A stretch of DNA of 64,000 nt from Bradyrhizobium sp. 149 (GTDB lineage: Bacteria; Pseudomonadota; Alphaproteobacteria; Rhizobiales; Xanthobacteraceae), in NCBI RefSeq assembly GCF_023073915.1, contig NZ_JADPKK010000023.1, forward strand, positions 744,001-808,000. Reading direction: 5' to 3'. A program made the translations under genes and the position numbers. The notes beneath the pieces were generated by a model that saw only the letters and a list, made by a program, of their open reading frames with translations, was not told the DNA's origin and made no database searches. Each line of letters opens with the position of its first letter. The first letter of the stretch is position 1. This document shows, in pieces, positions 1 through 64,000 of the stretch.

Positions 1-850
1 GCGCCTTGGATTTGGCCTGGCGGGCTTTCGGCGAGGACGCGATCCATTCCTGCTCGCGGGCCAGCGTCTTCTGATGCGCAGCGTCCTCGCGCCCCTCCTG
101 CTCGAGCCGCTTCTGCTTCTGCTGCAGCCAGGCCGAGTAATTGCCCTCGTAGGGGATGCCCTTGCCGCGATCGAGCTCGAGGATCCAGCTCGTGACGTTG
201 TCGAGGAAGTAGCGATCATGGGTGACGATCAGGATCGCGCCCGGATAGTTGCGCAAATGCCCTTCCAGCCACGACACGGATTCTGCGTCGAGATGGTTGG
301 TCGGCTCGTCCAGCAGCAGGAGCTCAGGCTGGTCGAGCAGCAGCTTGCATAGCGCGACGCGGCGGCGCTCGCCGCCCGAGAGTTTCGATACGTCGGCATC
401 GTCGGGCGGGCAGCGCAGCGCGTCCATGGCCTGGTCGACCTTGCTGTCCAGATCCCAGAGGCCCTGGGCCTCGATCTCGTCCTGCAGCTTGGTCATCTCG
501 TCGGCGGTCTCCTCGGAGTAGTTCATCGCCAGCTCGTTGTAGCGATCGAGGATAGCCTTCTGCTTGGCGACACCCAGCATGACGTTCTCGCGCACGCTGA
601 GTGCCGGATCGAGATGCGGCTCCTGCTCGAGATAGCCGACGCGGGCGCCCTGGGCGACCCAGGCCTCGCCGTTATATTCCTTGTCGAGGCCGGCCATGAT
701 CTTGAGCAGCGTCGACTTGCCTGAGCCGTTGACGCCGAGCACGCCGATCTTGGCGTCCGGGTAGAAGCTCAGATGGATGTTATCGAGCACCTTCCGGGTC
801 GGGTAGCTCTTGGTCAGGCCCTGCATGAAATAGATGAACTGGCGCGCCAT
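1..850 (-). CDS. ettA: ABC-F ATPase, energy-dependent translational throttle protein (partial)
   Basis: N-terminal half (about 283 residues) of a soluble ABC-F protein; the C-terminal half lies beyond the window start. Visible parts are Walker A (GVNGSGKST), the signature [11 protein letters not shown], and Walker B running into [16 protein letters not shown], followed by the linker. The family binds the ribosomal E site and gates elongation according to ATP/ADP; it does not transport. The start is the ATG at 850 ([12 protein letters not shown]), which matches the usual EttA N-terminus. The DAESVSWLE stretch separates EttA from Uup and other ABC-F members. The gene is transcribed away from the rest of the window. 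Confidence 0.93.
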
Positions 851-1083
851 CGGTCCCGAAAACCTTCGATTTGAGGAAATTTGCTTGCCGCCGATGTAGC
901 GACCCCGCCCCCAAAGGGCAATGTTTTCCCTCCGTTCACCACGGATGAATACGGGACGGACACCATCCCGCCGCCGATCCGGACAATTGAAACCATCTTT
1001 TAATAAATCAGGCCAAAGCTCGGTTTCGCGCGGAAACAGCGTCACCCGGTCAGAATGAACGGGGAGCACAGCGAGACAGCGTC

Positions 1084-1299
1084 ATGGCCATGATCGAGAC
1101 CAATTCCCTTCCGGTTCCGGCGGAAGCCGGCAACGCGACCGCGTTCGTCGCGGAGATCCGGGGCTTCTGGAAGCGCTTCTTCGCCACCGCTTTCAACCCC
1201 TACCGGCCCGAACTGCATTACATGCGCGGCCCCGGCCCTGCTTGGCGCGCCAAGCACGGCATGAATGCGCCGCTCCGGCTCAAGCCCCGCGACCTCTGA
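1084..1299 (+). CDS. small hypothetical protein (71 aa)
   Basis: The reading frame opens at ATG 1084 and encodes 71 residues with no signal peptide or membrane segment. The middle is aromatic and basic (FWKRFFATAFNPYRPELHY) and the C-terminus ends in basic residues. I do not recognise a family. It sits alone between the divergent ettA and the 2-hydroxyacid dehydrogenase. The upstream GAGACAG is only a weak ribosome-binding site. The composition, with no long low-complexity run, argues for a real gene, but a chance frame cannot be excluded in DNA this GC-rich. Confidence 0.45.
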   Translation: MAMIETNSLPVPAEAGNATAFVAEIRGFWKRFFATAFNPYRPELHYMRGPGPAWRAKHGMNAPLRLKPRDL

Positions 1300-1400
1300 G
1301 CCTTTAACGCCTATCGGATTTTTGAAGACGCGAACGACTTGCGCACGATCCTGATTGCGCGCAACCATGGCCTGGTTCCACCTCTCGCCATGGATGAACG

Positions 1401-2366
1401 ATGATGACGCGGCTGCGCTGTGCAATTCTCGACGACTATTTCAATCTCGCTCTCGACGTCGCCGATTGGCAAAGCCTGTCCGACCGCGTCGACGTCACCG
1501 TGTTCAGCCATCCCTTCGCCTCCGAGCAGGCCGCGGCGAGCGCGCTCGCCAGTTTCGAGATCGTCTGCGCGATGCGCGAGCGCACCGCGTTCCCCAAGAG
1601 CTTGTTCGAGAGCTTGCCGAAGCTGAAGCTGCTGCTGACCTCAGGCATGCGCAACGCCTCGATCGACATGGAGGCCGCGAAGGCGCGTGGTGTCACGATC
1701 GGCGGCACGCAATATTCCCGCGATCCGACCGCGCCGCTCGCCATGGGCCTGATCCTGGAACTGACCCGTGGCATCGGTCGCGAGAACGCGCGCATGCATG
1801 CGGGTGAGCCCTGGCAGGTCTTTGCCGGTGTCGAGATCGACGGATTGACGCTCGGCGTCGTCGGCCTCGGCAAGCTCGGCAGCAAGATGGCTGGTATCGC
1901 GAAGGCGTTCGGCATGAACGTGATCGCCTGGAGCCCGAACCTGACGCCGGAGAAGTGCAAGGACGCCGGCGTCGGCTACGCCACCAAGGAGGAGCTGTTC
2001 GCCAAGGCCGATATCGTCACCATCCACGTGGTCCTGAGCGATCGCTCGCGCGGGTTGGTCGGGCGCGACGATCTCGCGCGGATGAAGCCGACGGCCTACC
2101 TGGTCAACACCGCGCGCGGACCGATCGTGGACGAGCAGGCGCTGCTCGAGGCGTTGCAGCAGAAGAGAATTGCAGGCGCCGGCATCGACGTGTTCTCGAT
2201 CGAGCCGCTGCCGACGGACCATCCCTTCCGCAAGCTCGACAATCTCGTGCTGACGCCGCATCTCGGCTACGCCACCGAGGACGGCCTGCGCATCCACTAC
2301 GGCCAGATGGTCGAGGCGATCGACGCCTTCACCAAGGGCAGCGAGCTGCCGCGGAAGCTGGCGTGA
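1401..2366 (+). CDS. D-2-hydroxyacid dehydrogenase family protein
   Basis: 321 residues. NAD-linked 2-hydroxyacid dehydrogenase fold: a catalytic-domain half, then the Rossmann motif GLGKLG near residue 152. The expected catalytic triad is present: Arg in NTARGPIVDE, Glu in FSIEPLPTDHP and His in LTPHLG. These enzymes reduce 2-oxo acids to D-2-hydroxy acids in the cytoplasm; the substrate cannot be read from sequence. The start at 1401 (MMTRLRCAILDDY) places the first strand normally; ATG 1404 is equally possible. It is tail-to-tail with the epimerase gene, 4 bases apart, and is probably monocistronic. Confidence 0.88.
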   Translation: MMTRLRCAILDDYFNLALDVADWQSLSDRVDVTVFSHPFASEQAAASALASFEIVCAMRERTAFPKSLFESLPKLKLLLTSGMRNASIDMEAAKARGVTIGGTQYSRDPTAPLAMGLILELTRGIGRENARMHAGEPWQVFAGVEIDGLTLGVVGLGKLGSKMAGIAKAFGMNVIAWSPNLTPEKCKDAGVGYATKEELFAKADIVTIHVVLSDRSRGLVGRDDLARMKPTAYLVNTARGPIVDEQALLEALQQKRIAGAGIDVFSIEPLPTDHPFRKLDNLVLTPHLGYATEDGLRIHYGQMVEAIDAFTKGSELPRKLA

Positions 2367-2370
2367 TGCC

Positions 2371-3339
2371 TCAGGCCGCCGAGCGGTGGCTGGTGGACTG
2401 CCTTGCCGCATCGGCAAAGCCGTCGCGCCACGAGGCATGCGCCGGCAGCCAGCCAAGCTCGCGCTTTGCCTTGCCGTTGGATGCTCCACGCACCTCTGTC
2501 ATCATCGCAACCATATGCTCGCCCGCAAGCAGGCGCCCGAGCCAGGCGGGAATGTGACGCGGCGGCTTGGCACCAAGCAGTTCGGCCAGCGCGGGCAACC
2601 AATCCTTCACCTGCGCCGGATGGTCGTCGACGATGTTGTAGATGCTGCCGGCGCGTCCGCGTTCGACCGCGGCAAGTGTGGCAGAGGCGGCATCTTCGGT
2701 GTGAATGAACGACCACGTGCCGCCGCCATCGCCGAGCACTGGCACACGCCGGTGGTGCAGCTGGTCGATCATCGCCTGCGAGAGCGTGCCGGTGCCAGGC
2801 CCGTAGAAGAACCCATAGCGTAGCACGATGCCCTCCGGCTTCGTTGATGCGGATACGCTTCGCTCCAGATACTGGATTGCCTCGAGCGTGCGTCGCAGCT
2901 CTTGCGGTGGATGCGGGTCGAGTTCATCGGCCTCTGTCTTCACCGTTCCACCGGCGCGACTGAAGGTCCAACCGCAGAAGCTTTGCGCGATGAAGCGCTT
3001 GGCGCCGGCCATACGTGCGGCGTCGAGCAGAATCTCGGTTCCGCGCGTGCGGAGCTCGTTGGTTCGCGCGAAAGCCCGATCGAAATGCCGGAGGTCCGTG
3101 GCGGCCGCGAGATCCGTCATCTGCTGGATGAGCGCGTCGGGCTTTGCCGCAATCACCGCAGCGCGCATGCTTTCGGCATCGAGGCCGTCGGCGACGACCG
3201 GTTCCGCACCCAATCGACGCACGAAGTCTATTTTTCCTGCACTCCGTGTCGTGCCAATCACGGAATGACCCGCAGCGACCAGCGCCGGAACAAGATACTG
3301 GCCGACCGCGCCGGTTGCGCCTGCAACAAAGATGCGCAT
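2371..3339 (-). CDS. NAD-dependent epimerase/dehydratase family protein
   Basis: 322 residues of an extended short-chain dehydrogenase fold. The N-terminal nucleotide motif is GATGAVGQY. The sugar-epimerase YxxxK motif is not obvious: the equivalent region reads LRYGFFYGPGTG. It may therefore be an atypical (NmrA-like or nucleoside-diphosphate-sugar) member. I chose ATG 3339 because GAGGAG lies 7 bases upstream and the glycine-rich motif then begins at residue 6; a TTG 24 bases earlier lacks such a site. Reaction and substrate are unknown. It lies downstream of the L,D-transpeptidase but is separated from it by a strong terminator. Confidence 0.82.
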   Translation of the reverse strand: MRIFVAGATGAVGQYLVPALVAAGHSVIGTTRSAGKIDFVRRLGAEPVVADGLDAESMRAAVIAAKPDALIQQMTDLAAATDLRHFDRAFARTNELRTRGTEILLDAARMAGAKRFIAQSFCGWTFSRAGGTVKTEADELDPHPPQELRRTLEAIQYLERSVSASTKPEGIVLRYGFFYGPGTGTLSQAMIDQLHHRRVPVLGDGGGTWSFIHTEDAASATLAAVERGRAGSIYNIVDDHPAQVKDWLPALAELLGAKPPRHIPAWLGRLLAGEHMVAMMTEVRGASNGKAKRELGWLPAHASWRDGFADAARQSTSHRSAA

Positions 3340-3440
3340 CCTGTGCTCCTCAATTCGTTGCAATCCTCTTTCGAGGTAGTCGAGCTGCGGAGCCGTTCAA
3401 GTCAGGCATGCGCAAGCGAGACATGCGCGCATGCCTCAAA

Positions 3441-3479
3441 TGATGACGGCGCGTGACCGAAGTTCACGCGCCGTCATCA
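3441..3479 (-). terminator. strong hairpin terminator after the L,D-transpeptidase gene
   Basis: A perfect 16-bp inverted repeat (3441-3456 with 3464-3479) encloses a 7-base loop, 24 bases beyond the stop codon of the gene at 3504-4694. On the minus strand it is followed by TTTGAGG, so it can act as an intrinsic terminator. It insulates the downstream epimerase gene. Confidence 0.8.
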
Positions 3480-3503
3480 GATCAATTCTTGCGAAGCGCT
3501 TAC

Positions 3504-4694
3504 TTAGCGCACGGTGACCGGCGCGGGCAGCGGCGGCACGACTGTCGGCTGGGTGCCACCGACCGGGCCGGCCTGGGCTGCCATCGGAGCCGGACCAGCA
3601 GCACCGGGCACGGGCGCAGCGGATGCGGTCGCCGTTCCCGGCGGCGGGCCACCCGGCATCACGACCACGCGGGTGCCGACCTTGACGCGATCGAACAGGT
3701 CCGAGACGTCCTCGTTCAGCATGCCGATGCAGCCGGAGGACACGAACTTGCCGATCGTCGAGGGCTGGTTGGTGCCGTGGATGCGGTAGACGGTCGAGCC
3801 GAGATACATCGCGCGGGCGCCGAGCGGATTACCGGGACCGCCGGCCATGAAGCGCGGCAGATAGGGCTGGCGCTCGATCATCTCGGTCGGCGGATGCCAA
3901 TCCGGCCACTCCGCCTTGCGGGTGATCTTCTGCACGCCGGTCCAGGTGAAGCCGTCGCGACCGACGCGGACGCCGTAGCGGACGGCGCGGCCGTTGCCGA
4001 GCACGTAATAGAGATAGGTGTTCGGGGTATCGACGATGAGCGTTCCGGCCGGCTCCTTGGTCGCCAGCGAGACCTCCTGGCGGCGCAGGTTCTGCGGCAA
4101 CTGCGCCGGAGCGGCGTCGGGCTGCTCCTCGGGCGGCAGCGAGGCGATCGCCATCGGCCGGCCGTCGGCACCAACAGGCGGCTGCCCGGCCTGGACCGTT
4201 CCGGTCGCGGCGGGACCACCGACCGCCTCGGGCGGACGCAGGCCGTCACTGCCGGGCGCCTGAGCCGGACGATCGGCGTAGATCACTGCGGGCGGGCCGG
4301 CGGGGCGGCCGTAGCGGGGATCGTCAGGCGACGTCACCGGACCCTGCGGCGGCGCGGCCGAGTAGACCGGAGGGCCTGCGGGACGGCCATAACGGGGATC
4401 ATCCGGCGACATCACCGGACCCTGCGGCGGGGCCGCCGAATAGACCGGGGGAGCGCCGGCCGGACGGCCGTAGCGCGGGTCCGGGCCGGGCGGCGGCAGC
4501 GCTGCCTGCGGCATCGCGTCGTCGTCATCTTCCAGCGCGTCGAAATTCGGCGTGCGGTCGCCGGGTCGATACTCGGCCGGGGCGCCATAGCTCGGCGCCT
4601 GCTGGACCGGATAGCTCTGAGCTTGCGCGAGCGAGGTTCCCGCCGCAGCGACTGTTGCGGCAGCGCATATCGTCAGAAAATGTTTGATCATCAT
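3504..4694 (-). CDS. L,D-transpeptidase (YkuD family) with repetitive proline-rich stalk
   Basis: About 396 residues. An N-terminal signal peptide (hydrophobic run after MMIKHFLTICAAA, cleavage near AQAQS) sends it to the periplasm. Residues 55-130 are a Pro/Gly/Tyr-rich region with three near-identical units built on DPRYGRPAG. The C-terminal half is a YkuD domain with the active-site pattern HGT...SSGCIGM; the Cys is the nucleophile that cross-links meso-diaminopimelate stems or attaches proteins to peptidoglycan. Start: ATG 4694 or 4691, both just ahead of the signal peptide. The longer frame to 4814 adds sequence before a clear signal peptide and was rejected. Confidence 0.88.
   Translation of the reverse strand: MMIKHFLTICAAATVAAAGTSLAQAQSYPVQQAPSYGAPAEYRPGDRTPNFDALEDDDDAMPQAALPPPGPDPRYGRPAGAPPVYSAAPPQGPVMSPDDPRYGRPAGPPVYSAAPPQGPVTSPDDPRYGRPAGPPAVIYADRPAQAPGSDGLRPPEAVGGPAATGTVQAGQPPVGADGRPMAIASLPPEEQPDAAPAQLPQNLRRQEVSLATKEPAGTLIVDTPNTYLYYVLGNGRAVRYGVRVGRDGFTWTGVQKITRKAEWPDWHPPTEMIERQPYLPRFMAGGPGNPLGARAMYLGSTVYRIHGTNQPSTIGKFVSSGCIGMLNEDVSDLFDRVKVGTRVVVMPGGPPPGTATASAAPVPGAAGPAPMAAQAGPVGGTQPTVVPPLPAPVTVR
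4296..4482 (-). repeat. in-gene tandem repeat encoding DPRYGRPAG units
   Basis: Three consecutive coding units of about 26 codons within the L,D-transpeptidase gene, each translating to DPRYGRPAG followed by PPVY or a variant and, in two units, SAAPPQGPV and SPD. DNA identity between units is high, so copy number may vary between strains. The repeat probably forms an extended periplasmic spacer. Confidence 0.75.
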
Positions 4695-5010
4695 CGCTCT
4701 TGTATGGTCCCCGGGCCCCGTCCGGACCGTTAACGGCCAGATGACCGAAGATAGCGGCACATTCAAGACATTACAGGCGGATTTGTGCCTGATTTGGCGA
4801 TTTGTGATCCGCAAGACTACCGTTGCCCCGTTGCATCATGGGACGAAAATCAACCCGCGCCTGAGATCGCCCGACTCGCCGGCTCCGTATTTTGCGGAAC
4901 GGCGCGGAATCGTTGCGGTATGTTCGAATCAGCCTGATTCGCCCGCTTTGAGCTTCGATCCCCGCGCGGCGAACGCGGCAAGCAGTACCGTCACCGCGTT
5001 CAGATGGCTC

Positions 5011-5823
5011 ATGGGCCCTGGCCACTTCGCCGCCGGGGCGGAAATTCGCAATCCCTCGATGCTTCCCGGCTTTCGCTTCCTGTTTGCCGCGATCCTGCTG
5101 TCAGCCTCCATCCTGGTGTTCGGCCTGGGCGCCGCCGCGCTGCTGCGGGCGAGCCACGAGCAGTATGTCAGCAACCCCTCCTGGCGGAACGGTCCGCAGG
5201 AGCAGGTGTTTGCGCAAGCTCCCGAGCCGGCCCAGCCGGTGCTCGCGGCCCTGCGCGCCGAGCCGGAGGCGGCCGAGCCCACGCCGTCGCTGCGTGACCT
5301 GGTGCCGACGATCGGATTGCCGGCGAACGAGCCCGAGCAGGTCATCGCGCTGACGACCGAGATCGAGATTCCGCCGCAGGTCGTTGCGCCCCCGGCTGGC
5401 GTCCCGGCCGAACCGGCCAATGGCGAGACCAAGGCCGAGACGACGACGGACGCCGCGGCGCCGGCTCCCGCCGACACGCTCACCCCGGCCGACACCACGG
5501 CATCGATCCCCGAGACCAAGCCTGACGCCGCCGCGACCGCCGGCCCGGCCGAGCCCAGTGCCGCCCTCGCCTCTTCCGCGCCCGATATCGCCTCGGCCAA
5601 GGTCGCCGCGCTGAATAACCCCGCGACCACCGCCTTGAAAGATCCGCCGGCGAAGGCCAAGGCGGACACCGGCGCAGCGGACAACAAGGCGACCAAGCGG
5701 CGGGCGAAGGCGAAGAAGAAACACCGCGTGGTGCGGCGGCCCCCGCCTCCGCAGGTACAGCAGAGTTTCGATCCGTTCGCGCAGCAGCAGCCCACGGTCG
5801 CCGCCACCGCGCGTCCACGTTAG
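5011..5823 (+). CDS. membrane-anchored Pro/Ala-rich hypothetical protein
   Basis: About 270 residues. One hydrophobic segment near the N-terminus (FRFLFAAILLSASILVFGLG) is followed by a long Pro/Ala/Glu-rich region and a basic C-terminus (KRRAKAKKKHR). This suggests a single-pass inner-membrane protein with an extended periplasmic or cytoplasmic arm. I know no function. The start is uncertain: ATG 5011 (MGPGHFAAGAE) or ATG 5059 (MLPGFRFLF), neither with a strong ribosome-binding site. The frame is open back to 4684, but that stretch overlaps the divergent gene's leader. Confidence 0.65.
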   Translation: MGPGHFAAGAEIRNPSMLPGFRFLFAAILLSASILVFGLGAAALLRASHEQYVSNPSWRNGPQEQVFAQAPEPAQPVLAALRAEPEAAEPTPSLRDLVPTIGLPANEPEQVIALTTEIEIPPQVVAPPAGVPAEPANGETKAETTTDAAAPAPADTLTPADTTASIPETKPDAAATAGPAEPSAALASSAPDIASAKVAALNNPATTALKDPPAKAKADTGAADNKATKRRAKAKKKHRVVRRPPPPQVQQSFDPFAQQQPTVAATARPR

Positions 5824-5830
5824 TGGTCGC

Positions 5831-6691
5831 TCACGCCGGCCCGGTCGCGACGGGCGGGCCTTTTTCCTGGCCCCATTCCGACCATGAGCCGTCATAGAGC
5901 GCGGTGTCGGTGATGCCGAGGCGGTAGAGCGCCAGCGTCAGCACGCCGGCAGAGACCCCGGAGCCGCAGCTCGTCACGATCGGCGCGTCGAGCTTGACGC
6001 CGGCGCTCGTGAAGGCGGCGCGCAGATCATCGAGCGGCTTCATCGTGCCGGTCGCGGCGTCGAACAAGAGATTGTAGGGCACGTTGCGCGCACCCGGGAT
6101 GTGGCCGGAGCGGATGCCCGCGCGCGGCTCGGGCGCCCGGCCCTCGAACCGGTCGGCGGCGCGCGCGTCGATCACCTGCTCGGCACGGCTTTCGACGTTG
6201 GCGATCAATTGCTGCATGCTGCGCACGCGCTTGGAATCGTAGCTCGCCTTGAAGGTCGCTGGCTTCGGCTTCACTTCGCCAGTCTCGACCGGACGCCCCT
6301 CGGCGCGCCACTTCTTCAGGCCGCCATTGAGGATGCGCACATTGGCATGGCCGAAAGCCAGGAACATCCACCATGCGCGCGGCGCTGCGACCCAGCCGCC
6401 GGCATCGTAGATCACGACGGTATCTGCATTGGAGATACCGAGATTGCCGACGTCGCGGCCGAACTGCTCGGCGCTCGGATACATATGCGGCAGCGGGTTG
6501 GAATGGTCCGAGACCGCATCGACGTCGAAGAACACCGCGCCCGGCAGATGCGCGGCGAGATAATCATCCTTCGGCAGCGGCAGCACGCCCGGCAGCTTGA
6601 AGCTGGCGTCGAGCACCTTGACGTTGGCATCGTTGATGTGGGCGGCGAGCCATTCGGTGGAGACGAGGGGATCGGCTGTCGTGTCAGTCAT
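5831..6691 (-). CDS. sseA: 3-mercaptopyruvate sulfurtransferase
   Basis: 286 residues made of two rhodanese modules. The N-terminal module is non-catalytic (VIYDAGGWVAAPR lacks Cys). The C-terminal module carries the active loop CGSGVSAG, the mercaptopyruvate-type loop rather than the CRKGVTA loop of thiosulfate sulfurtransferases. It moves sulfur from 3-mercaptopyruvate to a thiophilic acceptor in the cytoplasm. The start ATG 6691 gives the usual N-terminus (DPLVSTEWLAAH). It lies upstream of a palindromic repeat and a second rhodanese gene on the same strand; the order suggests related sulfur handling but not necessarily one transcript. Confidence 0.92.
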   Translation of the reverse strand: MTDTTADPLVSTEWLAAHINDANVKVLDASFKLPGVLPLPKDDYLAAHLPGAVFFDVDAVSDHSNPLPHMYPSAEQFGRDVGNLGISNADTVVIYDAGGWVAAPRAWWMFLAFGHANVRILNGGLKKWRAEGRPVETGEVKPKPATFKASYDSKRVRSMQQLIANVESRAEQVIDARAADRFEGRAPEPRAGIRSGHIPGARNVPYNLLFDAATGTMKPLDDLRAAFTSAGVKLDAPIVTSCGSGVSAGVLTLALYRLGITDTALYDGSWSEWGQEKGPPVATGPA

Positions 6692-6719
6692 TGACGTATT
6701 CTCCGGCGATTTTCTCGGT

Positions 6720-6808
6720 CGTCATGCCCGGGCTTGTCCCGGGCATCCACGTCTTTCGGCGCATCGATCAAGGACGTGGATGGCCGGGACAAGCCCGGCC
6801 ACGACGGA
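6720..6808. repeat. palindromic intergenic repeat (CCCGGGC family)
   Basis: An imperfect inverted repeat: CGTCATGCCCGGGC and GGGCATCCACGTC on the left face GACGTGGATGGCC and GCCACGACGG on the right. It lies between the two rhodanese genes. I recognise the layout as a common rhizobial extragenic palindrome, but no second copy is visible in this window. Confidence 0.65.
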
Positions 6809-6832
6809 GTGCGTGGCACGTGAGGGGTCTAC

Positions 6833-7246
6833 TCACCCCTTCTTCTTCGGCTCCCATTGCTCGACAGGGCCACCGGCGTCGCGCCAGGCGGCGTAGCCGC
6901 CGGCGATGTGGGCAACGGGCTTGAGGCCCATGTCCTGCGCGGTCTTGGCGGCGAGCGCGGAGCGCAAGCCGCCGGCGCAGTGGAATACGAACTTCTTGTC
7001 CTCCTGGAACACCGGCTTGGCATAAGGGCTCTGCGGATCGATCCAGAATTCGAGCATGCCGCGGGTGCAGGCGAACGCGCCGGGGATCCGGCCGTCACGC
7101 TCGATCTCGCGGGGATCGCGGATATCGACGATGACGACGTCGCCGTTCTTGGAGATCTCGATGGCGTCCTTGGCGGTGAGCGTCTCGATCTCGGCATTGG
7201 CCTCGTCGATCAGCGCCTTGATGCCGCGGGTGATGGTCTGGGGCAC
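6833..7246 (-). CDS. single-domain rhodanese-like protein
   Basis: 137 residues: a helical N-terminus (ALIDEANAEIETLT) and one rhodanese domain with VVDIRDPREIERDG and the active loop HCAGGLRSA, Cys being the persulfide carrier. Probable role is cytoplasmic sulfur transfer or cyanide/thiosulfate handling; the acceptor is unknown. I chose the GTG at 7246 (VPQTITRG) because AGGGAAG sits 6 bases upstream; a longer frame from 7288 has no comparable site. It lies upstream of sseA on the same strand with a palindromic repeat between. Confidence 0.87.
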   Translation of the reverse strand: MPQTITRGIKALIDEANAEIETLTAKDAIEISKNGDVVIVDIRDPREIERDGRIPGAFACTRGMLEFWIDPQSPYAKPVFQEDKKFVFHCAGGLRSALAAKTAQDMGLKPVAHIAGGYAAWRDAGGPVEQWEPKKKG

Positions 7247-7372
7247 GTGTCTTCCCTTCTTCTCTTCCGTCGTTCCGGGGCGATGCAAAGCATCGAACTA
7301 CGGTGCGCCCTTGCGCACCTGAGAACCTCGAGATTCCGGGCCTTGCGCTGCGCGGCCCCGGAATGACAGGAG

Positions 7373-8548
7373 CTAGTGCGTCAATTCCTTCATCGCACCC
7401 TCGAGCCCCTCGATCGTGATCGGATACATGCGGTTGGCGAAGATGCGTTTGATGATGGTGGTGGATTCCGAATAGTCCCAGTGCTTCTGCTGCACCGGAT
7501 TGAGCCACACCGAATGCGGATAGGTGCGGATGATGCGGTCGAGCCAGACCGAGCCGGGCTCCTCGTTGACGTGCTCGACCGAGCCCCCGGGTACCATGAT
7601 CTCGTAAGGCGACATCGAGGCGTCGCCGACGAACACGATCTTGTAGTCGTGCGGGTATTTATGCAGCACGTCCCAGGTCGGCGTGCGGTCGGTGAAGCGG
7701 CGCTTGTTCTGCTTCCACACGCCTTCATAGAGGCAGTTGTGGAAGTAGAAATACTCCATGTGCTTGAACTCGCTCTTCGCCGCCGAGAACAGCTCTTCGA
7801 CCTGCTCGATATGCGCGTCCATCGAGCCGCCGATGTCGAAGAACACCAGCAGCTTCACCGCGTTGCGCCGCTCGGGCCGCATGTGGACGTCGAGATAGCC
7901 GTGATTGGCGGTCTCGCGGATCGTGGTGTCGAGATCGAGCTCATCGGGCGCGCCGGTGCGCGCGAATTTGCGCAGGCGGCGCAGCGCCACCTTGATGTTG
8001 CGGATGCCGAGCTCGACATTACCGTCGAGGTCCTTGAACTCGCGCTTGTCCCACACCTTGACGGCGCGGTTGTTGCGGTTCTTCTCCTGGCCGATGCGGA
8101 CGCCTTCGGGATTGTAGCCATGGGCGCCGAACGGCGAGGTACCTGCCGTGCCGATCCACTTCGAGCCGCCCTGATGGCGGCCCTTCTGCTCCTCGAGCCG
8201 CTTCTTCAGGGTCTCCATGAGCTTGTCCCAGCCCATGGCCTCGATCTGCTTCTTCTCTTCGTCCGTCAAATATTTCTCGGCGAGCTTCTTCAGCCACTCT
8301 TCGGGGATCTCGGCCCCCTCCATGGCGTCGAGCAGGCTTTCCAACCCCTTGAACACGGTGCCGAAGACGCGGTCGAACTTGTCGAGGTTGCGCTCGTCCT
8401 TCACCAGCGCGGTGCGCGACAGATAATAGAAATTCTCGACCGAGTAATCCGCGAGGTCGGCGTCGAGCGCCTCCACCAGCGTGAGGTATTCGCGCAGCGT
8501 CACGGGGACCTGCGCGTCGCGCAGAGAAGTGAAGAATTGCAGGAACAT
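7373..8548 (-). CDS. CoxE-like VWA domain protein
   Basis: 391 residues. The C-terminal half has a von Willebrand A fold with the metal-site motif DIGGSMDAHI (DxGxS). The N-terminal half is helical and charged. Such proteins work with MoxR-type AAA ATPases to insert metals or remodel enzyme complexes; the partner ATPase is at 9012-9854 on the opposite strand. ATG 8548 (MFLQFFTSLRDAQVPVTLREY) is the usual start; the frame continues to 8947 but that extension is low-quality and overlaps another gene. The client protein is not in the window. Confidence 0.88.
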   Translation of the reverse strand: MFLQFFTSLRDAQVPVTLREYLTLVEALDADLADYSVENFYYLSRTALVKDERNLDKFDRVFGTVFKGLESLLDAMEGAEIPEEWLKKLAEKYLTDEEKKQIEAMGWDKLMETLKKRLEEQKGRHQGGSKWIGTAGTSPFGAHGYNPEGVRIGQEKNRNNRAVKVWDKREFKDLDGNVELGIRNIKVALRRLRKFARTGAPDELDLDTTIRETANHGYLDVHMRPERRNAVKLLVFFDIGGSMDAHIEQVEELFSAAKSEFKHMEYFYFHNCLYEGVWKQNKRRFTDRTPTWDVLHKYPHDYKIVFVGDASMSPYEIMVPGGSVEHVNEEPGSVWLDRIIRTYPHSVWLNPVQQKHWDYSESTTIIKRIFANRMYPITIEGLEGAMKELTH

Positions 8549-8671
8549 GGGTGATAGATTGCCCGTCGGGGGACGAACGTCAAGGGGCGGAGGCCACTGC
8601 TCTGCGCTGGACCGGGAGGCTTTTTGCTCTAGAATTGACGGTCTCACGGGGTTGTTTTGGGGACGTTTGCA

Positions 8672-8917
8672 ATGGGAATTCTCGCAGCGCTCATCATTGG
8701 CGCGATCGCAGGCTGGCTTGCCGGCAAGATTGTCCATGGGGCGGGATTTGGGCTGATCGGCAACATCGTCGTCGGCATCATTGGCGCGCTGGTGGCGAGC
8801 TGGATTCTGCCTCAGCTGCATATCCAGCTCGCAACGGGCACGATCGGGGCCATCGTGGATGCGACGATCGGCGCGGTGATTGTGCTGGTCATCCTTTCGC
8901 TGATAAAACGGGTCTGA
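8672..8917 (+). CDS. GlsB/YeaQ/YmgE family small membrane protein
   Basis: 81 residues, almost entirely three hydrophobic glycine-rich helices (MGILAALIIGAIAGWLAGKI at the start, IVLVILSLIKRV at the end). This is the transglycosylase-associated/GlsB family, inner-membrane proteins linked to general stress; the biochemical role is not known. ATG 8672 is preferred over TTG 8657 because it matches family starts. It sits between the divergent VWA gene and the MoxR gene, with a hairpin behind it that separates it from moxR. Confidence 0.9.
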   Translation: MGILAALIIGAIAGWLAGKIVHGAGFGLIGNIVVGIIGALVASWILPQLHIQLATGTIGAIVDATIGAVIVLVILSLIKRV

Positions 8918-8932
8918 AAGCCTGAATGAACC

Positions 8933-8961
8933 AGGAACGGCCGCCACGCGCGGCCGTTCCT
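8933..8961 (+). terminator. hairpin terminator after the GlsB-type gene
   Basis: A perfect 11-bp stem (8933-8943 with 8951-8961) and 7-base loop lie 16 bases after the stop. No T-run follows, so termination may be partial. Confidence 0.6.
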
Positions 8962-9011
8962 ATGTCGCGACCGGGTCCAATGACCGGGACGACGACCAAC
9001 AAGGACGCGCG

Positions 9012-9854
9012 ATGAAATTTACCGGCACCAAGGACTATGTTGCCACCGACGATCTCAAGGTCGCGGTCAATGCCTCGATCGTGCTGGAGCGCCCGCTGCT
9101 GATCAAGGGCGAGCCCGGCACCGGCAAGACGGTGCTGGCGGAGGAAGTAGCGAAGGCGCTGAACGCCCCGCTTCTGACCTGGCACATCAAGTCCACCACC
9201 AAGGCGCAGCAGGGCCTCTACGAATACGATGCGGTGTCGCGCCTGCGCGACAGCCAGCTCGGCGACAGCAGGGTGTCCGACATCAAGAACTACATCAAGC
9301 GCGGCAAGTTGTGGGACGCCTTCACCGCCGAGCAGCGCCCGGTGCTCTTGATCGACGAGATCGACAAGGCTGACATCGAATTCCCGAACGATCTGCTGCT
9401 CGAGCTCGACCGCATGGAATTCCATGTCTACGAGACCGGCGAGACGATCAAGGCCAAGCAGCGCCCGATCATGATGATCACCTCCAACAACGAGAAGGAG
9501 CTGCCGGATGCGTTCCTGCGCCGCTGCTTCTTCCACTACATCAAGTTCCCCGATGCCGACACCATGACCCGGATCGTCGACGTCCACTTCCCCGGCATCA
9601 AGAAGCGTCTGGTCGAGGAAGCGCTGCGCATCTTCTTCGAGGTCCGCGAGGTGCCCGGCCTGAAGAAGAAGCCCTCCACCTCCGAGTTGCTCGACTGGCT
9701 CAAGCTGCTGCTCAACGAAGACATGAGCGTCGAGCAGTTGCGCGAGCGCGACCCACGCAAGCTCATTCCGCCTCTCCACGGTGCGCTGCTCAAGAACGAG
9801 CAGGACGTGCATTTGTTCGAGCGGCTGGCGTTCCTGAGCCGACGGGAAGTGTAG
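9012..9854 (+). CDS. MoxR family AAA+ ATPase
   Basis: 280 residues. Walker A GEPGTGKT at about residues 34-41, Walker B LLIDEID, sensor 1 in ITSNNEKELPDAFLRRC. Soluble ATPase of the MoxR/CbbQ type, which remodels or activates metal enzymes together with VWA proteins. The CoxE-like VWA protein encoded divergently at 7373-8548 is the natural partner, although the genes are usually co-directional. The start ATG 9012 (MKFTGTKDYVATDDL) is typical. Confidence 0.9.
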   Translation: MKFTGTKDYVATDDLKVAVNASIVLERPLLIKGEPGTGKTVLAEEVAKALNAPLLTWHIKSTTKAQQGLYEYDAVSRLRDSQLGDSRVSDIKNYIKRGKLWDAFTAEQRPVLLIDEIDKADIEFPNDLLLELDRMEFHVYETGETIKAKQRPIMMITSNNEKELPDAFLRRCFFHYIKFPDADTMTRIVDVHFPGIKKRLVEEALRIFFEVREVPGLKKKPSTSELLDWLKLLLNEDMSVEQLRERDPRKLIPPLHGALLKNEQDVHLFERLAFLSRREV

Positions 9855-9864
9855 GCTTCTCGTG

Positions 9865-9994
9865 TCCCGGACGCGCTGCAGCGCTTGCGCTGCTGCGCAG
9901 AGCCGGGATCCAGAAGGCGACACGGTACAATGCGGCGTCATGGGCCCCGGCTCTGCAGCGCACCGCTGAAGAAGCGCTGCGCTGCGTCCGGGGC
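9865..9994. repeat. two adjacent CCGG-type palindromes
   Basis: Two imperfect palindromes with shared ends: 9865-9908 opens TCCCGGACGCGCTGCAGC and closes GCGCAGAGCCGGGA; 9944-9994 opens GCCCCGGCTCTGCAGCGC and closes GCTGCGTCCGGGGC. A related element is at 13958-14004. They occupy the spacer after moxR and may act as a bidirectional transcription stop. Confidence 0.6.
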
Positions 9995-10024
9995 ACGAGA
10001 GCGAAGAGTTGCGCACTCTCCCAT

Positions 10025-10095
10025 CGTCATTGCGAGCGCAGCGAAGCCTCTCCGCGGTGACAGGCTGGATTGCTTCGCTGCGCTCGCAATGACGG
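10025..10095. repeat. dispersed CGTCATTGCGAG palindrome, copy 1 (A/A arms)
   Basis: Inverted repeat that begins CGTCATTGCGAGCGCAGCG and ends CGCTGCGCTCGCAATGACGG. First of nine copies in the window. The spacer 9855-10395 holds only this, the CCGG palindromes before it, and a hairpin at 10231-10248; I see no gene there. Confidence 0.85.
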
Positions 10096-10230
10096 AGTAT
10101 GAGGCGGCAGCGCCGCTCTTCCAGCTTGCATTTTGAATCGCAGACCGCCTTCGCATCCTCGCGGCGCATTTCGCCCGAGCTATGCTCTCTCCATCGCCCT
10201 CTCATAAACAAAAAGGGCGCAGGGAAGGCC

Positions 10231-10248
10231 GGGTGCCGGCTGGCACCC
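10231..10248. repeat. small hairpin in the spacer before the GMC oxidoreductase
   Basis: GGGTGCC (10231-10237) pairs with GGCACCC (10242-10248) around a 4-base loop, shortly after AAACAAAAAGGG. The surrounding 10200-10380 resembles a recurring rhizobial spacer sequence, but I see no second copy here. It lies downstream of the GMC gene on the minus strand, so it could serve as its terminator. Confidence 0.4.
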
Positions 10249-10395
10249 ACGGTCCGCTGTGCGCGGGTAGCGCCAAAGGACTGCACAGCGGCATACAGGT
10301 CGAAAGGGATTGACCTGCGGGCGACACAGCGCGGGTGTTTGCCGAACGGGCGCGTAGGATGGTTTTCTGCGCTCTACCCATCCTACGAAGATCTC

Positions 10396-12042
10396 TCACG
10401 CCACCGCCGCATCCGGCACGCGCGCGGCTTCCATTGGCTGCTTCCCGCGGATGAGGTCCGAGGCGCGGTCGGCGATCATCATGGTGGATGCATTGAGATT
10501 TGCCGAGATCATGCGCGGCATCACCGAGGCATCGATCACGCGCAGGCCCTCCAACCCGTGGACGCGGAGCTGGTCGTCGACCACCGCCCAGGTCGAGTCC
10601 GCCGGGCCCATGCGGCAGGTGCAGCCGGGGTGGAAGGTGGTGGTGCCTCGCTCGGTCGCGGCGGCCAGGAATTCGTCGTCGGTGTTGATGTTCGGGCCTG
10701 GAAAATCCTCGTAGGCGTAATAGGGCGACAGCGGCGCTGACTTCAGCAGGCGACGCGCGAGCTTCATGCCGCCGACGATGACACGGCGGTCGAGCTCGGC
10801 GTCGAGGTAGTTGGTCTGGATGATCGGCGGCGCGAAAGGATCAGACGAGCGGATGCGGACATAACCGCGGCTCTCGGGGCGCTGCTGCCAGGAGGCCACC
10901 GTCATGCCGGGCTCGTCCTCGAGCTGGCCCTGCACGCCTTCCTTGTAGGACGCCGGCGTGAAGGTGAGCTGAAGATCGGAAGACTCGGCGCTCTCGCCGG
11001 AATGCCAGAAGCAATAGACCATGGTCGGCGACAGCGAGAGCAGTCCTTTGCGCGCGGTCGCCCATTTCAGCGCCTCGATCCACAGCGAGAAGCCGCGGCG
11101 GAGCTCGTTGATGGTCTTGATGTCCTTGACGCGCGCGACCGTGCGCGGGGCATAATGGTCCTGCAGGCCTTCGCCGACTGGCAGCGCGTGACGCACGGCG
11201 ATGCCGTGGGCCTGCAACAGATCCGGTGAGCCGACGCCGGAGAGCTGAAGCAGCTGCGGTGAATTATAGGTGCCGCCCGAGAGGATCACTTCCTTGTTGG
11301 CGCGCACTTCCACCGGCGTGCCGCCATGGCCGCCCTTCATGTAGCGCACACCGACGGCGCGCTTGCCCTCGAAGATGATCTCGGTGGCGTGTGCATGCGT
11401 GCGCACATGCACGTTCGGCCGCTTCATCGCAGGCTTCAGGAACGCGGTGGCGCCGGAGACGCGCAGACCCTTGTCGATGGTGCGCTGGCAGTAGGAGACG
11501 CCTTCCTGGGTCATGCCGTTGTAGTCGGGGTTGCGCGGGATGCCGAGCGAGACCGCACCTTCCATGAAGGCTTCGCAAAGCGGATCGCGCCAGTTCATGG
11601 TGGTGACGATGAGATTGCCGTCGCGACCGCGATAGATGTCCTCGCCCTCGCCGACCCGCTTCTCCAGCCGCCGGAAGTAGGGCAGCACGTCGGCATAGCC
11701 CCAGCCGCGATTTCCCATCTGCGCCCAAGTGTCGAAATCCATCCGCTGGCCGCGATTGTAGATATGGCCGTTGATCGAGGACGAGCCGCCGAGCGTCTTG
11801 CCGCGCGGCGCATAGATGCTGCGCCCGCCGGTCCAGGGCCCGACCTCCTGCTGGTAGGCCCAGTTGATGCTCTTCATGTGGAAGGTCTTGATGAAGCCCG
11901 CCGGCAGATGGATGTAGGGATGCCAGTCGCTGGGTCCGGCTTCGAGCACGCAGACACTGGTACCGGGATCTTCGCTCAGCCGGCTGGTGAGCACGCAGCC
12001 GGCGGAGCCCGCGCCGATGATCACATAGTCAAATCTGTCCAT
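10396..12042 (-). CDS. GMC family oxidoreductase (choline dehydrogenase-like)
   Basis: 548 residues, full length for the family. FAD-binding GAGSAG near residue 11 and the first GMC signature GKTLGGSSSINGHIYNRG. The C-terminal catalytic region has FHPGCTCRMG (active-site His) and NLNASTMMIADRAS (second catalytic Asn). These flavoenzymes oxidise alcohols such as choline or long-chain and polyethylene glycol alcohols; the substrate is not deducible, and no betaine aldehyde dehydrogenase gene is adjacent, which argues against a dedicated choline pathway. Start ATG 12042 (MDRFDYVIIGAGSAG). Confidence 0.9.
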   Translation of the reverse strand: MDRFDYVIIGAGSAGCVLTSRLSEDPGTSVCVLEAGPSDWHPYIHLPAGFIKTFHMKSINWAYQQEVGPWTGGRSIYAPRGKTLGGSSSINGHIYNRGQRMDFDTWAQMGNRGWGYADVLPYFRRLEKRVGEGEDIYRGRDGNLIVTTMNWRDPLCEAFMEGAVSLGIPRNPDYNGMTQEGVSYCQRTIDKGLRVSGATAFLKPAMKRPNVHVRTHAHATEIIFEGKRAVGVRYMKGGHGGTPVEVRANKEVILSGGTYNSPQLLQLSGVGSPDLLQAHGIAVRHALPVGEGLQDHYAPRTVARVKDIKTINELRRGFSLWIEALKWATARKGLLSLSPTMVYCFWHSGESAESSDLQLTFTPASYKEGVQGQLEDEPGMTVASWQQRPESRGYVRIRSSDPFAPPIIQTNYLDAELDRRVIVGGMKLARRLLKSAPLSPYYAYEDFPGPNINTDDEFLAAATERGTTTFHPGCTCRMGPADSTWAVVDDQLRVHGLEGLRVIDASVMPRMISANLNASTMMIADRASDLIRGKQPMEAARVPDAAVA

Positions 12043-12175
12043 CGAAGGCCCCTACTGTGTCTTGATACCAAATGAATTGCGACCGCGGATGCCTACACCT
12101 CTCCCGGAGGGAGAGGTGAGAGAGCCCGCGGCGACATCGTTGCGAAAAGCACACGTCATCCCTGGTGCATCATCC

Positions 12176-12769
12176 CTAGCGCGGCTTGTCGTTGAGTTGA
12201 TAATTCAAATGCGTCCGCACGGTCGGCCATTCGGCCGCTGTGATGCTGTAGACGACGGTGTCGCGCAGCGTGCCGTTGGGCGCGACCTGATGGCTGCGCA
12301 GAATGCCGTCCTGCTTGGCGCCGAGACGCTCAATGGCATTGCGGCTCTGATGATTGAAGAAGTGCGTGCGGAATTCGACCGCGATGCAATTCAGCGTCTC
12401 GAAGGCATGGGTGAGCAGCAGCAATTTGCACTGCGTATTGAGCGGGCCGCGCTGCGCGCTCTTACCGTACCAGGTCGAGCCGATCTCGACGCGGCGGTTG
12501 GCGGCATCGATGTTCATGTAGGTCGTCATGCCCACGATCTTGCCGCTGCCATCGAACACGGTGAAGGGGAGCATCGAGCCCGCGGCCTGAAGACCGAGCC
12601 GGCGGTCGATTTCCTTGCCCAGATTCTCCGGCGTCGGGATCGCGGTGTACCAGATGGTGGAGAGCTCGCCGTCCTTCACGGCCTCGACGAGCTCCTCGCG
12701 GTGCTGATGCGACAGCGGCTCCAGACGGGCATGCTGTCCGCGCAGGGTGATGGGATCGGGCCAGGGCAT
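12176..12769 (-). CDS. GNAT family N-acetyltransferase (RimJ/RimL-like)
   Basis: 197 residues with the layout of ribosomal-protein or antibiotic-type acetyltransferases: an N-terminal LEPLSHQHREEL strand-helix, IVGMTTYMNIDAANRRVEIGSTWY as the central beta arm, and an acetyl-CoA loop region (AQRGPLNTQCKLLLLTHAFE) that is less glycine-rich than usual. Substrate unknown. The ATG at 12769 has AAGGAGAG 6 bases upstream, a strong ribosome-binding site. The gene may follow the SMP-30 gene on the same strand, but a repeat lies between. Confidence 0.88.
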   Translation of the reverse strand: MPWPDPITLRGQHARLEPLSHQHREELVEAVKDGELSTIWYTAIPTPENLGKEIDRRLGLQAAGSMLPFTVFDGSGKIVGMTTYMNIDAANRRVEIGSTWYGKSAQRGPLNTQCKLLLLTHAFETLNCIAVEFRTHFFNHQSRNAIERLGAKQDGILRSHQVAPNGTLRDTVVYSITAAEWPTVRTHLNYQLNDKPR

Positions 12770-12785
12770 TGAAAATCTCTCCTTG

Positions 12786-12867
12786 CGTCATTGCGAGCGA
12801 AGCGAAGCGATCCAGAATCTTACCGAGGACGCAGTCCTGGATTGCTTCGCTTCGCTCGCAATGACGG
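12786..12867. repeat. dispersed CGTCATTGCGAG palindrome, copy 2 (A/A arms)
   Basis: Opens CGTCATTGCGAGCGAAGCG and closes TTCGCTCGCAATGACGG. It sits between the SMP-30 stop and the GNAT start, both on the minus strand. Confidence 0.85.
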
Positions 12868-12880
12868 TCACTAGCACCGT

Positions 12881-13807
12881 TTATTTGTTTAGGAAATTGA
12901 GCGGCAAACCGCCGCGCGGCCAGTCCATGGCGACCAGCTCGCCCTTGCCCGAGAGCGTGATGTAGGCGGTTTTCAGCTCGGCGCCGCCGAAGGCGATGTT
13001 GGTGGTGACGCGGTCGCCGGTCGGGACCTGCTCGACCAGGGTGCCGTCCGGCGCGATCACGGAGATGCAGCCGGAGACGAGGGTGGCGACGCAGACATTG
13101 CCGTTCGCTTCGACCGCAAGCGAGTCGAACATCTGGTAGCCGCCGAGGCCGCAGATCGGTTTGCCGCGCTCGCCGCGATAGATCACATCGCGCGGCTTGA
13201 GCGTGCCGGGCGCGGAGAGCTCATAGGCCCAGAGCCGGCCCGTCGGCGTCTCCGCGATGTACACGGTGGCCTCATCCGGCGACAGGCCGATGCCGTTGGC
13301 CGGCAGCACGCCGTGCACCACCTCGACGATCTCTTTCATGCCCGGTTTGAGATAATACATGCCGCCGACATCCATCTCGCGCGCGCGGCGCTTGCCGAGA
13401 TCGGAGAACCAGAGGCCGCCCTGTTTGTCGAAGACCAGATCGTTCGGCCCGCGCAGATCGTGCTCGCCGCATTTGGTCACGACCGTCTCGATCTTGCCGG
13501 ATTGCAGATCGACGCGCTGGATCGAGCCGCCGAGATAGTCGTCCGGCTGCGGACCCGGCATGATCATGTTGCGGGTCGGAATCCAGGAGAAGCCGCCATT
13601 GTTGCAGATGTAGATCTTGCCGTCGGGGCCGAGGGCGGCGCCGTTCGGGCCGCCCGGAATCTTCGCGACGATCTCCTTGCGGCCGTCGGGATAGAGTCGG
13701 GTCAGGCGCTGGCCGCGGATTTCCACCAGCACGACCGAGCCGTCCGGCATCACGACCGGCCCTTCGGGAAATTCGAGGTCGGCGGCGAGAACGCGGACGT
13801 TGGACAT
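12881..13807 (-). CDS. SMP-30/gluconolactonase family protein
   Basis: 308 residues forming a six-bladed beta-propeller. Metal-site residues typical of the family are visible: Glu in LEFPEGPVV, Asn in GGPNGAALGPDG, and Asn/Asp in ANGIGLSPDEATVYIAET. Family members hydrolyse sugar lactones or similar esters using a divalent metal. No signal peptide, so cytoplasmic. ATG 13807 has GAGGG upstream. It is preceded by a CCGG palindrome and followed by a repeat. Confidence 0.88.
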   Translation of the reverse strand: MSNVRVLAADLEFPEGPVVMPDGSVVLVEIRGQRLTRLYPDGRKEIVAKIPGGPNGAALGPDGKIYICNNGGFSWIPTRNMIMPGPQPDDYLGGSIQRVDLQSGKIETVVTKCGEHDLRGPNDLVFDKQGGLWFSDLGKRRAREMDVGGMYYLKPGMKEIVEVVHGVLPANGIGLSPDEATVYIAETPTGRLWAYELSAPGTLKPRDVIYRGERGKPICGLGGYQMFDSLAVEANGNVCVATLVSGCISVIAPDGTLVEQVPTGDRVTTNIAFGGAELKTAYITLSGKGELVAMDWPRGGLPLNFLNK

Positions 13808-13957
13808 GTGGGGGACCCTCCCGGCTGCTTGTTATGACTTGCGCGGGATGTCCGGCACGGGCCCCACACGCAAGATTTGCCTGCGGTTATGACAAAGTCA
13901 CCGGGGCTTGCCAAGCAAGCGGGATGGAATGCCAGCCTTGCACGCGACTGCTTTACG

Positions 13958-14004
13958 GTCCCGGCTTAGCGGAGCAGCGTTGCACGCTGCACCGCGTCCG
14001 GGAC
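13958..14004. repeat. CCGG-type palindrome
   Basis: GTCCCGGCTTAGCGGAGCAGC faces GCTGCACCGCGTCCGGGAC. Same family as the pair at 9865-9994. It occupies the spacer between the SMP-30 gene and the small exported protein. Confidence 0.6.
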
Positions 14005-14011
14005 ACGGCAT

Positions 14012-14365
14012 TCATTTCGCATCCTTCGGCGGCGGCGCATCCTGCTTCTTCTTCACGTCGTCCGCGATCTTCGCCTGCGCCGCCTGGAGATCGCCGAGCG
14101 TCTTCTGCAAACCGGCCACGGTGGTCTTCAACGCATCGATCTGGCGAGCCGCAGCATCCAGCTTCTGCTGGTGATCGAGGCTCAGCTTGGTGATCGTCTT
14201 CTGGAGGAAGTCGACGTTGCTCTGGAGGCAGCTGGTGCGGCGCTCCATGGTCTTCTCGACGGTGCAGATCTCGATGCCGGGCACGTCCTGCGCGCGGACC
14301 GGCGCCATCGCCAGCGTGGCGAGCAGCAACATCGCGAAACAGACGCCGGCGCTTCGAATCAGCAT
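14012..14365 (-). CDS. small exported coiled-coil hypothetical protein
   Basis: 117 residues. Signal peptide at residues 1-25 (hydrophobic run ending APVRAQ), then two Cys (EICTVEK and TSCLQSN) that could form a disulfide. Residues 50-105 are a heptad-like coiled coil rich in Leu, Ala, Lys and Gln, ending in a charged KKKQDAPPPKDAK tail. Probably periplasmic. No family recognised. The ATG at 14365 (MLIRSAGVC) directly precedes the signal sequence. Confidence 0.78.
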   Translation of the reverse strand: MLIRSAGVCFAMLLLATLAMAPVRAQDVPGIEICTVEKTMERRTSCLQSNVDFLQKTITKLSLDHQQKLDAAARQIDALKTTVAGLQKTLGDLQAAQAKIADDVKKKQDAPPPKDAK

Positions 14366-14546
14366 GCAGGTTCCTCGTCAATTCAATCACGGCAATGTGC
14401 GCTTTTTGCACGCAGCCGCATGAGACTACCACACTCGTACCGCATTCTCGCGTTGAGCTTGCGGCTGTTCCCTCGGACGGGGAGCGATGATCTGCACGCG
14501 GAGGAAATGGGCGCTCCTTCCGCGGCTTTGTTTAGGGGAGTTTTTA

Positions 14547-14771
14547 ATGGCAACGCGCGACAGACGACTGGCGGAATTCGACGGCGCCGGAGAACCACCG
14601 CCTGGCCTTGCAGTCGAAGTGCTGTGCGAGGACCACAGCGGAACGTATCAGCTGCCGTTTGCCTGCCGCTATGTCGAGGGACGCTGGCAGAACCACGCGG
14701 CCGGCGTCGCGGTCGAAGCAACCGTCATCGGCTGGCGCGTCCCGCGCATGAAGCATTCGGGCGTGGCCTGA
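14547..14771 (+). CDS. small conserved-looking hypothetical protein (74 aa)
   Basis: 74 residues (MATRDRRLAEFDGAG...). It contains a beta-rich middle (CEDHSGTYQLPFACRYVEG) and ends VIGWRVPRMKHSGVA. AGGGGAG stands 7 bases before ATG 14547, which decides the start against the upstream ATG 14487. No signal peptide or membrane segment. I do not recognise a named family; two Cys flank the core strands. Confidence 0.7.
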   Translation: MATRDRRLAEFDGAGEPPPGLAVEVLCEDHSGTYQLPFACRYVEGRWQNHAAGVAVEATVIGWRVPRMKHSGVA

Positions 14772-14798
14772 ACACCGACTCTGTCTCAAAATGCAACG

Positions 14799-14834
14799 GG
14801 GCCGCGTCTCGCCTTAACTTTCGGAACGCGGCCC
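14799..14834 (+). terminator. hairpin after the 74-aa gene
   Basis: GGGCCGCGT (14799-14807) pairs with ACGCGGCCC (14826-14834), 27 bases after the stop at 14771. The loop is 18 bases and no T-run follows. The rest of the spacer 14772-15048 shows nothing else I can name. Confidence 0.5.
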
Positions 14835-15048
14835 GAACGAATCACGTCCGAATCACCCGTAGGACCCTGTACGCGCCTGTTCACGGCTAGATGTCGCAAA
14901 CAGCCGGCGCGCGCATACAATATCTGCGCAACGCGTGAGCAGGCCCAGTCAGCCAAGGGCGTCAAAGGTTAACGGCTTCAATGGCATGACTGCCGGGTGC
15001 GGCGGCTGGAGCCTCGCTCCTAAAACGAGCAGACGGCACCAGACCTGC

Positions 15049-15705
15049 CTAATATTCGACCTCAAGCTCCTCGATCTCGGCCGGCTCGTCCTTGGCCGCT
15101 GCGATCCATTCCTGCATTTCGGGCATGGCCAGGATGGTATCGGCATAAGCCTTCAGGAGCGGGTCGAGCTTGACGTTATAGGTGACGAAGCGCGTCACCA
15201 CGGGCGCGTACATCGCGTCCGCCATCGTGCGCCTCTCGCCGAACAGGAAGGGGCCGTCCGACTTCTCCAGGCAGTCGCGCCAGATCGACCAGACGCGATC
15301 GATGTCGGCCTGCGCGCGCGACCAGATCTTGAAGCCGGGGAAATGCCCCTTCAGATTGACGGGCAGCGAGGCGCGCAGCGTGGTAAAACCGGAATGGATT
15401 TCGCCTGAGATCGAGCGGCAATGCGCGCGCTGGACGCGATCCGCGGGCAACAGCCCGGCATCCGGCATCACCTCGTTGAGATATTCGGCGATCGCCAGCG
15501 TGTCCCAGACGGTCGCGCCGTCGTGCCGCAGGCACGGCACCAGGATCGAGGACGACAACAGCAGGATCTCCGCACGTGCGGACGCGTCGTCCGGGGCGGT
15601 GACGATCTCCTCGAAATCGAGCCCGGAAAATTTCGTGAGCAGCCAGCCACGCAGCGACCAGGACGAGTAGTTCTTGCTGCTGATGGTCAGTGTCGCCTTC
15701 GCCAT
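15049..15705 (-). CDS. glutathione S-transferase family protein
   Basis: 218 residues: an N-terminal thioredoxin-like domain (TLTISSKNYSSWSLRGWLL, with Ser in the catalytic position area) and cis-Pro in SILVPCLRHDGATVWDTLAIAEYL, then an all-helical C-terminal domain. Likely a cytosolic glutathione-dependent transferase or isomerase; substrate unknown. GGAAGG lies 4 bases before ATG 15705, which decides the start over the longer frame to 15816. Confidence 0.88.
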   Translation of the reverse strand: MAKATLTISSKNYSSWSLRGWLLTKFSGLDFEEIVTAPDDASARAEILLLSSSILVPCLRHDGATVWDTLAIAEYLNEVMPDAGLLPADRVQRAHCRSISGEIHSGFTTLRASLPVNLKGHFPGFKIWSRAQADIDRVWSIWRDCLEKSDGPFLFGERRTMADAMYAPVVTRFVTYNVKLDPLLKAYADTILAMPEMQEWIAAAKDEPAEIEELEVEY

Positions 15706-15874
15706 GTGGCCTTCCCTCACGCCTGCCTCACACCTGTGACGCGCACCCGCCCGGCCTGCGGAATGCTCGCTTCCCGCGAATAAAGCAGCAAGCGACGTGC
15801 CAATTTTGCGGGCCACCCACCTCCAATTTGGCTTCGATATTGCATAGCAGCACGGGACAGGTGGGCGTTTCAGT

Positions 15875-17098
15875 ATGATGTCGATGTATTATCAGGCCTT
15901 CCAGAACCATATGGACCTGACGGCGCCGTGGCGGTCGGGGGCTTCGTCCGCGCTCAAATTCCTCAATCTGGTGCCGCAGGGCCTGTCGGATCAGGTCGTC
16001 GGCCGGCTCTCGGCCGCGCTGGAGCTGATCTCCCGCTCCACCCTCACCTATCACCGTCCCGCCTATGGCATCGACAGCGTCATGGTAGGCAACCGCGAGG
16101 TCGCCGTGACCGAGGAGGTCGCTTACGCGACCCCGTTCGGCTCGCTGCTGCGTTTCAAGAAAGAGGGCGTGGGCGAGCAGCCGCGCATGCTGCTGGTGGC
16201 GCCGATGTCCGGCCATTTCGCGACGCTGCTGCGCGGCACCGTGAAGACGCTGCTCCAGGACCACGACGTCTACATCACCGACTGGCACAATCCGCGCGAC
16301 ATTCCCCGCAGCGAGGGTCGCTTCGGGCTCGACGACTACACCGAGCATCTCATCGACTTCCTCGGCCAATTGGGCCCGCGTCCGCATATGGTCGCGATCT
16401 GCCAGCCGTCGGTCTCGGCGCTCGCGGCCGCGGCCATCATGTGCGAGGGCAATCATCCTTCCCGGCCGGCGACGCTGACGCTGATGGCGGGCCCGATCGA
16501 CACGCGCATCCAGCCGACTAGAGTCAACGAGTTCGCCAAGAGCAGGCCGATCGACTGGTTCGAGCAGAACCTGATCAACTACGTGCCCATGCAGTGCCGC
16601 GGCGCACTTCGGAAAGTCTATCCCGGCTTCGTGCAGCTCACCGCCTTCGTCTCGATGAATCTCGAGCGCCACATCAAGCAGCACATGGACCTCGCCAATC
16701 ACATCGCCAAGGGCGAGAAGGAGAAGGCGGCCAGCATCAAAACCTTCTACGACGAATATTTCGCCGTGATGGACCTGCCGGCCGAGTTCTACATCGAGAC
16801 CGTGCGCGACGTGTTCCAGGAGCACCTGCTGCCCCAAGGCAAGCTGATGCATCGGGGACGTCCCGTGGACACCAAGGCCGTCAGCCGCATGGGGCTGATG
16901 ACGGTCGAGGGCGAGAAGGACGACATCTGCTCGATCGGCCAGACGCTGGCCGCGCAGGACCTCTGCACCGGCGTGCGCGCCTATCGCCGGGTGCACCACA
17001 TGCAGGCCGGCGTCGGCCATTACGGCGTATTCTCGGGCAAGCGCTGGAATAACGAGATCTATCCGCTACTGCGGGATTTCGTGCACGTGAACTCCTGA
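15875..17098 (+). CDS. phaZ: intracellular polyhydroxyalkanoate depolymerase
   Basis: 407 residues of the alpha/beta-hydrolase type that degrades stored PHB granules. The nucleophile motif is ICQPS with Cys176, as in the Cupriavidus intracellular depolymerase where Cys replaces the usual Ser; the catalytic His is in VGHYGVFSG near the C-terminus. There is no signal peptide, as expected for a cytosolic granule enzyme. ATG 15875 and ATG 15878 are tandem; either could be used. Mobilisation of PHB supplies 3-hydroxybutyrate as a carbon and reducing reserve. Confidence 0.92.
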   Translation: MMSMYYQAFQNHMDLTAPWRSGASSALKFLNLVPQGLSDQVVGRLSAALELISRSTLTYHRPAYGIDSVMVGNREVAVTEEVAYATPFGSLLRFKKEGVGEQPRMLLVAPMSGHFATLLRGTVKTLLQDHDVYITDWHNPRDIPRSEGRFGLDDYTEHLIDFLGQLGPRPHMVAICQPSVSALAAAAIMCEGNHPSRPATLTLMAGPIDTRIQPTRVNEFAKSRPIDWFEQNLINYVPMQCRGALRKVYPGFVQLTAFVSMNLERHIKQHMDLANHIAKGEKEKAASIKTFYDEYFAVMDLPAEFYIETVRDVFQEHLLPQGKLMHRGRPVDTKAVSRMGLMTVEGEKDDICSIGQTLAAQDLCTGVRAYRRVHHMQAGVGHYGVFSGKRWNNEIYPLLRDFVHVNS

Positions 17099-17212
17099 AG
17101 CGGCGCCAAATTCCTTCAGCAGGATCGGACAAAGCGGCACGGCTTTGGGAAAGACGCCGGCGCTGCACGAGCCCTAAAACACGGACATGCCGCTCGCGCC
17201 GGAGGCCAAGCC

Positions 17213-18139
17213 ATGTCCAAATTCCCCACCCCCACAGCAACACCCGCCGCGATCGTCGACGCACTGAAGGCGGTCGCAGGCAATCCGCCGAAGGTGCGCG
17301 CGAGCTTCGCCAAGGGCCGATGCGTGCGCGGCACCTATACCCCGTCCGACCGCGCGGCAGAGATCACGCGATCGCAGAGCTTCACAAAACCGTCGCGCGT
17401 GCTGGCGCGCTTCTCCGTCGGCGGCGGCAATCCCGGGGTGACAGACACCAACAATTTCGTGCTGCGCGGCTTCAGCTTCAAGCTTGGCGACGACGCCCAC
17501 CGCTCGGACATCCTGACGCAAAGCGCTCCGGTGCATTTTGCACGGACGCTCGATCAGATGCTCGCCTTCCTCAAGGCACGCATTCCGGGCGCGGACGGCA
17601 AGCCTGATATCGAGAAGATCAAGGCCTTCTCCGCGGCCAATCCTGAAACACTGAACCAGGCGAATTACATCGCCGCACGCCGGCTGCCCGGCAGCTTTGC
17701 CGGCACGACCTATTGGGGCGTGCACGCCTTTCCCGCGACCAACGCCAAGGGTGAGACCCGCTTCATCAAGTTCAAGGTCACGCCTGCCGGCGGCGATGTC
17801 ACCTTGAGCGAGGACGAAGCCGCGACAAAGTCCGCCGCCTTCCTGCATGAGGATCTCGCGCAGAAGATCGCAGCCGGCGATATCCGCTTCAACGTGATGG
17901 CCCTGCTCGACGCCCCCGGCGATCCCATCATGGACGTGACCCTGCGATGGCCGGACGAGGATAACCGCGAGGAGGTGCGGCTGGGAACGATCGTCGTGAC
18001 CAGGCTTGAGGCCAATGAGGCCTGCGACGGGTCCGTCTTCAATCCGGTCAATCTTGCCGACGGCATTGGCCATCCGCCGGACGAGATCTTTGCGGCGCGC
18101 CGCGCGGCTTACACGATCTCGCTGGCGAGGCGCCGCTGA
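17213..18139 (+). CDS. catalase-family heme peroxidase-like protein with altered distal site
   Basis: 308 residues, the short catalase-related peroxidase class. The fold markers are present (ARFSVGGGNPGVTDTNNFVLRG; a C-terminal RRAAYTIS with Tyr300 as the likely proximal heme ligand). The segment that normally reads His-Ala-Lys-Gly reads SFAKG: Phe32 stands at the distal catalytic His position. Catalase or peroxidase activity is therefore doubtful; it may bind heme for another chemistry. Start ATG 17213. It is convergent with the AraC gene, whose stop is 1 base away. Confidence 0.82.
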   Translation: MSKFPTPTATPAAIVDALKAVAGNPPKVRASFAKGRCVRGTYTPSDRAAEITRSQSFTKPSRVLARFSVGGGNPGVTDTNNFVLRGFSFKLGDDAHRSDILTQSAPVHFARTLDQMLAFLKARIPGADGKPDIEKIKAFSAANPETLNQANYIAARRLPGSFAGTTYWGVHAFPATNAKGETRFIKFKVTPAGGDVTLSEDEAATKSAAFLHEDLAQKIAAGDIRFNVMALLDAPGDPIMDVTLRWPDEDNREEVRLGTIVVTRLEANEACDGSVFNPVNLADGIGHPPDEIFAARRAAYTISLARRR

Positions 18140-18140
18140 T

Positions 18141-19082
18141 TCAAGTCTCGTGTTTAAGTCGCGTCGTCCGGCCTCCATCCGTTTCGCGGCGCCACGCGCC
18201 CGGACTGAGGCCGACCATGGACGAGAACACCCGCGTGAAATGGCTCTGATTGGCAAATCCGGCCGAGATGGCAATCTCGGACAACGGCAGGTCGCGGACC
18301 GTCATCAGTTGCTTGGCCGCCTTCACGCGCTGCTGGAGCAGCCATTGATGCGGCGGCAGGCCGGTGGAGATCCGGAACGCGCGCGAGAAGTGGCTGACCG
18401 AAAGCCCGAGCTCGGTCGCGATCTGCTGCAGCGCGACCTTGCCCGAAAGATCGGAATCGAGCCGGTCACACGCACGCCTCACCTGCCATGGCGCGAGACC
18501 GCCGCGGCTCGATTCTGCGGCCGGCTTCAGCCCGCCGTAGGTCTGGGCGACGTGAGCCGTGAGCGCGAGCATCATGTGATCGACGAAAAGCTGGTTGGTC
18601 TCCTTGGGCCGACGCAGTCCTTGCTGCAATGAGGCGCCGACATATCGAACGACCTCGTCGTCATGACCGACACCTGGCTCGTAGGTGAGTTCGCCAACGC
18701 GCGGCCCGCCGGGCTGCTTGGCAATGCCGTTGAGCGCCGAGCGCGGCAAATAGAAGAAGAGCGAGTGAAACGGCTTGTCGATCACATAGCGCGGGTCGCG
18801 CTTGAGGTCGTAGAGGTAGGTCGCACCTGCGCGAACATCCGCCTTGGTGACACAGCGGCCCTCCTCCCAGCATTCGCAATCCGGATAGTCGCGGAACTTC
18901 AGGCTGACGAGATAGGCATCTTCCGCGGCGAGGGAGCCGGAAATATCCGGCGTCGGATCGTCGTTGCGGACTTCGGTCACGGCGAGCTCGGCGCTGTGCA
19001 GCGAACGCGTGATCAGGACCGGTGCTTGCTGCGAGCGAAGACCCTGCGCGAGCCTCCGTCCGTAAACGCCTGCTTGTGTCAT
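18141..19082 (-). CDS. AraC family transcriptional regulator
   Basis: 313 residues: an N-terminal ligand domain and a C-terminal double helix-turn-helix (LQQIATELGLSVSHFSRAFRI and LPLSEIAISAGFANQSHFTRVF). The ATG at 19082 (MTQAGVYGRR) is preferred over the longer frame to 19232, whose extra residues are low complexity. It is convergent with the catalase-like gene, so regulation of that gene is possible but not shown. No own operator is evident. Confidence 0.85.
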   Translation of the reverse strand: MTQAGVYGRRLAQGLRSQQAPVLITRSLHSAELAVTEVRNDDPTPDISGSLAAEDAYLVSLKFRDYPDCECWEEGRCVTKADVRAGATYLYDLKRDPRYVIDKPFHSLFFYLPRSALNGIAKQPGGPRVGELTYEPGVGHDDEVVRYVGASLQQGLRRPKETNQLFVDHMMLALTAHVAQTYGGLKPAAESSRGGLAPWQVRRACDRLDSDLSGKVALQQIATELGLSVSHFSRAFRISTGLPPHQWLLQQRVKAAKQLMTVRDLPLSEIAISAGFANQSHFTRVFSSMVGLSPGAWRRETDGGRTTRLKHET

Positions 19083-19260
19083 TTCAATAAACCCATCCGT
19101 AAAGGCACGTCTTCGTCGGCCTTCCCGAGATTCGCACATTATCGGAGATCGCCGGCCGACGGTCCAGCTGCAGCGCATAACACGAAGCGGTCGCGGCAGA
19201 CTGTCGCAGGGATCGCGCCGCGATAATTTCATTGTGATTTCCGCGTGATGTCACGAGGCC

Positions 19261-19281
19261 GGCGTCGCGAAGCACGACGCC
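19261..19281 (-). terminator. GC-rich hairpin after the ABC importer operon
   Basis: GGCGTCG (19261-19267) pairs with CGACGCC (19275-19281), about 75 bases after the last gene of the minus-strand operon. No T-run. The spacer 19083-19356 otherwise holds the AraC leader and nothing else recognisable. Confidence 0.4.
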
Positions 19282-19356
19282 GTTAACCTGCCCGGCAAGT
19301 CACCGCGCGACTTCATCGTGCGTTCTTGAAAGCATTCGCAGCGCGCCTTCGTCGCG

Positions 19357-21225
<1,869 letters not shown>

Positions 21226-21234
21226 GCCAATGTC

Positions 21235-22158
21235 CTAATAGCCCCGCGTACGATCGACCCGCCCCGGCAAATCCTCGCCGCTGCGGTGACGTGCGATCAC
21301 GTCGAGCACGAAATCGACCGCCGTATCCGGCGACGTCATGCTGGCATTGTGCGGCGTAACCAGGATGCGCGGGTGGCTCCAGAACGGATGGCCTGCGGGC
21401 AGCGGCTCCGGTTCGGCGACGTCGAGGACGGCGCCGGACAGCGCACCGCTGTCGAGCGCCGCGAGAAAGTCGGCTTCAACCAGATGCGGGCCACGCCCGA
21501 CGTTGACGAGGGAAGCGCCCCGGGGCAGGTGCGCGAACAGATCCGCATTCAGGATGCTGCGGGTCTCATCGGTCAGAGGCAACAGGCAGACGAGAATGTC
21601 GGTCTGCGCAAGGAAATCCGGCAACGTCTCCATGCCCGCATAGCAAGTGACGCCTTCGATCTCGCGCGGCGACCGGTTCCAGCCCGAGAGCGGAAAGCCG
21701 AACGCCTTGAGGCGTTCGAGCACGGCCTGGCCGAGCTGGCCGAGACCCATCACGCCGACCCGCCGCCGCTTCGCCGGCGTGATCCGGATCTCGCACCAGA
21801 CCTGCGCCTTCTGCTGGCTGATGAAGTCCAGGAGGTCGCGATGCAGGGCGAGCACAGCCATGGTGACGTATTCGACCATGGTCTCGGCGATGCGGGGCTC
21901 CAGCATGCGCACGAGCGGAATGTGCGGCGGAAGTTTTGACGCGTCGAACTGGTCCACGCCCGCACCGACCGAGAAGACCAGCTCAAGATTGGGAAAGGTC
22001 GCGATGTCGTCCGGCGGCACCCACGCCACCAGATAGCGCACGTCGGCGGGATCGCCGATGTCGGGCCAGAGCCGGAACGGCATATCGGGCGCGCGCTCGG
22101 CGAAGAAGCCCGCCCACTCAGCGCCGCGAGCCATGTTGGCCTTGTAGAGAATCGTCAT
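21235..22158 (-). CDS. ghrA: glyoxylate/hydroxypyruvate reductase A type dehydrogenase
   Basis: 307 residues of the 2-hydroxyacid dehydrogenase superfamily. Cofactor motif GLGQLGQAV, catalytic Arg in NVGRGPHLVE, Glu in AEPEPLP, His in VTPHNAS. The sequence style (YLVAWVPPDD, VFSVGAGVDQ) is that of GhrA, which reduces glyoxylate or hydroxypyruvate with NAD(P)H. It lies between the flavin oxidase and the ATPase of the importer, 13 and 9 bases away, so it probably acts on the 2-oxo acid released by the oxidase. The precise substrate is inference. Confidence 0.87.
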   Translation of the reverse strand: MTILYKANMARGAEWAGFFAERAPDMPFRLWPDIGDPADVRYLVAWVPPDDIATFPNLELVFSVGAGVDQFDASKLPPHIPLVRMLEPRIAETMVEYVTMAVLALHRDLLDFISQQKAQVWCEIRITPAKRRRVGVMGLGQLGQAVLERLKAFGFPLSGWNRSPREIEGVTCYAGMETLPDFLAQTDILVCLLPLTDETRSILNADLFAHLPRGASLVNVGRGPHLVEADFLAALDSGALSGAVLDVAEPEPLPAGHPFWSHPRILVTPHNASMTSPDTAVDFVLDVIARHRSGEDLPGRVDRTRGY

Positions 22159-22171
22159 GCCGCCAAAACTC

Positions 22172-23500
22172 TCAGAACGGGCTGACCGGCGCGAGCCGGC
22201 GGCCGTCGATCAGGCGCTTGTGGCTGTACGCCGCGGGATCGACCAGCGGCGTCGCGCCGGTCACGATGTCGGCGGCGAGCTTGCCCGCCGCAGGACCGAT
22301 GCCGAAGCCGTGGCCGGAGAAGCCGGTGGCGAGGAAGAAGCCGGGCAAGGCGTCAACCGGCGAGATCACCGGAATGGTATCCGGCGTGCAGTCGATCGTG
22401 CCGCCCCAGGCCTCCGCGATCTCGATGTCCTTCAACTCCGGGTTCGATTTGATGAGCGAAGCCAGCGCCGCATTGACCAGCGACATGTCAGGCGCGGGAT
22501 CGCGCACCCGCTCCGTTTCGAACGGCGACGGCTTGTCGAGGCTCCAACTGGTGCCGCGCATGAGCTGGTCGAAGAAGGATTTGCCGAGCGACAGTTTCAA
22601 CCCATTCTTGCGATGCAGATAGGTCGGCCAGAAGGTCCGCGCGTAGCGAAACAGATCGGGCGACAGTTCGACCGTGCCGCGGTTGCGCAGCGCCAGCGTA
22701 AAGCCGCCGTCGAGGCGGCGGCGGATGCAATAGAAGTCGGTGCCGAGCGCGCCGGAAGTGATCTCCGGCCCCGGCGTGGTCCGGCATGCAGTGGCGTTGA
22801 CGAGGCCGATCGGCAGCTCGATGCCGTGGCGACGGCAGAACAGCGACGACCACGCTCCGCCGGACAGCAGCACCGATTGCGTGCGAATGGTGCCCTTCTC
22901 GGTGACGACGGCGCTCACCCGTCCGCCCTGCGTCTCTAGCCCACGCGCGGCGCAGCCCTGATGAATGGTGACGCCATGCTTGCGTGCGGCGGTGGCGAGC
23001 GCGGGCACGGCCATCGACGGCTCGGCGCGCCCGTCGCTCGGCGTGTGCAGGCCGCCGACCCATGTCTCGGAATTGCCGGGCAGTCGCTCGGCGATTTCCG
23101 CCGGCGTCAGAACGGTCGAGTGCACCTGCATCTCGCGCGCCGTTGCGGCCCATCGCTCCCAGTTGGCGAGTTCGTCCTTGTTCTTGGTCAGGAACAGCAC
23201 GCCGGTACGGCGGAAGCCGGCATCGACGCCGGCGTCGTTCTGCATGTCCTCCCAGAGCCGTAGCGCCTCGCGCGCCAGCGGTATCTCCTCGCGCGCGCGG
23301 CCCTGCTGGCGGCACCAGCCCCAATTGCGGCTCGACTGCTCGCCGCCGACATGGCCCTTCTCAACCAGCGCGACAGAGAGGCCCTTTTTCGCGAGATGAT
23401 AGGCCGCCGAGACGCCGATGACGCCGCCGCCGATGACGACAACGTCCACCTGCGCCGGCACGCGTTCGTCGCTGTTTATACGGGTGAGCGGCGGGGACAT
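22172..23500 (-). CDS. FAD-dependent amino acid oxidase/dehydrogenase (DAO family)
   Basis: 442 residues. N-terminal FAD motif VVVIGGGVIGVSAAYHLAKKG, the EQSSRNWGWCRQQGR region typical of DAO-type oxidoreductases, and a C-terminal flavin motif FLATGFSGHGFGIGPAAGKL. The family oxidises secondary or D-amino acids, sarcosine or opines to an imine and then a 2-oxo acid or aldehyde. Encoded inside the importer operon between the permeases and ghrA, so it likely acts on the imported compound. Start ATG 23500. Confidence 0.88.
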   Translation of the reverse strand: MSPPLTRINSDERVPAQVDVVVIGGGVIGVSAAYHLAKKGLSVALVEKGHVGGEQSSRNWGWCRQQGRAREEIPLAREALRLWEDMQNDAGVDAGFRRTGVLFLTKNKDELANWERWAATAREMQVHSTVLTPAEIAERLPGNSETWVGGLHTPSDGRAEPSMAVPALATAARKHGVTIHQGCAARGLETQGGRVSAVVTEKGTIRTQSVLLSGGAWSSLFCRRHGIELPIGLVNATACRTTPGPEITSGALGTDFYCIRRRLDGGFTLALRNRGTVELSPDLFRYARTFWPTYLHRKNGLKLSLGKSFFDQLMRGTSWSLDKPSPFETERVRDPAPDMSLVNAALASLIKSNPELKDIEIAEAWGGTIDCTPDTIPVISPVDALPGFFLATGFSGHGFGIGPAAGKLAADIVTGATPLVDPAAYSHKRLIDGRRLAPVSPF

Positions 23501-23540
23501 GGGACACTCCAGATATTCAGTTCGATCGAGATCATGCTCG

Positions 23541-24416
23541 TCACGGGATGTTCATTCGCGGATCAAGCGCGTCACGCAGGCCGTCGCCGAGGAAGTTGAA
23601 GCTCGTCACGGCAAGCGTGATCGCGAGGCCCGGCGCAATCGCAAGCCAGGGCGCGCTGGTGAGATAGATCTGCGCGTTGTTGAGCATATTGCCCAGGCTC
23701 GCGGCGGGCGGCTGGATGCCGTAGCCGAGATAGCTGAGATAGGATTCCAGCAGGATCGACTTGGCGACGTTCAGCGTCGCCGCCACCACGATCGGCGCAA
23801 CCGCATTGGGTACGAGCTCGCGGAACATGATCCGCAGGTTTGAAGACCCGAATGCGAGGGCAGCAACCGCAAACTCGCGTTCCCGCAGTGAGCGCACCTG
23901 GGCCTCGACGACGCGAGCCACCCACATCCAGGCGGTCGCCGCGATGAGCACGGTGGTGGTGATGAAGCCGGGCTCGATGAGCGCCGCGAGCGCAAGCAGC
24001 AGGAAGATGGTGGGAAAGCACAGCACGGCATCGACGAGCCGCATCAGGACCGCGCCGACCACGCCGCCATAGAAGCCGGCGAAGGCACCGACGGCGATGC
24101 CGACCGCCATGGCTATCACCATCGCGACGAAGCCGATCGACAGCGAGACACGCGCGCCCATCATCAGCCGCGCCAGCACATCGCGGCCGAGCTCGTCAGT
24201 GCCGAGGATGTGCCCGCCCGACAGCGGCGGTGCGAACCGCTTCATGATGTCGATATAGGTGTCGTCGAACGGCAGCAGATAGGGACCAAAGGCCGAGCCG
24301 AGGACGAGCACCAGAATGGTCACGGCGCCCGCGAGCGCGAGCCGGTGCCGGCGGAAGCGCCGCCAGGCTGCCTGGCCCGGCGCGAGCTGAACGGTCGAGA
24401 GGGCGGCGCTCGTCAT
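23541..24416 (-). CDS. ABC importer permease, DppC/OppC type
   Basis: 291 residues, about six transmembrane helices. The N-terminal helix FRRHRLALAGAVTILVLVLG is typical of the DppC N-domain. The EAA loop is around ALAFGSSNLRIMFRELVPNAVAP, which contacts the ATPase. It forms the translocation pore with the preceding DppB-like protein; the two genes are 3 bases apart. Inner membrane. Confidence 0.93.
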   Translation of the reverse strand: MTSAALSTVQLAPGQAAWRRFRRHRLALAGAVTILVLVLGSAFGPYLLPFDDTYIDIMKRFAPPLSGGHILGTDELGRDVLARLMMGARVSLSIGFVAMVIAMAVGIAVGAFAGFYGGVVGAVLMRLVDAVLCFPTIFLLLALAALIEPGFITTTVLIAATAWMWVARVVEAQVRSLREREFAVAALAFGSSNLRIMFRELVPNAVAPIVVAATLNVAKSILLESYLSYLGYGIQPPAASLGNMLNNAQIYLTSAPWLAIAPGLAITLAVTSFNFLGDGLRDALDPRMNIP

Positions 24417-24419
24417 CGC

Positions 24420-25370
24420 CTAGCCCACCCGTATCCGCGGATCCACGACGGCATAGAGGATGTCGGCGAGCAGCGAACCGATCAGCACCATCATCGCCGA
24501 GAACATCAAAATGCCCATGACCACGGGGTAGTCGCGATAGCCGATGGAATCGAGGAACAGCCGGCCCATGCCCGGCCAGGTGAACACGGTCTCGGCGACC
24601 AGCGCACCACCGAGCAACGTCGGAAACTGGAGGCCGGCCACCGTGATCATCGGCAGCAACGCATTGCGCAAAGCGTGAACGGTAAGAATGCGCCATTCCG
24701 GCATGCCCTTGGCACGCGCGGTGCGAATGTAGTCCTGGTTGATGACCTCTAGCATCGAGGAGCGCATGAAGCGGCCCCACATCGCGGTCTCGACCAGCGC
24801 CAGCACCAGTGCCGGCGCAATGAGATGATGGAGCAGATCGAGCAGCGAGCCATCGCCGACGGTCTGCCGGTTGCCGGCCGGCAGCCAGCCGAGCTTCACC
24901 GAGAACACGTAGATCGTGACGAGGCCGAACCAGAAGGTCGGGATCGACAGCGCGATCATGGCACCGACGGTCGCCAGCGTGTCGAATATCGAATAGCGGC
25001 GCAGCGCACCGAGCACGCCGATCCAGCAGCCGAGCAGCACCGCGATGATCGTCGCGGTCGCCATCAGCTCCAGGGTGGCGCCGAGATGCGAGGAGATCAC
25101 CGACAGCACGGCCTCGCCGTCGCGATACGAGCGGCCCCAATCGCCCCTCAGCATCCGGCCGAACCAGTCGAGATATTGGATCGGCAGCGGACGATCGAGG
25201 CCGAGCTGCCGCGTGACGCGATCAAGGTCCTCCTGCGTCATCTGCGCGGACGCCGCGAATTGCGACAGCGGGCCGCCCGGCGCCAGATGCAGGATGGCGA
25301 AGCCGATCGCGGACACGATCACCAACAACATGACCGCCTGCGCCAGGCGATTGGCGACGTAACGGGCCAT
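24420..25370 (-). CDS. ABC importer permease, DppB/OppB type
   Basis: 316 residues. N-terminal helix MARYVANRLAQAVMLLVIVS and periplasmic loop with TRQLGLDRPLPIQYL are hallmarks of DppB. The EAA loop is RTARAKGMPEWRILTVHALRNA. Pairs with the DppC-like permease; upstream partner is the binding protein, 27 bases away. Inner membrane. Confidence 0.93.
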   Translation of the reverse strand: MARYVANRLAQAVMLLVIVSAIGFAILHLAPGGPLSQFAASAQMTQEDLDRVTRQLGLDRPLPIQYLDWFGRMLRGDWGRSYRDGEAVLSVISSHLGATLELMATATIIAVLLGCWIGVLGALRRYSIFDTLATVGAMIALSIPTFWFGLVTIYVFSVKLGWLPAGNRQTVGDGSLLDLLHHLIAPALVLALVETAMWGRFMRSSMLEVINQDYIRTARAKGMPEWRILTVHALRNALLPMITVAGLQFPTLLGGALVAETVFTWPGMGRLFLDSIGYRDYPVVMGILMFSAMMVLIGSLLADILYAVVDPRIRVG

Positions 25371-25397
25371 CTCAGATGATCTCGCGCACCCGAGACA

Positions 25398-27089
25398 TCA
25401 GGCCCAATACCATTCGCGGATGTTCCAGCAGTTGATCGACATGTTGATGTTGGGGCGGAAACCCTGGAGCCCTTCCTTCACGCCTTCGGCGATGAAGCCC
25501 TGGAACAGCGGCAGGATCGCGAGGTCGTTGCGGATGAGCTTTTGCAGATCGCCATAGGTGGTCTTGCGCTGCGCCAGGTCGAACTGCCTGGCGCCTTCGG
25601 CGAGAAGCCGATCCGCCTCCGGGCTGCGATACTGATAGGTGTTGTAGCCGCGGCCGCCCTTGGCAGGAATGGCGCCGGAGCCGAAGCGCGGCGTCACATC
25701 GGGATCGCTGCCCAGCATGAAGTTCACCCCCACGATCACCGAGTTGAACTTCGACTGCTGCCAGAAGTCGCCCCAGATCACCGCGGCCGGCATGTTGTTG
25801 ACGCGCATCGCCGCACCGATCGCACGCCAATCCTGGACCAGGAGTTGCTGGGTCTGCTCGCGCACGGCGTTGCCAGATGTCGTCGAGTTGGTGAACTCGA
25901 GCTTGACGCCGCCCTTCTCGCGCACGCCGCCCGCACCGCGAACCCATCCGGCGGCATCGAGCAGTGCATTGGCCTTGGCCGGATCATATTTGTGTTGCGG
26001 CAGGCCCTGCTGGAACGACCAGGCCTGCTGCGGCACAAAGCTCTCGGTCTGCGTTGGCAAGCCGTAATTCAGCGCATCGATGATCGCCTGCTTGTTGATC
26101 GCTAGATACAGCGCCTCACGTACAGTGCGATCGGTGAAGGCACCAAACTCCAGATTGGGCGCAATGTGCTCGACCGAGGACGTCGAGGAGACGAAGATCT
26201 TGCGCCCCTTCAGCGTCTTCGCCTCCTGCACGAAGTTCGGCAAAATGCCTTGCAGGCCGGTGTAATCGACCTGGCCGGTGCGGAACTGGGTGTAGAGGAC
26301 GGTGAGGTCCGGGATGTACTTGAACACCACCCGCTCAACGTAAGGTCCCTTGCCGTGGTAGCCGGTATGGGCATTCAATTGAATGTGGTCGCCGGGCACG
26401 CGCTCGCCCCAGCGGAACGGCCCGGTGCCGACAGGCGCATTGTGAAATGGCGAGGCGTTCGGATCGGTCACCTTCTCAAGGATGTGCTTGGGCACGATGA
26501 AGGTCAGCGCCGCCAGGATCGACACATAGGGCGAATAGGCCGTTTCCATCCGCCAATGGATCTCGTCGGGCGCGACGACCTTGATGTCCTTCACGAGGCT
26601 ATGGCCGACGCGGCTGCGTGCGCGGAAGTCGGGATTGTTGATCAGCTCAAGCGAGAACTTTACATCCTCGGCCGTGAACGGCGTGCCGTCGTGCCATTTC
26701 ACGTCGCTGCGGAGCTTGATCTTCCAAGTCAGGCCGTCGGCCGACAGGCCGCCATTCTCAATGGTCGGGACTTCGCGGGCGAGGTCGGGAACGAACTTGC
26801 CGTCGGGATCGATGAACCAGAGCGGCGAGAACACCTGCCACCAGATGCCCTGATCGACCTCGATGCCCGGCATCAAGGGATGAAAGACCGTCGGCTCCTG
26901 CGAGAGCGCCGCGATCACTTGCCCGCGCGGCTTGTCCGGCGGATTGGTCGGGCGTTCGGTCTGCGCAAATGCGTTGCCTGAAAGCGTCCATCCCGCCGCG
27001 GCGCCTGCACCGAGCTGGAAGAGCTGACGGCGATTCGGAATGCCGAGATGCAGTGCCCCAACGCCGAACCCGCCGGTGTCGTCTGCCAT
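25398..27089 (-). CDS. periplasmic solute-binding protein of a peptide-type ABC importer (Tat-type signal)
   Basis: 563 residues of the SBP_bac_5 (DppA/OppA) class. The N-terminus has an NRRQLFQLGAG twin-arginine motif at residues 19-29 and a cleavage site near NAFAQ, so it is probably exported folded through Tat. The ATG at 27089 has GGAGAG upstream; the longer frame to 27146 was rejected. It is first in the operon and gives the system its specificity. Ligand unknown; the co-encoded flavin oxidase and ghrA suggest an N-containing organic acid or opine rather than ordinary peptides. Confidence 0.92.
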   Translation of the reverse strand: MADDTGGFGVGALHLGIPNRRQLFQLGAGAAAGWTLSGNAFAQTERPTNPPDKPRGQVIAALSQEPTVFHPLMPGIEVDQGIWWQVFSPLWFIDPDGKFVPDLAREVPTIENGGLSADGLTWKIKLRSDVKWHDGTPFTAEDVKFSLELINNPDFRARSRVGHSLVKDIKVVAPDEIHWRMETAYSPYVSILAALTFIVPKHILEKVTDPNASPFHNAPVGTGPFRWGERVPGDHIQLNAHTGYHGKGPYVERVVFKYIPDLTVLYTQFRTGQVDYTGLQGILPNFVQEAKTLKGRKIFVSSTSSVEHIAPNLEFGAFTDRTVREALYLAINKQAIIDALNYGLPTQTESFVPQQAWSFQQGLPQHKYDPAKANALLDAAGWVRGAGGVREKGGVKLEFTNSTTSGNAVREQTQQLLVQDWRAIGAAMRVNNMPAAVIWGDFWQQSKFNSVIVGVNFMLGSDPDVTPRFGSGAIPAKGGRGYNTYQYRSPEADRLLAEGARQFDLAQRKTTYGDLQKLIRNDLAILPLFQGFIAEGVKEGLQGFRPNINMSINCWNIREWYWA

Positions 27090-27307
27090 GACCACTCTCC
27101 GTTGTCGCACGCGGCACCGGCTCCCGCGCCCCGAGATCCCCGGCAAAGGGACAGGAGTGGGCTTTAGTGCTTCTAAATTTTTCTATCAAAAGTTCATCAC
27201 GACTAAATACAGCTGTCAATCGGATTGCTAGGATGCGCGACCATTTCACACCGACTGAAGCCCCGGGGCCGCCTTGTCCGGGTTGAGATGATGCATGGGA
27301 GAGCGAC
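27090..27307. promoter_or_regulatory. divergent promoter region between importer operon and XRE-cupin regulator
   Basis: The 218-base spacer separates two divergent transcription units. Its centre (27165-27235) is clearly AT-richer than its surroundings, for instance TTCTAAATTTTTCTATC followed by AAAAGTTCATCAC, as expected for promoters. I could not identify exact -35/-10 pairs or a clean operator. Confidence 0.5.
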
Positions 27308-27940
27308 ATGGATGGTCGCGGCGACACGAACAGTCCGAAGGACGCCCCGGCGATCGAGGCCGATGATGCGATCGACCAGCGCCTCGGCGAAACCGTGCGG
27401 CTGCTGCGTCAGCGTGCGGGCTTCTCGATCCAGGACGTCGCCAACAAGACCGGCCTCTCCAACGGCATGATCAGCCAGCTCGAACGCGCGCGCGCCATGC
27501 CGTCGATACGCACGCTACGCCTGCTCAGCATCGCGCTCGACGTTCCCATCTCCTATTTCTTCGAGACCACCGATCCCGCCGACGTGCAGCGCTACATCGT
27601 GCGCAAGAACAGCCGGCGCCTGCTGCGGCTCACCGCCAGCGGCGTCGTCAAGGAAGCGCTGACGCCGGCCGACAAAGGCCAGCTCGAACTCTACGAGCTC
27701 ACGCTCAATCCCGGTGCCTCGTCCGGCACCGACTTCCTGCAGCACACCGGCGAGAAGGCGGGCTATATCCTCTCCGGCAGCCTGCGGCTGTGGCTCGATA
27801 ACCAGGCCCATCTGCTCGAGGCCGGCGACAGCTTTCGCTTTCCGAGCATCGTGCCGCACATGTTCGACAACCCCACCCAGCAGACGGCGCGCGTGATCTG
27901 GGTGACGACGCTGCGCCAGACCGATTCGCCGGCAGGTTGA
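27308..27940 (+). CDS. XRE family regulator with C-terminal cupin domain
   Basis: 210 residues. Helix-turn-helix at residues 25-80 (LRQRAGFSIQDVANKTGLSN, then GMISQLERARAMPSIRTL) and a cupin sensor at 140-205 (HTGEKAGYILSGSLRLWLD, PSIVPHMFDN). This is the PuuR-like class that senses small amines or amino acids and usually represses a neighbouring catabolic or transport operon. It is divergent from the ABC importer with its flavin oxidase, so that operon is the obvious target. Start ATG 27308 after GGGAGAG. Confidence 0.9.
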   Translation: MDGRGDTNSPKDAPAIEADDAIDQRLGETVRLLRQRAGFSIQDVANKTGLSNGMISQLERARAMPSIRTLRLLSIALDVPISYFFETTDPADVQRYIVRKNSRRLLRLTASGVVKEALTPADKGQLELYELTLNPGASSGTDFLQHTGEKAGYILSGSLRLWLDNQAHLLEAGDSFRFPSIVPHMFDNPTQQTARVIWVTTLRQTDSPAG

Positions 27941-28083
27941 AGGGTCCGCCACCCGGCGCCACGACAAATCGCTCCTCGGCAGGGCGCGGCTGAACGCGAC
28001 CGGCGTTAGTGCAGTGGAACGGATGGACAGCGCGCGATCCCTGCGCAAAACTCATCCCAGCCAAATTCCAGTGGAGGCAAGCC

Positions 28084-28533
28084 ATGACGTCACTCGAAAA
28101 AGGCATCACCGCGAACGGCACGGGCTATGGCCGCAAGACCTGGAACATCCTGGGCCAGGTCTATTTCCCCAAGGCCGTCACCGAGTCCACCTTCGCGTTC
28201 GAGACCAACAGCGACCCCGGCCAGTTCGTGCCGGTGCACATCCATCCGACCCAGGACGAATTCATCCTGGTGCAGGAAGGCACGCTCGACCTCAAGCTCG
28301 ATGGCCAATGGGTTAAGGCCCATGCCGGCGACCTCGTGCGCCTGCCGCGCGGCATCCCGCACGGCTATTTCAACAAATCCGACAAGCCGGCCCGCGCATT
28401 GTTCTGGGTCTCGCCGATGCAGAAGCTGGAGGCGCTGTTCAACCAGCTCCATGACCTGACCGACCCGGCCGAGGTCGTGCGCATCTCAGCGCTGCACGAG
28501 GTCGACTTCCTGCCGCCCGAAGCCAACGACTAG
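28084..28533 (+). CDS. cupin domain protein
   Basis: 149 residues with a complete cupin motif: HIHPTQDEFILVQEG (His, His, Glu) and PRGIPHGYFN (His), which would bind one divalent metal. Could be a small dioxygenase, isomerase or binding protein; I cannot assign the reaction. GGAGG lies 7 bases before ATG 28084, deciding the start. It follows the XRE-cupin regulator by 143 bases on the same strand and may belong to the same catabolic unit. Confidence 0.87.
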   Translation: MTSLEKGITANGTGYGRKTWNILGQVYFPKAVTESTFAFETNSDPGQFVPVHIHPTQDEFILVQEGTLDLKLDGQWVKAHAGDLVRLPRGIPHGYFNKSDKPARALFWVSPMQKLEALFNQLHDLTDPAEVVRISALHEVDFLPPEAND

Positions 28534-28576
28534 GCTACGATCCCCCTGACCTTTCGAATCGTTCGGGGAACCGGCC

Positions 28577-29650
28577 ATGCCTGCACGACGTCACCTCCTC
28601 GCCACCATCGCGGCGCTTGGGCTGGTCCTTGCGACCTTCGTCCCGAGCCAGGCGCAAACGCTCACGAGCAGGCAAGCGGAAGCGCTTGCTTCCTACGAGC
28701 GTGCGCTCGCCGATTTCAAATCCATCCTTGCCGAGCGGCGCCGCCAGATCGACGCCAAGCAGCCGCTGCCGAACCTGCCGGGACAGGCGCTGTATCTGGC
28801 ACGCGTCGCCGTGATCAGTGCTTACAAGGACCTCACCGACGCCATGCCGTCTCGGATCGGCAGGCCCAACAAGTTCGAGATTCCTCCGGCTTATTTCGAT
28901 GCCGACATCGAGCCGCTGGTCGACGAATATTGAAAGCTCTTCGAGATCATGGAGGCGCCACCGGCCGGCGCGCAGAACTCGGCGACACCGTTCAAGGACG
29001 TGGTCGATCTCACGGTCGCCATCGCGCGCGCCAAGGGGCTTGCGCCGGCTTACGCCGAAGCCGCGGGCCGGATCAGCCTCGGGCTGTTCTTCGCCGAGAC
29101 CAACGGCAAGCAGAACGTCCGCAACGGGCGCTCGAACACCTATATGGGCAGCTTCCAGACCGGCCCGTCCGAAGACCGCAACGGCCGCAGGAAATGGGAC
29201 GCCATCAAGGCAGAGATCGCGGCAGCCGACCCCGAACTGAGCGCGCGCGACGACAAAGAGGAGGCGCGCGCCCGCGGCACCGATTATCGCTTCAATCACT
29301 GGACCAACGTGCGCGATGGCCTGATGAACGCGCATGCGGATGTTTTCCGGGAGATCCCGGCAATCGTGAAGACGCTGCCCGATCCAATCGACCAGATGAA
29401 GCTGTTCGAGCTGATCCAGATCATTCCCACGCCAACGCGGTCGGCGCTCAAGTCCGGCGATCTCCTGAACTACCGGGTGTCCAGCCCGACGATCATGAAG
29501 CACTTGCGCAACAACAGCATCTTCGCATTCGGACAGGCCGACCGGGCACGCACCTCGGCAAGCTTCCGGGAAATCCTTGGCGCGATGTGGCTGTTCAAGC
29601 GGAAATTCGAGAAGGCGATGGCGAAATACGCGGAGATCAAGCCGCGCTGA
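28577..29650 (+). pseudogene. exported hypothetical protein gene interrupted by one in-frame TGA
   Basis: A 358-codon frame with one internal stop, the TGA at 28931-28933 (codon 119). The first part encodes a signal peptide (LLATIAALGLVLATFVPSQAQ) and a helical domain ending DADIEPLVDEY. After the TGA the same frame runs on as KLFEIMEAPPAGAQNSAT to the end at 29650, with no frameshift. Trp at the TGA would give DEYWKLFE, so a single TGG-to-TGA change explains the break. The downstream part could restart at ATG 28949 but would lack the signal. I do not recognise the family. Readthrough or a sequencing error are alternatives. Confidence 0.75.
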
Positions 29651-29788
29651 GGAGCTGGTTGCTCGCCGCCTGGCACACGGGCAAGGGGCGCGGGTTCTCC
29701 GGCTTGTAGCCGTCCGTCAGCGTCTCGCACAAGATCCTACCGTCCGTGGCGACATGGATTCTGCCCCACCACGGGTTCGGAAGGGCTG

Positions 29789-30307
29789 TCAAAGCTGCTT
29801 GGTGAAATGGTAGCGACGAATGCCGCCGCCTACGGTCTTGTTGCTGGCGGCATCGGCAATCTCTTCGCGTATGCTTCGGTATCCCGCGTTTCGATACAGC
29901 GCCAGCGCCTCCTTCTGAAGTTCCGACGTACTCAGCTGCAGTCGCCGCCGATTGCGTCGGCGGCATTCATCCTCCGCGAATGCCAGCATCTTTCGCGCAA
30001 TTCCCCGGCGCCGCAAGCCGGGAGCGACATACATGCGCCGCAACTCCATCGCCTGCGCGCCTGAGGCCTCCAGACCAAACATGCCGACGATCTCGTCGTC
30101 GACGACGGCGACCCAGAATCCGCCGTTCCGACTCGCATAATAATCGGCAATCCGATCAATCTCTTCGGCAAGCGAGTGGACGATGTAGCGTTCGAACGCC
30201 TCCGCCATATGCGCTGGCGCCAATAGACGATTCAGCCGGATGAACAGCTCGCGCACTGCAGCAGCATCGGACGACGCGAAGGCGCGAATTTCGATCTCTT
30301 TTCTCAT
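29789..30307 (-). CDS. GNAT family N-acetyltransferase
   Basis: 172 residues. Central motif ELRRMYVAPGLRRRGIARKML contains the R/Q-x-x-G-x-A acetyl-CoA loop (RRRGIA), followed by a helix and LYRNAGYRSI, the usual C-terminal strand of the fold. Substrate unknown. Start ATG 30307. It lies 16 bases downstream of the binding-protein gene on the same strand and may share its transcript. Confidence 0.9.
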   Translation of the reverse strand: MRKEIEIRAFASSDAAAVRELFIRLNRLLAPAHMAEAFERYIVHSLAEEIDRIADYYASRNGGFWVAVVDDEIVGMFGLEASGAQAMELRRMYVAPGLRRRGIARKMLAFAEDECRRRNRRRLQLSTSELQKEALALYRNAGYRSIREEIADAASNKTVGGGIRRYHFTKQL

Positions 30308-30323
30308 CGAGGCGCCGCCGCCT

Positions 30324-31127
30324 TTACTCCGTCCTTATCGCCGACTCCTTCAGGCCGTTATTGTCATAGGCCTTGCGCAGCGTGCCGTTGGTCGTCGCTT
30401 CCGTCATGAATTTGGTCACGAACGCCAGAGCCTGGCTGTGGCCGAGCGGCACGGCGACTGCGGTCACCGTCTTCTTGAACGTCTCATCCAGCACTCGCGT
30501 GCCCGGGATCTTCTGCGCCATCTTGTTGAGCTGGTCGCGCGACAGTGCGAAGGCGTCGATCTGGCCGCTGCTGAGGAGGCCGAAGATCTCGTCATAGGTC
30601 TGGTAGCCCGTGACTTTCGCATTCTTCAGATGCGCGGCCGCGCCGCGCATGGTCGTCGTGGCGTTGACGGCCGCAACCTTGATGCCGGGCTGATCCAGCG
30701 TAGCGAAATTGGTGACGCTCGAACCGGCCTTGACGATGTAGGTGGCGTCCGCGACCTCGTAGATTGGACCGAACATCATTTTGGTCTCGCGCTCGCGATC
30801 TTTTGGCAGCCAGGTGACGTCCCAACTGCCTTTCGACGCAGCATCCGTGATCTGCCCGGAATTCTGGTGCACGACATATTCGACGGGCACGCCGAGCTGG
30901 GCGGCCATCTCCCTGCCGAGATCGACCGGCACGCCGGCATAACCGGCCTCGGTCTTGGTGGACCAGAACGCGCCGCCCGCCGGGCTGATCGCGATCGCGA
31001 CCCGCAGCTTGCCGGTCGGTGCGATGTCGTCCTTCAGACCGTCGGCTAGCGCGGGCATGGCAACGGCCATTGCGAGAACGAGGCCGGCAAGGACAGACTC
31101 AAGGACCGATTGGAGAGACGTGGGCAT
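30324..31127 (-). CDS. amino-acid-type periplasmic binding protein (orphan)
   Basis: 267 residues. Signal peptide at 1-28 (LAGLVLAMAVAMPALA), then the two-lobed PBPb fold: GKLRVAIAISPAGGAF, VPVDLGREMAAQLGVPVEY, WDVTWLPKDRERE. It should bind a polar amino acid or related acid in the periplasm. No permease or ATPase gene is next to it, so it either serves a distant transporter or acts in sensing, or is a periplasmic enzyme of the same fold. AGGAG stands 8 bases before ATG 31127. Confidence 0.87.
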   Translation of the reverse strand: MPTSLQSVLESVLAGLVLAMAVAMPALADGLKDDIAPTGKLRVAIAISPAGGAFWSTKTEAGYAGVPVDLGREMAAQLGVPVEYVVHQNSGQITDAASKGSWDVTWLPKDRERETKMMFGPIYEVADATYIVKAGSSVTNFATLDQPGIKVAAVNATTTMRGAAAHLKNAKVTGYQTYDEIFGLLSSGQIDAFALSRDQLNKMAQKIPGTRVLDETFKKTVTAVAVPLGHSQALAFVTKFMTEATTNGTLRKAYDNNGLKESAIRTE

Positions 31128-31404
31128 GTCATGATCTCCTGACCTTTTCTTCTTTTATTCTTCTCTTCTTCTCTTGTGCGTCCCGACCGCTCCGCGCGCC
31201 GCCGCTCGGCCTTTGAGATAATTCTGGTCGATCGTGCGCGCAATGAAAAGCGGTTTGTCATAGCAGAACTGCCAAGGGCCACAGCGCGGTCTGCAGTGCA
31301 AGGCCCATTACTGTCACCCGATGACCGCCATGGCTATGGTGTTCCACGGTCGGTCATTTGTTGGTAGCCTCCCGCCCCGACAGACAGCAACCGGGGACCA
31401 CCGA

Positions 31405-32589
31405 ATGACCTGCGCGAATCCCGCACGGCGCAACGGAGCGTGGAGACATGTCGGGCGGGCAATGGCCGCCGCGATCGCCGTGGCCGCGCTCACCGGCTGC
31501 GAGGACAAGAACATTTTCGTCGCCCCGCCGCCGTCCAAGGTGGACGTCGCCGCGCCCGTGCAGCGCCCGGTGAACCGCTATGTCGAGGCCACCGGCAATA
31601 CCGCGCCGATCAAGAATGTCGATCTCGTCGCGCGCGTGCAGGGATTCCTGCAATCGATCGATTACCAGGACGGCACGTTCGTCAAACAGGGCACCCAGCT
31701 GTTCACGATCGAGCCCGAGACCTACAAGCTCAAGCTCGATCAGGCGCAAGCCGCCGAGGCCGGCGCGCAAGCCTCGCTCCGGCAAGCGGAAGCCGACTTC
31801 AAACGGCAGACCGAGCTGGTGCAGCGCCAGGCCGTCTCGCAAGCCACGCTCGACACCTCGACATCGACGCGTGATAACGCGCAGGCCAATCTCCAGCAGG
31901 CCCAGGCCAATACCCGCCTCGCCGAAGTCAATTACGGCTACACCAAGGTGAGCGCACCGTTTGACGGCGTGGTCAGCGCGCATATGGTCTCGATCGGCGA
32001 GCTCGTCGGCGTCGCCTCCCCGACCCAACTCGCCTCCATCGTCGCGATGGACCCGATCTATGTGAACTTCACCGTCAACGAGCAGGACGTCTTGCGCATC
32101 CGCGCCGAAGCCGCCCGCCGCGGGCTGACCGCCTCCGACCTCAAGCAATTTCCGATTCAAGTCGGCCTGCAGACCGAGCCCGGCTATCCGCATGAGGGGC
32201 ATCTCGACTATGTCGCGCCGACCCTCACCCAGTCGACCGGCACGCTCGCGGTGCGCGGCCTCGTGCCCAACGACAAGCGGGTGCTGCTGCCCGGCTATTT
32301 CGTCCGCCTCCGCGTGCCCTTCACCCAGGAGAAGGACGCCCTGCTCGTCCCCGACACCGCGCTCGGCAGCGACCAGGGCGGCCGCTATCTCCTCGTCATC
32401 AACGGCGACAACATTGTCGAGCAGCGCAAGGTGCAGATCGGTCCCGTCGACAACGGCCTGCGCGTGATCGAAAGCGGCTTGAAGCCGGACGACCGCGTGG
32501 TGATCGCAGGGCTGCTGCGGGTAATTCCGGGCCAAAAGATCGACCCGCAGGTGACGAAGATCGAGCAGCCGCAGGCGTCTGCCAAGTAA
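31405..32589 (+). CDS. RND efflux periplasmic adaptor (membrane fusion protein)
   Basis: About 394 residues. A lipobox (VAALTGCED) after a short hydrophobic run predicts a lipoprotein in the inner membrane. Then come the split lipoyl domain (FLQSIDYQDGTFVKQGTQLF and GYTKVSAPFDGVVSAHM), an alpha-hairpin coiled coil rich in Gln and Ala, and a beta-barrel region. It couples the RND pump encoded 24 bases downstream to an outer-membrane channel. ATG 31405 has GGGGA upstream; the frame is open to 31321 but those residues precede the signal awkwardly. Confidence 0.92.
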   Translation: MTCANPARRNGAWRHVGRAMAAAIAVAALTGCEDKNIFVAPPPSKVDVAAPVQRPVNRYVEATGNTAPIKNVDLVARVQGFLQSIDYQDGTFVKQGTQLFTIEPETYKLKLDQAQAAEAGAQASLRQAEADFKRQTELVQRQAVSQATLDTSTSTRDNAQANLQQAQANTRLAEVNYGYTKVSAPFDGVVSAHMVSIGELVGVASPTQLASIVAMDPIYVNFTVNEQDVLRIRAEAARRGLTASDLKQFPIQVGLQTEPGYPHEGHLDYVAPTLTQSTGTLAVRGLVPNDKRVLLPGYFVRLRVPFTQEKDALLVPDTALGSDQGGRYLLVINGDNIVEQRKVQIGPVDNGLRVIESGLKPDDRVVIAGLLRVIPGQKIDPQVTKIEQPQASAK

Positions 32590-32613
32590 GATCTGCAAGC
32601 AGGAGCGCCGGCC

Positions 32614-35600
32614 ATGATCTCAAAATTCTTCATCGAGCGGCCGGTCCTCTCGAACGTCATCGCCCTGCTGATGATCCTGATCGGCGGTGTCGCGCTGTTC
32701 AACCTCGCGATCGCGCAATATCCCGACGTGGTGCCGCCGACCGTGCAGGTCACCACACGCTACCCCGGCGCCAGCGCCAAGACCGTGATCGACACCGTGG
32801 CACTGCCGATCGAGCAGCAGGTCAACGGCGTCGAGGACATGCTCTATATGCAGTCCTACAGCGGCTCCGACGGCACCTATACGCTGACGGTGACGTTCAA
32901 GATCGGCACCGACCTCAACTTCGCTCAGGTGCTGGTGCAGAACCGCGTCTCCAGCGCGCTGTCGCAACTGCCGTCGTCCGTGCAGAACCAGGGCGTCACC
33001 GTCCAGAAGAAATCGACCTCGATCCTGCTGTTCGTGACGCTGACCTCGCCCGACAAGACGTTCGACAGCCTTTATCTCAGCAACTACGCCACCATCAACC
33101 TCCGCGACGAACTCTCGCGCCTGCCCGGCGTCGGCAACGTCACCGTATTCGGCGCCGGCCAGTATTCGATGCGGGTGTGGCTCGATCCAAGCAAGCTGCA
33201 GGTCCGTGGCCTGATACCGCAGGACGTCATCCAGGCGATCCAGCAGCAGAGCCAGCAGGTCTCGGCCGGCCAAGTCGGCGCACCGCCGACACCGTCTGGA
33301 CAGGCGTTCCAGTACACCCTCAACGTCAACGGCAGGCTCGACGACACCGCCGAGTTCGAGAACATCATCGTCAAATCGGGCACCAGCGGCGACGTCACGC
33401 GGGTGCGCGACGTCGGCTGGGTCGAGCTCGGCGCGCAGACCTATAGCCAGATCTTCTCGCTGAACAAGCAGCCGGCCACCGGCATCGGCGTGTTCCAGTC
33501 GCCCGGCGCCAATGCGCTCCAGGTCGAGCAGGCGGTCGAGAAGAAGATGGCGGAGCTCGCAAAGGCCTTCCCGAAAGGCATGACGTACGACACGCCGTTC
33601 GACACCACCAAATTCGTGCAAGCCTCGGTGCACGAGGTCTACATGACCCTGATCGAGGCCGGCCTCCTGGTGCTGGTCGTGATCCTCGTTTTCCTGCAGG
33701 ACTGGCGCGCGATGCTGGTGCCGGCAACCACGGTGCCGGTCACCATCATCGGCGCCTTCGCCGCCATGGCCGCGCTCGGTTTCACCATCAACATGTCCAC
33801 CTTGTTCGCGATCGTGCTTGCGATCGGCATCGTCGTCGACGACGCCATCGTCGTGGTCGAAGGCGCCGCGCACAACCTCGAGCAGGGCATGAACGGCCAC
33901 GACGCCGCGATCAAGGCGATGGACCAGCTGTTCGCGCCGATCGTCGGCATCACGCTGGTGCTGATCTCGGTGTTCTTGCCGGCCTCGTTCCTCGCAGGCC
34001 TCACGGGGCGGATCTATTCGCAATTCGCACTGGTGATCGCGGCAACCGCACTTTTGTCCGCCATCAACGCGGCGACGCTGAAGCCGACGCAATGTGCGCT
34101 CCGGCTGCGGCCGACCGTACCGCCCGCGCAGCGCAATTTTTTCTACCGGGGCTTCAACGCGGTCTATGACCGCGTCGAGCGTGGTTACACGCGGCTCATC
34201 GGCGTGCTGTGCAGGAACAGCACGATCTCGGTCGCATTCGCGCTGGTGCTGATCGGGGTCGGCGGCTACGGCCTGTCGCGGGTGCCGACCGGCTTCCTGC
34301 CGATCGAGGACCAGGGCTATCTGATCGCCGCCGTGCAACTGCCCGACGGCGCCGCGCTGGAGCGGACCCAGAAGGTGCTCGACAGAGCGGCCGAACTGAT
34401 CAAGGACACGCCCGGAGTCCAGCAGGTCATCACCATCGCCGGCATCTCTGCGCTCGACAACAGCGCCAGCCTTGCCAATGCCGGCGTCGCCTACATCATC
34501 CTGAAGGACTGGGACGCGCGCAAAGGACCGGGCGAGGATCTGCGCTCGCTGGTCTACGGGCTGAACGACAAGCTCGCGGCCATCATGGAAGCGCGCACGC
34601 TGGTGCTGCCGCCGCCGCCGATCCAGGGCATCGGCAACGCGGCCGGCTTCTCGATGCAGGTCGAGCTGCGCGACGGCAACAGCGATTTCGCGAAGCTCCA
34701 GGCCATCACGGGTGCGATGGTCAGCAACGGCCAGAGCCAGAGCGCGCTGCAGCGCGTCCAGTCCTCGTTCCGCTCCTCGGTGCCGCAATTCAGCGTCGAG
34801 ATCGACCGCATCAAGACCCAGACCCTGCACGTCACGACGGACCAGGTGTTCGCGGCCCTATCGACCTATCTCGGCTCGTCCTATGTCAACCAGTTCAACA
34901 AGTTCGGCCGCGTGTTCCAGGTCTACACGCAAGCCGATCCCGCCTTCCGCGTCACCGAGCGCGACATCGCCAACATGATGGTGCGCAACTCGAACGGCGA
35001 CATGATCCCGATCGGCACCGTCGCCACGATCACGCCGGCCACCGGCCCGTCACTGATCAGCCTCTACAATCTCTATCCGTCCTCGACCGTCATCGGCCTG
35101 CCGGCGCAGGGCTACTCCTCCGGCCAGTCGCTGAAGCTGATGGAGGAGATCGCGGACAAGACGCTGCCGCCGGGCACCGGCTACGAATGGACCGCGATGT
35201 CCTATCAGGAGAAGGCGGTCTCCAACCAGATCTACTGGGTGTTCGGGCTCGCCATGCTGCTGGTCTATCTCGTGCTCGCCGGCCAGTACGAGAGCTGGTA
35301 TGCGCCGATCTCGGTGATCCTGGCTGTGCCGCTCTCGCTGCTCGGGCCGATGCTGATCCTCAACGGCCTCAAGATCGACAACAATCTCTACTGCCAGATC
35401 GGCCTGATCCTCCTGATCGCGCTGTCGGCCAAGAACGCCATCCTGATCGTCGAGGTCGGGCTCGAGCTGCACGGCCGCGAGGGCAAGCCGGTGCTGGAAT
35501 CCGCGATCGAAGCTGCGCGCGCCCGCTTCCGCCCGATCCTGATGACGTCGTTCGCCTTCATCCTCGGCGTGGTGCCGCTGGTGATCGCGACCGGCGCCGG

Positions 35601-35766
35601 CGCCAGCGCGCGCAAGTCGATCGGCATCACGGTATTCTCGGGCATGCTGGCCTCGACCTGCCTCGCGGTGCTGTTCGTGCCGGCGTTCTTCGTGGTGGTG
35701 CAGCGCTTCGAGAACTGGCGTGCGTCGAAGAAGACGCCGAAGGCAGTGGCGGAGGTGAAGACCTAA
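32614..35766 (+). CDS. RND multidrug efflux transporter, HAE1 family
   Basis: 1050 residues, full length. Begins MISKFFIERPVLSNVIALLM, as AcrB/MexB homologues do. The proton-relay pair Asp-Asp is in IGIVVDDAIVVVE in helix 4, and ISVFLPASFLAGLTGRIYSQF follows. Twelve membrane helices with two large periplasmic loops are expected. With the adaptor at 31405 it forms an inner-membrane drug/proton antiporter; no outer-membrane factor gene or local repressor is adjacent, so a TolC-like channel elsewhere must be used. Substrate range unknown. Confidence 0.95.
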   Translation: MISKFFIERPVLSNVIALLMILIGGVALFNLAIAQYPDVVPPTVQVTTRYPGASAKTVIDTVALPIEQQVNGVEDMLYMQSYSGSDGTYTLTVTFKIGTDLNFAQVLVQNRVSSALSQLPSSVQNQGVTVQKKSTSILLFVTLTSPDKTFDSLYLSNYATINLRDELSRLPGVGNVTVFGAGQYSMRVWLDPSKLQVRGLIPQDVIQAIQQQSQQVSAGQVGAPPTPSGQAFQYTLNVNGRLDDTAEFENIIVKSGTSGDVTRVRDVGWVELGAQTYSQIFSLNKQPATGIGVFQSPGANALQVEQAVEKKMAELAKAFPKGMTYDTPFDTTKFVQASVHEVYMTLIEAGLLVLVVILVFLQDWRAMLVPATTVPVTIIGAFAAMAALGFTINMSTLFAIVLAIGIVVDDAIVVVEGAAHNLEQGMNGHDAAIKAMDQLFAPIVGITLVLISVFLPASFLAGLTGRIYSQFALVIAATALLSAINAATLKPTQCALRLRPTVPPAQRNFFYRGFNAVYDRVERGYTRLIGVLCRNSTISVAFALVLIGVGGYGLSRVPTGFLPIEDQGYLIAAVQLPDGAALERTQKVLDRAAELIKDTPGVQQVITIAGISALDNSASLANAGVAYIILKDWDARKGPGEDLRSLVYGLNDKLAAIMEARTLVLPPPPIQGIGNAAGFSMQVELRDGNSDFAKLQAITGAMVSNGQSQSALQRVQSSFRSSVPQFSVEIDRIKTQTLHVTTDQVFAALSTYLGSSYVNQFNKFGRVFQVYTQADPAFRVTERDIANMMVRNSNGDMIPIGTVATITPATGPSLISLYNLYPSSTVIGLPAQGYSSGQSLKLMEEIADKTLPPGTGYEWTAMSYQEKAVSNQIYWVFGLAMLLVYLVLAGQYESWYAPISVILAVPLSLLGPMLILNGLKIDNNLYCQIGLILLIALSAKNAILIVEVGLELHGREGKPVLESAIEAARARFRPILMTSFAFILGVVPLVIATGAGASARKSIGITVFSGMLASTCLAVLFVPAFFVVVQRFENWRASKKTPKAVAEVKT

Positions 35767-35820
35767 AAGCGCGAAAACAACCCCATGCACAGTAGAGATG
35801 GGATTGAGAAGCTTGGGAAA

Positions 35821-35837
35821 TTTCGGCCTTGCCGAAA
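35821..35837 (+). terminator. hairpin after the RND pump gene
   Basis: TTTCGGC (35821-35827) and GCCGAAA (35831-35837) pair around a 3-base loop, 54 bases after the stop. It lacks a T-run. It is the best terminator candidate in the spacer 35767-36015, which also carries a dispersed palindrome. Confidence 0.45.
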
Positions 35838-35915
35838 CGGCTTGCACCGTCGGGCAAAACACCTGCATAGTGGCATCATCGGGTGGCATGCGTGACGTGC
35901 CGCGGTGCCCTCCCT

Positions 35916-35995
35916 GTCATTGCGAGCGCAGCGAAGCAATCCAGAGTCCCTCCGCAAAAAGGATTCTGGATTGCTTCGCTTCGCTTGCAATGACG
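35916..35995. repeat. dispersed CGTCATTGCGAG palindrome, copy 3 (A/A arms)
   Basis: Opens GTCATTGCGAGCGCAGCG and closes TTCGCTTGCAATGACG, between the convergent RND and MFS genes. Confidence 0.82.
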
Positions 35996-36015
35996 AAGGA
36001 GAAGCGCGACTCCCC

Positions 36016-37188
36016 TCAAACCGCGTGCGGCGTCCTGATCTCGCGCGGGAGAATGATCGCCGCTGCGATCGCGAGCAGACAGAGTGCTGCGAAGGCGTGC
36101 AGCATGGTGACGAAGCCGCCCTGCTCGTAGAGCCAGGCGACCAGGCCGACCGAGGCACCGGCGGCGGTGAAGCCGATGAAATAGCGCACGGCATAGGCGC
36201 GCGAGCGCCATTCCTCGCTGGTGTATTTACCGACCATGGCGTCGTTGACCGTGACCTGCCCGAACGCGCCCATGACGATACCGATCGAGACCAGGATCAG
36301 CGGCAAATTGGACAGGCTCGCGGCGAGATACAGGAACGGCGCCAGCATGAAGGACAGCGGCAGCGCCACGGTCTTCAGCGAATAGCTGTCGAGCAGCCGC
36401 CCGATCGTGTACTGCGTCATCGCGCCGAACACGTAGACGCAAGCGGCGATGACGCCAAGCAGCGCCGGGCTTTTGGTGAGATCGGCAAGCCGCTCGGCAA
36501 ACAGTTTTGGCAGCGCGACGGTGACGGCATTGAACGTGGTGGAAATCGCGATCACCACGATCAGCAGCGACAGGATCACGCGCCACATGTCCTGCTTGGC
36601 CACGCGCGCCTGCGCCGCCGCCTGCTTCGAGCCCTTGCGGTCCTCGTGCACGACCATCATAGCGAACGCGATGCCGATCAGGATGGTGACGATGCCCGGG
36701 ACGATGAAGGCAAAACGCCAGCCGAGATATTGGCCGATCACGCCGGAGACCAGCGCCGACGAGGCGACGCCGAGATTGCCCCAGACGCCGTTCAACCCCA
36801 TCTCGCGGCCGAGCTTGTCCGCGTAAGACACGATCATCGCGGTGCCGACGGGATGATAGATCGAGGCGAAAATGCCGATCGCGAACAGCGCGGTGCCGAG
36901 CTGCGCCGGGGTCTGCACGAAGCCGACCGAGATCATGGAGGCGCCGATGCCGACGAAGAAGATCAGCATCATGTGGCGGCGGCTCCAGCGGTCGCCGAGC
37001 CAGCCGGTGAGCAGCGAGCCCGCGCCGAAGGCGACGAAGCCTGGTGTCGCGTAGGGCAGGAGTTCCGAATAGGCCATGCCGAGCGCCGGCCCCATGATGA
37101 TCACGGCGGCGGCGAAGATCAGCATCGCATAATGGTCGATGAAATGGCCTGCGTTGACGAAGCTGATCACCCGGCTGGGGCTGTTCAT
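36016..37188 (-). CDS. MFS transporter (fosmidomycin-resistance/Fsr-like)
   Basis: 390 residues with 12 predicted membrane helices. N-terminal GHFIDHYAMLIFAAAVI and the loop motif GWLGDRWSRRHMM (MFS signature A) are clear; the NAGHFIDHY start resembles Fsr-type exporters. Likely a drug or metabolite exporter in the inner membrane. GGAGAGG lies upstream of ATG 37188. Divergent from the AraC regulator at 37239, only 50 bases away, so that regulator probably controls it. Confidence 0.9.
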   Translation of the reverse strand: MNSPSRVISFVNAGHFIDHYAMLIFAAAVIIMGPALGMAYSELLPYATPGFVAFGAGSLLTGWLGDRWSRRHMMLIFFVGIGASMISVGFVQTPAQLGTALFAIGIFASIYHPVGTAMIVSYADKLGREMGLNGVWGNLGVASSALVSGVIGQYLGWRFAFIVPGIVTILIGIAFAMMVVHEDRKGSKQAAAQARVAKQDMWRVILSLLIVVIAISTTFNAVTVALPKLFAERLADLTKSPALLGVIAACVYVFGAMTQYTIGRLLDSYSLKTVALPLSFMLAPFLYLAASLSNLPLILVSIGIVMGAFGQVTVNDAMVGKYTSEEWRSRAYAVRYFIGFTAAGASVGLVAWLYEQGGFVTMLHAFAALCLLAIAAAIILPREIRTPHAV

Positions 37189-37238
37189 GCGAATCCTCTC
37201 CTGCTCGGAAATGAGTTATATGTCGGACCCATGACGGG

Positions 37239-38048
37239 ATGCTGCCAATGACTGTCGTCGAGACGCCAATCCTCCGAGCGGTCCGAAGCAACCACCGCTC
37301 GCCCGCGGGCGTTCACCTGGTCGCCCGCGATTATCCCAAGGGCATGCGGATCGATCCGCATATGCACCGCGAGGCACAGCTGATCTATGCCGCCAAGGGC
37401 ACCATGCAGGTGACGACGCCCGGCGGGCGCTGGCTGGTGCCTCCGGACCGGGCGGTATGGGTCCCGGCCGGGCTCGAACACGCCATCGACCTGCTCGCCG
37501 ACATCGAGATGCGCACGCTCTATTTCGACCTGTCCTGGCTGAAACGCGAGCAGCGCCATGAGGGACTGACCAAGGAATTCGTGGTGCGGGTGTCGCCGCT
37601 GCTGAATCAGGCGATCCTCGCATTGTTCGACGCCCGCAATACCGAGGAGCGAACCGATCTGCTGGTTCGCCTGGTGATGCTGGAATTGGTCCAGGCCGAG
37701 GATTCCGCGACCTTCGTGCCGCTGCCGCACGAGCCGCGCTGCCGGCGCGCGGCCATGATCGTGCTCGACGATCCCACCGGCCTGCACGACATCGACGCGC
37801 TGGCGCGCGAGGTCGGAACCTCCGCGCGCACGCTGTCGCGGCTGTTTTCGACAGAGACGCAGCTGAGCTTCAAGAGCTGGTGCCAGCGCGCAAGAATTGC
37901 GGCGGCGATCCAGCGCTTGTCCACGGATGGCAATGTGTCGGTGAAGCAGCTCGCGACCCAGCTCGGCTATGCCAGCGTGCCGGCGTTCTCGGCCGCGTTC
38001 CGTCAGGTGACGGGACGGACGCCAACGCAGTTTGCGGGGAAAGGGTGA
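37239..38048 (+). CDS. AraC family regulator with cupin sensor domain
   Basis: 269 residues. The N-terminal AraC-binding cupin has HMHREAQLIYAAKGTMQV and WVPAGLEHAI; the C-terminal DNA-binding domain has IDALAREVGTSARTLSRLF and VKQLATQLGYASVPAFSAAF. It probably senses a small molecule and regulates the divergent MFS exporter across a 50-base shared promoter. The start is ATG 37239 or ATG 37248; GACGGG precedes the first. Confidence 0.88.
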   Translation: MLPMTVVETPILRAVRSNHRSPAGVHLVARDYPKGMRIDPHMHREAQLIYAAKGTMQVTTPGGRWLVPPDRAVWVPAGLEHAIDLLADIEMRTLYFDLSWLKREQRHEGLTKEFVVRVSPLLNQAILALFDARNTEERTDLLVRLVMLELVQAEDSATFVPLPHEPRCRRAAMIVLDDPTGLHDIDALAREVGTSARTLSRLFSTETQLSFKSWCQRARIAAAIQRLSTDGNVSVKQLATQLGYASVPAFSAAFRQVTGRTPTQFAGKG

Positions 38049-38059
38049 TGGCCGGCCTC

Positions 38060-38140
38060 GTCATTGCGAGCGCAGCGAAGCAATCCAGAATCTTTCCGCG
38101 GCAACAGTCTGGATTGCTTCGCTGCGCTCGCAATGACGGC
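38060..38140. repeat. dispersed CGTCATTGCGAG palindrome, copy 4 (A/A arms)
   Basis: Opens CGTCATTGCGAGCGCAGCG and closes CGCTGCGCTCGCAATGACGG. It begins 12 bases after the AraC stop and may double as its terminator. Confidence 0.85.
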
Positions 38141-38321
38141 GTGTGAGGCGGCCGCTTCATTCTCGAAAGGCTCTATACACGGTCGAGCCGGCGGCATGAC
38201 GGCGTTCCTGAGATGCATGGCCCGGCTAAACTTGCCCCATTCCCGCGCTTGATTGTGATCGGATTCCACTTAAATCCATTGTAAGCTTGCCGCACCGCAC
38301 AAACCTGACACGAAAGCCCAG

Positions 38322-39674
38322 ATGGCCAACGCCTTCTTCTCCGACCTGCTCACCACCATCTCCGAGCGCGGCCGCACGCTGCTTCGCCGCGGGGATTCGG
38401 CCGACACCAAGCAGGATGCCGACGGGCTGATCGAGCTCTGCGGCGCGCTGCTCTCGGGCCGGGGCGAAGCTTCCGGCACCGCCATGGCGCGTGAGGTGCT
38501 CGACATCTACCAGGAGTTGGATGCGGCGGGACGCCGCGCCTTCTTCGAAGCCCTGGTGCGCGATTTCGGCCCGGATCGGGAACGCCTGTCCAGGGCGATC
38601 GAGACATGGCGTGCCAAGCCGGCCGACGAGGATGCCAGCGCCCTTCATTTCGCCTCCGAGCCGCGCCGGCAGGAGCTGATCCGCCGCCTCAACCGCGCAC
38701 CGGGCGGCACCGGCGATCTCGTCAACATGCGCGCCGATCTGCTCGACATGATGAACGGGCACGCCGATCTCGCCGCACTCGATCGTGACGTCTCGCATCT
38801 TCTCTCTTCGTGGTTCAACAGGGGGTTTCTCGTGCTGCGCAGGATCGACTGGTCGACCCCGGCCAATATCCTCGAAAAGATCATCCGTTACGAAGCCGTG
38901 CACGAGATCAGCGACTGGGACGATCTGCGCCGCCGCATCGATCCGGTCGACCGCCGCTGCTACGCGTTCTTCCATCCCGCGATGGTCGACGAGCCCTTGA
39001 TCTTCGTCGAGGTGGCGCTGACCGAGACGATCCCCGGCGCGATTGCGCCGCTGCTCGCAGTCGATCGCCCATCCGTCCCGATCGAGCGCGCGCGCACCGC
39101 CGTGTTCTACTCGATCTCCAACACCCAGCGCGGTCTCGGCGGCATCTCCTTCGGCAGCTTCCTGATCAAGCAGGTGGTCGAGGAGCTGCGCCGCGAATTG
39201 CCCAAACTCGACAACTTCGTGACGCTGTCGCCGGTGCCCGGCTTCATGCAATGGATAAAGCAGGACAAGGATTTGCCGCTGTCGGACGAGGACCGCGAGG
39301 TGCTGAAGCGTCTCGACGATCCGAAATGGTTCGAGCAGCCCGAGACGACAGCGCTGCTGCGTGGCGTGATCGAGCCGCTGGCGGCGCACTACTTCCTCAA
39401 GGCGCGCACGCCGAAAGGCAAGCTGATCGACTCCGTCGCGCGTTTCCATCTCGGCAACGGCGCCCGCCTCGAGCGCGTCAACTGGCTCGGCGATCTCTCG
39501 CCGAAGGGCGTCCGCGAGTCCGCCGGCGTGATGGTCAACTACCTCTACCGCCTCGACGACATCGAGAAGAACCACGAAGCCTACGCCAATGACGGCGAGG
39601 TCGTGGCGTCGAGCGCGGTGAAGAAGCTGCTGAAGGGCGAAGGACGGCGGCTGCTGGATATGCGGTTGTCGTAG
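38322..39674 (+). CDS. malonyl-CoA decarboxylase
   Basis: 450 residues, normal bacterial length. An N-terminal helical domain is followed by a GNAT-like catalytic domain with FYSISNTQRGLGGISFGS and VTLSPVPGFMQW, both characteristic of the family from rhizobia to mammals. It converts malonyl-CoA to acetyl-CoA and CO2 in the cytoplasm, either for malonate use or to control malonyl-CoA levels. No malonate transporter or malonyl-CoA synthetase gene is adjacent. Start ATG 38322; the ribosome-binding site is weak (ACGAAAG). Confidence 0.93.
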   Translation: MANAFFSDLLTTISERGRTLLRRGDSADTKQDADGLIELCGALLSGRGEASGTAMAREVLDIYQELDAAGRRAFFEALVRDFGPDRERLSRAIETWRAKPADEDASALHFASEPRRQELIRRLNRAPGGTGDLVNMRADLLDMMNGHADLAALDRDVSHLLSSWFNRGFLVLRRIDWSTPANILEKIIRYEAVHEISDWDDLRRRIDPVDRRCYAFFHPAMVDEPLIFVEVALTETIPGAIAPLLAVDRPSVPIERARTAVFYSISNTQRGLGGISFGSFLIKQVVEELRRELPKLDNFVTLSPVPGFMQWIKQDKDLPLSDEDREVLKRLDDPKWFEQPETTALLRGVIEPLAAHYFLKARTPKGKLIDSVARFHLGNGARLERVNWLGDLSPKGVRESAGVMVNYLYRLDDIEKNHEAYANDGEVVASSAVKKLLKGEGRRLLDMRLS

Positions 39675-39692
39675 GATGCGGCCGGCTCCCTC

Positions 39693-39780
39693 CGTCATTT
39701 CGAGGAGCTCTTGCGACGAAGCAATCCAAAGTCCCTCCGCGGAGAGATTCTGGATTGCTTCGCTGCGCTCGCAATGACGG
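39693..39780. repeat. dispersed CGTCATT palindrome, copy 5 (B/A arms)
   Basis: Left arm is the B type (CGAGGAGCTCTTGCGACG), right arm the A type (CGCTGCGCTCGCAATGACGG). It lies 19 bases after the malonyl-CoA decarboxylase stop and on one side of the GIY-YIG pseudogene. Confidence 0.85.
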
Positions 39781-39827
39781 ACTGTGGGGCGACAGCTTGC
39801 TAATGATCGGTACTGTTCGCCAGGCGG

Positions 39828-40115
39828 TCAGATCAGTGTGTCGTACAAATCCATCCAGTCCGGATTGATACTCTCGATCAAGGCAAGCTTCTTTGCCCGG
39901 CTGCCGGCCTTGATCTGCTTCTCGCGCGTAATCGCGTCCATCATGGTTGCATGCAGTTCGTATCAGACGAGGAGCTTGCAACCGTATTTCGATGAGAAGC
40001 CCTTTACCAATCCCTCACGATGCTCGAACGCGCGGCGCGGCGGATTGGAGGTGACGCCTGTGTAGATCGTCCCATTGCGGCGATTGGCGAACATGTACAC
40101 GCAAGGCTGCTTCAT
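39828..40115 (-). pseudogene. GIY-YIG nuclease gene interrupted by one in-frame TGA
   Basis: A 96-codon frame (MKQPCVYMFANRRNGTIYTG...) of the small GIY-YIG (YhbQ/URI) class. The GIY-YIG pair appears as VYMF and IYTGVTS, then Arg in PPRRAFEHREG and the KGFSSKYGCKLLV strand. Codon 51 (39963-39965) is TGA where this family usually has Trp (KLLVWYE). The same frame then continues with YELHATMMDAITREKQIKAG to its natural end near NPDWMDLYDTLI. There is no other lesion. A single TGG-to-TGA change, readthrough, or a base error would explain it. Two nearly identical palindromes bracket the gene. Confidence 0.85.
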
Positions 40116-40185
40116 GATCGTGCTCGATTGGCCGAGAGCATCACGATAACACAACCAAAGATGATTTGGAGACTTTCGCCGCATC

Positions 40186-40274
40186 GTCATTGCGAGGAGC
40201 TCTTGCGACGAAGCAATCCAGACTGCCACCCACGGAGAGATTCTGGATTGCTTCGCTACGCTCGCAATGACGGA
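40186..40274. repeat. dispersed CGTCATTGCGAG palindrome, copy 6 (B/A arms)
   Basis: Left arm CGTCATTGCGAGGAGCTCTT (B type), right arm CTACGCTCGCAATGACGG (A type). Same orientation as the copy at 39693-39780 and very similar to it; together they frame the GIY-YIG gene. Confidence 0.87.
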
Positions 40275-40321
40275 GAATGCGGCCACGCCTCGCCTGACGG
40301 AGAGTGCGGCCGGATCCGCGT

Positions 40322-41491
40322 CTACTCCGCCAGCGTCTTCATCTCCTTGTAGAGATCCGATTTGCCTTCGAAGCCGATGCCCGGCAGGTCGGGCATGGTG
40401 ATGTGGCCGTTCTCGACGCGCACGCCATCGGGGAAACCGCCATAGGGCTGGAACAGGTCGGGATAGCTCTCATTGCCGCCGAGGCCGAGGCCGGCTGCGA
40501 TGTTGAGCGACATCTGGTGGCCCCCGTGCGGGATGCAGCGGCTCGGCGACCAGCCGTGGGTCTTCAGCACTTCCAGCGTGCGCTGGTATTCGCACAGGCC
40601 GTAGGACAGCGCGCAGTCGAATTGCAGCCAGTCGCGGTCAGGCCGCATGCCGCCGTAGCGGATCAGGTTGCGGGCGTCCTGGTGGCTGAACAGGTTTTCA
40701 CCGGTCGCCATCGGGCCCGGATAGAATTCGGCGAGCGCGGCTTGCAGCGCGTAGTCGAGGGGATCACCCACCTCCTCGTACCAGAACAGCGGATAGTCGC
40801 GCAGCATTTTTGCGTAGGCGATCCCGGTCTCGAGATCGAAGCGGCCGTTGGCGTCGACCGCGAGCTGCGCGTCGTTGCCGATCTCCTTCAGCACCGCCTC
40901 GATGCGGGTGCGGTCGTCCTCGAGTCCCGCGCCGCCGATCTTCATCTTCACGACGTTATAGCCGCGATCGAGATAGCCGCGCATCTCACCGCGCAGCATC
41001 GAGAGGTCCTTGCCGGGATAATAATAGCCGCCGGCGGCGTAGACGAACACGCGCGGATTGGCTTTGACGCCATGACGCTCGGCCAGCAGGCGGAACAGCG
41101 GTTGGCCCGCGATCTTCGCCACGGCATCCCACACCGCCATGTCGATGGTGCCGACCGCGACGGAGCGCTCGCCATGACCGCCCGGCTTCTCGTTGGTCAT
41201 CATCGCGCCCCAGACCTTGTCGGGATCGAGATTGTCGCCGGCCGCGTTCAGCAGCGATTTCGGATCGGCCTCCAGGATGCGCGACGCAAAGCGCTCGCGG
41301 ATCAGGCCGCCCTGCCCGTAGCGGCCGTTGGAGTTGAAGCCGTAGCCGACGACGCGCTTGCCGTCGCGAATGATGTCGGTGACGACGGCAACCAGGCTCG
41401 TCGTCATCTTGGTGAAATCGATATAGGCGTTGCGGATCGGCGAAGAGATGGGTTTCGTGATCTCGCGGACGTCGACGATGCGGACGGACAT
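40322..41491 (-). CDS. tarD: D-tartrate dehydratase (enolase superfamily)
   Basis: 389 residues. I recognise it as nearly identical to the D-tartrate dehydratase characterised from Bradyrhizobium japonicum. Catalytic positions agree by count: Lys184 in VVKMKIGG, metal ligands Asp213 (VDANGRF), Glu239 (WYEEVGD) and Glu265 (TGENLFS), and His322 (CIPHGGHQ). It dehydrates D-tartrate to oxaloacetate in the cytoplasm, with Mg. Start ATG 41491. The amidase, GPX and DUF3297 genes lie upstream on the same strand, with a palindrome between. No tartrate transporter is adjacent. Confidence 0.95.
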   Translation of the reverse strand: MSVRIVDVREITKPISSPIRNAYIDFTKMTTSLVAVVTDIIRDGKRVVGYGFNSNGRYGQGGLIRERFASRILEADPKSLLNAAGDNLDPDKVWGAMMTNEKPGGHGERSVAVGTIDMAVWDAVAKIAGQPLFRLLAERHGVKANPRVFVYAAGGYYYPGKDLSMLRGEMRGYLDRGYNVVKMKIGGAGLEDDRTRIEAVLKEIGNDAQLAVDANGRFDLETGIAYAKMLRDYPLFWYEEVGDPLDYALQAALAEFYPGPMATGENLFSHQDARNLIRYGGMRPDRDWLQFDCALSYGLCEYQRTLEVLKTHGWSPSRCIPHGGHQMSLNIAAGLGLGGNESYPDLFQPYGGFPDGVRVENGHITMPDLPGIGFEGKSDLYKEMKTLAE

Positions 41492-41512
41492 GGGTGTTCA
41501 GCCTTTCACTTT

Positions 41513-41598
41513 CGTCATTGCGAGCGCAGCGACAATCCAGAATCTTTCCGCGGTGGCGGTCTGGATTGCTTCGTCGCAAGGGCTCCTCGCAATGACGG
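41513..41598. repeat. dispersed CGTCATTGCGAG palindrome, copy 7 (A/B arms)
   Basis: Left arm A type but shortened (GCGAGCGCAGCGACAATCC), right arm B type (CGTCGCAAGGGCTCCTCGC). Located between the DUF3297 stop and tarD. Confidence 0.84.
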
Positions 41599-41622
41599 TG
41601 GAGAGAGTGTGCGCGCCGCGCT

Positions 41623-41880
41623 CTACTTCTTATCCCTGAAATACGGCTCGACCGGGCCGTGCACCTTGATGGTCAGCGGATTGCCGTGGCGGTCCTTGGC
41701 ATTGCCGGCGGTGACGCGGACCCAGCCTTCGCTGATGCAGTATTCCTCGACATTGGTCTTCTCGACACCCTTGAAGCGGATGCCGACGTCGCGCGACAGG
41801 ATGTCCGCGTTGTAATAGGGGCTGTTCGGATCGACCGAGAGGCGGTCCGGAAATTCATCGCTCATGATTGTCTCGCTCAT
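41623..41880 (-). CDS. DUF3297 family protein
   Basis: 85 residues. The family pattern is clear: DRLSVDPNSPYYNADILS, GIRFKGVEKTNVEEYCISEG, WVRVTAGNAKDRHGNPLT. Function unknown; small cytosolic protein. ATG 41880 overlaps the stop of the GPX gene (ATGA), so translation is probably coupled. An ATG 15 bases later gives the more usual family N-terminus (MSDEFPD). Confidence 0.88.
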   Translation of the reverse strand: MSETIMSDEFPDRLSVDPNSPYYNADILSRDVGIRFKGVEKTNVEEYCISEGWVRVTAGNAKDRHGNPLTIKVHGPVEPYFRDKK

Positions 41881-42353
41881 AACAAGGTCTCGATTTGCTG
41901 CCGCAATCCTTCGGGCCGCGCGGTCGGCGCATAGCGCGAAACCACCTTGCCGGCACGGTCCACCAGGAATTTGGTGAAATTCCATTTGATGGAGGCGCCC
42001 AGCAGCCCGGATTGCTGGCGTTTCAGGTACTCATACAACGGATGTGCATTGCTGCCGTTGACGTCGATCTTCTCGAACAGGGGGAAGGTGACGTCGTAAT
42101 TGGTCGAGCAGAACGCCTGGATCTCGCTCGCCTGTCCCGGCTCCTGCGCGCCGAACTGGTTGCAGGGAAAGCCGAGTACCGAGAAGCCGCGAGGATTGAG
42201 ATCGCGATGCAGATCCTCCAGCCCGCGATATTGCGGCGTGAAGCCGCATTTGCTCGCGGTGTTGACGATCAGCAGCACCTGTCCCTCGAAGCTGCGCATC
42301 GGCACTTCTTCGCCGAGGAGCGAGTTGGCCTTGAAGTCGTAGATCACAGACAT
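41877..42353 (-). CDS. glutathione peroxidase (Cys type)
   Basis: 158 residues, the thioredoxin-fold peroxidase. Catalytic tetrad: Cys in ASKCGFTPQY, Gln in FPCNQFGAQEPG, Trp and Asn in KWNFTKFLVD. Cys rather than selenocysteine. Reduces hydroperoxides, in bacteria often with thioredoxin. ATG 42353 sits 2 bases after the amidase stop, and the stop overlaps the DUF3297 start, so the three form one operon. Confidence 0.93.
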   Translation of the reverse strand: MSVIYDFKANSLLGEEVPMRSFEGQVLLIVNTASKCGFTPQYRGLEDLHRDLNPRGFSVLGFPCNQFGAQEPGQASEIQAFCSTNYDVTFPLFEKIDVNGSNAHPLYEYLKRQQSGLLGASIKWNFTKFLVDRAGKVVSRYAPTARPEGLRQQIETLL

Positions 42354-42355
42354 CG

Positions 42356-43756
42356 CTAACCCACGGGATCGATCGGCGACGGCGGCACGCCGCCCGCCTC
42401 GATCGCCTCGCCCGCGAGGAGGCAGAGATCCTCGCGATAGCGGCCGGACACGATGTGCACGCCGACCGGGGCCTTGCCGACGAGGCCGGTCGAGACCACG
42501 AGGCCCGGCAGGCCCATGAAGGGAATGGCGATCTGCGGCAGCTGTGCTTCCCAGACGCGCTTGAAGCTGTCGTCGTCCTTGCGGTCGAGATGATCGGGGA
42601 ACGGCAATTCGCCGGAGACCGGCGTCAGCAGCACGGCATATGTCTCGAAAAACAGCATCCATTCGCGGGTCAGCGTGGCGCGGCGGGTCAATGCCTTGGC
42701 GTAATTCGCCTGGTCCATCGGCGTGACCCTGGCGCGGTTGCCGCGCAGGCACGCCAGCGCGCCGGGATCGCCCTCACGCTCGGCCATTTCGAGTTGGGCC
42801 TCGTAGCCATCGCCGAGCCAGAGTTTTGTCTGCCACTCGACCGCTTCACGCATCGGCGGGGTGTTTTCGATCAACTCGACAGTCCAGCCCGCGCGTTCCA
42901 GGCGCTTGCCGGCATCGATGACGGCCGCCTTCACCTCGGAAGCCGTCGCAAGGCCGTCCGGATTGAGGCAGAGCGCGGCGCGCTTGGGCCGCGCAGGGCC
43001 TTCCAGCGGCACGGGCACAAACCAGGGATCGCGGATGTCGCGGGCCGACATGGCCGCGAGGGAAATCCTGATGTCGTTGACGGTGCGCGCCAGCGGTCCC
43101 GACACCGCCATGATCTGGGGCCCGACCGGGCGCTCCGGCAGGGCCGGATTGAAGGCTGGGATGCGGCCCAGGGTCGGGCGCAAGCCATGCACGCCGCAGG
43201 CATAGGCGGGATAGCGGATCGAGCCGGCAATGTCGGTGCCATGGGCGATATGACCGATGCCGGCCGCGACCGCCGAACCGGCGCCGCCGGACGAGCCGCC
43301 CGGCGTCAGCGAGGCGTCGCGGGGGTTCTTGGTGTCGCCGTGGACCAGATTGGTGGTGAACCAGCGATAGGAGAAGGCCGGGCAATTGGTGCGCCCAAGG
43401 AGAATGGCGCCCGCTTTGCGGAAATTGGCGACCACCGGATTGTCCTCGCTCGCGATCAGGTCGCGCTGGAGGTTCAGGCCGTTGGTGGTGGCAAAGCCCT
43501 CCTGGTCGACATTGGCCTTGATGGTGACGGGCACGCCGGCCAGCACGCCGGGGTCCTCCCCCCTCGCAATGGCGGCATCGACGGCGTCAGCCTGCTTGAG
43601 CACGTCCTCCGGCCGGTGGTCGATCACGGCGTTGAGGCTCGGATTGACGGCATCGAGCCGGGCGAGGCCCGCCTGCGCGGCCTCCCTGGCGGAGACTTTT
43701 TTGGCTTTGACGAGGTTGGCGAGGTCGGCGGCCGACAGGCGCCAGAGATCTTGCAT
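42356..43756 (-). CDS. amidase signature family hydrolase
   Basis: 466 residues. Catalytic Ser-cisSer-Lys triad: Lys in TIKANVDQEG, the Ser pair in TPGGSSGGAGSAVAAGIG followed by TDIAGSIRYPA. The family cleaves amides (aliphatic, aromatic or indoleacetamide-like); substrate not assignable. GGAGC upstream of ATG 43756. It is the first gene of the amidase-GPX-DUF3297 operon. Confidence 0.92.
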   Translation of the reverse strand: MQDLWRLSAADLANLVKAKKVSAREAAQAGLARLDAVNPSLNAVIDHRPEDVLKQADAVDAAIARGEDPGVLAGVPVTIKANVDQEGFATTNGLNLQRDLIASEDNPVVANFRKAGAILLGRTNCPAFSYRWFTTNLVHGDTKNPRDASLTPGGSSGGAGSAVAAGIGHIAHGTDIAGSIRYPAYACGVHGLRPTLGRIPAFNPALPERPVGPQIMAVSGPLARTVNDIRISLAAMSARDIRDPWFVPVPLEGPARPKRAALCLNPDGLATASEVKAAVIDAGKRLERAGWTVELIENTPPMREAVEWQTKLWLGDGYEAQLEMAEREGDPGALACLRGNRARVTPMDQANYAKALTRRATLTREWMLFFETYAVLLTPVSGELPFPDHLDRKDDDSFKRVWEAQLPQIAIPFMGLPGLVVSTGLVGKAPVGVHIVSGRYREDLCLLAGEAIEAGGVPPSPIDPVG

Positions 43757-43829
43757 GACTTGCTCCGTGTAACCGGCGTCTTTTAGCTCCGGGAACGCGG
43801 CAAAGCCATGCGGATTTCGCAGGGACTTC

Positions 43830-43917
43830 CGTCATTGCGAGCGAAGCGAAGCAATCCAGAATCGCTCCGCGGAGGCAGTCTGGATTTGCTTCGTCGCAAG
43901 GGCTCCTCGCAATGACG
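43830..43917. repeat. dispersed CGTCATTGCGAG palindrome, copy 8 (A/B arms)
   Basis: Left arm A (GCGAGCGAAGCGAAGCAATCC), right arm B (CGTCGCAAGGGCTCCTCGC). Located in the spacer between the amidase start and the DUF6894 stop. Confidence 0.85.
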
Positions 43918-43950
43918 TGGAGGGAGCGGTGGACCCTTCTAATGCCTTGT

Positions 43951-44208
43951 CTAATGCCTTGTCGCCGACTGGTCCGGAACGTCCAGCAAAGCCTCGGTGA
44001 AGGGGAATTCGAGCACAATCTCGCCTTCGCGGTCGGTGACCTCGATGACGGCCTCAAGCAGGGCCGGCTGGGTGCCCTCCGATCTCAGCACCTCCAGAAT
44101 CATCTGGCGAGCGACCTCCCAGGCGCGGTCGGGATTGCGCAAATCCTCCCCCTCAGGATCCACGATCAGGTCGTCGCCGATACGGGTGTTGAAGAAATAT
44201 CTGGGCAT
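43951..44208 (-). CDS. DUF6894 family small protein
   Basis: 85 residues starting MPRYFFNTRIGDDLIVDPEG, the family opening, then a helix (DRAWEVARQMILEVL) and two strands (VIEVTDREGEIVLEFPF). Common small cytosolic protein of unknown role in rhizobia. ATG 44208 chosen because it gives the family N-terminus; the frame is open further to 44403. Divergent from pqqA, 246 bases away; that spacer shows no clear operator. Confidence 0.83.
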   Translation of the reverse strand: MPRYFFNTRIGDDLIVDPEGEDLRNPDRAWEVARQMILEVLRSEGTQPALLEAVIEVTDREGEIVLEFPFTEALLDVPDQSATRH

Positions 44209-44454
44209 CAGGAAAGTCCAATTGGGTCGCCTGTACCGGATTGAAAGCTGCACCGCACTCACAACTGCTTTATCAGGACAGGGTTCGCGACCGAATGCGC
44301 CAAGCGCAAGGCTGCGTCCCCAGAAGTGGTGTTCCGCCGCATTTTTCGCGGCGCACCATGAGTTTCTCGGGAAGATTTCACTAGCGAACTTTTTCGCCCG
44401 CACTAACTTAAGGGTGGGCGGATACGTCCGAATTCACGAAAATGGAGAGCCGAA

Positions 44455-44535
44455 ATGGCCTGGAAAGCCCCGAAGATCGTCGAAGTGCCCTGTGGCATGG
44501 AAATCAACATGTATGTGAGCGCCACCCGCAAGTAA
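44455..44535 (+). CDS. pqqA: PQQ precursor peptide PqqA
   Basis: 26 residues: MAWKAPKIVEVPCGM, then E16-I-N-M-Y20, ending VSATRK. Glu16 and Tyr20 are the residues PqqE cross-links to build pyrroloquinoline quinone. GGAGAG is 6 bases upstream of ATG 44455. First gene of the pqq cluster, 117 bases before pqqB. Confidence 0.97.
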   Translation: MAWKAPKIVEVPCGMEINMYVSATRK

Positions 44536-44584
44536 GTGGCTGGCGAACTGCGTTCAGCGCAGGTGGGTCTTTCGGTCCTGGCAG

Positions 44585-44603
44585 GTTTCCGGACGACGGA
44601 AAC
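44585..44603 (+). promoter_or_regulatory. hairpin between pqqA and pqqB, possible partial terminator
   Basis: GTTTCCG (44585-44591) pairs with CGGAAAC (44597-44603) around 5 bases. It has no T-run, so it would be leaky, which would raise pqqA transcript over the downstream enzymes. Confidence 0.45.
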
Positions 44604-44652
44604 TGTGTTGGCCTGAGATCCACCTCGCAGCGTTCCTTCCAGGAGACGGATC

Positions 44653-45582
44653 ATGCTTCGCGTCGTCGTCCTGGGCGCCGCAGCCGGCGGCGGAGTGCCG
44701 CAATGGAATTGCGGTTGCGAGGGCTGCCGGACGGCCCGTGAAAACGGCCAAGAGCTCCAGAGAACCCAGGCCTCGGTCGCTTTCAGTAGCGACAGCGAGC
44801 ACTGGTTCCTGATCAACGCCTCCCCCGACCTCCGCCAGCAATTGAATGCCACGCCGCAGCTGCATCCGAAGGCAGGCGCGCTGCGCCATACGCCGATCGC
44901 AGGCGTGATCCTGACCAACAGCGAAGTGGATGCGGTGACAGGACTACTGTCGATGCGCGAGGGCTCGCCTTTCACGATCTATGCGCATGAGAAGGTGCTG
45001 GCGATCCTGAAGGCCAACAGCATCTTCGACGTGCTGAACGCGAAGAACGTGCGGCGCCAGCCCATCGACATCAATGAGCCGTTCGAGCCGCGGTTGCGGG
45101 ACGGCGCGCGCTCGGGACTTGAGGTGCTGCCCTTCGCGGTCTCCGGTAAATCGGCCTGGTACCTGGAAGGCAAGGCGCATCCGGGCGGCGACACCGGCGA
45201 GGGCGATACGCTGGGGCTGAAGATCACCGACAAATCGACCGGCAAATGCTTCTACTTCATCGCCGCCTGCGCAGAAGTCACGGACGCGCTCAAGGCCGAG
45301 ATCGATGGCGCCGCGCTGGTGTTCTTCGACGGCACGGTGTGGCAGGACGACGAGATGATCAGGGCCGGGCTTAGCCACAAGACCGGCAAGAGCATGGGCC
45401 ATGTCGCGATGTCCGGCGACCACGGCGCCATCGCGCGGCTCGCCGATCTCACACTCGACAGGAAGATATTTCTGCATATCAATAACTCGAACCCGGCGCT
45501 GCTGCCCTCGTCCCCCGAGCGCCAGGCCGCTGAAGCGGCGGGCTGGCAAATACCCGCCGACGGAACGGAGATCGTGCTGTGA
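44653..45582 (+). CDS. pqqB: PQQ biosynthesis protein PqqB
   Basis: 309 residues of the metallo-beta-lactamase fold. N-terminal GGGVPQWNCGCEGC (Cys20, 22, 25) is the usual zinc site. PqqB is an oxygenase of the diamino-tyrosine intermediate. The HxHxDH metal motif known in PqqB is not clear here: the matching stretch reads TNSEVDAVTGLL, with Asp93 but Ala94. AGGAGA lies 6 bases before ATG 44653. Its stop overlaps the pqqC start. Confidence 0.94.
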   Translation: MLRVVVLGAAAGGGVPQWNCGCEGCRTARENGQELQRTQASVAFSSDSEHWFLINASPDLRQQLNATPQLHPKAGALRHTPIAGVILTNSEVDAVTGLLSMREGSPFTIYAHEKVLAILKANSIFDVLNAKNVRRQPIDINEPFEPRLRDGARSGLEVLPFAVSGKSAWYLEGKAHPGGDTGEGDTLGLKITDKSTGKCFYFIAACAEVTDALKAEIDGAALVFFDGTVWQDDEMIRAGLSHKTGKSMGHVAMSGDHGAIARLADLTLDRKIFLHINNSNPALLPSSPERQAAEAAGWQIPADGTEIVL

Positions 45583-46370
45583 ATGCCGCGTCATTGACTG
45601 GAATGACCTCGCTCTCGATCGGCAAGGACATCAAGCTCAACTCGGCCGAGGAACTCGAGGCGACGCTGCGCCATATCGGAGCGACGCGCTATCACAGCCT
45701 GCATCCGTTCCATAGACTGCTGCACGGCGGCAAGCTGAACAAAGGCCAGGTGCAAGCCTGGGCGCTCAACCGCTACTATTACCAGAGCACGATCCCGATC
45801 AAGGACGCGGTGGTGATCTCGCGCTTCCGCGACCGCGCCACGCGGCTGGAATGGCGTCACCGCATCGAGGACCATGACGGCGATATCGGCAGCGAGGGCG
45901 GCATCGAGCGCTGGTTGAAGCTGACCGAAGGCCTCGGGCTGGACACGGCTTACGTGGAATCGACCGAGGGCATCTTGCCGGCGACGCGTTTTGCGGTGGA
46001 AGCTTATGTGCACTATTGCCGCGAGAAGTCGCCGCTGGAAGCGATCGCCTCCTCGCTCACCGAATTGTTTGCGCCCAACCTGCACGAGGAGCGCATCTCC
46101 GGCATGCTGGAGCACTACGACTTCGTCAATCCCGACACCATGAGCTACTTCAAGCGCCGCCTGGCGCAGGCGCCGCGCGACGCCGGGTTTGCGCTCGACT
46201 ATGTCAAGGCGCATGCCAGGACGCCGGAAGAGCGGGCATCCGTCTGCAACGCGCTGATCTTCAAGACCAACGTGCTATGGGTACAGCTCGACGCGCTCCA
46301 ACACGCCTATGTCGAGGGCCAAATTCCGCCGGGCGCGTTCGTGCCCAAAGAACACCAGAAGGCGAGCTGA
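45579..46370 (+). CDS. pqqC: PQQ synthase PqqC
   Basis: 263 residues, all-helical oxidase that closes the last ring and oxidises the quinone without metal. Conserved blocks: RYHSLHPFHRLLHGG, WALNRYYYQ, RHRIEDHDGDIG, LTELFAPNLHEERI. The GTG at 45579 overlaps the pqqB stop (GTGA) and has GGAG 8 bases ahead, so I prefer it to ATG 45603, which would give the commoner N-terminus MTSLSIGKD. Confidence 0.95.
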   Translation: MNAASLTGMTSLSIGKDIKLNSAEELEATLRHIGATRYHSLHPFHRLLHGGKLNKGQVQAWALNRYYYQSTIPIKDAVVISRFRDRATRLEWRHRIEDHDGDIGSEGGIERWLKLTEGLGLDTAYVESTEGILPATRFAVEAYVHYCREKSPLEAIASSLTELFAPNLHEERISGMLEHYDFVNPDTMSYFKRRLAQAPRDAGFALDYVKAHARTPEERASVCNALIFKTNVLWVQLDALQHAYVEGQIPPGAFVPKEHQKAS

Positions 46371-46379
46371 GGAACACCG

Positions 46380-46691
46380 ATGGCCGGGCCGCGTCACATC
46401 AGCGTCAGCGAGACCAGCCGGCCGGTTCTGCCGCGGCACGCCAAGCTGAAATATGACGAGACGCGGAAGGTCTGGGTGATCCTGGCGCCCGAACGCGTGC
46501 TGGCGCCGGACGAGATCGCGGTCGAGGTCTTGCAGCTCTGCGACGGCGAACGCAATGTTGGCGACGTTTCCGACCAGCTCGCGGCAAAATACACCGCGCC
46601 GCGCGAGGCGATCCTGGCCGACGTCATCGTCATGCTGCAGGATCTCGCCGACAAGGGCTTTCTCACGGAGGCCCGGGAGAAGACCTCATGA
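46380..46691 (+). CDS. pqqD: PQQ biosynthesis chaperone PqqD
   Basis: 103 residues; RiPP recognition element that presents PqqA to PqqE. Winged-helix pattern: RPVLPRHAKLKYDETRKVW, LQLCDGERNVGDVSDQLA, ADVIVMLQDLADKGFL. GAGGAA precedes ATG 46380; the stop overlaps the pqqE start (ATGA). Confidence 0.95.
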   Translation: MAGPRHISVSETSRPVLPRHAKLKYDETRKVWVILAPERVLAPDEIAVEVLQLCDGERNVGDVSDQLAAKYTAPREAILADVIVMLQDLADKGFLTEAREKTS

Positions 46692-47887
46692 GCGATGTGC
46701 TCGGCAATCCCGTCGTCCCGCCCGACGCCAGCGACAGCCTCGCGGTGCTGGAGAAGCAGCGCTCGACGGCGGAGACATTCGGCATTCCGCTGGCCGTGCT
46801 GCTCGAGATCACCCATCGCTGCCCACTGCAATGTCCCTATTGCTCCAACCCGGTCGAGCTCGACCGCTCGGGCAAGGAGCTGAGCACCGAGGAATGGAAG
46901 AAAGTCCTGAGCGAGCTCGCCGAGATCGGCGTGCTCCAGGTCCATTTCTCCGGCGGCGAGCCGACGGCGCGCAAGGATCTGGTCGAGCTGGTCAAGCATG
47001 CCAGCGACGTCGGCCTCTACACCAATCTCATCACCTCGGCGGTGCTGCTGACGCGCGAGCGGCTGAGCGAGCTTGCCGATGCCGGGCTCTGCCACGTGCA
47101 GATCAGCTTCCAGGGCGTTGAAGAAGGCCTCGCCGATCGCGTCGCTGGCTACAGAGGCGGGCACCACAAAAAGCTCGAAGTGGCAAAATGGACCCGCGAG
47201 CTCGACCTGCCGCTCACCGTCAACGCGGTGATGCACCGGCAGAACCTGCACCACCTCCCCGACATCATCCAGATGTCGGTCGATCTCGACGCCGACCGGC
47301 TCGAGGTCGCGAACGTCCAGTATTACGGCTGGGCGTTGAAGAACCGCGCCGCGCTGATGCCAACGGTGGCGCAGCTCGACGAGTGCACCCGCATCGTCGA
47401 GGAGGCGCGCGAGCGGCTGAAAGGCCGGCTGACGATCGACTATGTCGTGCCCGATTATTACGCGCTGCGGCCGAAGAAGTGCATGGGCGGCTGGGGCCGG
47501 CAATTCTTCAACATTTCGCCGGCCGGCAAGGTGCTGCCCTGCCATGCCGCCGAAAGCATCACCGGGCTCGACTTCGAATCGGTGCGCTCCAACCATTCGA
47601 TCGCCTGGATCTGGCAGAACTCGGACGCCTTCAACCGCTATCGCGGCACCGGCTGGATGAAGGAGCCGTGCAAGACCTGCGAATTCCGCGAGATCGATTT
47701 CGGCGGCTGCCGCTGCCAGGCCTTTGCGCTGACCGGCGACGCCGCCAACACCGATCCTGCCTGCGCGCTGTCGCCGCTGCACGAGACCATCTTCAAGCAG
47801 GCCGAGCGCGAGGCCGAGGGCGAAACCAACCGCTTCCTCTATCGCAACTTCGCCGGCGGCACTCTGGAATCCGGGAATGATGCCTGA
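46688..47887 (+). CDS. pqqE: PqqA peptide cyclase PqqE (radical SAM)
   Basis: 399 residues. Radical SAM cluster motif CPLQCPYC (Cys45, 49, 52), FSGGEPTARKD for SAM binding, and a C-terminal SPASM domain with CMGGWGRQFFNISPAG and the CKTCEF...GGCRCQ cysteines for extra Fe-S clusters. Forms the Glu16-Tyr20 carbon-carbon bond of PqqA. The start ATG overlaps the pqqD stop, and its last 11 bases overlap the next gene. Confidence 0.96.
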   Translation: MSDVLGNPVVPPDASDSLAVLEKQRSTAETFGIPLAVLLEITHRCPLQCPYCSNPVELDRSGKELSTEEWKKVLSELAEIGVLQVHFSGGEPTARKDLVELVKHASDVGLYTNLITSAVLLTRERLSELADAGLCHVQISFQGVEEGLADRVAGYRGGHHKKLEVAKWTRELDLPLTVNAVMHRQNLHHLPDIIQMSVDLDADRLEVANVQYYGWALKNRAALMPTVAQLDECTRIVEEARERLKGRLTIDYVVPDYYALRPKKCMGGWGRQFFNISPAGKVLPCHAAESITGLDFESVRSNHSIAWIWQNSDAFNRYRGTGWMKEPCKTCEFREIDFGGCRCQAFALTGDAANTDPACALSPLHETIFKQAEREAEGETNRFLYRNFAGGTLESGNDA

Positions 47888-48863
47888 CGCCGACGCGGCC
47901 AATGCAGTCAAGCGCGCCGATCCCTTTGCGCCACTGACCTCCGAAATGCTCGATGTCGGCGACGGCCACGAGCTCTATGTCGAGGGCATCGGGCGTGCCG
48001 GCGGAATCCCGGCGGTCTATCTGCATGGCGGCCCCGGCAGCGGTTGCCAGCCCGACCATCGCCGGCTGTTTGATCCCGACCGTTTCCATGCCGTGCTGTT
48101 CGATCAGCGCGGCTGCGGCCGCAGCCGGCCGAAGGGATCGCGGCAAGACAACACCACGGCGCACCTGGTCGCGGACATGGAAAAGATCCGCGAAAAGTTC
48201 GGCTTCGACAACTGGATGGTGGTCGGCGGCTCCTGGGGCGCGACGCTGGCGCTGGCCTATGCGCAGGCGCATCCCGAGCGCGTCTCCGCGATTGCGCTGC
48301 GCGCGACGTTTCTCGGCACGCGCGCTGAAGTCGAGATCGCCTTCACCTCGCGCCTGTCGCAGTTCTACCCCGCGCTCTACGAGGATTTTCTGAGCGTGCT
48401 GCCGGCCCAGGAGCGCGAGCGGCCGGTCAACGCCTATTGGCGCCGCATCCTCGATGCCGATCCGGCCGTGCATGGTCCGGCATCGCGCGCCTGGCACGAC
48501 ACCGAGCGCGCCTTGTCGGAGCACAAGGCGGCCAAGACGCGGCTGGACCTGGCCTCGCTGAACGTTTGGCGCACATTGCCGGCGACGCCGTTCATGGAGG
48601 CGCATTATTTCGTCCAGGACAGCTTCATGACGGAGAACCAGTTGTTGAGGAACGCCGGCAAGCTCATCGGCATTCCCGGCATCATCGTCCAGGGCCGCTA
48701 CGATCTGTTGTGTCCTCCCGAGACATCCCACGCGCTCGCGAAGGCGTGGCCGGGTTCCGAGATTCGCATCGTGGAAGAAGCGGGCCATTCGCTCTATGAT
48801 GGCGGCGTGCGGGACGCGGTCATGAAGTCGATCGCAGATCTCGCTTCGAAGATCTCGCGATAA
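47877..48863 (+). CDS. pip: prolyl aminopeptidase (S33) coupled to pqqE
   Basis: 328 residues, alpha/beta hydrolase. Oxyanion motif HGGPGSG, nucleophile Ser119 in GGSWGATLAL, Asp in QGRYDLLCPP, His in EEAGHSLYDGG. It removes N-terminal proline from peptides. The start ATG 47877 (or 47880) lies inside the end of pqqE, implying coupled translation. No PqqF-type M16 protease is visible, so this enzyme could help process or recycle the PqqA peptide; that role is inference. Confidence 0.92.
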   Translation: MMPDADAANAVKRADPFAPLTSEMLDVGDGHELYVEGIGRAGGIPAVYLHGGPGSGCQPDHRRLFDPDRFHAVLFDQRGCGRSRPKGSRQDNTTAHLVADMEKIREKFGFDNWMVVGGSWGATLALAYAQAHPERVSAIALRATFLGTRAEVEIAFTSRLSQFYPALYEDFLSVLPAQERERPVNAYWRRILDADPAVHGPASRAWHDTERALSEHKAAKTRLDLASLNVWRTLPATPFMEAHYFVQDSFMTENQLLRNAGKLIGIPGIIVQGRYDLLCPPETSHALAKAWPGSEIRIVEEAGHSLYDGGVRDAVMKSIADLASKISR

Positions 48864-48877
48864 CGGGACACAAGAAA

Positions 48878-49555
48878 ATGCCGCTCGCCGGGAAAGGCAT
48901 GCTGCTGACGTCGATGAACATCGACGCAGCTGATGAAGCCGAGTTCAACCGCTGGTACGATCGCGAGCATCTGGAAGAGCGCGTCGCGATCGAGGGTTTC
49001 CTGGAGGCGCGGCGCTATGTCGCGCATGCCGCCAATCCCAAATATCTGTCGCTGTATTCGACCGCGACGCTCGACGTGCTCGACAGTCCCGCCTACCGGG
49101 CGCGGCTCGCCAACCAGACCGAATGGTCGCGGCGGACCATGGCGCATTTCAAGAACATGCTGCGTGTGGTCGCGCGCATCACCGTCAGCAACGGCACCGG
49201 CCGCGGCGCCGCGCTCGGCCTCATACGGCTGCGGCCAACGCAGGACAATGCGGGTGCATGGCGTGATGCACTGCAAGAAAAGCTGGCACCGGAAACGCGC
49301 GAGGGCATCATCTCGATGCATCTGCTCGAAAGCGAGCCGGAATTATCAGGCGCAACTGCGGACATTCCGGCGACGCGCAACGAAGGCGCGCGCGACTGGT
49401 TCGTGCTGATCGACGGCACCCATGTCGGCGCGGTCTCGGCTGTCATCGCCGAACGCTTCACCGGCCCTGCTGCATCACCCTTCCCGCTGCCCGTCTCCGT
49501 CGGCACTTACGGCCTGATGTGGGACCTCGCGAAGAGCGACATCGCAGTCGGTTGA
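48878..49555 (+). CDS. DUF4286 family protein, probable last gene of the pqq unit
   Basis: 225 residues with two ferredoxin-like (EthD/dimeric alpha-beta barrel) halves. The first has NIDAADEAEFNRWYDREHLE and FLEARRYV; the second repeats the fold near WFVLIDGTHVGAVSAV. Function unknown. It follows pip by 14 bases on the same strand, suggesting co-transcription with pqqABCDE-pip. No signal peptide. Confidence 0.85.
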   Translation: MPLAGKGMLLTSMNIDAADEAEFNRWYDREHLEERVAIEGFLEARRYVAHAANPKYLSLYSTATLDVLDSPAYRARLANQTEWSRRTMAHFKNMLRVVARITVSNGTGRGAALGLIRLRPTQDNAGAWRDALQEKLAPETREGIISMHLLESEPELSGATADIPATRNEGARDWFVLIDGTHVGAVSAVIAERFTGPAASPFPLPVSVGTYGLMWDLAKSDIAVG

Positions 49556-49589
49556 TCTCTCGCGCATTCGTGGGTAAGGCCCAGCCAGC

Positions 49590-50024
49590 TTATGCGTCTT
49601 GATCGCCTCGCTCGATTTCATTCACGTGTTTTCGAGCTAGCTGCCTAATCTTCTGGCTGGCCCATTTTGAATCTCTGGTGTCCGACAGCAGGCCTTTCAA
49701 GGTCGCTTTTTCTGCTGCCGCAAGGAATGGGACCCAAACCATCGCGCAATCGGTCCATTGACGTGATTGAGCTTTTAGCGCGGACCCGATGAGTTTCGCG
49801 AACGGAAAAGGTGTCGCCGCGTTTGCGTCGCGAGCTATTTGGTCGAGCGCAGTCTTCACCTCGGAGAAGGGCTGCTCCAGCAACAGCCAAGCTCGATAGA
49901 AATCGTTGATTTCCTCGAGACGAAACTCTCTATCGTCGGCCTTTATTATCCAGGCGCCAGCTTCGGTGAGGGCAATGCTCAGCCCATTGTCAATCTCAAA
50001 CTCGGTTGACACAGATCGATCCAT
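49590..50024 (-). CDS. hypothetical protein (144 aa)
   Basis: 144 residues (MDRSVSTEFEIDNG...). Begins with two short strands (LSIALTEAGAWIIKADD), then helices (LEEINDFYRAWLLLEQPF and LARKHVNEIERG). Codon use is visibly less GC-rich than its neighbours, hinting at later acquisition. GAGGG 6 bases before ATG 50024 decides the start. Convergent with the DUF4286 gene. Family not recognised. Confidence 0.7.
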   Translation of the reverse strand: MDRSVSTEFEIDNGLSIALTEAGAWIIKADDREFRLEEINDFYRAWLLLEQPFSEVKTALDQIARDANAATPFPFAKLIGSALKAQSRQWTDCAMVWVPFLAAAEKATLKGLLSDTRDSKWASQKIRQLARKHVNEIERGDQDA

Positions 50025-50349
50025 CACACGCCCTCACGAGAGATAATTGAAGCGCGGGTTGCGCAATCTGACGCCAATGCCCCTCGACACAAAGCAATAC
50101 CACACGTGGCCAGCGCATTCGCAACGCAACATATTGCACCGCCGCATTGGTTGCGCGCGGCGCGTTAATGCTGTGCGCGCGCAGCTCCCATGAAAGCGGT
50201 CAATCGCGAAAGTTTGCCGTTGTACTTCGAAACGGTTCTAATAAGCTAACCCAATGACGTCATTCAGAAACCAGATCGACGCGCGTTAAGCGTCCGACAA
50301 GCTCAAGAAGAGGCCGCCGGGTCCTTGAGCCTGCGCGGACAGGGTAGGA
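50025..50349. other. spacer upstream of the oxidoreductase operon
   Basis: 325 bases without a gene. The middle (50200-50260) is AT-richer, with ACTTCGAAACGGTTCTAATA, and probably holds the promoter of the operon starting at 50350. I found no FixK-type or sigma-54-type box. Confidence 0.4.
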
Positions 50350-52149
50350 ATGAAACCGACCGATATCGCGGCCCCCGACTACTTTCATAAAGTGGTCGAT
50401 TGCCAATGGGCCTGTCCAGCGCACACCCCGGTTCCCGAATATATCCGACTGATCGCACAAGGCCGCTACAGCGACGCCTACATGATCAATTGGAAATCGA
50501 ACGTGTTTCCCGGGATTCTGGGACGCACCTGCGACCGTCCATGCGAGCCGGCGTGCCGCCGCGGACGCGTCGAGGAAACGCCGGTCGCGATCTGCCGCCT
50601 CAAGCGCGTCGCCGCTGATTTCAAGGACGATATCACGCAACGCCTGCCGAAGCCGTCCGCGAAGAACGGCAAGCGCGTCGCATTCATCGGAGGTGGCCCG
50701 GCCTCGCTGACGGTGGCGCGCGACCTCGCGCCGCTCGGCTATCATTGCACCGTGTTCGACGGCGATCCCGAAGCCGGCGGCATGATGCGGACGCAGATCC
50801 CGAAATTCCGCCTGCCCAATTCGGTCATCGACGAGGAGACCGGCTACATCCTCAACCTCGGCGTCGACTTCAAGGGCGGTCACCGCATCGAGAGCATGAA
50901 GGCGCTGCTCGCGGAGAAGTATGACGCGATCTTCGTCGGCTCCGGCGCGCCGCGCGGTCGTGAGCTCGACGTTCCCGGCCGGAAAGAGGCTGCCGCCCAC
51001 GTCCATATCGGCATCGACTGGTTGTCCTCGGTCTCGTTCGGCCACACCGACAAAATAGGCAAGCGCGTGATCGTGCTCGGCGGCGGCAACACCGCGATGG
51101 ATTGCTGCCGCACCGCGCGCCGGCTCGGCGGCGAGGACGTCAAGGTGGTCGTGCGGTCCGGCTTCGAGGAGATGAAGGCCTCGCCCTGGGAGAAGGAGGA
51201 CGCACTCCACGAGGACGTCCCGATCCTCAACTTCCTCGTCCCCACAGCCTTCGTCCACGACAACGGCAAGCTCACCGGCATCACCTTCCAGAAGGTGAAG
51301 GCCGAATACGACGCCAAGGGCCGCCGCAACCTCGTGCCCTCGGGCGAGCCGGACCAGACCATCGAATGCGACGACGTGCTGGTCGCGGTCGGTCAGGAGA
51401 ACGCCTTCCCCTGGATCGAGCAGGATTGCGGCATCGAGTTCGACAAATGGCACATGCCCAAGGTCGATCCGAAAACCTTCGTCTCGACCAACCCAAAGGT
51501 GTTTTTCGGCGGCGACGCCGCGTTCGGTCCGAAGAACATCATCTGGGCGGTGGCGCAGGGCCATGATGCCGCCCTGTCGATCCACAAGATGCTCTCGGGC
51601 GAGGACATCACCGAGCGGCCATTGCCGGAGGTGCACATCTCCTCGCAGAAGATGGGCATCCACGAATGGAGCTATGACAACGACATCTCCAACGACAAGC
51701 GCTTCAAGGTGCCGCATCGCGACAAGGTGATCGCGCTGAAGGACATCCGCACCGAGGTCGAGCTCGGCTACGACGTCAAGCTCGCGCTCGGCGAAGCCCA
51801 TCGCTGCCTGAACTGCGACGTGCAGACCGTGTTCTCGACCTCGCTCTGCATCGAGTGCGATGCCTGCGCCGACATCTGCCCGATGGATTGCATCACTTTC
51901 ACGGACAATGGCGAGGAAGGCGACCTCCGTCAGCGCCTGAAAGCGCCCTCGCTGCACCCCGACCAGGATCTTTACGTCTCCACCGATCTCAAGACCGGGC
52001 GCGTGATGGTCAAGGACGAGGACGTCTGCCTGCATTGCGGGCTGTGTGCCGAGCGCTGTCCCACCGGAGCCTGGGACATGCAGAAATATTTGATCGAGAT
52101 GACTCACGCAGGTTCAGCATGTCCGACAAAAAGCCGATCAGCAGCGTAA
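50350..52149 (+). CDS. GltD-like NAD(P)/FAD oxidoreductase with ferredoxin-type C-terminus
   Basis: 599 residues. The N-terminal Fe-S domain of the glutamate synthase small-chain type has VDCQWACPAHTPVPEYI and GRTCDRPCEPACRRG. Then come FAD binding (VAFIGGGPASLTVARDL) and NAD(P) binding (VIVLGGGNTAMDCCRTARRL). The C-terminus adds two 4Fe-4S motifs, CIECDACADICP and CLHCGLCAERCP. It should pass electrons between NAD(P)H and the 2-oxoacid oxidoreductase encoded next. It overlaps the following gene by 31 bases. GGTAGGA precedes ATG 50350. Confidence 0.9.
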   Translation: MKPTDIAAPDYFHKVVDCQWACPAHTPVPEYIRLIAQGRYSDAYMINWKSNVFPGILGRTCDRPCEPACRRGRVEETPVAICRLKRVAADFKDDITQRLPKPSAKNGKRVAFIGGGPASLTVARDLAPLGYHCTVFDGDPEAGGMMRTQIPKFRLPNSVIDEETGYILNLGVDFKGGHRIESMKALLAEKYDAIFVGSGAPRGRELDVPGRKEAAAHVHIGIDWLSSVSFGHTDKIGKRVIVLGGGNTAMDCCRTARRLGGEDVKVVVRSGFEEMKASPWEKEDALHEDVPILNFLVPTAFVHDNGKLTGITFQKVKAEYDAKGRRNLVPSGEPDQTIECDDVLVAVGQENAFPWIEQDCGIEFDKWHMPKVDPKTFVSTNPKVFFGGDAAFGPKNIIWAVAQGHDAALSIHKMLSGEDITERPLPEVHISSQKMGIHEWSYDNDISNDKRFKVPHRDKVIALKDIRTEVELGYDVKLALGEAHRCLNCDVQTVFSTSLCIECDACADICPMDCITFTDNGEEGDLRQRLKAPSLHPDQDLYVSTDLKTGRVMVKDEDVCLHCGLCAERCPTGAWDMQKYLIEMTHAGSACPTKSRSAA

Positions 52150-53966
52150 ACGACTTCGTCGTCCGCTTCGCCAACGTCAACGGATCGGGCTCGGCCAGCG
52201 CCAACGAGATGTTTGCGCGCGCGATCCTGCGCCATGGCGTTCCGGTCAGCCCCCGTAACATCTTCCCCTCCAACATCCAGGGCCTGCCGACCTGGTACGA
52301 GGTGCGGGTCACGGAAGACGGCCATCTCGGCGCCCGCGGCGGCGTCGACATGATGGTGGCGATGAACCCGCAGACCTGGGACAAGGACGTCGCCGGCATC
52401 GAGCCCGGCGGCTATCTGTTCTACGATTCCACCAAGCCGATGCCATCGACGAAATTCCGCGACGACATCACCGTGATCGGCGTGCCCCTGACCGCGATCA
52501 CCAACTCGACTTACACCGATCCGCGCCAGCGCCAGCTGTTCAAGAACATCATTTATCTCGGCGCGCTCTCGGCGCTGCTCGACATGGACCCGAAACTGAT
52601 CGAGCAGCTGATCGGCGAGCAGTACAAGGGCAAGGAGAAGCTCTTGTCCTCCAACGTCCACGCGCTGCATCTCGGCCGCGACTGGGCGCTGCAGAACCTG
52701 AAATGCCCGACCGGGCTGCGGGTGAAGAAGTCCGACAAGGTCGGCGACCGCATCTTCATCGAGGGCAACAGCGCCGCCGCGCTCGGCGCCGTCTACGGCG
52801 GCGCCACCGTGTGCGCGTGGTATCCGATCACGCCGTCCTCGTCGGTGGCGGAGGCCTTTACCGCCCACTGCAAAAAGTACCGGCATGATCCGGAGTCCGG
52901 CAAGGCGAAATACGCGATCGTGCAGGGCGAGGACGAACTGGCCTCGATCGGCATCGTGATCGGCGCCTCCTGGAACGGCGCGCGCGCCTTCACCGCCACC
53001 TCCGGCCCCGGCATCTCGCTGATGACGGAGTTCATCGGCCTGTCGTATTTCGCCGAAATCCCGGCCGTGATCATGAACATCCAGCGCGCCGGTCCGTCGA
53101 CCGGCATGCCGACCCGCACCCAGCAATGCGACATCATCGCCTGCGCCTATGCTTCGCATGGCGACACCAAGCACGTGCTGCTGTTCCCGGAGGATCCCGC
53201 TGAAGCGTTCGAGTTCGCGGCCGCGGCTTTCGATCTCGCCGAGCGGCTCCAGACCACGATCTTCCTGATGCTCGACCTCGATATCGGCATGAACCACCGG
53301 CTCTGTCGTCCGCTGAAGTGGGACGACGCCAGGCAATATGACCGCGGCAAGGTGATGACCGCGGAGATGCTGGACGAAGGCCGTGATTTCGGCCGCTATC
53401 TGGACGTCGACGGCGACGGCATCCCCTACCGGACCTATCCCGGCACGCATCCGACCAAGGGCTCCTATTTTACCCGTGGCACGTCGCGCGATCGCTATGC
53501 GCGCTACTCCGAAGAAGGCACGGTCTACGTCGACAACATGCAGCGTCTCATGCGCAAGTTCGAGACGGCGCAGGATCTGGTGCCGCGGCCGCTCCAGGCC
53601 AATGCGGAACGGCCGACCAAATACGGCGTGATCTATTTCGGCTCGACCACCCCGGCGATGGACGAGGCGATCGGACTTTTGGAGGCACGGGGCCATCAGC
53701 TCGACCGCCTGCGCATCCGCGCCTTCCCATTCCACTCGAGCGTGGCGAGCTTCCTGGCCGAGCACGATTTCGTCTACGTCGTCGAGCAGAATCGCGACAG
53801 CCAGCTGCGCCAGCTCATCGTCAACGAGAACGGCATCGACCCGGTGCGGCTGGTGCCGATCGTGCATTACGACGGCTCGCCGATCACCGCCCGCTTCATC
53901 GCAAAAGCTATTGGCGACCACCAGGATCACCTCAAGGTGACCCCGCTCCGCAAGGCCGTGTCATGA
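52119..53966 (+). CDS. korA: 2-oxoacid:acceptor oxidoreductase, fused gamma-alpha subunit
   Basis: 615 residues. Residues 1-190 are the gamma domain (FVVRFANVNGSGSASANEMF), and from about 205 the alpha domain with the pyrimidine-site motif YPITPSSSVAEAF and TSGPGISLMTEFIGLSYFAEIPA. Same layout as 2-oxoglutarate:ferredoxin oxidoreductase KorA; the 2-oxo substrate (2-oxoglutarate, branched-chain or pyruvate) is not decided by sequence. ATG 52119 (MSDKKPISSVN) begins inside the end of the flavoprotein gene. Its stop overlaps the beta-subunit start. Confidence 0.92.
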   Translation: MSDKKPISSVNDFVVRFANVNGSGSASANEMFARAILRHGVPVSPRNIFPSNIQGLPTWYEVRVTEDGHLGARGGVDMMVAMNPQTWDKDVAGIEPGGYLFYDSTKPMPSTKFRDDITVIGVPLTAITNSTYTDPRQRQLFKNIIYLGALSALLDMDPKLIEQLIGEQYKGKEKLLSSNVHALHLGRDWALQNLKCPTGLRVKKSDKVGDRIFIEGNSAAALGAVYGGATVCAWYPITPSSSVAEAFTAHCKKYRHDPESGKAKYAIVQGEDELASIGIVIGASWNGARAFTATSGPGISLMTEFIGLSYFAEIPAVIMNIQRAGPSTGMPTRTQQCDIIACAYASHGDTKHVLLFPEDPAEAFEFAAAAFDLAERLQTTIFLMLDLDIGMNHRLCRPLKWDDARQYDRGKVMTAEMLDEGRDFGRYLDVDGDGIPYRTYPGTHPTKGSYFTRGTSRDRYARYSEEGTVYVDNMQRLMRKFETAQDLVPRPLQANAERPTKYGVIYFGSTTPAMDEAIGLLEARGHQLDRLRIRAFPFHSSVASFLAEHDFVYVVEQNRDSQLRQLIVNENGIDPVRLVPIVHYDGSPITARFIAKAIGDHQDHLKVTPLRKAVS

Positions 53967-55018
53967 CCTACATCGCAAAGCCGAAATTCCACCATCCCGG
54001 GCTGAAGAAGAACGAGCTCGGCTACACCCATCGCGACTACGAAGGCAAGATCTCGACGCTGTGCGCCGGCTGCGGCCATGACTCGATCACGGCCTCGATC
54101 ATCGAAGCCTGCTATGAGCTTTCGATCGAGCCGCATCGCGTCGCCAAGATCTCCGGCATCGGCTGCTCGTCGAAGACGCCGGACTATTTCCTCGGCAATT
54201 CGCACGGCTTCAACTCGGTGCACGGCCGCATGCCGTCGGTCCTGACCGGCGCCAATCTCGCCAACCGCGACCTGATCTATCTCGGCGTCTCCGGCGACGG
54301 TGATTCCGCCTCGATCGGCTTCGGCCAGTTCGCGCATTCGATCCGGCGCGGCGTCGACATGACCTATATCGTCGAGAACAACGGCGTCTACGGCCTGACC
54401 AAGGGCCAGTTCTCGGCCACCGCCGACCGCGGCTCGAAGTCAAAGAAAGGCGTCACCAACACCGACAACGCCATCGACCTCGTCGCGATCGCGCTGCAGC
54501 TCGGCGCCACCTTCGTCGCGCGCTCGTTCTCCGGTGACAAGACCCAGCTGGTGCCGCTGATCGCGGCCGCGATCCGCCACAAGGGCGCGTCGTTCATCGA
54601 CGTCATCAGCCCCTGCATCGCCTTCAACAACCATGCCGGCTCGACCAAGAGTTTTGACTATGTCCGCGAGCACAATGACGCGGTGAACCGGCTCGACGTG
54701 CTGGTCGGCCGCGATCCCATTGCGGTGGATTACGCACCAGGCACGGTGCAAATGGTCGAGCAGCATGACGGCAGCAGTATCGCGCTGCGCAAGATCGACG
54801 CCGACTACGATCCGCATGACCGGCTCGGCGCCCAGACTTTCCTGCAAAAGCACGCGGCAAAGGGCCAGATCGTCACCGGCCTGCTCTACGTCGACCCTGA
54901 TGCGGAAGATCTGCACGAGCATCTCAACACCGTCGAAACGCCGCTCAACACGCTGGAAGCGGACGCGCTCTGCCCCGGGTCGGCGGTGCTGGACAAGTTC
55001 AACGCCAGACTGCGGTGA
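53963..55018 (+). CDS. korB: 2-oxoacid:acceptor oxidoreductase, beta (TPP) subunit
   Basis: 351 residues. Thiamine diphosphate site: GDGDSASIGFGQFAHSIRR and the ENNGVYGLTKGQ loop; an N-terminal LCAGCGHDSITAS and ISGIGCSSKTPDYF carry the Cys residues for the 4Fe-4S cluster. With KorA it decarboxylates a 2-oxo acid to acyl-CoA and releases low-potential electrons. The start overlaps korA by ATGA. No separate ferredoxin gene is present; the flavoprotein at 50350 carries the ferredoxin-like clusters instead. Confidence 0.93.
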   Translation: MTYIAKPKFHHPGLKKNELGYTHRDYEGKISTLCAGCGHDSITASIIEACYELSIEPHRVAKISGIGCSSKTPDYFLGNSHGFNSVHGRMPSVLTGANLANRDLIYLGVSGDGDSASIGFGQFAHSIRRGVDMTYIVENNGVYGLTKGQFSATADRGSKSKKGVTNTDNAIDLVAIALQLGATFVARSFSGDKTQLVPLIAAAIRHKGASFIDVISPCIAFNNHAGSTKSFDYVREHNDAVNRLDVLVGRDPIAVDYAPGTVQMVEQHDGSSIALRKIDADYDPHDRLGAQTFLQKHAAKGQIVTGLLYVDPDAEDLHEHLNTVETPLNTLEADALCPGSAVLDKFNARLR

Positions 55019-55021
55019 TCC

Positions 55022-55465
55022 CTACCGCCCTGCGGCGGGCTGCCTGACGCGGACGGTGATCTTCTCCGACACGATGGGCGGCTCGAACGGATAGTGCCTG
55101 GCATCGCCCAGCACGAGTTGAAGCGTGTGCGTCCCGGGCGGAAGCTCGAGCAGCGTTTCGGTCTGCCCTGCTCCGAAATGCAGATGCGACTTGTCCTGCA
55201 GGATCGGCTCCTTGGGATCGACGGGGTCGTTGACGTCGATCAGCAAATGATGATGACCGGCGTTCTGATACTCGTCGCCGGCATGGGTCACTCCCATGTT
55301 GCGCAAGCCGAACCGGACCCAGAATCCGCCGCGGACCTTCTGCCCGTCATGCGGGGTGATGAAATAGAGCTTTGCGTCCTTGGGAGCTGTCTTGCCTTGC
55401 GAGAAGGCGACCCCCGGAAGCAATGCGAGCGCCGCCGCCAGCGCGACGCAACGAAGGATCTGCAT
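55022..55465 (-). CDS. DUF4399 domain exported protein
   Basis: 147 residues. Signal peptide at 1-22 (CVALAAALALLPGVAFS), then the family pattern FITPHDGQKVRGGFWVRFGL and NAGHHHLLIDVNDP, with LELPPGTHTLQLVLGDARHY. A beta-sandwich, probably periplasmic; function unknown. ATG 55465 chosen because it starts the signal peptide. It lies 17 bases downstream of the cyclase gene on the same strand and may share its transcript; convergent with korB. Confidence 0.87.
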   Translation of the reverse strand: MQILRCVALAAALALLPGVAFSQGKTAPKDAKLYFITPHDGQKVRGGFWVRFGLRNMGVTHAGDEYQNAGHHHLLIDVNDPVDPKEPILQDKSHLHFGAGQTETLLELPPGTHTLQLVLGDARHYPFEPPIVSEKITVRVRQPAAGR

Positions 55466-55482
55466 CAAACCAACTCCACCAC

Positions 55483-57009
55483 TTAAGGACTGAGCGCCAC
55501 GCGGAATCCGTGCGTCGGATAACGAACATTGGTGTCGTAGCCATCGCGGTTGGACGGCCGCACATATCTCGAATCGTTCTTCCAGGAGCCGGAGCGCAGG
55601 ACGTGAGCGCTGCAGTCCCCGCTGCTCCAGGCCGAGCCGTCGCCGGGCGCGCCCTGATAGGTCTTGTGCCAGCAGTCCTCGACCCACTGATCGATACCGC
55701 CGCCCATGTCGTGCAGCCCGAACGGATTCGGCCTGAAGCTACCGACCTTCGCTGGCTGCTCGGCCGCGAGATCACCGCAATCCTTGCAACCGGCCACGCC
55801 CGGCTGCAGCTTGTCGCCCCACCAATATTTGGTCTGCGTTCCGCCCCGCGCGGCGTATTCCCATTCGGCTTCGCTCGGAAGCCGATAAGCCTTCTTGGTC
55901 GCCTGAGCGAGATAGGCCGCATATTGCTGCGCGTCTGTCCAGCTCACATTGCTGACCGGCGCATCGTCCTTGCCGATCGCTGTGAAGCCGCACGCCTTTG
56001 CAGCGGCGCACTCGTTCCATTCCTGCACGGTCACCGGATATTTTCCGATCGAGAACGGCTTGATCGTGACCTGGTGGACAGGACGCTCGGTCGGGTCGTC
56101 GTTGCTTCCCATCGCAAAGCTGCCGCCGCGAATGGCCACCATCTCGGGTTCGCGGACGGGAATGGCCGATTGACTTGGCGCGGGAGAGGGCGACGGAGAT
56201 GACGAAGCCGACGAGGGAGAAGGCTGTGGCGTCTGCGCCGCCGCGTCGCGCGGCGGAGGCTGCGCACTAGGTGATGCGGCTGGAGAAGCGGTGGGCACGG
56301 CCGCCTGCTCGCTCACCTTGCCCGGTGCCTGAGCCAGCAGATACCACAGCACGCCGGCGGCAATCACCGACAGCGTGATTCCGAGGAGAAAGATTAGAGC
56401 ATTCTCGCGCCGCCCCCGTGTTCTGCCGACCGCATCTGCATCCGGCAGCACGCGATAGACGCGCACGGGATCGGTGATGTTCTTGACCTTGCGGTCCCCG
56501 AGCGACTCGTAACCGCACACGACCTTGTGCTTGATCTGCTCGTAGATCGCGCCGGAGATATAGACCTGGCCCGGCTCGGCGATGCCCTCGATGCGCGTGG
56601 CGATGTTGACGCCGTCGCCGTAAACGTCGTCAGGCTCTACGATGACGTCACCGAGATTGACGCCGATCCGGTACTCGATCCGGGTATCCTTCGGAAGCGA
56701 GGCGTTGCGGCCGATGAGATTCTGCTGGATGACGATGCTGCATCGCACGGCCTCGACCGGACTGTCGAAAATCGCGATGAAGCCATCGCCCGTGGTCTTC
56801 ACCAGGCTTCCATGGTGCTCGACGATGCTGGGCTGGATAAGATCCCGCTCGATCCGCTTGACGCGGACGTGCGTGCCCTCCTCGTCCGCCTGCATCAGGC
56901 GACTGTAAGACGCGATGTCACCGACAATGATGGCCGCGAGACGACGAGGCATAGGGCCGTGTGAAGGCGGCTCGTCATTCCCGGATCTGAAGTTGCGAAT
57001 TTCACCCAT
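55483..57009 (-). CDS. class III adenylate/guanylate cyclase fused to a SUMF1-like domain
   Basis: 508 residues. Cyclase domain at about 20-190: metal Asp31 (VGDIASYSRLM) and Asp75 (KTTGDGF), Asn135 and Arg139 (GVNIATRI). One membrane helix at about 203-226, a Pro/Ser/Ala-rich linker to 285, then a SUMF1/FGE-type domain (MVAIRGGSFAMGS, LPSEAEWEYAARGG, FGLHDMGGGIDQWVED, VLRSGSWKNDSRYVRPSNRDG). The two catalytic Cys of formylglycine-generating enzymes are absent, so this domain probably binds rather than converts. Cyclase inside, SUMF1 domain outside the membrane. ATG 57009 has GGAG ahead. Confidence 0.9.
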   Translation of the reverse strand: MGEIRNFRSGNDEPPSHGPMPRRLAAIIVGDIASYSRLMQADEEGTHVRVKRIERDLIQPSIVEHHGSLVKTTGDGFIAIFDSPVEAVRCSIVIQQNLIGRNASLPKDTRIEYRIGVNLGDVIVEPDDVYGDGVNIATRIEGIAEPGQVYISGAIYEQIKHKVVCGYESLGDRKVKNITDPVRVYRVLPDADAVGRTRGRRENALIFLLGITLSVIAAGVLWYLLAQAPGKVSEQAAVPTASPAASPSAQPPPRDAAAQTPQPSPSSASSSPSPSPAPSQSAIPVREPEMVAIRGGSFAMGSNDDPTERPVHQVTIKPFSIGKYPVTVQEWNECAAAKACGFTAIGKDDAPVSNVSWTDAQQYAAYLAQATKKAYRLPSEAEWEYAARGGTQTKYWWGDKLQPGVAGCKDCGDLAAEQPAKVGSFRPNPFGLHDMGGGIDQWVEDCWHKTYQGAPGDGSAWSSGDCSAHVLRSGSWKNDSRYVRPSNRDGYDTNVRYPTHGFRVALSP

Positions 57010-57247
57010 TGCGGGGGGACTCCACAAACTTGCAAAGGCAGGCCCCAGCCTACGACTGCCAAAGGCGATCGTCTGTGAACGCTATCACATCGATGAAATG
57101 GGGCAATCTCGGAGCGATCGTCGGCATCGAGTTCCGAACGGCGAAGGCGTCACATCGATTGAACCTTCGCGACCCCACCGATGACTAATGCCCTGCATCT
57201 GGGCCGCGTCTACAGCGTACAGCTCAGCCGCCGCACGTGAGGCCATC

Positions 57248-57865
57248 ATGAAGCTTTCTCTCATTGCCGCCGTCTTCGTTGCCGCGTTCGGCGCCGCCCA
57301 CGCCGAAAAGGCCGACGACATCCGCGAGGCCAGCAAGGCCGAAGCCGAGACCTTCAACGCACGCATGTATGCGGGCGCACCCGGCGATAAGGCCTATGCC
57401 TGCTTCGTGCGGCACTACGACGCCGAGCATCTGGCGCGGCATCCGAAGCAGAAGGTCGCCGCGATGAAGCTGCTGATCTCGGCGGAATTGGACTCGGAGG
57501 ACAAGCAGCTCCACAACTCCTTCCGCCTCGGATTCAAATACCGTCACCGCTCCGGCGATTTCGACACCAGCGGCTCCTGCCATCATGCCGTGTTCACCAA
57601 GGACGGCGCCGAGATCCGGCTCGGCTGCGGCGTCGACTGCGAGGGCGGCGGCATCGGCGTCGCGCTGTCGAAGGACGACAAATCGGCGATGGTGCGGCTG
57701 GCGCGGGTCAGGGTCTGGCAGAACAACAAGCCGGATGAGGATGCCGAGCAATCACTGGTCGCCGGCGCCGATGACGGGATTTTCCGCCTAGATCGAATGG
57801 ACAACAGGGAATGCGCCTCGCTCGTGACCGACCGCAAGGAACTCGCCGCGCTCCGTCACAAATGA
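57248..57865 (+). CDS. exported hypothetical protein
   Basis: 205 residues. Signal peptide MKLSLIAAVFVAAFGAAHAE; the mature part has helices rich in Asp/Glu/Lys/Arg and six Cys (YACFVRHY, GSCHHAVF, LGCGVDCEGG, RECASLV), suggesting disulfides in the periplasm. No family recognised. ATG 57248 starts the signal peptide; 31 bases separate its stop from the DsrE-like gene. Confidence 0.8.
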   Translation: MKLSLIAAVFVAAFGAAHAEKADDIREASKAEAETFNARMYAGAPGDKAYACFVRHYDAEHLARHPKQKVAAMKLLISAELDSEDKQLHNSFRLGFKYRHRSGDFDTSGSCHHAVFTKDGAEIRLGCGVDCEGGGIGVALSKDDKSAMVRLARVRVWQNNKPDEDAEQSLVAGADDGIFRLDRMDNRECASLVTDRKELAALRHK

Positions 57866-57896
57866 TATGTGTCCAGCGCAATCGAGGGAGATCGTC

Positions 57897-58346
57897 ATGA
57901 ATCGCCGGAACATCTTGTGGAGCGCGCTCTCAGGCCTGGGCGCGGCGCTTGGCGCCTCCAGCGCGAAGGCCGCGACGGAAGCCGGCACGAGCAACCAGCT
58001 GAAGGTGGTCTACCACCTGAGCGATGCCGAGAAGGTCAATTTCGTGCTCGGCAATATCCAGAACCACATCGACGGCGTCGGCGGTCCGGACCATGTGACG
58101 ATCGCGCTGGTGATCCACGGGCCCGCACTTAAGGCGTTTCACTGGGCGCAGGCCAACCCCGACATCAGCAAGCGCGTCGGCGATTTCTCCAAGGACGGCG
58201 TCGAGCTTGCCGCCTGCGGCAACACAATGAAGGCGCAGAACGTCACTCTCGCGGATCTCTTGCCGGGCTTCGTCAGCGCCGAAAAGGGCGGCGTGGTCCG
58301 TTTGGCGGAGCTCCAGTGGCAGGGTTATCTCTATCTGCGGCCGTAG
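57897..58346 (+). CDS. exported DsrE-family protein
   Basis: 149 residues. N-terminal NRRNILWSALSGLGAALG is a possible twin-arginine signal. The mature protein has the DsrE/DsrF fold (KVVYHLSDAEKVNFVLGNIQ, VTIALVIHGPALKAFH, VELAACGNTMKAQNV) with a Cys at the site used for sulfur transfer in the family. Likely a periplasmic sulfur-relay or related protein. GGGAG precedes ATG 57897. Confidence 0.87.
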   Translation: MNRRNILWSALSGLGAALGASSAKAATEAGTSNQLKVVYHLSDAEKVNFVLGNIQNHIDGVGGPDHVTIALVIHGPALKAFHWAQANPDISKRVGDFSKDGVELAACGNTMKAQNVTLADLLPGFVSAEKGGVVRLAELQWQGYLYLRP

Positions 58347-58372
58347 GCTCGCGCGCTCGCGCAGCCATTCTC

Positions 58373-58460
58373 CGTCATTGCGAGGAGCCCTTGCGACGAA
58401 GCAATCCAGTCTGCCTCCACGGAGGGACTGGATGTGCTTCGCTTGCGCTCGCAATGACGG
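58373..58460. repeat. dispersed CGTCATTGCGAG palindrome, copy 9 (B/A arms)
   Basis: Left arm B (GCGAGGAGCCCTTGCGACG), right arm A (CGCTTGCGCTCGCAATGACGG). Begins 27 bases after the DsrE-like gene. Confidence 0.84.
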
Positions 58461-58494
58461 AGGATGTGGCGCCCCGCCGAGCGTCACATCGCGC

Positions 58495-58549
58495 TTGACT
58501 TATCCATAACTACAGGGTTATGAATTAATCCATAACTTACAAGTTATGG
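58495..58549 (+). promoter_or_regulatory. promoter with two ArsR-type inverted repeats, overlapping the start codon
   Basis: A -35-like TTGACT (58495-58500) stands 17 bases before a -10-like TTATGA (58518-58523). Two inverted repeats overlay it: CATAAC-N6-GTTATG (58505-58522) and a perfect CCATAACTT-AC-AAGTTATGG (58530-58549). The second includes the ATG of the ArsR gene. The layout predicts autorepression. Confidence 0.8.
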
Positions 58550-58878
58550 ATCTCATGTCCGCCGCGCACGACCTTCTGTTCAGGACGCTCGCCGACCCCA
58601 CCCGGCGGGCGATCTTCGAGCGATTGTGCCGCGAGGGCGAACAGACGGTCGGGGCACTGACGGCGTTGTCAGGGGTCTCCCAGCCGGCGGTCTCCAAACA
58701 TCTCGGCGCGCTGAAGCAGGCTGGCCTCGTGCGCGACCGGCATCAAGGACGTCAGACGCATTACAGCGCCCAGCCCGGCGCGCTCAATCCGTTGATCGAC
58801 TGGACCAGCCAGATGGCCGGGTTCTGGCAGAACCGGCTCGACGCGCTCGACGATCTCCTGAAGAGGATGGACCAATGA
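58546..58878 (+). CDS. ArsR family repressor
   Basis: 110 residues, winged helix: LFRTLADPTRRAIFERLCREGEQ, VSQPAVSKHLGALKQAGLV recognition helix, RDRHQGRQTHYSAQ wing. No metal-binding Cys cluster is seen, so it is the SRPBCC-partner type rather than a metal sensor. The start ATG 58546 lies in an operator and lacks a Shine-Dalgarno; ATG 58555 is an alternative. It overlaps the SRPBCC gene (ATGA). Confidence 0.9.
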   Translation: MDLMSAAHDLLFRTLADPTRRAIFERLCREGEQTVGALTALSGVSQPAVSKHLGALKQAGLVRDRHQGRQTHYSAQPGALNPLIDWTSQMAGFWQNRLDALDDLLKRMDQ

Positions 58879-59306
58879 CCGAAGCTGCCGCCGATATGCG
58901 TTCCGTCGTCATCGAGCGCGAATTTGCCTTTCCGGCAGAACGGATCTGGCGTGCGCTGACGCAGCCGCATCTGATCGAAGAGTGGCTGATGAAGAACGAT
59001 TTCAAGCCGACCGTCGGCCACCGCTTCAACCTTCGCGGCGAGTGGGGCGGCGTGCTGGACTGCGAGGTCCTCACCATCGAGCCGCAGAAGACGCTCGCCT
59101 ACACCTGGAATTTCTCGCATGACGACGCGGCGTTCGATCTCAAGAGCGTCGTGACCTTCACGCTGACGCCGACGGGCGCAGGCACGCATCTGCGTGTCGA
59201 GCAAGCCGGCTTCAGCCCGACGCAGAAGCAGGCTTTTGGCGGCGCGCATGCCGGCTGGAAGCAGTTTTTCGCCAAGCTGGACGAGCTGCTGGCAAGAGCA
59301 GACTAG
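58875..59306 (+). CDS. SRPBCC (AHSA1-like) domain protein
   Basis: 143 residues with the helix-grip fold: VIEREFAFPAERIWRALTQP, EWLMKNDFKPTVGHRFNLRG, and THLRVEQAGFSP. AHSA1/START-like proteins bind hydrophobic ligands; the usual ArsR neighbour regulates them. Function otherwise unknown. ATG 58875 overlaps the ArsR stop. Confidence 0.88.
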   Translation: MTEAAADMRSVVIEREFAFPAERIWRALTQPHLIEEWLMKNDFKPTVGHRFNLRGEWGGVLDCEVLTIEPQKTLAYTWNFSHDDAAFDLKSVVTFTLTPTGAGTHLRVEQAGFSPTQKQAFGGAHAGWKQFFAKLDELLARAD

Positions 59307-59350
59307 CTCGGCCACCGGCCTTCATTCGATCATCTCAAGAGGAGGTTTCA

Positions 59351-59575
59351 TTGACCGGGAATATGTGGGTTCGGCAGATCCATCGCTGGCTGTCGATCGC
59401 TTTCACCCTCGCCGTCATCGCCAATATCGTCGCCATGACCATGCAGGTCCAGGCCGTGTGGATCGGCTTCCTCGCGCTCGTCCCATTGATCCCGTTGCTC
59501 GCGACCGGGCTCTATATGTTCGCGCTACCATATCTTGGCCAACGCGACGGCACGCAACGCGAGGCGAGGTCATGA
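59351..59575 (+). CDS. small membrane protein (74 aa), TTG start
   Basis: 74 residues with two hydrophobic helices (IHRWLSIAFTLAVIANIV and WIGFLALVPLIPLLATGLYM). A perfect AGGAGG stands 5 bases before TTG 59351, so I prefer it to ATG 59363, which is 17 bases away. Its stop overlaps the DUF1801 start (ATGA), making it part of the operon. Family not recognised. Confidence 0.8.
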   Translation: MTGNMWVRQIHRWLSIAFTLAVIANIVAMTMQVQAVWIGFLALVPLIPLLATGLYMFALPYLGQRDGTQREARS

Positions 59576-60006
59576 AGAAGACCGTGACCGCGACAAAGAA
59601 GGACGCGAATGGGCCGTCGCCCTCCAAGCTGATCGACGGCAGGATCAAGGAGCTTGGCGACTGGCGCGGCGAGATGCTCGGGCGAATCCGCGACCTGATC
59701 AAGGAGGCCGATCCTGAAATCGTCGAGGAATGGAAGTGGCGCGGCGTGCCGGTGTGGGAGCACGACGGCATCATCTGCACCGGCGAGACCTACAAGGCCG
59801 TGGTGAAGATGACGTTTGCCAAGGGCGCCGCACTGGACGACCCCGCCGGCCTGTTCAATTCCAGCCTCGAGGGAAATGTGCGGCGCGCGATCGATTTTCG
59901 CGAGGGCGAGAAGATCAACGAGAAGGCTTTGAAGGCGCTGATTCGCGCAGCCGTGGCGTTGAACGCGTCCAAAGCCAAGAAGAAGCCGGCCAAACGGCCT
60001 GCATAG
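59572..60006 (+). CDS. DUF1801 domain protein
   Basis: 144 residues. Family motif EWKWRGVPVWEHDGIICTGE and YKAVVKMTFAKGAALDDP, then a Lys-rich tail. Small cytosolic protein of unknown role, common next to ArsR-SRPBCC pairs. ATG 59572 overlaps the preceding stop. Confidence 0.88.
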   Translation: MKKTVTATKKDANGPSPSKLIDGRIKELGDWRGEMLGRIRDLIKEADPEIVEEWKWRGVPVWEHDGIICTGETYKAVVKMTFAKGAALDDPAGLFNSSLEGNVRRAIDFREGEKINEKALKALIRAAVALNASKAKKKPAKRPA

Positions 60007-60015
60007 ACGGCTGCG

Positions 60016-61551
60016 TCAGGCCACCGCCGAGATCGGGCGCGGGCTCACGACATATTCGCGCAGCACCTTGTCGTTGGCGTCGACCTCGATCAGCGCGACG
60101 TCGTAGGTCCAGAGATCGGCCAGATGCTGGAGCACGCGCTTGGCGTCGGTCTCGTTGAGCTGCGAGCCCTTAATGACATGGTGATGCAGGATCAGCCGCC
60201 GATCGCCGGAGAGATCGACGTCGACCACCTCGATATTGGCGTCGATGTAGCCGACATCGTGCTGTCGCGCGAGCTCGCGCCGGACGCGGCGGAAGCCGCG
60301 CTCGTCGTGAATGGCGTCGACCCGGATGCCGGCGCGCTCCTCGGGGTCGTCATGCAAGTGGAACATGCGGAGGTGCCGCATCAGCTTCGGGCTCAGGAAC
60401 TGGGCGATAAAACTCTCGTCGCGGTAGTTGGCCCAGACGTCGCGCAGCACGCCCATCACGTCGTTCTTGCCGGCGATGTCCGGGAACCACTCACGGTCCT
60501 CGTCTTCCGGCCTGGTGACGATGCGCTCGATGTCCTGCATCATGGCGAAGCCGAGCGCATAGGGATTGAAGCCCGAGTAGCGCGGGTCGTCGAACTCCGG
60601 CTGGAACACGACGTTGGTGTGTGACTGCAGGAATTCGAGGAAATTGCCGTCGCTGATGCGGCCCTGCTGATGCAGCTTGGTCATGATGCGATAGTGGACG
60701 TAGGTCGCCGTCCCCTCGTTCATCACCTTGGTCTGGCTCTGCGGATAGAAATACTGCGCGATGTGGCGGACGATGCGCAACAGCTCGCGCTGCCAGGGCG
60801 CCAGCCGCGGCGCGCTCTTCTCCAGGAAATACAGCAGGTTTTCCTGCGGCAAGCCGAGCAGCTTGCGGCGGCGTTCCAGGGAGATCGCTGAGCGGGTCTT
60901 CGACGCCCCCTTGGGCACGGTGCGCCAGAGATCATTGAAGACCTCCTCTTCGTGCTGGCGCCGACGGCCGGCACGCTTCTCTTCCTCGCGCAAATCCAGC
61001 TTCTTCTTGCCGGGATAGCGGTCGATCCCGTGCGACATCAGCGCATGCGCGGCATCCAGCGTGCGCTCGACCTCGACGCGGCCGTAGCGATCCTCGCACT
61101 GCATGACGTAGTTCTTGGCGAAATCCAGATAGTCCAGGATGCCGTCGGCGTCGGTCCACTGCTTGAACAGATAGTTGTTCTTGAAGAAGTGATTGTGCCC
61201 GAAGGCGGCGTGCGCGATCACCAGGGTCTGCATCGTCGCCGTGTTCTCCTCCATCAGATAGGAGATACAGGGCGAGGAGTTGATCACGATCTCATAGGCG
61301 AGCCCCATGAGGCCCTTGCGATAGGAGGCCTCGTGATACGCAAAATGCTTTCCGAACGACCAGTGCTTGTAGAACAACGGCATGCCGACTGACGAGTAGG
61401 CGTCCAGCATCTGCTCGGCGGTGATCACCTCGATCTGGTTCGGATAGACGTCGAGCCCGAGATCTCTCGTCGCCACCTCCTCGCAGGCATCCGTGATGCG
61501 CTGCAAGGTCTGAAAATCCCAATCGGCGCCTTCGAACAAGCGTTCCGTCAT
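60016..61551 (-). CDS. ycgB: SpoVR family protein
   Basis: 511 residues, full-length SpoVR/YcgB. Opens MTERLFEGADWDFQTLQRIT and has VYPNQIEVITAEQMLDAYSS and EGTATYVHYRIMTKLHQQG. Co-induced with yeaG and yeaH in stress and starvation; biochemical function unknown. The start ATG overlaps the upstream yeaH stop (ATGA), so it is the last gene of that operon. Confidence 0.94.
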   Translation of the reverse strand: MTERLFEGADWDFQTLQRITDACEEVATRDLGLDVYPNQIEVITAEQMLDAYSSVGMPLFYKHWSFGKHFAYHEASYRKGLMGLAYEIVINSSPCISYLMEENTATMQTLVIAHAAFGHNHFFKNNYLFKQWTDADGILDYLDFAKNYVMQCEDRYGRVEVERTLDAAHALMSHGIDRYPGKKKLDLREEEKRAGRRRQHEEEVFNDLWRTVPKGASKTRSAISLERRRKLLGLPQENLLYFLEKSAPRLAPWQRELLRIVRHIAQYFYPQSQTKVMNEGTATYVHYRIMTKLHQQGRISDGNFLEFLQSHTNVVFQPEFDDPRYSGFNPYALGFAMMQDIERIVTRPEDEDREWFPDIAGKNDVMGVLRDVWANYRDESFIAQFLSPKLMRHLRMFHLHDDPEERAGIRVDAIHDERGFRRVRRELARQHDVGYIDANIEVVDVDLSGDRRLILHHHVIKGSQLNETDAKRVLQHLADLWTYDVALIEVDANDKVLREYVVSPRPISAVA

Positions 61552-62831
61552 GGAGCGGCTTTCTCCTGGGCAGTTTCGCGGCGCTGGAACAGATCGTGGA
61601 ACACCGGAAAGATCTCGCTGCGCTCGCTGACCTTGCGCATCGAGAGCGGTGCGCCGCTGTTGCGCAGGCGCTCATAGAGGGTCCAGAGCGAGGAATCGGA
61701 CAGATCGAAGGCGCTGCCGCCGGACTCGCCGACCTCGAGATAGGCGAAAAACTGGCAGACCGGCAGGATCTTGTCGGTCAGCAGCATGCCCGTGAGCTCG
61801 CCGTCGGAATAGGAATTGTCGCCGTCGGAGGCTTGCGCGGCGTAGATATTCCAGTCCGACGGGCTGAAGCGTTCGCGCACGATCTCGTGCATTGCCTGCA
61901 GCGCGCTGGAGACCAATGTGCCGCCCGAGGCCGGGCCGTAGAAGAAGGTCTGCTCGTCCACCTCCTCGGCGCGGTCGGTGTGGCGGATGAAGACGATGTC
62001 GACGTGCTTGTAGCGGCGTTTCAGGAACACGTAGAGCAGCATGTAGAAGCGCTTGGCGAGATCCTTCATGTGCTCGGACATCGAGCCCGACACGTCCATC
62101 AGGCAGAACATCACGGCCTGGGCAACGGGCTTCGGCACCGTCTCAAAGCGGCGGAAGCGGATGTCGAGCGGATCGATGAAGGGAATGCGCTTAATCTTGG
62201 CTTTCAGCTTTTCCAGCTGGGCAAGCAGCATCACACGCTCGTCCTCATCCGTGCATGCGGCGATCGCGGCTTCCAGCTCCTCGATCTCGTCCTTGCGCGG
62301 ACGCTTGAGCGCGATGCGGCGCGCAAGCGCAAGCCGCACCGTCCGGCTGACCGAAATGTTGGACGGCGAGCCGGAGGTGGTATAGCCGGCGCGCTGGATG
62401 CCCTCGCTCTCCGTGTGCGCGATCTTGCGCTTGGCAAGATCCGGCAGCTCGAGATCGTCGAGGAAGAGATCGACGAACTCGTCGCGGCTCAGCACGAAGC
62501 GGAAGGCGTCCTCGCTGTCGCCTTCGCCGGGGCCGGAATCCTTGGCGCTGCCCTGGCCTGAGCGCTGGAGGTAGTCGCCCTCGATGAACTTCTTGTTCCC
62601 GGGCAATACCATGTCACGCGTTCCGCCGTCGCGGCGGAAGCGCGGCTCGTGCATGCCGTCGAGCGGGATCGTGACCTCACCACCCTCCAGGACGTCCTTG
62701 ATGTCGCGTTCCTGCGAGGTCTTCTTGACGGCGCCCTGCACCAGGGATTTGGCCCGACGCAAGAACCGCTGCCGGTTCTCAAGACTCTTGCCGCCTGGAT
62801 TCAGGCGCCTGTCAATAATGTGAATCGGCAC
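61548..62831 (-). CDS. yeaH: YeaH/YhbH family protein (DUF444)
   Basis: 427 residues. N-terminus PIHIIDRRLNPGGKSLENRQ, a Gly/Asp/Ser-rich mid part, and a VWA-like domain with CLMDVSGSMSEHMKDLAKRF (MIDAS DxSxS). Works with the YeaG kinase in starvation stress. The start is a GTG at 62831, 13 bases after the kinase stop; ATG alternatives would delete conserved residues. Confidence 0.92.
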   Translation of the reverse strand: MPIHIIDRRLNPGGKSLENRQRFLRRAKSLVQGAVKKTSQERDIKDVLEGGEVTIPLDGMHEPRFRRDGGTRDMVLPGNKKFIEGDYLQRSGQGSAKDSGPGEGDSEDAFRFVLSRDEFVDLFLDDLELPDLAKRKIAHTESEGIQRAGYTTSGSPSNISVSRTVRLALARRIALKRPRKDEIEELEAAIAACTDEDERVMLLAQLEKLKAKIKRIPFIDPLDIRFRRFETVPKPVAQAVMFCLMDVSGSMSEHMKDLAKRFYMLLYVFLKRRYKHVDIVFIRHTDRAEEVDEQTFFYGPASGGTLVSSALQAMHEIVRERFSPSDWNIYAAQASDGDNSYSDGELTGMLLTDKILPVCQFFAYLEVGESGGSAFDLSDSSLWTLYERLRNSGAPLSMRKVSERSEIFPVFHDLFQRRETAQEKAAP

Positions 62832-62844
62832 TTTTCCATCCGCC

Positions 62845-64000
62845 TCAACCGGCCTGCTTCACGCGCATGTACCATTCGACGAGCCGGCGAACCTGACGCT
62901 CGGTGTAGCCACGCTCCACCATGCGTGCGACGAATTCGCCGTGCTTCTTCTCCGTCTCGCCGTCCTTCTTCGACCCGAAGGAGATGACCGGAAGCAGGTC
63001 CTCGACCTGCGAGAATATCCGCTTTTCGATCACATCGCGAATCTTCTCGTAGGAGATCCAGGTCGGATTCTTGCCACCGTTCTGGGCGCGCGATCGTAAC
63101 GAGAATTTGACCACCTCGTTGCGGAAATCCTTCGGGTTGGCGATGCCCGCCGGCTTCTCGATCTTGGTCAATTCCTGGTTCAAGAGTTCGCGATCAAGCA
63201 GCTGGCCGGTATCGGCATCCTTGAAATCCTGGTCCTCGATCCAGGCATCGGCATAATCGACGTAACGGTCGAACAGGTTCTGGCCGTAATCCGAGTAGGA
63301 TTCGAGATAGGCCTTCTGGATCTCGTTGCCGATGAACTCGGCATAACGCGGCGCCAGATCCGCCTTGATGAACTCGAGGTAGCGCTTCTCGACTTCCTCG
63401 GGCAGCTGCTCGCGTTTGATCGACTGCTCCAGCGCGTACATCAGATGCACGGCGTCGGCGGCGACTTCCTGCGGATCATGGTTGAAGGTGGCAGCAAGGA
63501 TCTTGAAGGCAAAGCGCGTGGAGACACCGTCCATGCCCTCGTCGACGCCGGCGGCATCACGATATTCCTGGACGCTGCGCGCCTTCGGATCGGATTCCTT
63601 CAGGCTTTCGCCGTCGTAAACCCGCATCTTGGCGTACACCGTGGAATTCTCGTGCTTGCGCAGGCGCGACATCACCGAGAACCGCGCCAGGGTCTCCAGC
63701 GTCGAGGGCGCGCAAGGCGCCGCCGCCAGCTCGGAGCCCTGGATCAGCTTCTCGTAGATCTTCTGCTCCTCCGTGACCCGCAGGCAGTACGGCACCTTGA
63801 TCACGCAGATGCGGTCGATGAAGGCCTCGTTGTTCTTGTTGGCCTTGAAGCTCGACCACTCGGCTTCGTTGGAGTGCGCGAGGATAACGCCGGTGAACGG
63901 GATCGCGCCGATGTTCTCGGTGCCGATGTAATTGCCTTCCTGCGTCGCGGTGAGCAGCGGGTGCAGCATCTTGATCGGCGCCTTAAACATCTCGACGAAC
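62845..64000 (-). CDS. yeaG: PrkA/YeaG serine protein kinase (partial)
   Basis: C-terminal 384 residues; the N-terminus lies beyond the window end. Contains the last part of the AAA-like module (LHPLLTATQEGNYIGTENIG, ILAHSNEAEW, FIDRICVIKVPY) and the C-terminal kinase-like domain ending MRVKQAG. First gene of the yeaG-yeaH-ycgB operon, which in E. coli supports survival in nutrient and other stresses. Confidence 0.94.
   Translation of the reverse strand, partial: FVEMFKAPIKMLHPLLTATQEGNYIGTENIGAIPFTGVILAHSNEAEWSSFKANKNNEAFIDRICVIKVPYCLRVTEEQKIYEKLIQGSELAAAPCAPSTLETLARFSVMSRLRKHENSTVYAKMRVYDGESLKESDPKARSVQEYRDAAGVDEGMDGVSTRFAFKILAATFNHDPQEVAADAVHLMYALEQSIKREQLPEEVEKRYLEFIKADLAPRYAEFIGNEIQKAYLESYSDYGQNLFDRYVDYADAWIEDQDFKDADTGQLLDRELLNQELTKIEKPAGIANPKDFRNEVVKFSLRSRAQNGGKNPTWISYEKIRDVIEKRIFSQVEDLLPVISFGSKKDGETEKKHGEFVARMVERGYTERQVRRLVEWYMRVKQAG

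Follow-up and report, generated by a model that had tools for sequence, protein, structure and literature searches.

How the cross-linked Glu-Tyr is freed from PqqA by peptidases is an open question in many bacteria, and the pqqABCDE cluster of Bradyrhizobium sp. 149 raises it in a concrete form, as its last gene runs directly into pip, a gene for an S33 prolyl-aminopeptidase-like protein (here Pip-Q; Table 1). The text available of PMC10531626 leaves the peptidase serving PQQ in Rhodopseudomonas palustris unsettled, and the part of its table seen does not list Pip; for Hyphomicrobium, where no PqqF/G/H genes were found, PqqL or other peptidases were invoked (PMC12423496, available portion), while the "PqqE" of PMC9953165 denotes, in the portion available, an M16 protease.

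Table 1. Features of the pqq locus and its neighborhood in the window, the whole 64,000-nt stretch of DNA analyzed.
Feature	Position	Strand	Evidence
pqqA precursor peptide MAWKAPKIVEVPCGMEINMYVSATRK	44455..44535	+	TIGR02107 46.5 bits, PF08042 41.8 bits
pqqB	44653..45582	+	TIGR02108 392 bits
pqqC	45579..46370	+	TIGR02111 363 bits; 4-nt overlap with pqqB
pqqD	46380..46691	+	TIGR03859 75 bits
pqqE	46688..47887	+	TIGR02109 619 bits; 4-nt overlap with pqqD
pip (Pip-Q, S33 prolyl-aminopeptidase-like)	47877..48863	+	TIGR01249 303 bits
225-aa DUF4286-like ORF	48878..49555	+	Weak Pfam matches, AlphaFold2/Foldseek fold
Amidase beside cluster	42356..43756	-	PF01425, gene maps
NAD(P)-binding/ferredoxin oxidoreductase-like gene	50350..52149	+	NF009410 412 bits, under its 516 cut-off

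All five genes of pqqABCDE (44455-47887) exceeded their NCBIfam cut-offs, and Glu16 and Tyr20 are the cross-link residues of the window PqqA by the ExxxY rule. The original prediction, that pip starts inside the end of pqqE and is followed 14 bases later by a DUF4286 gene, was borne out as to the arrangement, the pip ATG giving an 11-nt overlap with pqqE and a 14-nt gap separating the pip stop from the 225-aa ORF; the DUF4286 assignment itself proved weak, with the PF14114 match (E = 0.026, 15.2 bits) below the gathering score of 25.8.

In the Pip tree, from which the partial L241 and L253 and the overlong L249 and L250 (each over 400 aa) were omitted, Pip-Q formed a divergent clade of 76 proteins (SH-aLRT 100) containing every fetched pqq-linked Pip. 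The Ser/Asp/His triad (S119, D276 and H304 in the window protein), both N-terminus-binding Glu residues (Glu204 and Glu232 in Serratia numbering; E210 and E241 in the window) and Phe139 were kept in 76/76, whereas Tyr149 of the proline pocket was replaced by Ala, Val, Gly or Thr in all 76 (A155 in the window); ordinary Pips carry Phe, Tyr or Trp there in 72 of 78. Phe236 was kept in 53/76, the window protein included. The proline pocket is described, in the available part of PMC9147577, as Phe139, Tyr149, Phe236, Glu204 and Glu232. Since the window protein lacks Tyr149 of the aromatic set (Phe139, Tyr149, Phe236), we regard it as a member of the TIGR01249 sequence family (curated cut-off 259.75 bits) and do not class it as a proline-specific enzyme; judged from the aligned residues, the proline pocket of Pip-Q appears remodelled, even though these proteins pass as prolyl aminopeptidase in annotation. 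The AlphaFold2 model of the window protein (pLDDT 93.7) found its closest solved fold in 1wm1. Pip-Q matched alpha/beta hydrolase models only (Abhydrolase_1/S33), with no M16 domain among the matches and no peptidase S9 (prolyl oligopeptidase) model at E<=0.01.

These residues bear on the original prediction that the S33 peptidase may trim PqqA fragments, there as a true prolyl aminopeptidase removing an N-terminal proline. The TIGR01249 score, the retained Glu204/Glu232 and Phe139, and Pro12 lying four residues ahead of Glu16 in the window PqqA are all compatible with it; yet Tyr149 is lost throughout Pip-Q, and Pro12 is missing from 13/35 linked PqqA while present at L182-L184, in genomes without a Pip match (one, G683, 74% complete), which makes such an activity very improbable. 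Pro6 is near-universal by eye, Pip present or not, and the PqqA survey thus ruled out both prolines as a general Pip target. What stands of that prediction is a role in PQQ synthesis, which adjacency and co-occurrence make plausible; trimming at proline does not. Met or Leu precedes the cross-linked Glu in all PqqA sequences obtained from Pip-Q genomes, a statement that rests on the loci remaining after 7/20 Pip-Q pqq loci (L310-L314, L318, L319) yielded no PqqA with a search motif that permits eight residues at this position. Met or Leu is also usual there without Pip-Q, and no PqqA feature marking Pip-Q genomes was found in the survey; a shared tail (YACA), considered as such a mark, also occurs in Pip-Q-negative genomes.

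The distribution of Pip-Q argues for a connection with PQQ. A profile search of 385 class genomes returned 20 at 415-530 bits with the next score at 394, and the signature residues separated these 20/20 from the next 10/10. The pqqE gene was present in 16/20 of the Pip-Q genomes against 68/385 overall (by genus 10/12 against 39/264, p=7e-7), in 23/23 of the order sample against a base of 105/297 (by genus 8/8 against 37/114, p=2e-4), and in 52/54 of the family sample f1, where score took the place of tree position in assigning G739, G794, G836 and G847, and identity did so for G620; these are raw counts that follow lineages. Of the 169 genomes with pqqE in the class and order samples, the fetched loci cover 160. 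G561 (order sample, 50% identity, without pqqE), which is ordinary by tree, and the fragmentary G181 were excluded from the counts. The class profile (A1) was built largely from pqqE genomes, including 9 rows from class genomes picked for having pqqE, so that some bias toward pqqE genomes remains; furthermore, G232 is Pip-Q by tree yet scored 369 bits, within the ordinary-Pip range, and a similar Pip-Q in a pqqE-less genome would therefore go undetected. Ordinary Pip showed no pqqE enrichment (35/175 pqqE-positive against 33/210, p=0.29; class sample, hand count); among those of g277, 1/11 was placed on the tree. Co-occurrence with pqqE also holds where the genes are unlinked. Within f1, Pip-Q tracked PqqE type in 47/51 against 1/22 fetched rows, the types having been defined from the tree after inspection; in the other four fetched genomes of the associated type no Pip-Q was found. 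Pip-Q is missing from most of the pqqE genomes in the class sample, so PQQ formation does not generally depend on it.

The same survey gives some room to a quite different account, in which Pip-Q serves general peptide salvage as an aminopeptidase and sits near pqq, or in pqq lineages, by history, with no part in PQQ synthesis. As the only TIGR01249 match over the cut-off in the genome, a fact also counted toward a PQQ role, pip could be the housekeeping enzyme; and among six Pip-Q genomes in which neither pqqE nor pqqC was found (G760, G856, G078, G191, G155 and G253, two of them only 68-79% complete), G760 and G856 count as retaining pip without either gene. Against this, the pairing of Pip-Q with pqqE recurs under 12 family codes, with no such enrichment for ordinary Pip, pqqE is present in 8/11 Pip-Q genomes of <=1.8 Mb, Pip-Q follows PqqE type within f1, and G435, G471 and G582 have an ordinary Pip besides Pip-Q.

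Gene order likewise speaks to both readings. Adjacency of pqqE and pip was found in 33/125 pqqE genomes of the family sample, across five genus codes, and two further families each contributed a single genome with pqq-pip adjacency; the arrangement is accordingly not limited to a few close strains. Where pip follows pqqE (33 fetched loci), the overlap was 11 nt in 28, 8 nt in two, and 14 and 17 nt in one each; the single 93-nt gap probably reflects a mis-called start. Since the 11-nt overlap is common across genera, it suggests that pqqE-pip is an old unit in the f1 family. The linkage follows pqqE in f1 and f178, while in f188 pip lies 198 nt before pqqA, and it probably arose twice, once on each side; occurrence on either side of the operon counts against salvage. 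In favor of salvage, the Pip-Q tree implies 8 or more changes of linkage state, pip(-duf) occurs without pqq in the related genera g431, g399 and g419, there directly beside the amidase that flanks the window cluster (gene maps), and ordinary descent was not rejected when the Pip tree was put to an AU test (p 0.25), which showed no sign of transfer. The test thus gave no evidence that Pip-Q and PqqE share a history of horizontal transfer. We regard the salvage account as a serious contender, though a doubtful one. No common neighbor of unlinked Pip-Q was seen across the 34 loci compared; in f131, pip adjoins an amidase that looks GatA-like by eye and is 26-35% identical to the window amidase.

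The amidase-pip-duf order without pqq raises the further prospect that Pip-Q and the DUF4286-like protein form a two-gene catabolic unit with neighboring genes for an amidase and 2-oxoacid:acceptor oxidoreductases, pqqABCDE being an insertion into that unit. Oxoacid oxidoreductase-like genes indeed lie at 51855-55018, and the oxidoreductase-like gene listed last in Table 1 adjoins pip-duf in several genera (gene maps). Plasmid homologues of the 225-aa ORF (31-42% identity, annotated "DUF4286 family protein") sit with amidases, at about 3 kb or less, and transporters in 4/4 regions read of 80 matched records. However, the plasmid-region amidases are only 27-29% identical to the window amidase, three pqq-pip clusters (g417, G582 and G562) show no duf beside pip in the gene maps, and the common 11-nt overlap suggests the old pqqE-pip unit; we therefore hold this insertion scenario to be unlikely. 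The best of five AlphaFold2 models of the ORF (pLDDT 82; the other four 42-52) is predicted to have two tandem ferredoxin-like domains (dimeric alpha/beta barrel, ABM-type), and the best Foldseek matches were the putative monooxygenases 3mcs, 3f44 and 9kdp (TM 0.56-0.61). This fold is common to the two-domain ABM-like proteins 3mcs, 3f44 and PenE (9kdp), but at 5-10% identity, and with the likeness drawn from one model of five, no function is transferable. The suggestion that the DUF4286-like protein assists PQQ formation was not upheld, given its absence beside pip in those three clusters and the company of its plasmid homologues; it is probably a passenger outside the PQQ pathway.

The cluster contains no M16 gene, as the original prediction had it for a PqqF/PqqG-type protease, although three M16 matches occur in other parts of the genome, one at G000:C1:136853 and two as a tandem pair at G000:C23:79404-81232. 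The idea that Pip-Q stands in for a missing M16 protease gained nothing from the 40 genomes tested, all of which have M16; two M16 matches lie side by side in 30/40, Pip-Q present or not, with the weaker partner near threshold.

Returning to a PQQ role, we put it at even chances that pip encodes a divergent S33 aminopeptidase working in PQQ maturation, and the view that it is the exopeptidase finishing the trimming of cross-linked PqqA, with substrate, specificity and step order inferred, is equally balanced. The altered pocket, together with relatives found mainly in PQQ-making bacteria, makes Pip-Q a good candidate for cofactor release from the peptide. In such a scheme, PqqE and PqqD would join Glu16 to Tyr20 in PqqA by the cross-link. 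The cross-linked peptide would then be cut by an endopeptidase, for which the unlinked M16 pair may be a candidate, Pip-Q would take off the last residue(s) N-terminal to the cross-linked Glu, and PqqB and PqqC would complete the cofactor; Met or Leu before Glu could enter the pocket where the Tyr149 to Ala change takes away its aromatic wall. Only tentatively do we extend this to a dedicated PQQ exopeptidase of an alphaproteobacterial branch, shifted from proline to Met/Leu specificity and releasing a free Glu-Tyr intermediate.

Literature searches, largely without subscription papers, found nothing linking "prolyl aminopeptidase" with PqqA and PQQ or "proline iminopeptidase" with pqqE; aminopeptidase and PQQ terms meet only in unrelated references in the accessible part of PMC11064500. 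As far as the literature searched extends, including the portion of PMC10531626 available, no aminopeptidase of the Pip-Q family is linked to PQQ, and neither a Pip-Q-type step nor this peptidase class is assigned to the pathway. Pip-Q is a recognizable gene family, with diagnostic residues and pqqE co-occurrence, and hence open to deletion and assay.

Among known systems, PqqF and PqqF/PqqG are proposed, like Pip-Q, to act on cross-linked PqqA, but PqqF/PqqG are zinc M16 endopeptidases, whereas Pip-Q has no M16 domain and the genome's M16 pair, a putative counterpart at most, is unlinked to the window cluster. PqqH/PqqM resemble Pip-Q as serine peptidases tied to pqq genes and share its alpha/beta-hydrolase fold; Pip-Q differs in belonging to Abhydrolase_1/S33, with no S9 model at the threshold given above. 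The Pseudomonas proteins are classed as dipeptidyl/acylaminoacyl peptidases (PMC10531626, text available). Another S33 aminopeptidase is the archaeal tricorn interacting factor F1 (1mt3, 1mtz; 17-19% identity in the fold matches), tied to the tricorn protease. F1 trims peptides produced by another protease, and its likeness to Pip-Q is a working analogy, not membership. Closest are the Pip/PAP enzymes of Serratia marcescens and Xanthomonas (1qtr, 1wm1, 1azw), which have the fold (TM 0.86-0.88, 40-44% identity), the triad, Glu204, Glu232 and Phe139 in common with Pip-Q; in contrast to them, Pip-Q carries small residues at Tyr149, has mostly lost Trp148 and Arg230, bears signature Pro residues at window positions 235 and 238, and is genomically associated with PQQ synthesis.

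In the window (G000:C11:744001-808000, within a 6.7-Mb genome), pqqABCDE, pip and the ORF for a 225-aa DUF4286-like protein were all co-directional and either overlapping or closely spaced, with the widest intergenic spacing (117 nt) separating pqqA from pqqB. The original prediction that pip and the DUF4286-like gene are joined to pqqABCDE was borne out, with the pip start codon lying 11 nt inside pqqE. Genome-wide, pip alone matched TIGR01249 over the cut-off, and the three M16 matches all lay away from the pqq cluster. The nearest named contigs sharing this gene order were L342-L353, 11 labelled Bradyrhizobium and one labelled Frankia (L346, deposited as Frankia sp. RB7); the latter carries a Bradyrhizobium-type locus (Pip identity 88%), and its label is probably a mislabelling or contamination. 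The NAD(P)-binding ferredoxin partner gene located downstream also adjoins pip and the DUF4286-like gene in several genera.

Features of the pqq-pip region and its downstream flank
Feature	Window position	Remark
pqqABCDE, pip and the 225-aa ORF	44455-49555	
DUF4286-like ORF (225 aa)	48878-49555	directly 3' of pip
Genes for a 2-oxoacid:acceptor oxidoreductase alpha subunit, a beta-subunit-like protein scoring under its cut-offs, and an NAD(P)-binding ferredoxin partner	50350-55018	downstream

In a tree of 154 Pips, the window Pip fell in a divergent clade of 76 members, herein termed Pip-Q (SH-aLRT 100, stem 0.59), which included every fetched pqq-linked Pip together with unlinked Pips of other families, the inner placement of the long-branched members from four families (f10, f25, f119 and f131) being unsure. 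The Ser/Asp/His triad and Glu204/Glu232 (Serratia numbering) were retained in all 76 members. Trp148 was retained in only 29/76 versus 78/78 of the other Pips, and at least 69/76 had Phe, Tyr, Ile or Ala in place of the Arg230 present in 76/78 of the latter; signature Pro residues at window Pip positions 235 and 238 each occurred in 74/76. According to PMC9147577, the hydrophobic pocket of Serratia PAP comprises Phe139, Tyr149 and Phe236, together with Glu204 and Glu232. The predicted structure of the window Pip (pLDDT 93.7) gave the Serratia and Xanthomonas Pips as best fold matches. We infer that Pip-Q is an active aminopeptidase having a wider, non-proline pocket.

Genomes with this subfamily mostly carried pqqE. 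When the 29-row Pip-Q profile A1 was run on the same 385 class genomes as the pqqE search, 20 genomes scored 415-530 bits (next lower, 394), and the signature residues were present in 20/20 of these and in 0/10 of the next ten. Among the 20, pqqE occurred in 16 versus 68/385 overall, or in 17/21 if G232 (369 bits, Pip-Q by tree, pqqE-positive) is added; since nine A1 rows came from class genomes chosen for having pqqE and G232 was recognised only through the same choice, distant Pip-Q in pqqE-less genomes may go unseen in these counts. At the genus level, the ratio was 10/12 versus 39/264 (p 7e-7). In the order sample, which is unaffected by that choice as all 297 of its genomes were screened with the window Pip, pqqE was found in 23/23 genomes having a member at ≥50% identity, a criterion under which members below may have been missed, versus a base of 105/297; G561, ordinary by tree, was set apart from the 23. 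The family sample gave 52/54, and the three samples, which overlap, together gave 80/86 by hand count, the six Pip-Q genomes without pqqE also being without pqqC. For the remaining Pip matches of the class sample, taken as ordinary Pip, pqqE occurred in 35/175 genomes versus 33/210 others (p 0.29). All these counts follow lineages rather than independent events, a problem that the genus-level count merely lessens. On a 133-row PqqE tree, the Pip-Q label changed 7 times versus 44 in shuffles (0/500 as low), a contrast inflated by close relatives; within the window's family, 47/51 fetched rows of one PqqE type, as read off the tree, came from Pip-Q genomes versus 1/22 of other types, which may partly mirror genus relationships.

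Among the 198 family genomes, pqqE was found in 125, a TIGR01249 match (E<=1e-40) in 66 and both in 64, and pqqE and pip were adjacent, as judged from coordinates, in 33/125 (g1, 11; g278, 10; g417, 7; g431, 3; g413, 2). Outside the family, G582 (f178) has the order pqqABCDE-pip, and in G562 (f188) pip lies on the same strand as pqqA, 198 nt upstream of it. Because the 11-nt overlap is common to 28/33 loci with pip 3' of pqqE, including that of G582, this linkage probably arose in a single old event followed by separations, and the f188 order would represent a second, separate event. Along the Pip-Q tree, the linkage state changed at least eight times. In related genera, amidase-pip, with or without the DUF4286-like gene, occupies the same site with pqqABCDE elsewhere or absent (L143, L145, L147, L149, L151, L153, L155, L157, L159, L161-L163, L176); therefore, pqqABCDE left or never entered these sites and pip remained. 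G834 carries two pqq clusters (L126, L127), one with pip 3' of pqqE and the other without.

The DUF4286 protein had also been proposed as a helper, which was not supported, its gene not being found beside pip in the searched neighbourhoods of g417, G582, G562 and G809; among fetched loci it adjoins Pip-Q only in the window's family, whether pqq is present or not, and no evidence for a PQQ role was seen in the gene neighbourhoods examined. Its DUF4286 Pfam match was under the cut-off. The best model suggested a tandem ferredoxin-like fold (pLDDT 82) matching ABM-like putative monooxygenases in Foldseek, an assignment kept tentative because the other four models reached pLDDT 42-52. A homologue search matched 80 records. 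Four plasmid regions with distant homologues, one each from Phyllobacterium, Variovorax, Sulfitobacter and Pantoea, were read, and all four had an amidase within ~3 kb plus a transporter or its binding protein. The homologues on these four unrelated plasmids (L422-L425) are all annotated as DUF4286 family protein.

In PqqA, Pro6 was near-universal by eye, and Pro12 occurred in 22/35 linked loci, with A, S, Q or C instead in 13/35. The residue preceding the cross-linked Glu was Met or Leu in all PqqA recovered from Pip-Q genomes, in a search that missed 7 loci, and in nearly all other PqqA too. The proposed proline trimming of PqqA was not supported, given these Pro12 replacements and the loss of Tyr149 in 76/76 Pip-Q. 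Given the absence of Pro12 in 13/35 and the constancy of Met/Leu before Glu, our preferred reading is that Pip-Q would trim Met/Leu rather than proline. Participation of pip in PQQ maturation remained plausible because a distinct Pip subfamily is tied to PQQ, grounds absent from the original proline-based reasoning; we give the putative PQQ role of Pip-Q about an even chance. In the tricorn system, products are trimmed by F1.

Adjacent M16 match pairs were present in 30/40 pqqE genomes and no side-by-side pair in ten (G538, G562, G582, G440, G365, G125, G059, G075, G354, G118), a count in which a weaker partner may miss the threshold and some of the ten assemblies are fragmented. In L315, L316 and L317 (f61), two or three near-identical tandem copies of pqqA precede pqqE. 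PMC12423496 attributes the cut to PqqF/G/H and/or other proteases and has PqqB probably acting on the Glu-Tyr dipeptide, and PMC2294125 raises the question of how four distinct cuts could come from a single protease. At L260 (G276:C81), Pip-Q lies ~5 kb from a second pqqE accompanied, by eye, by pqqD-like, SerC-like and small membrane-protein genes, a set resembling the pqqAED-puuD-serC-pyrD cluster reported in PMC12423496.
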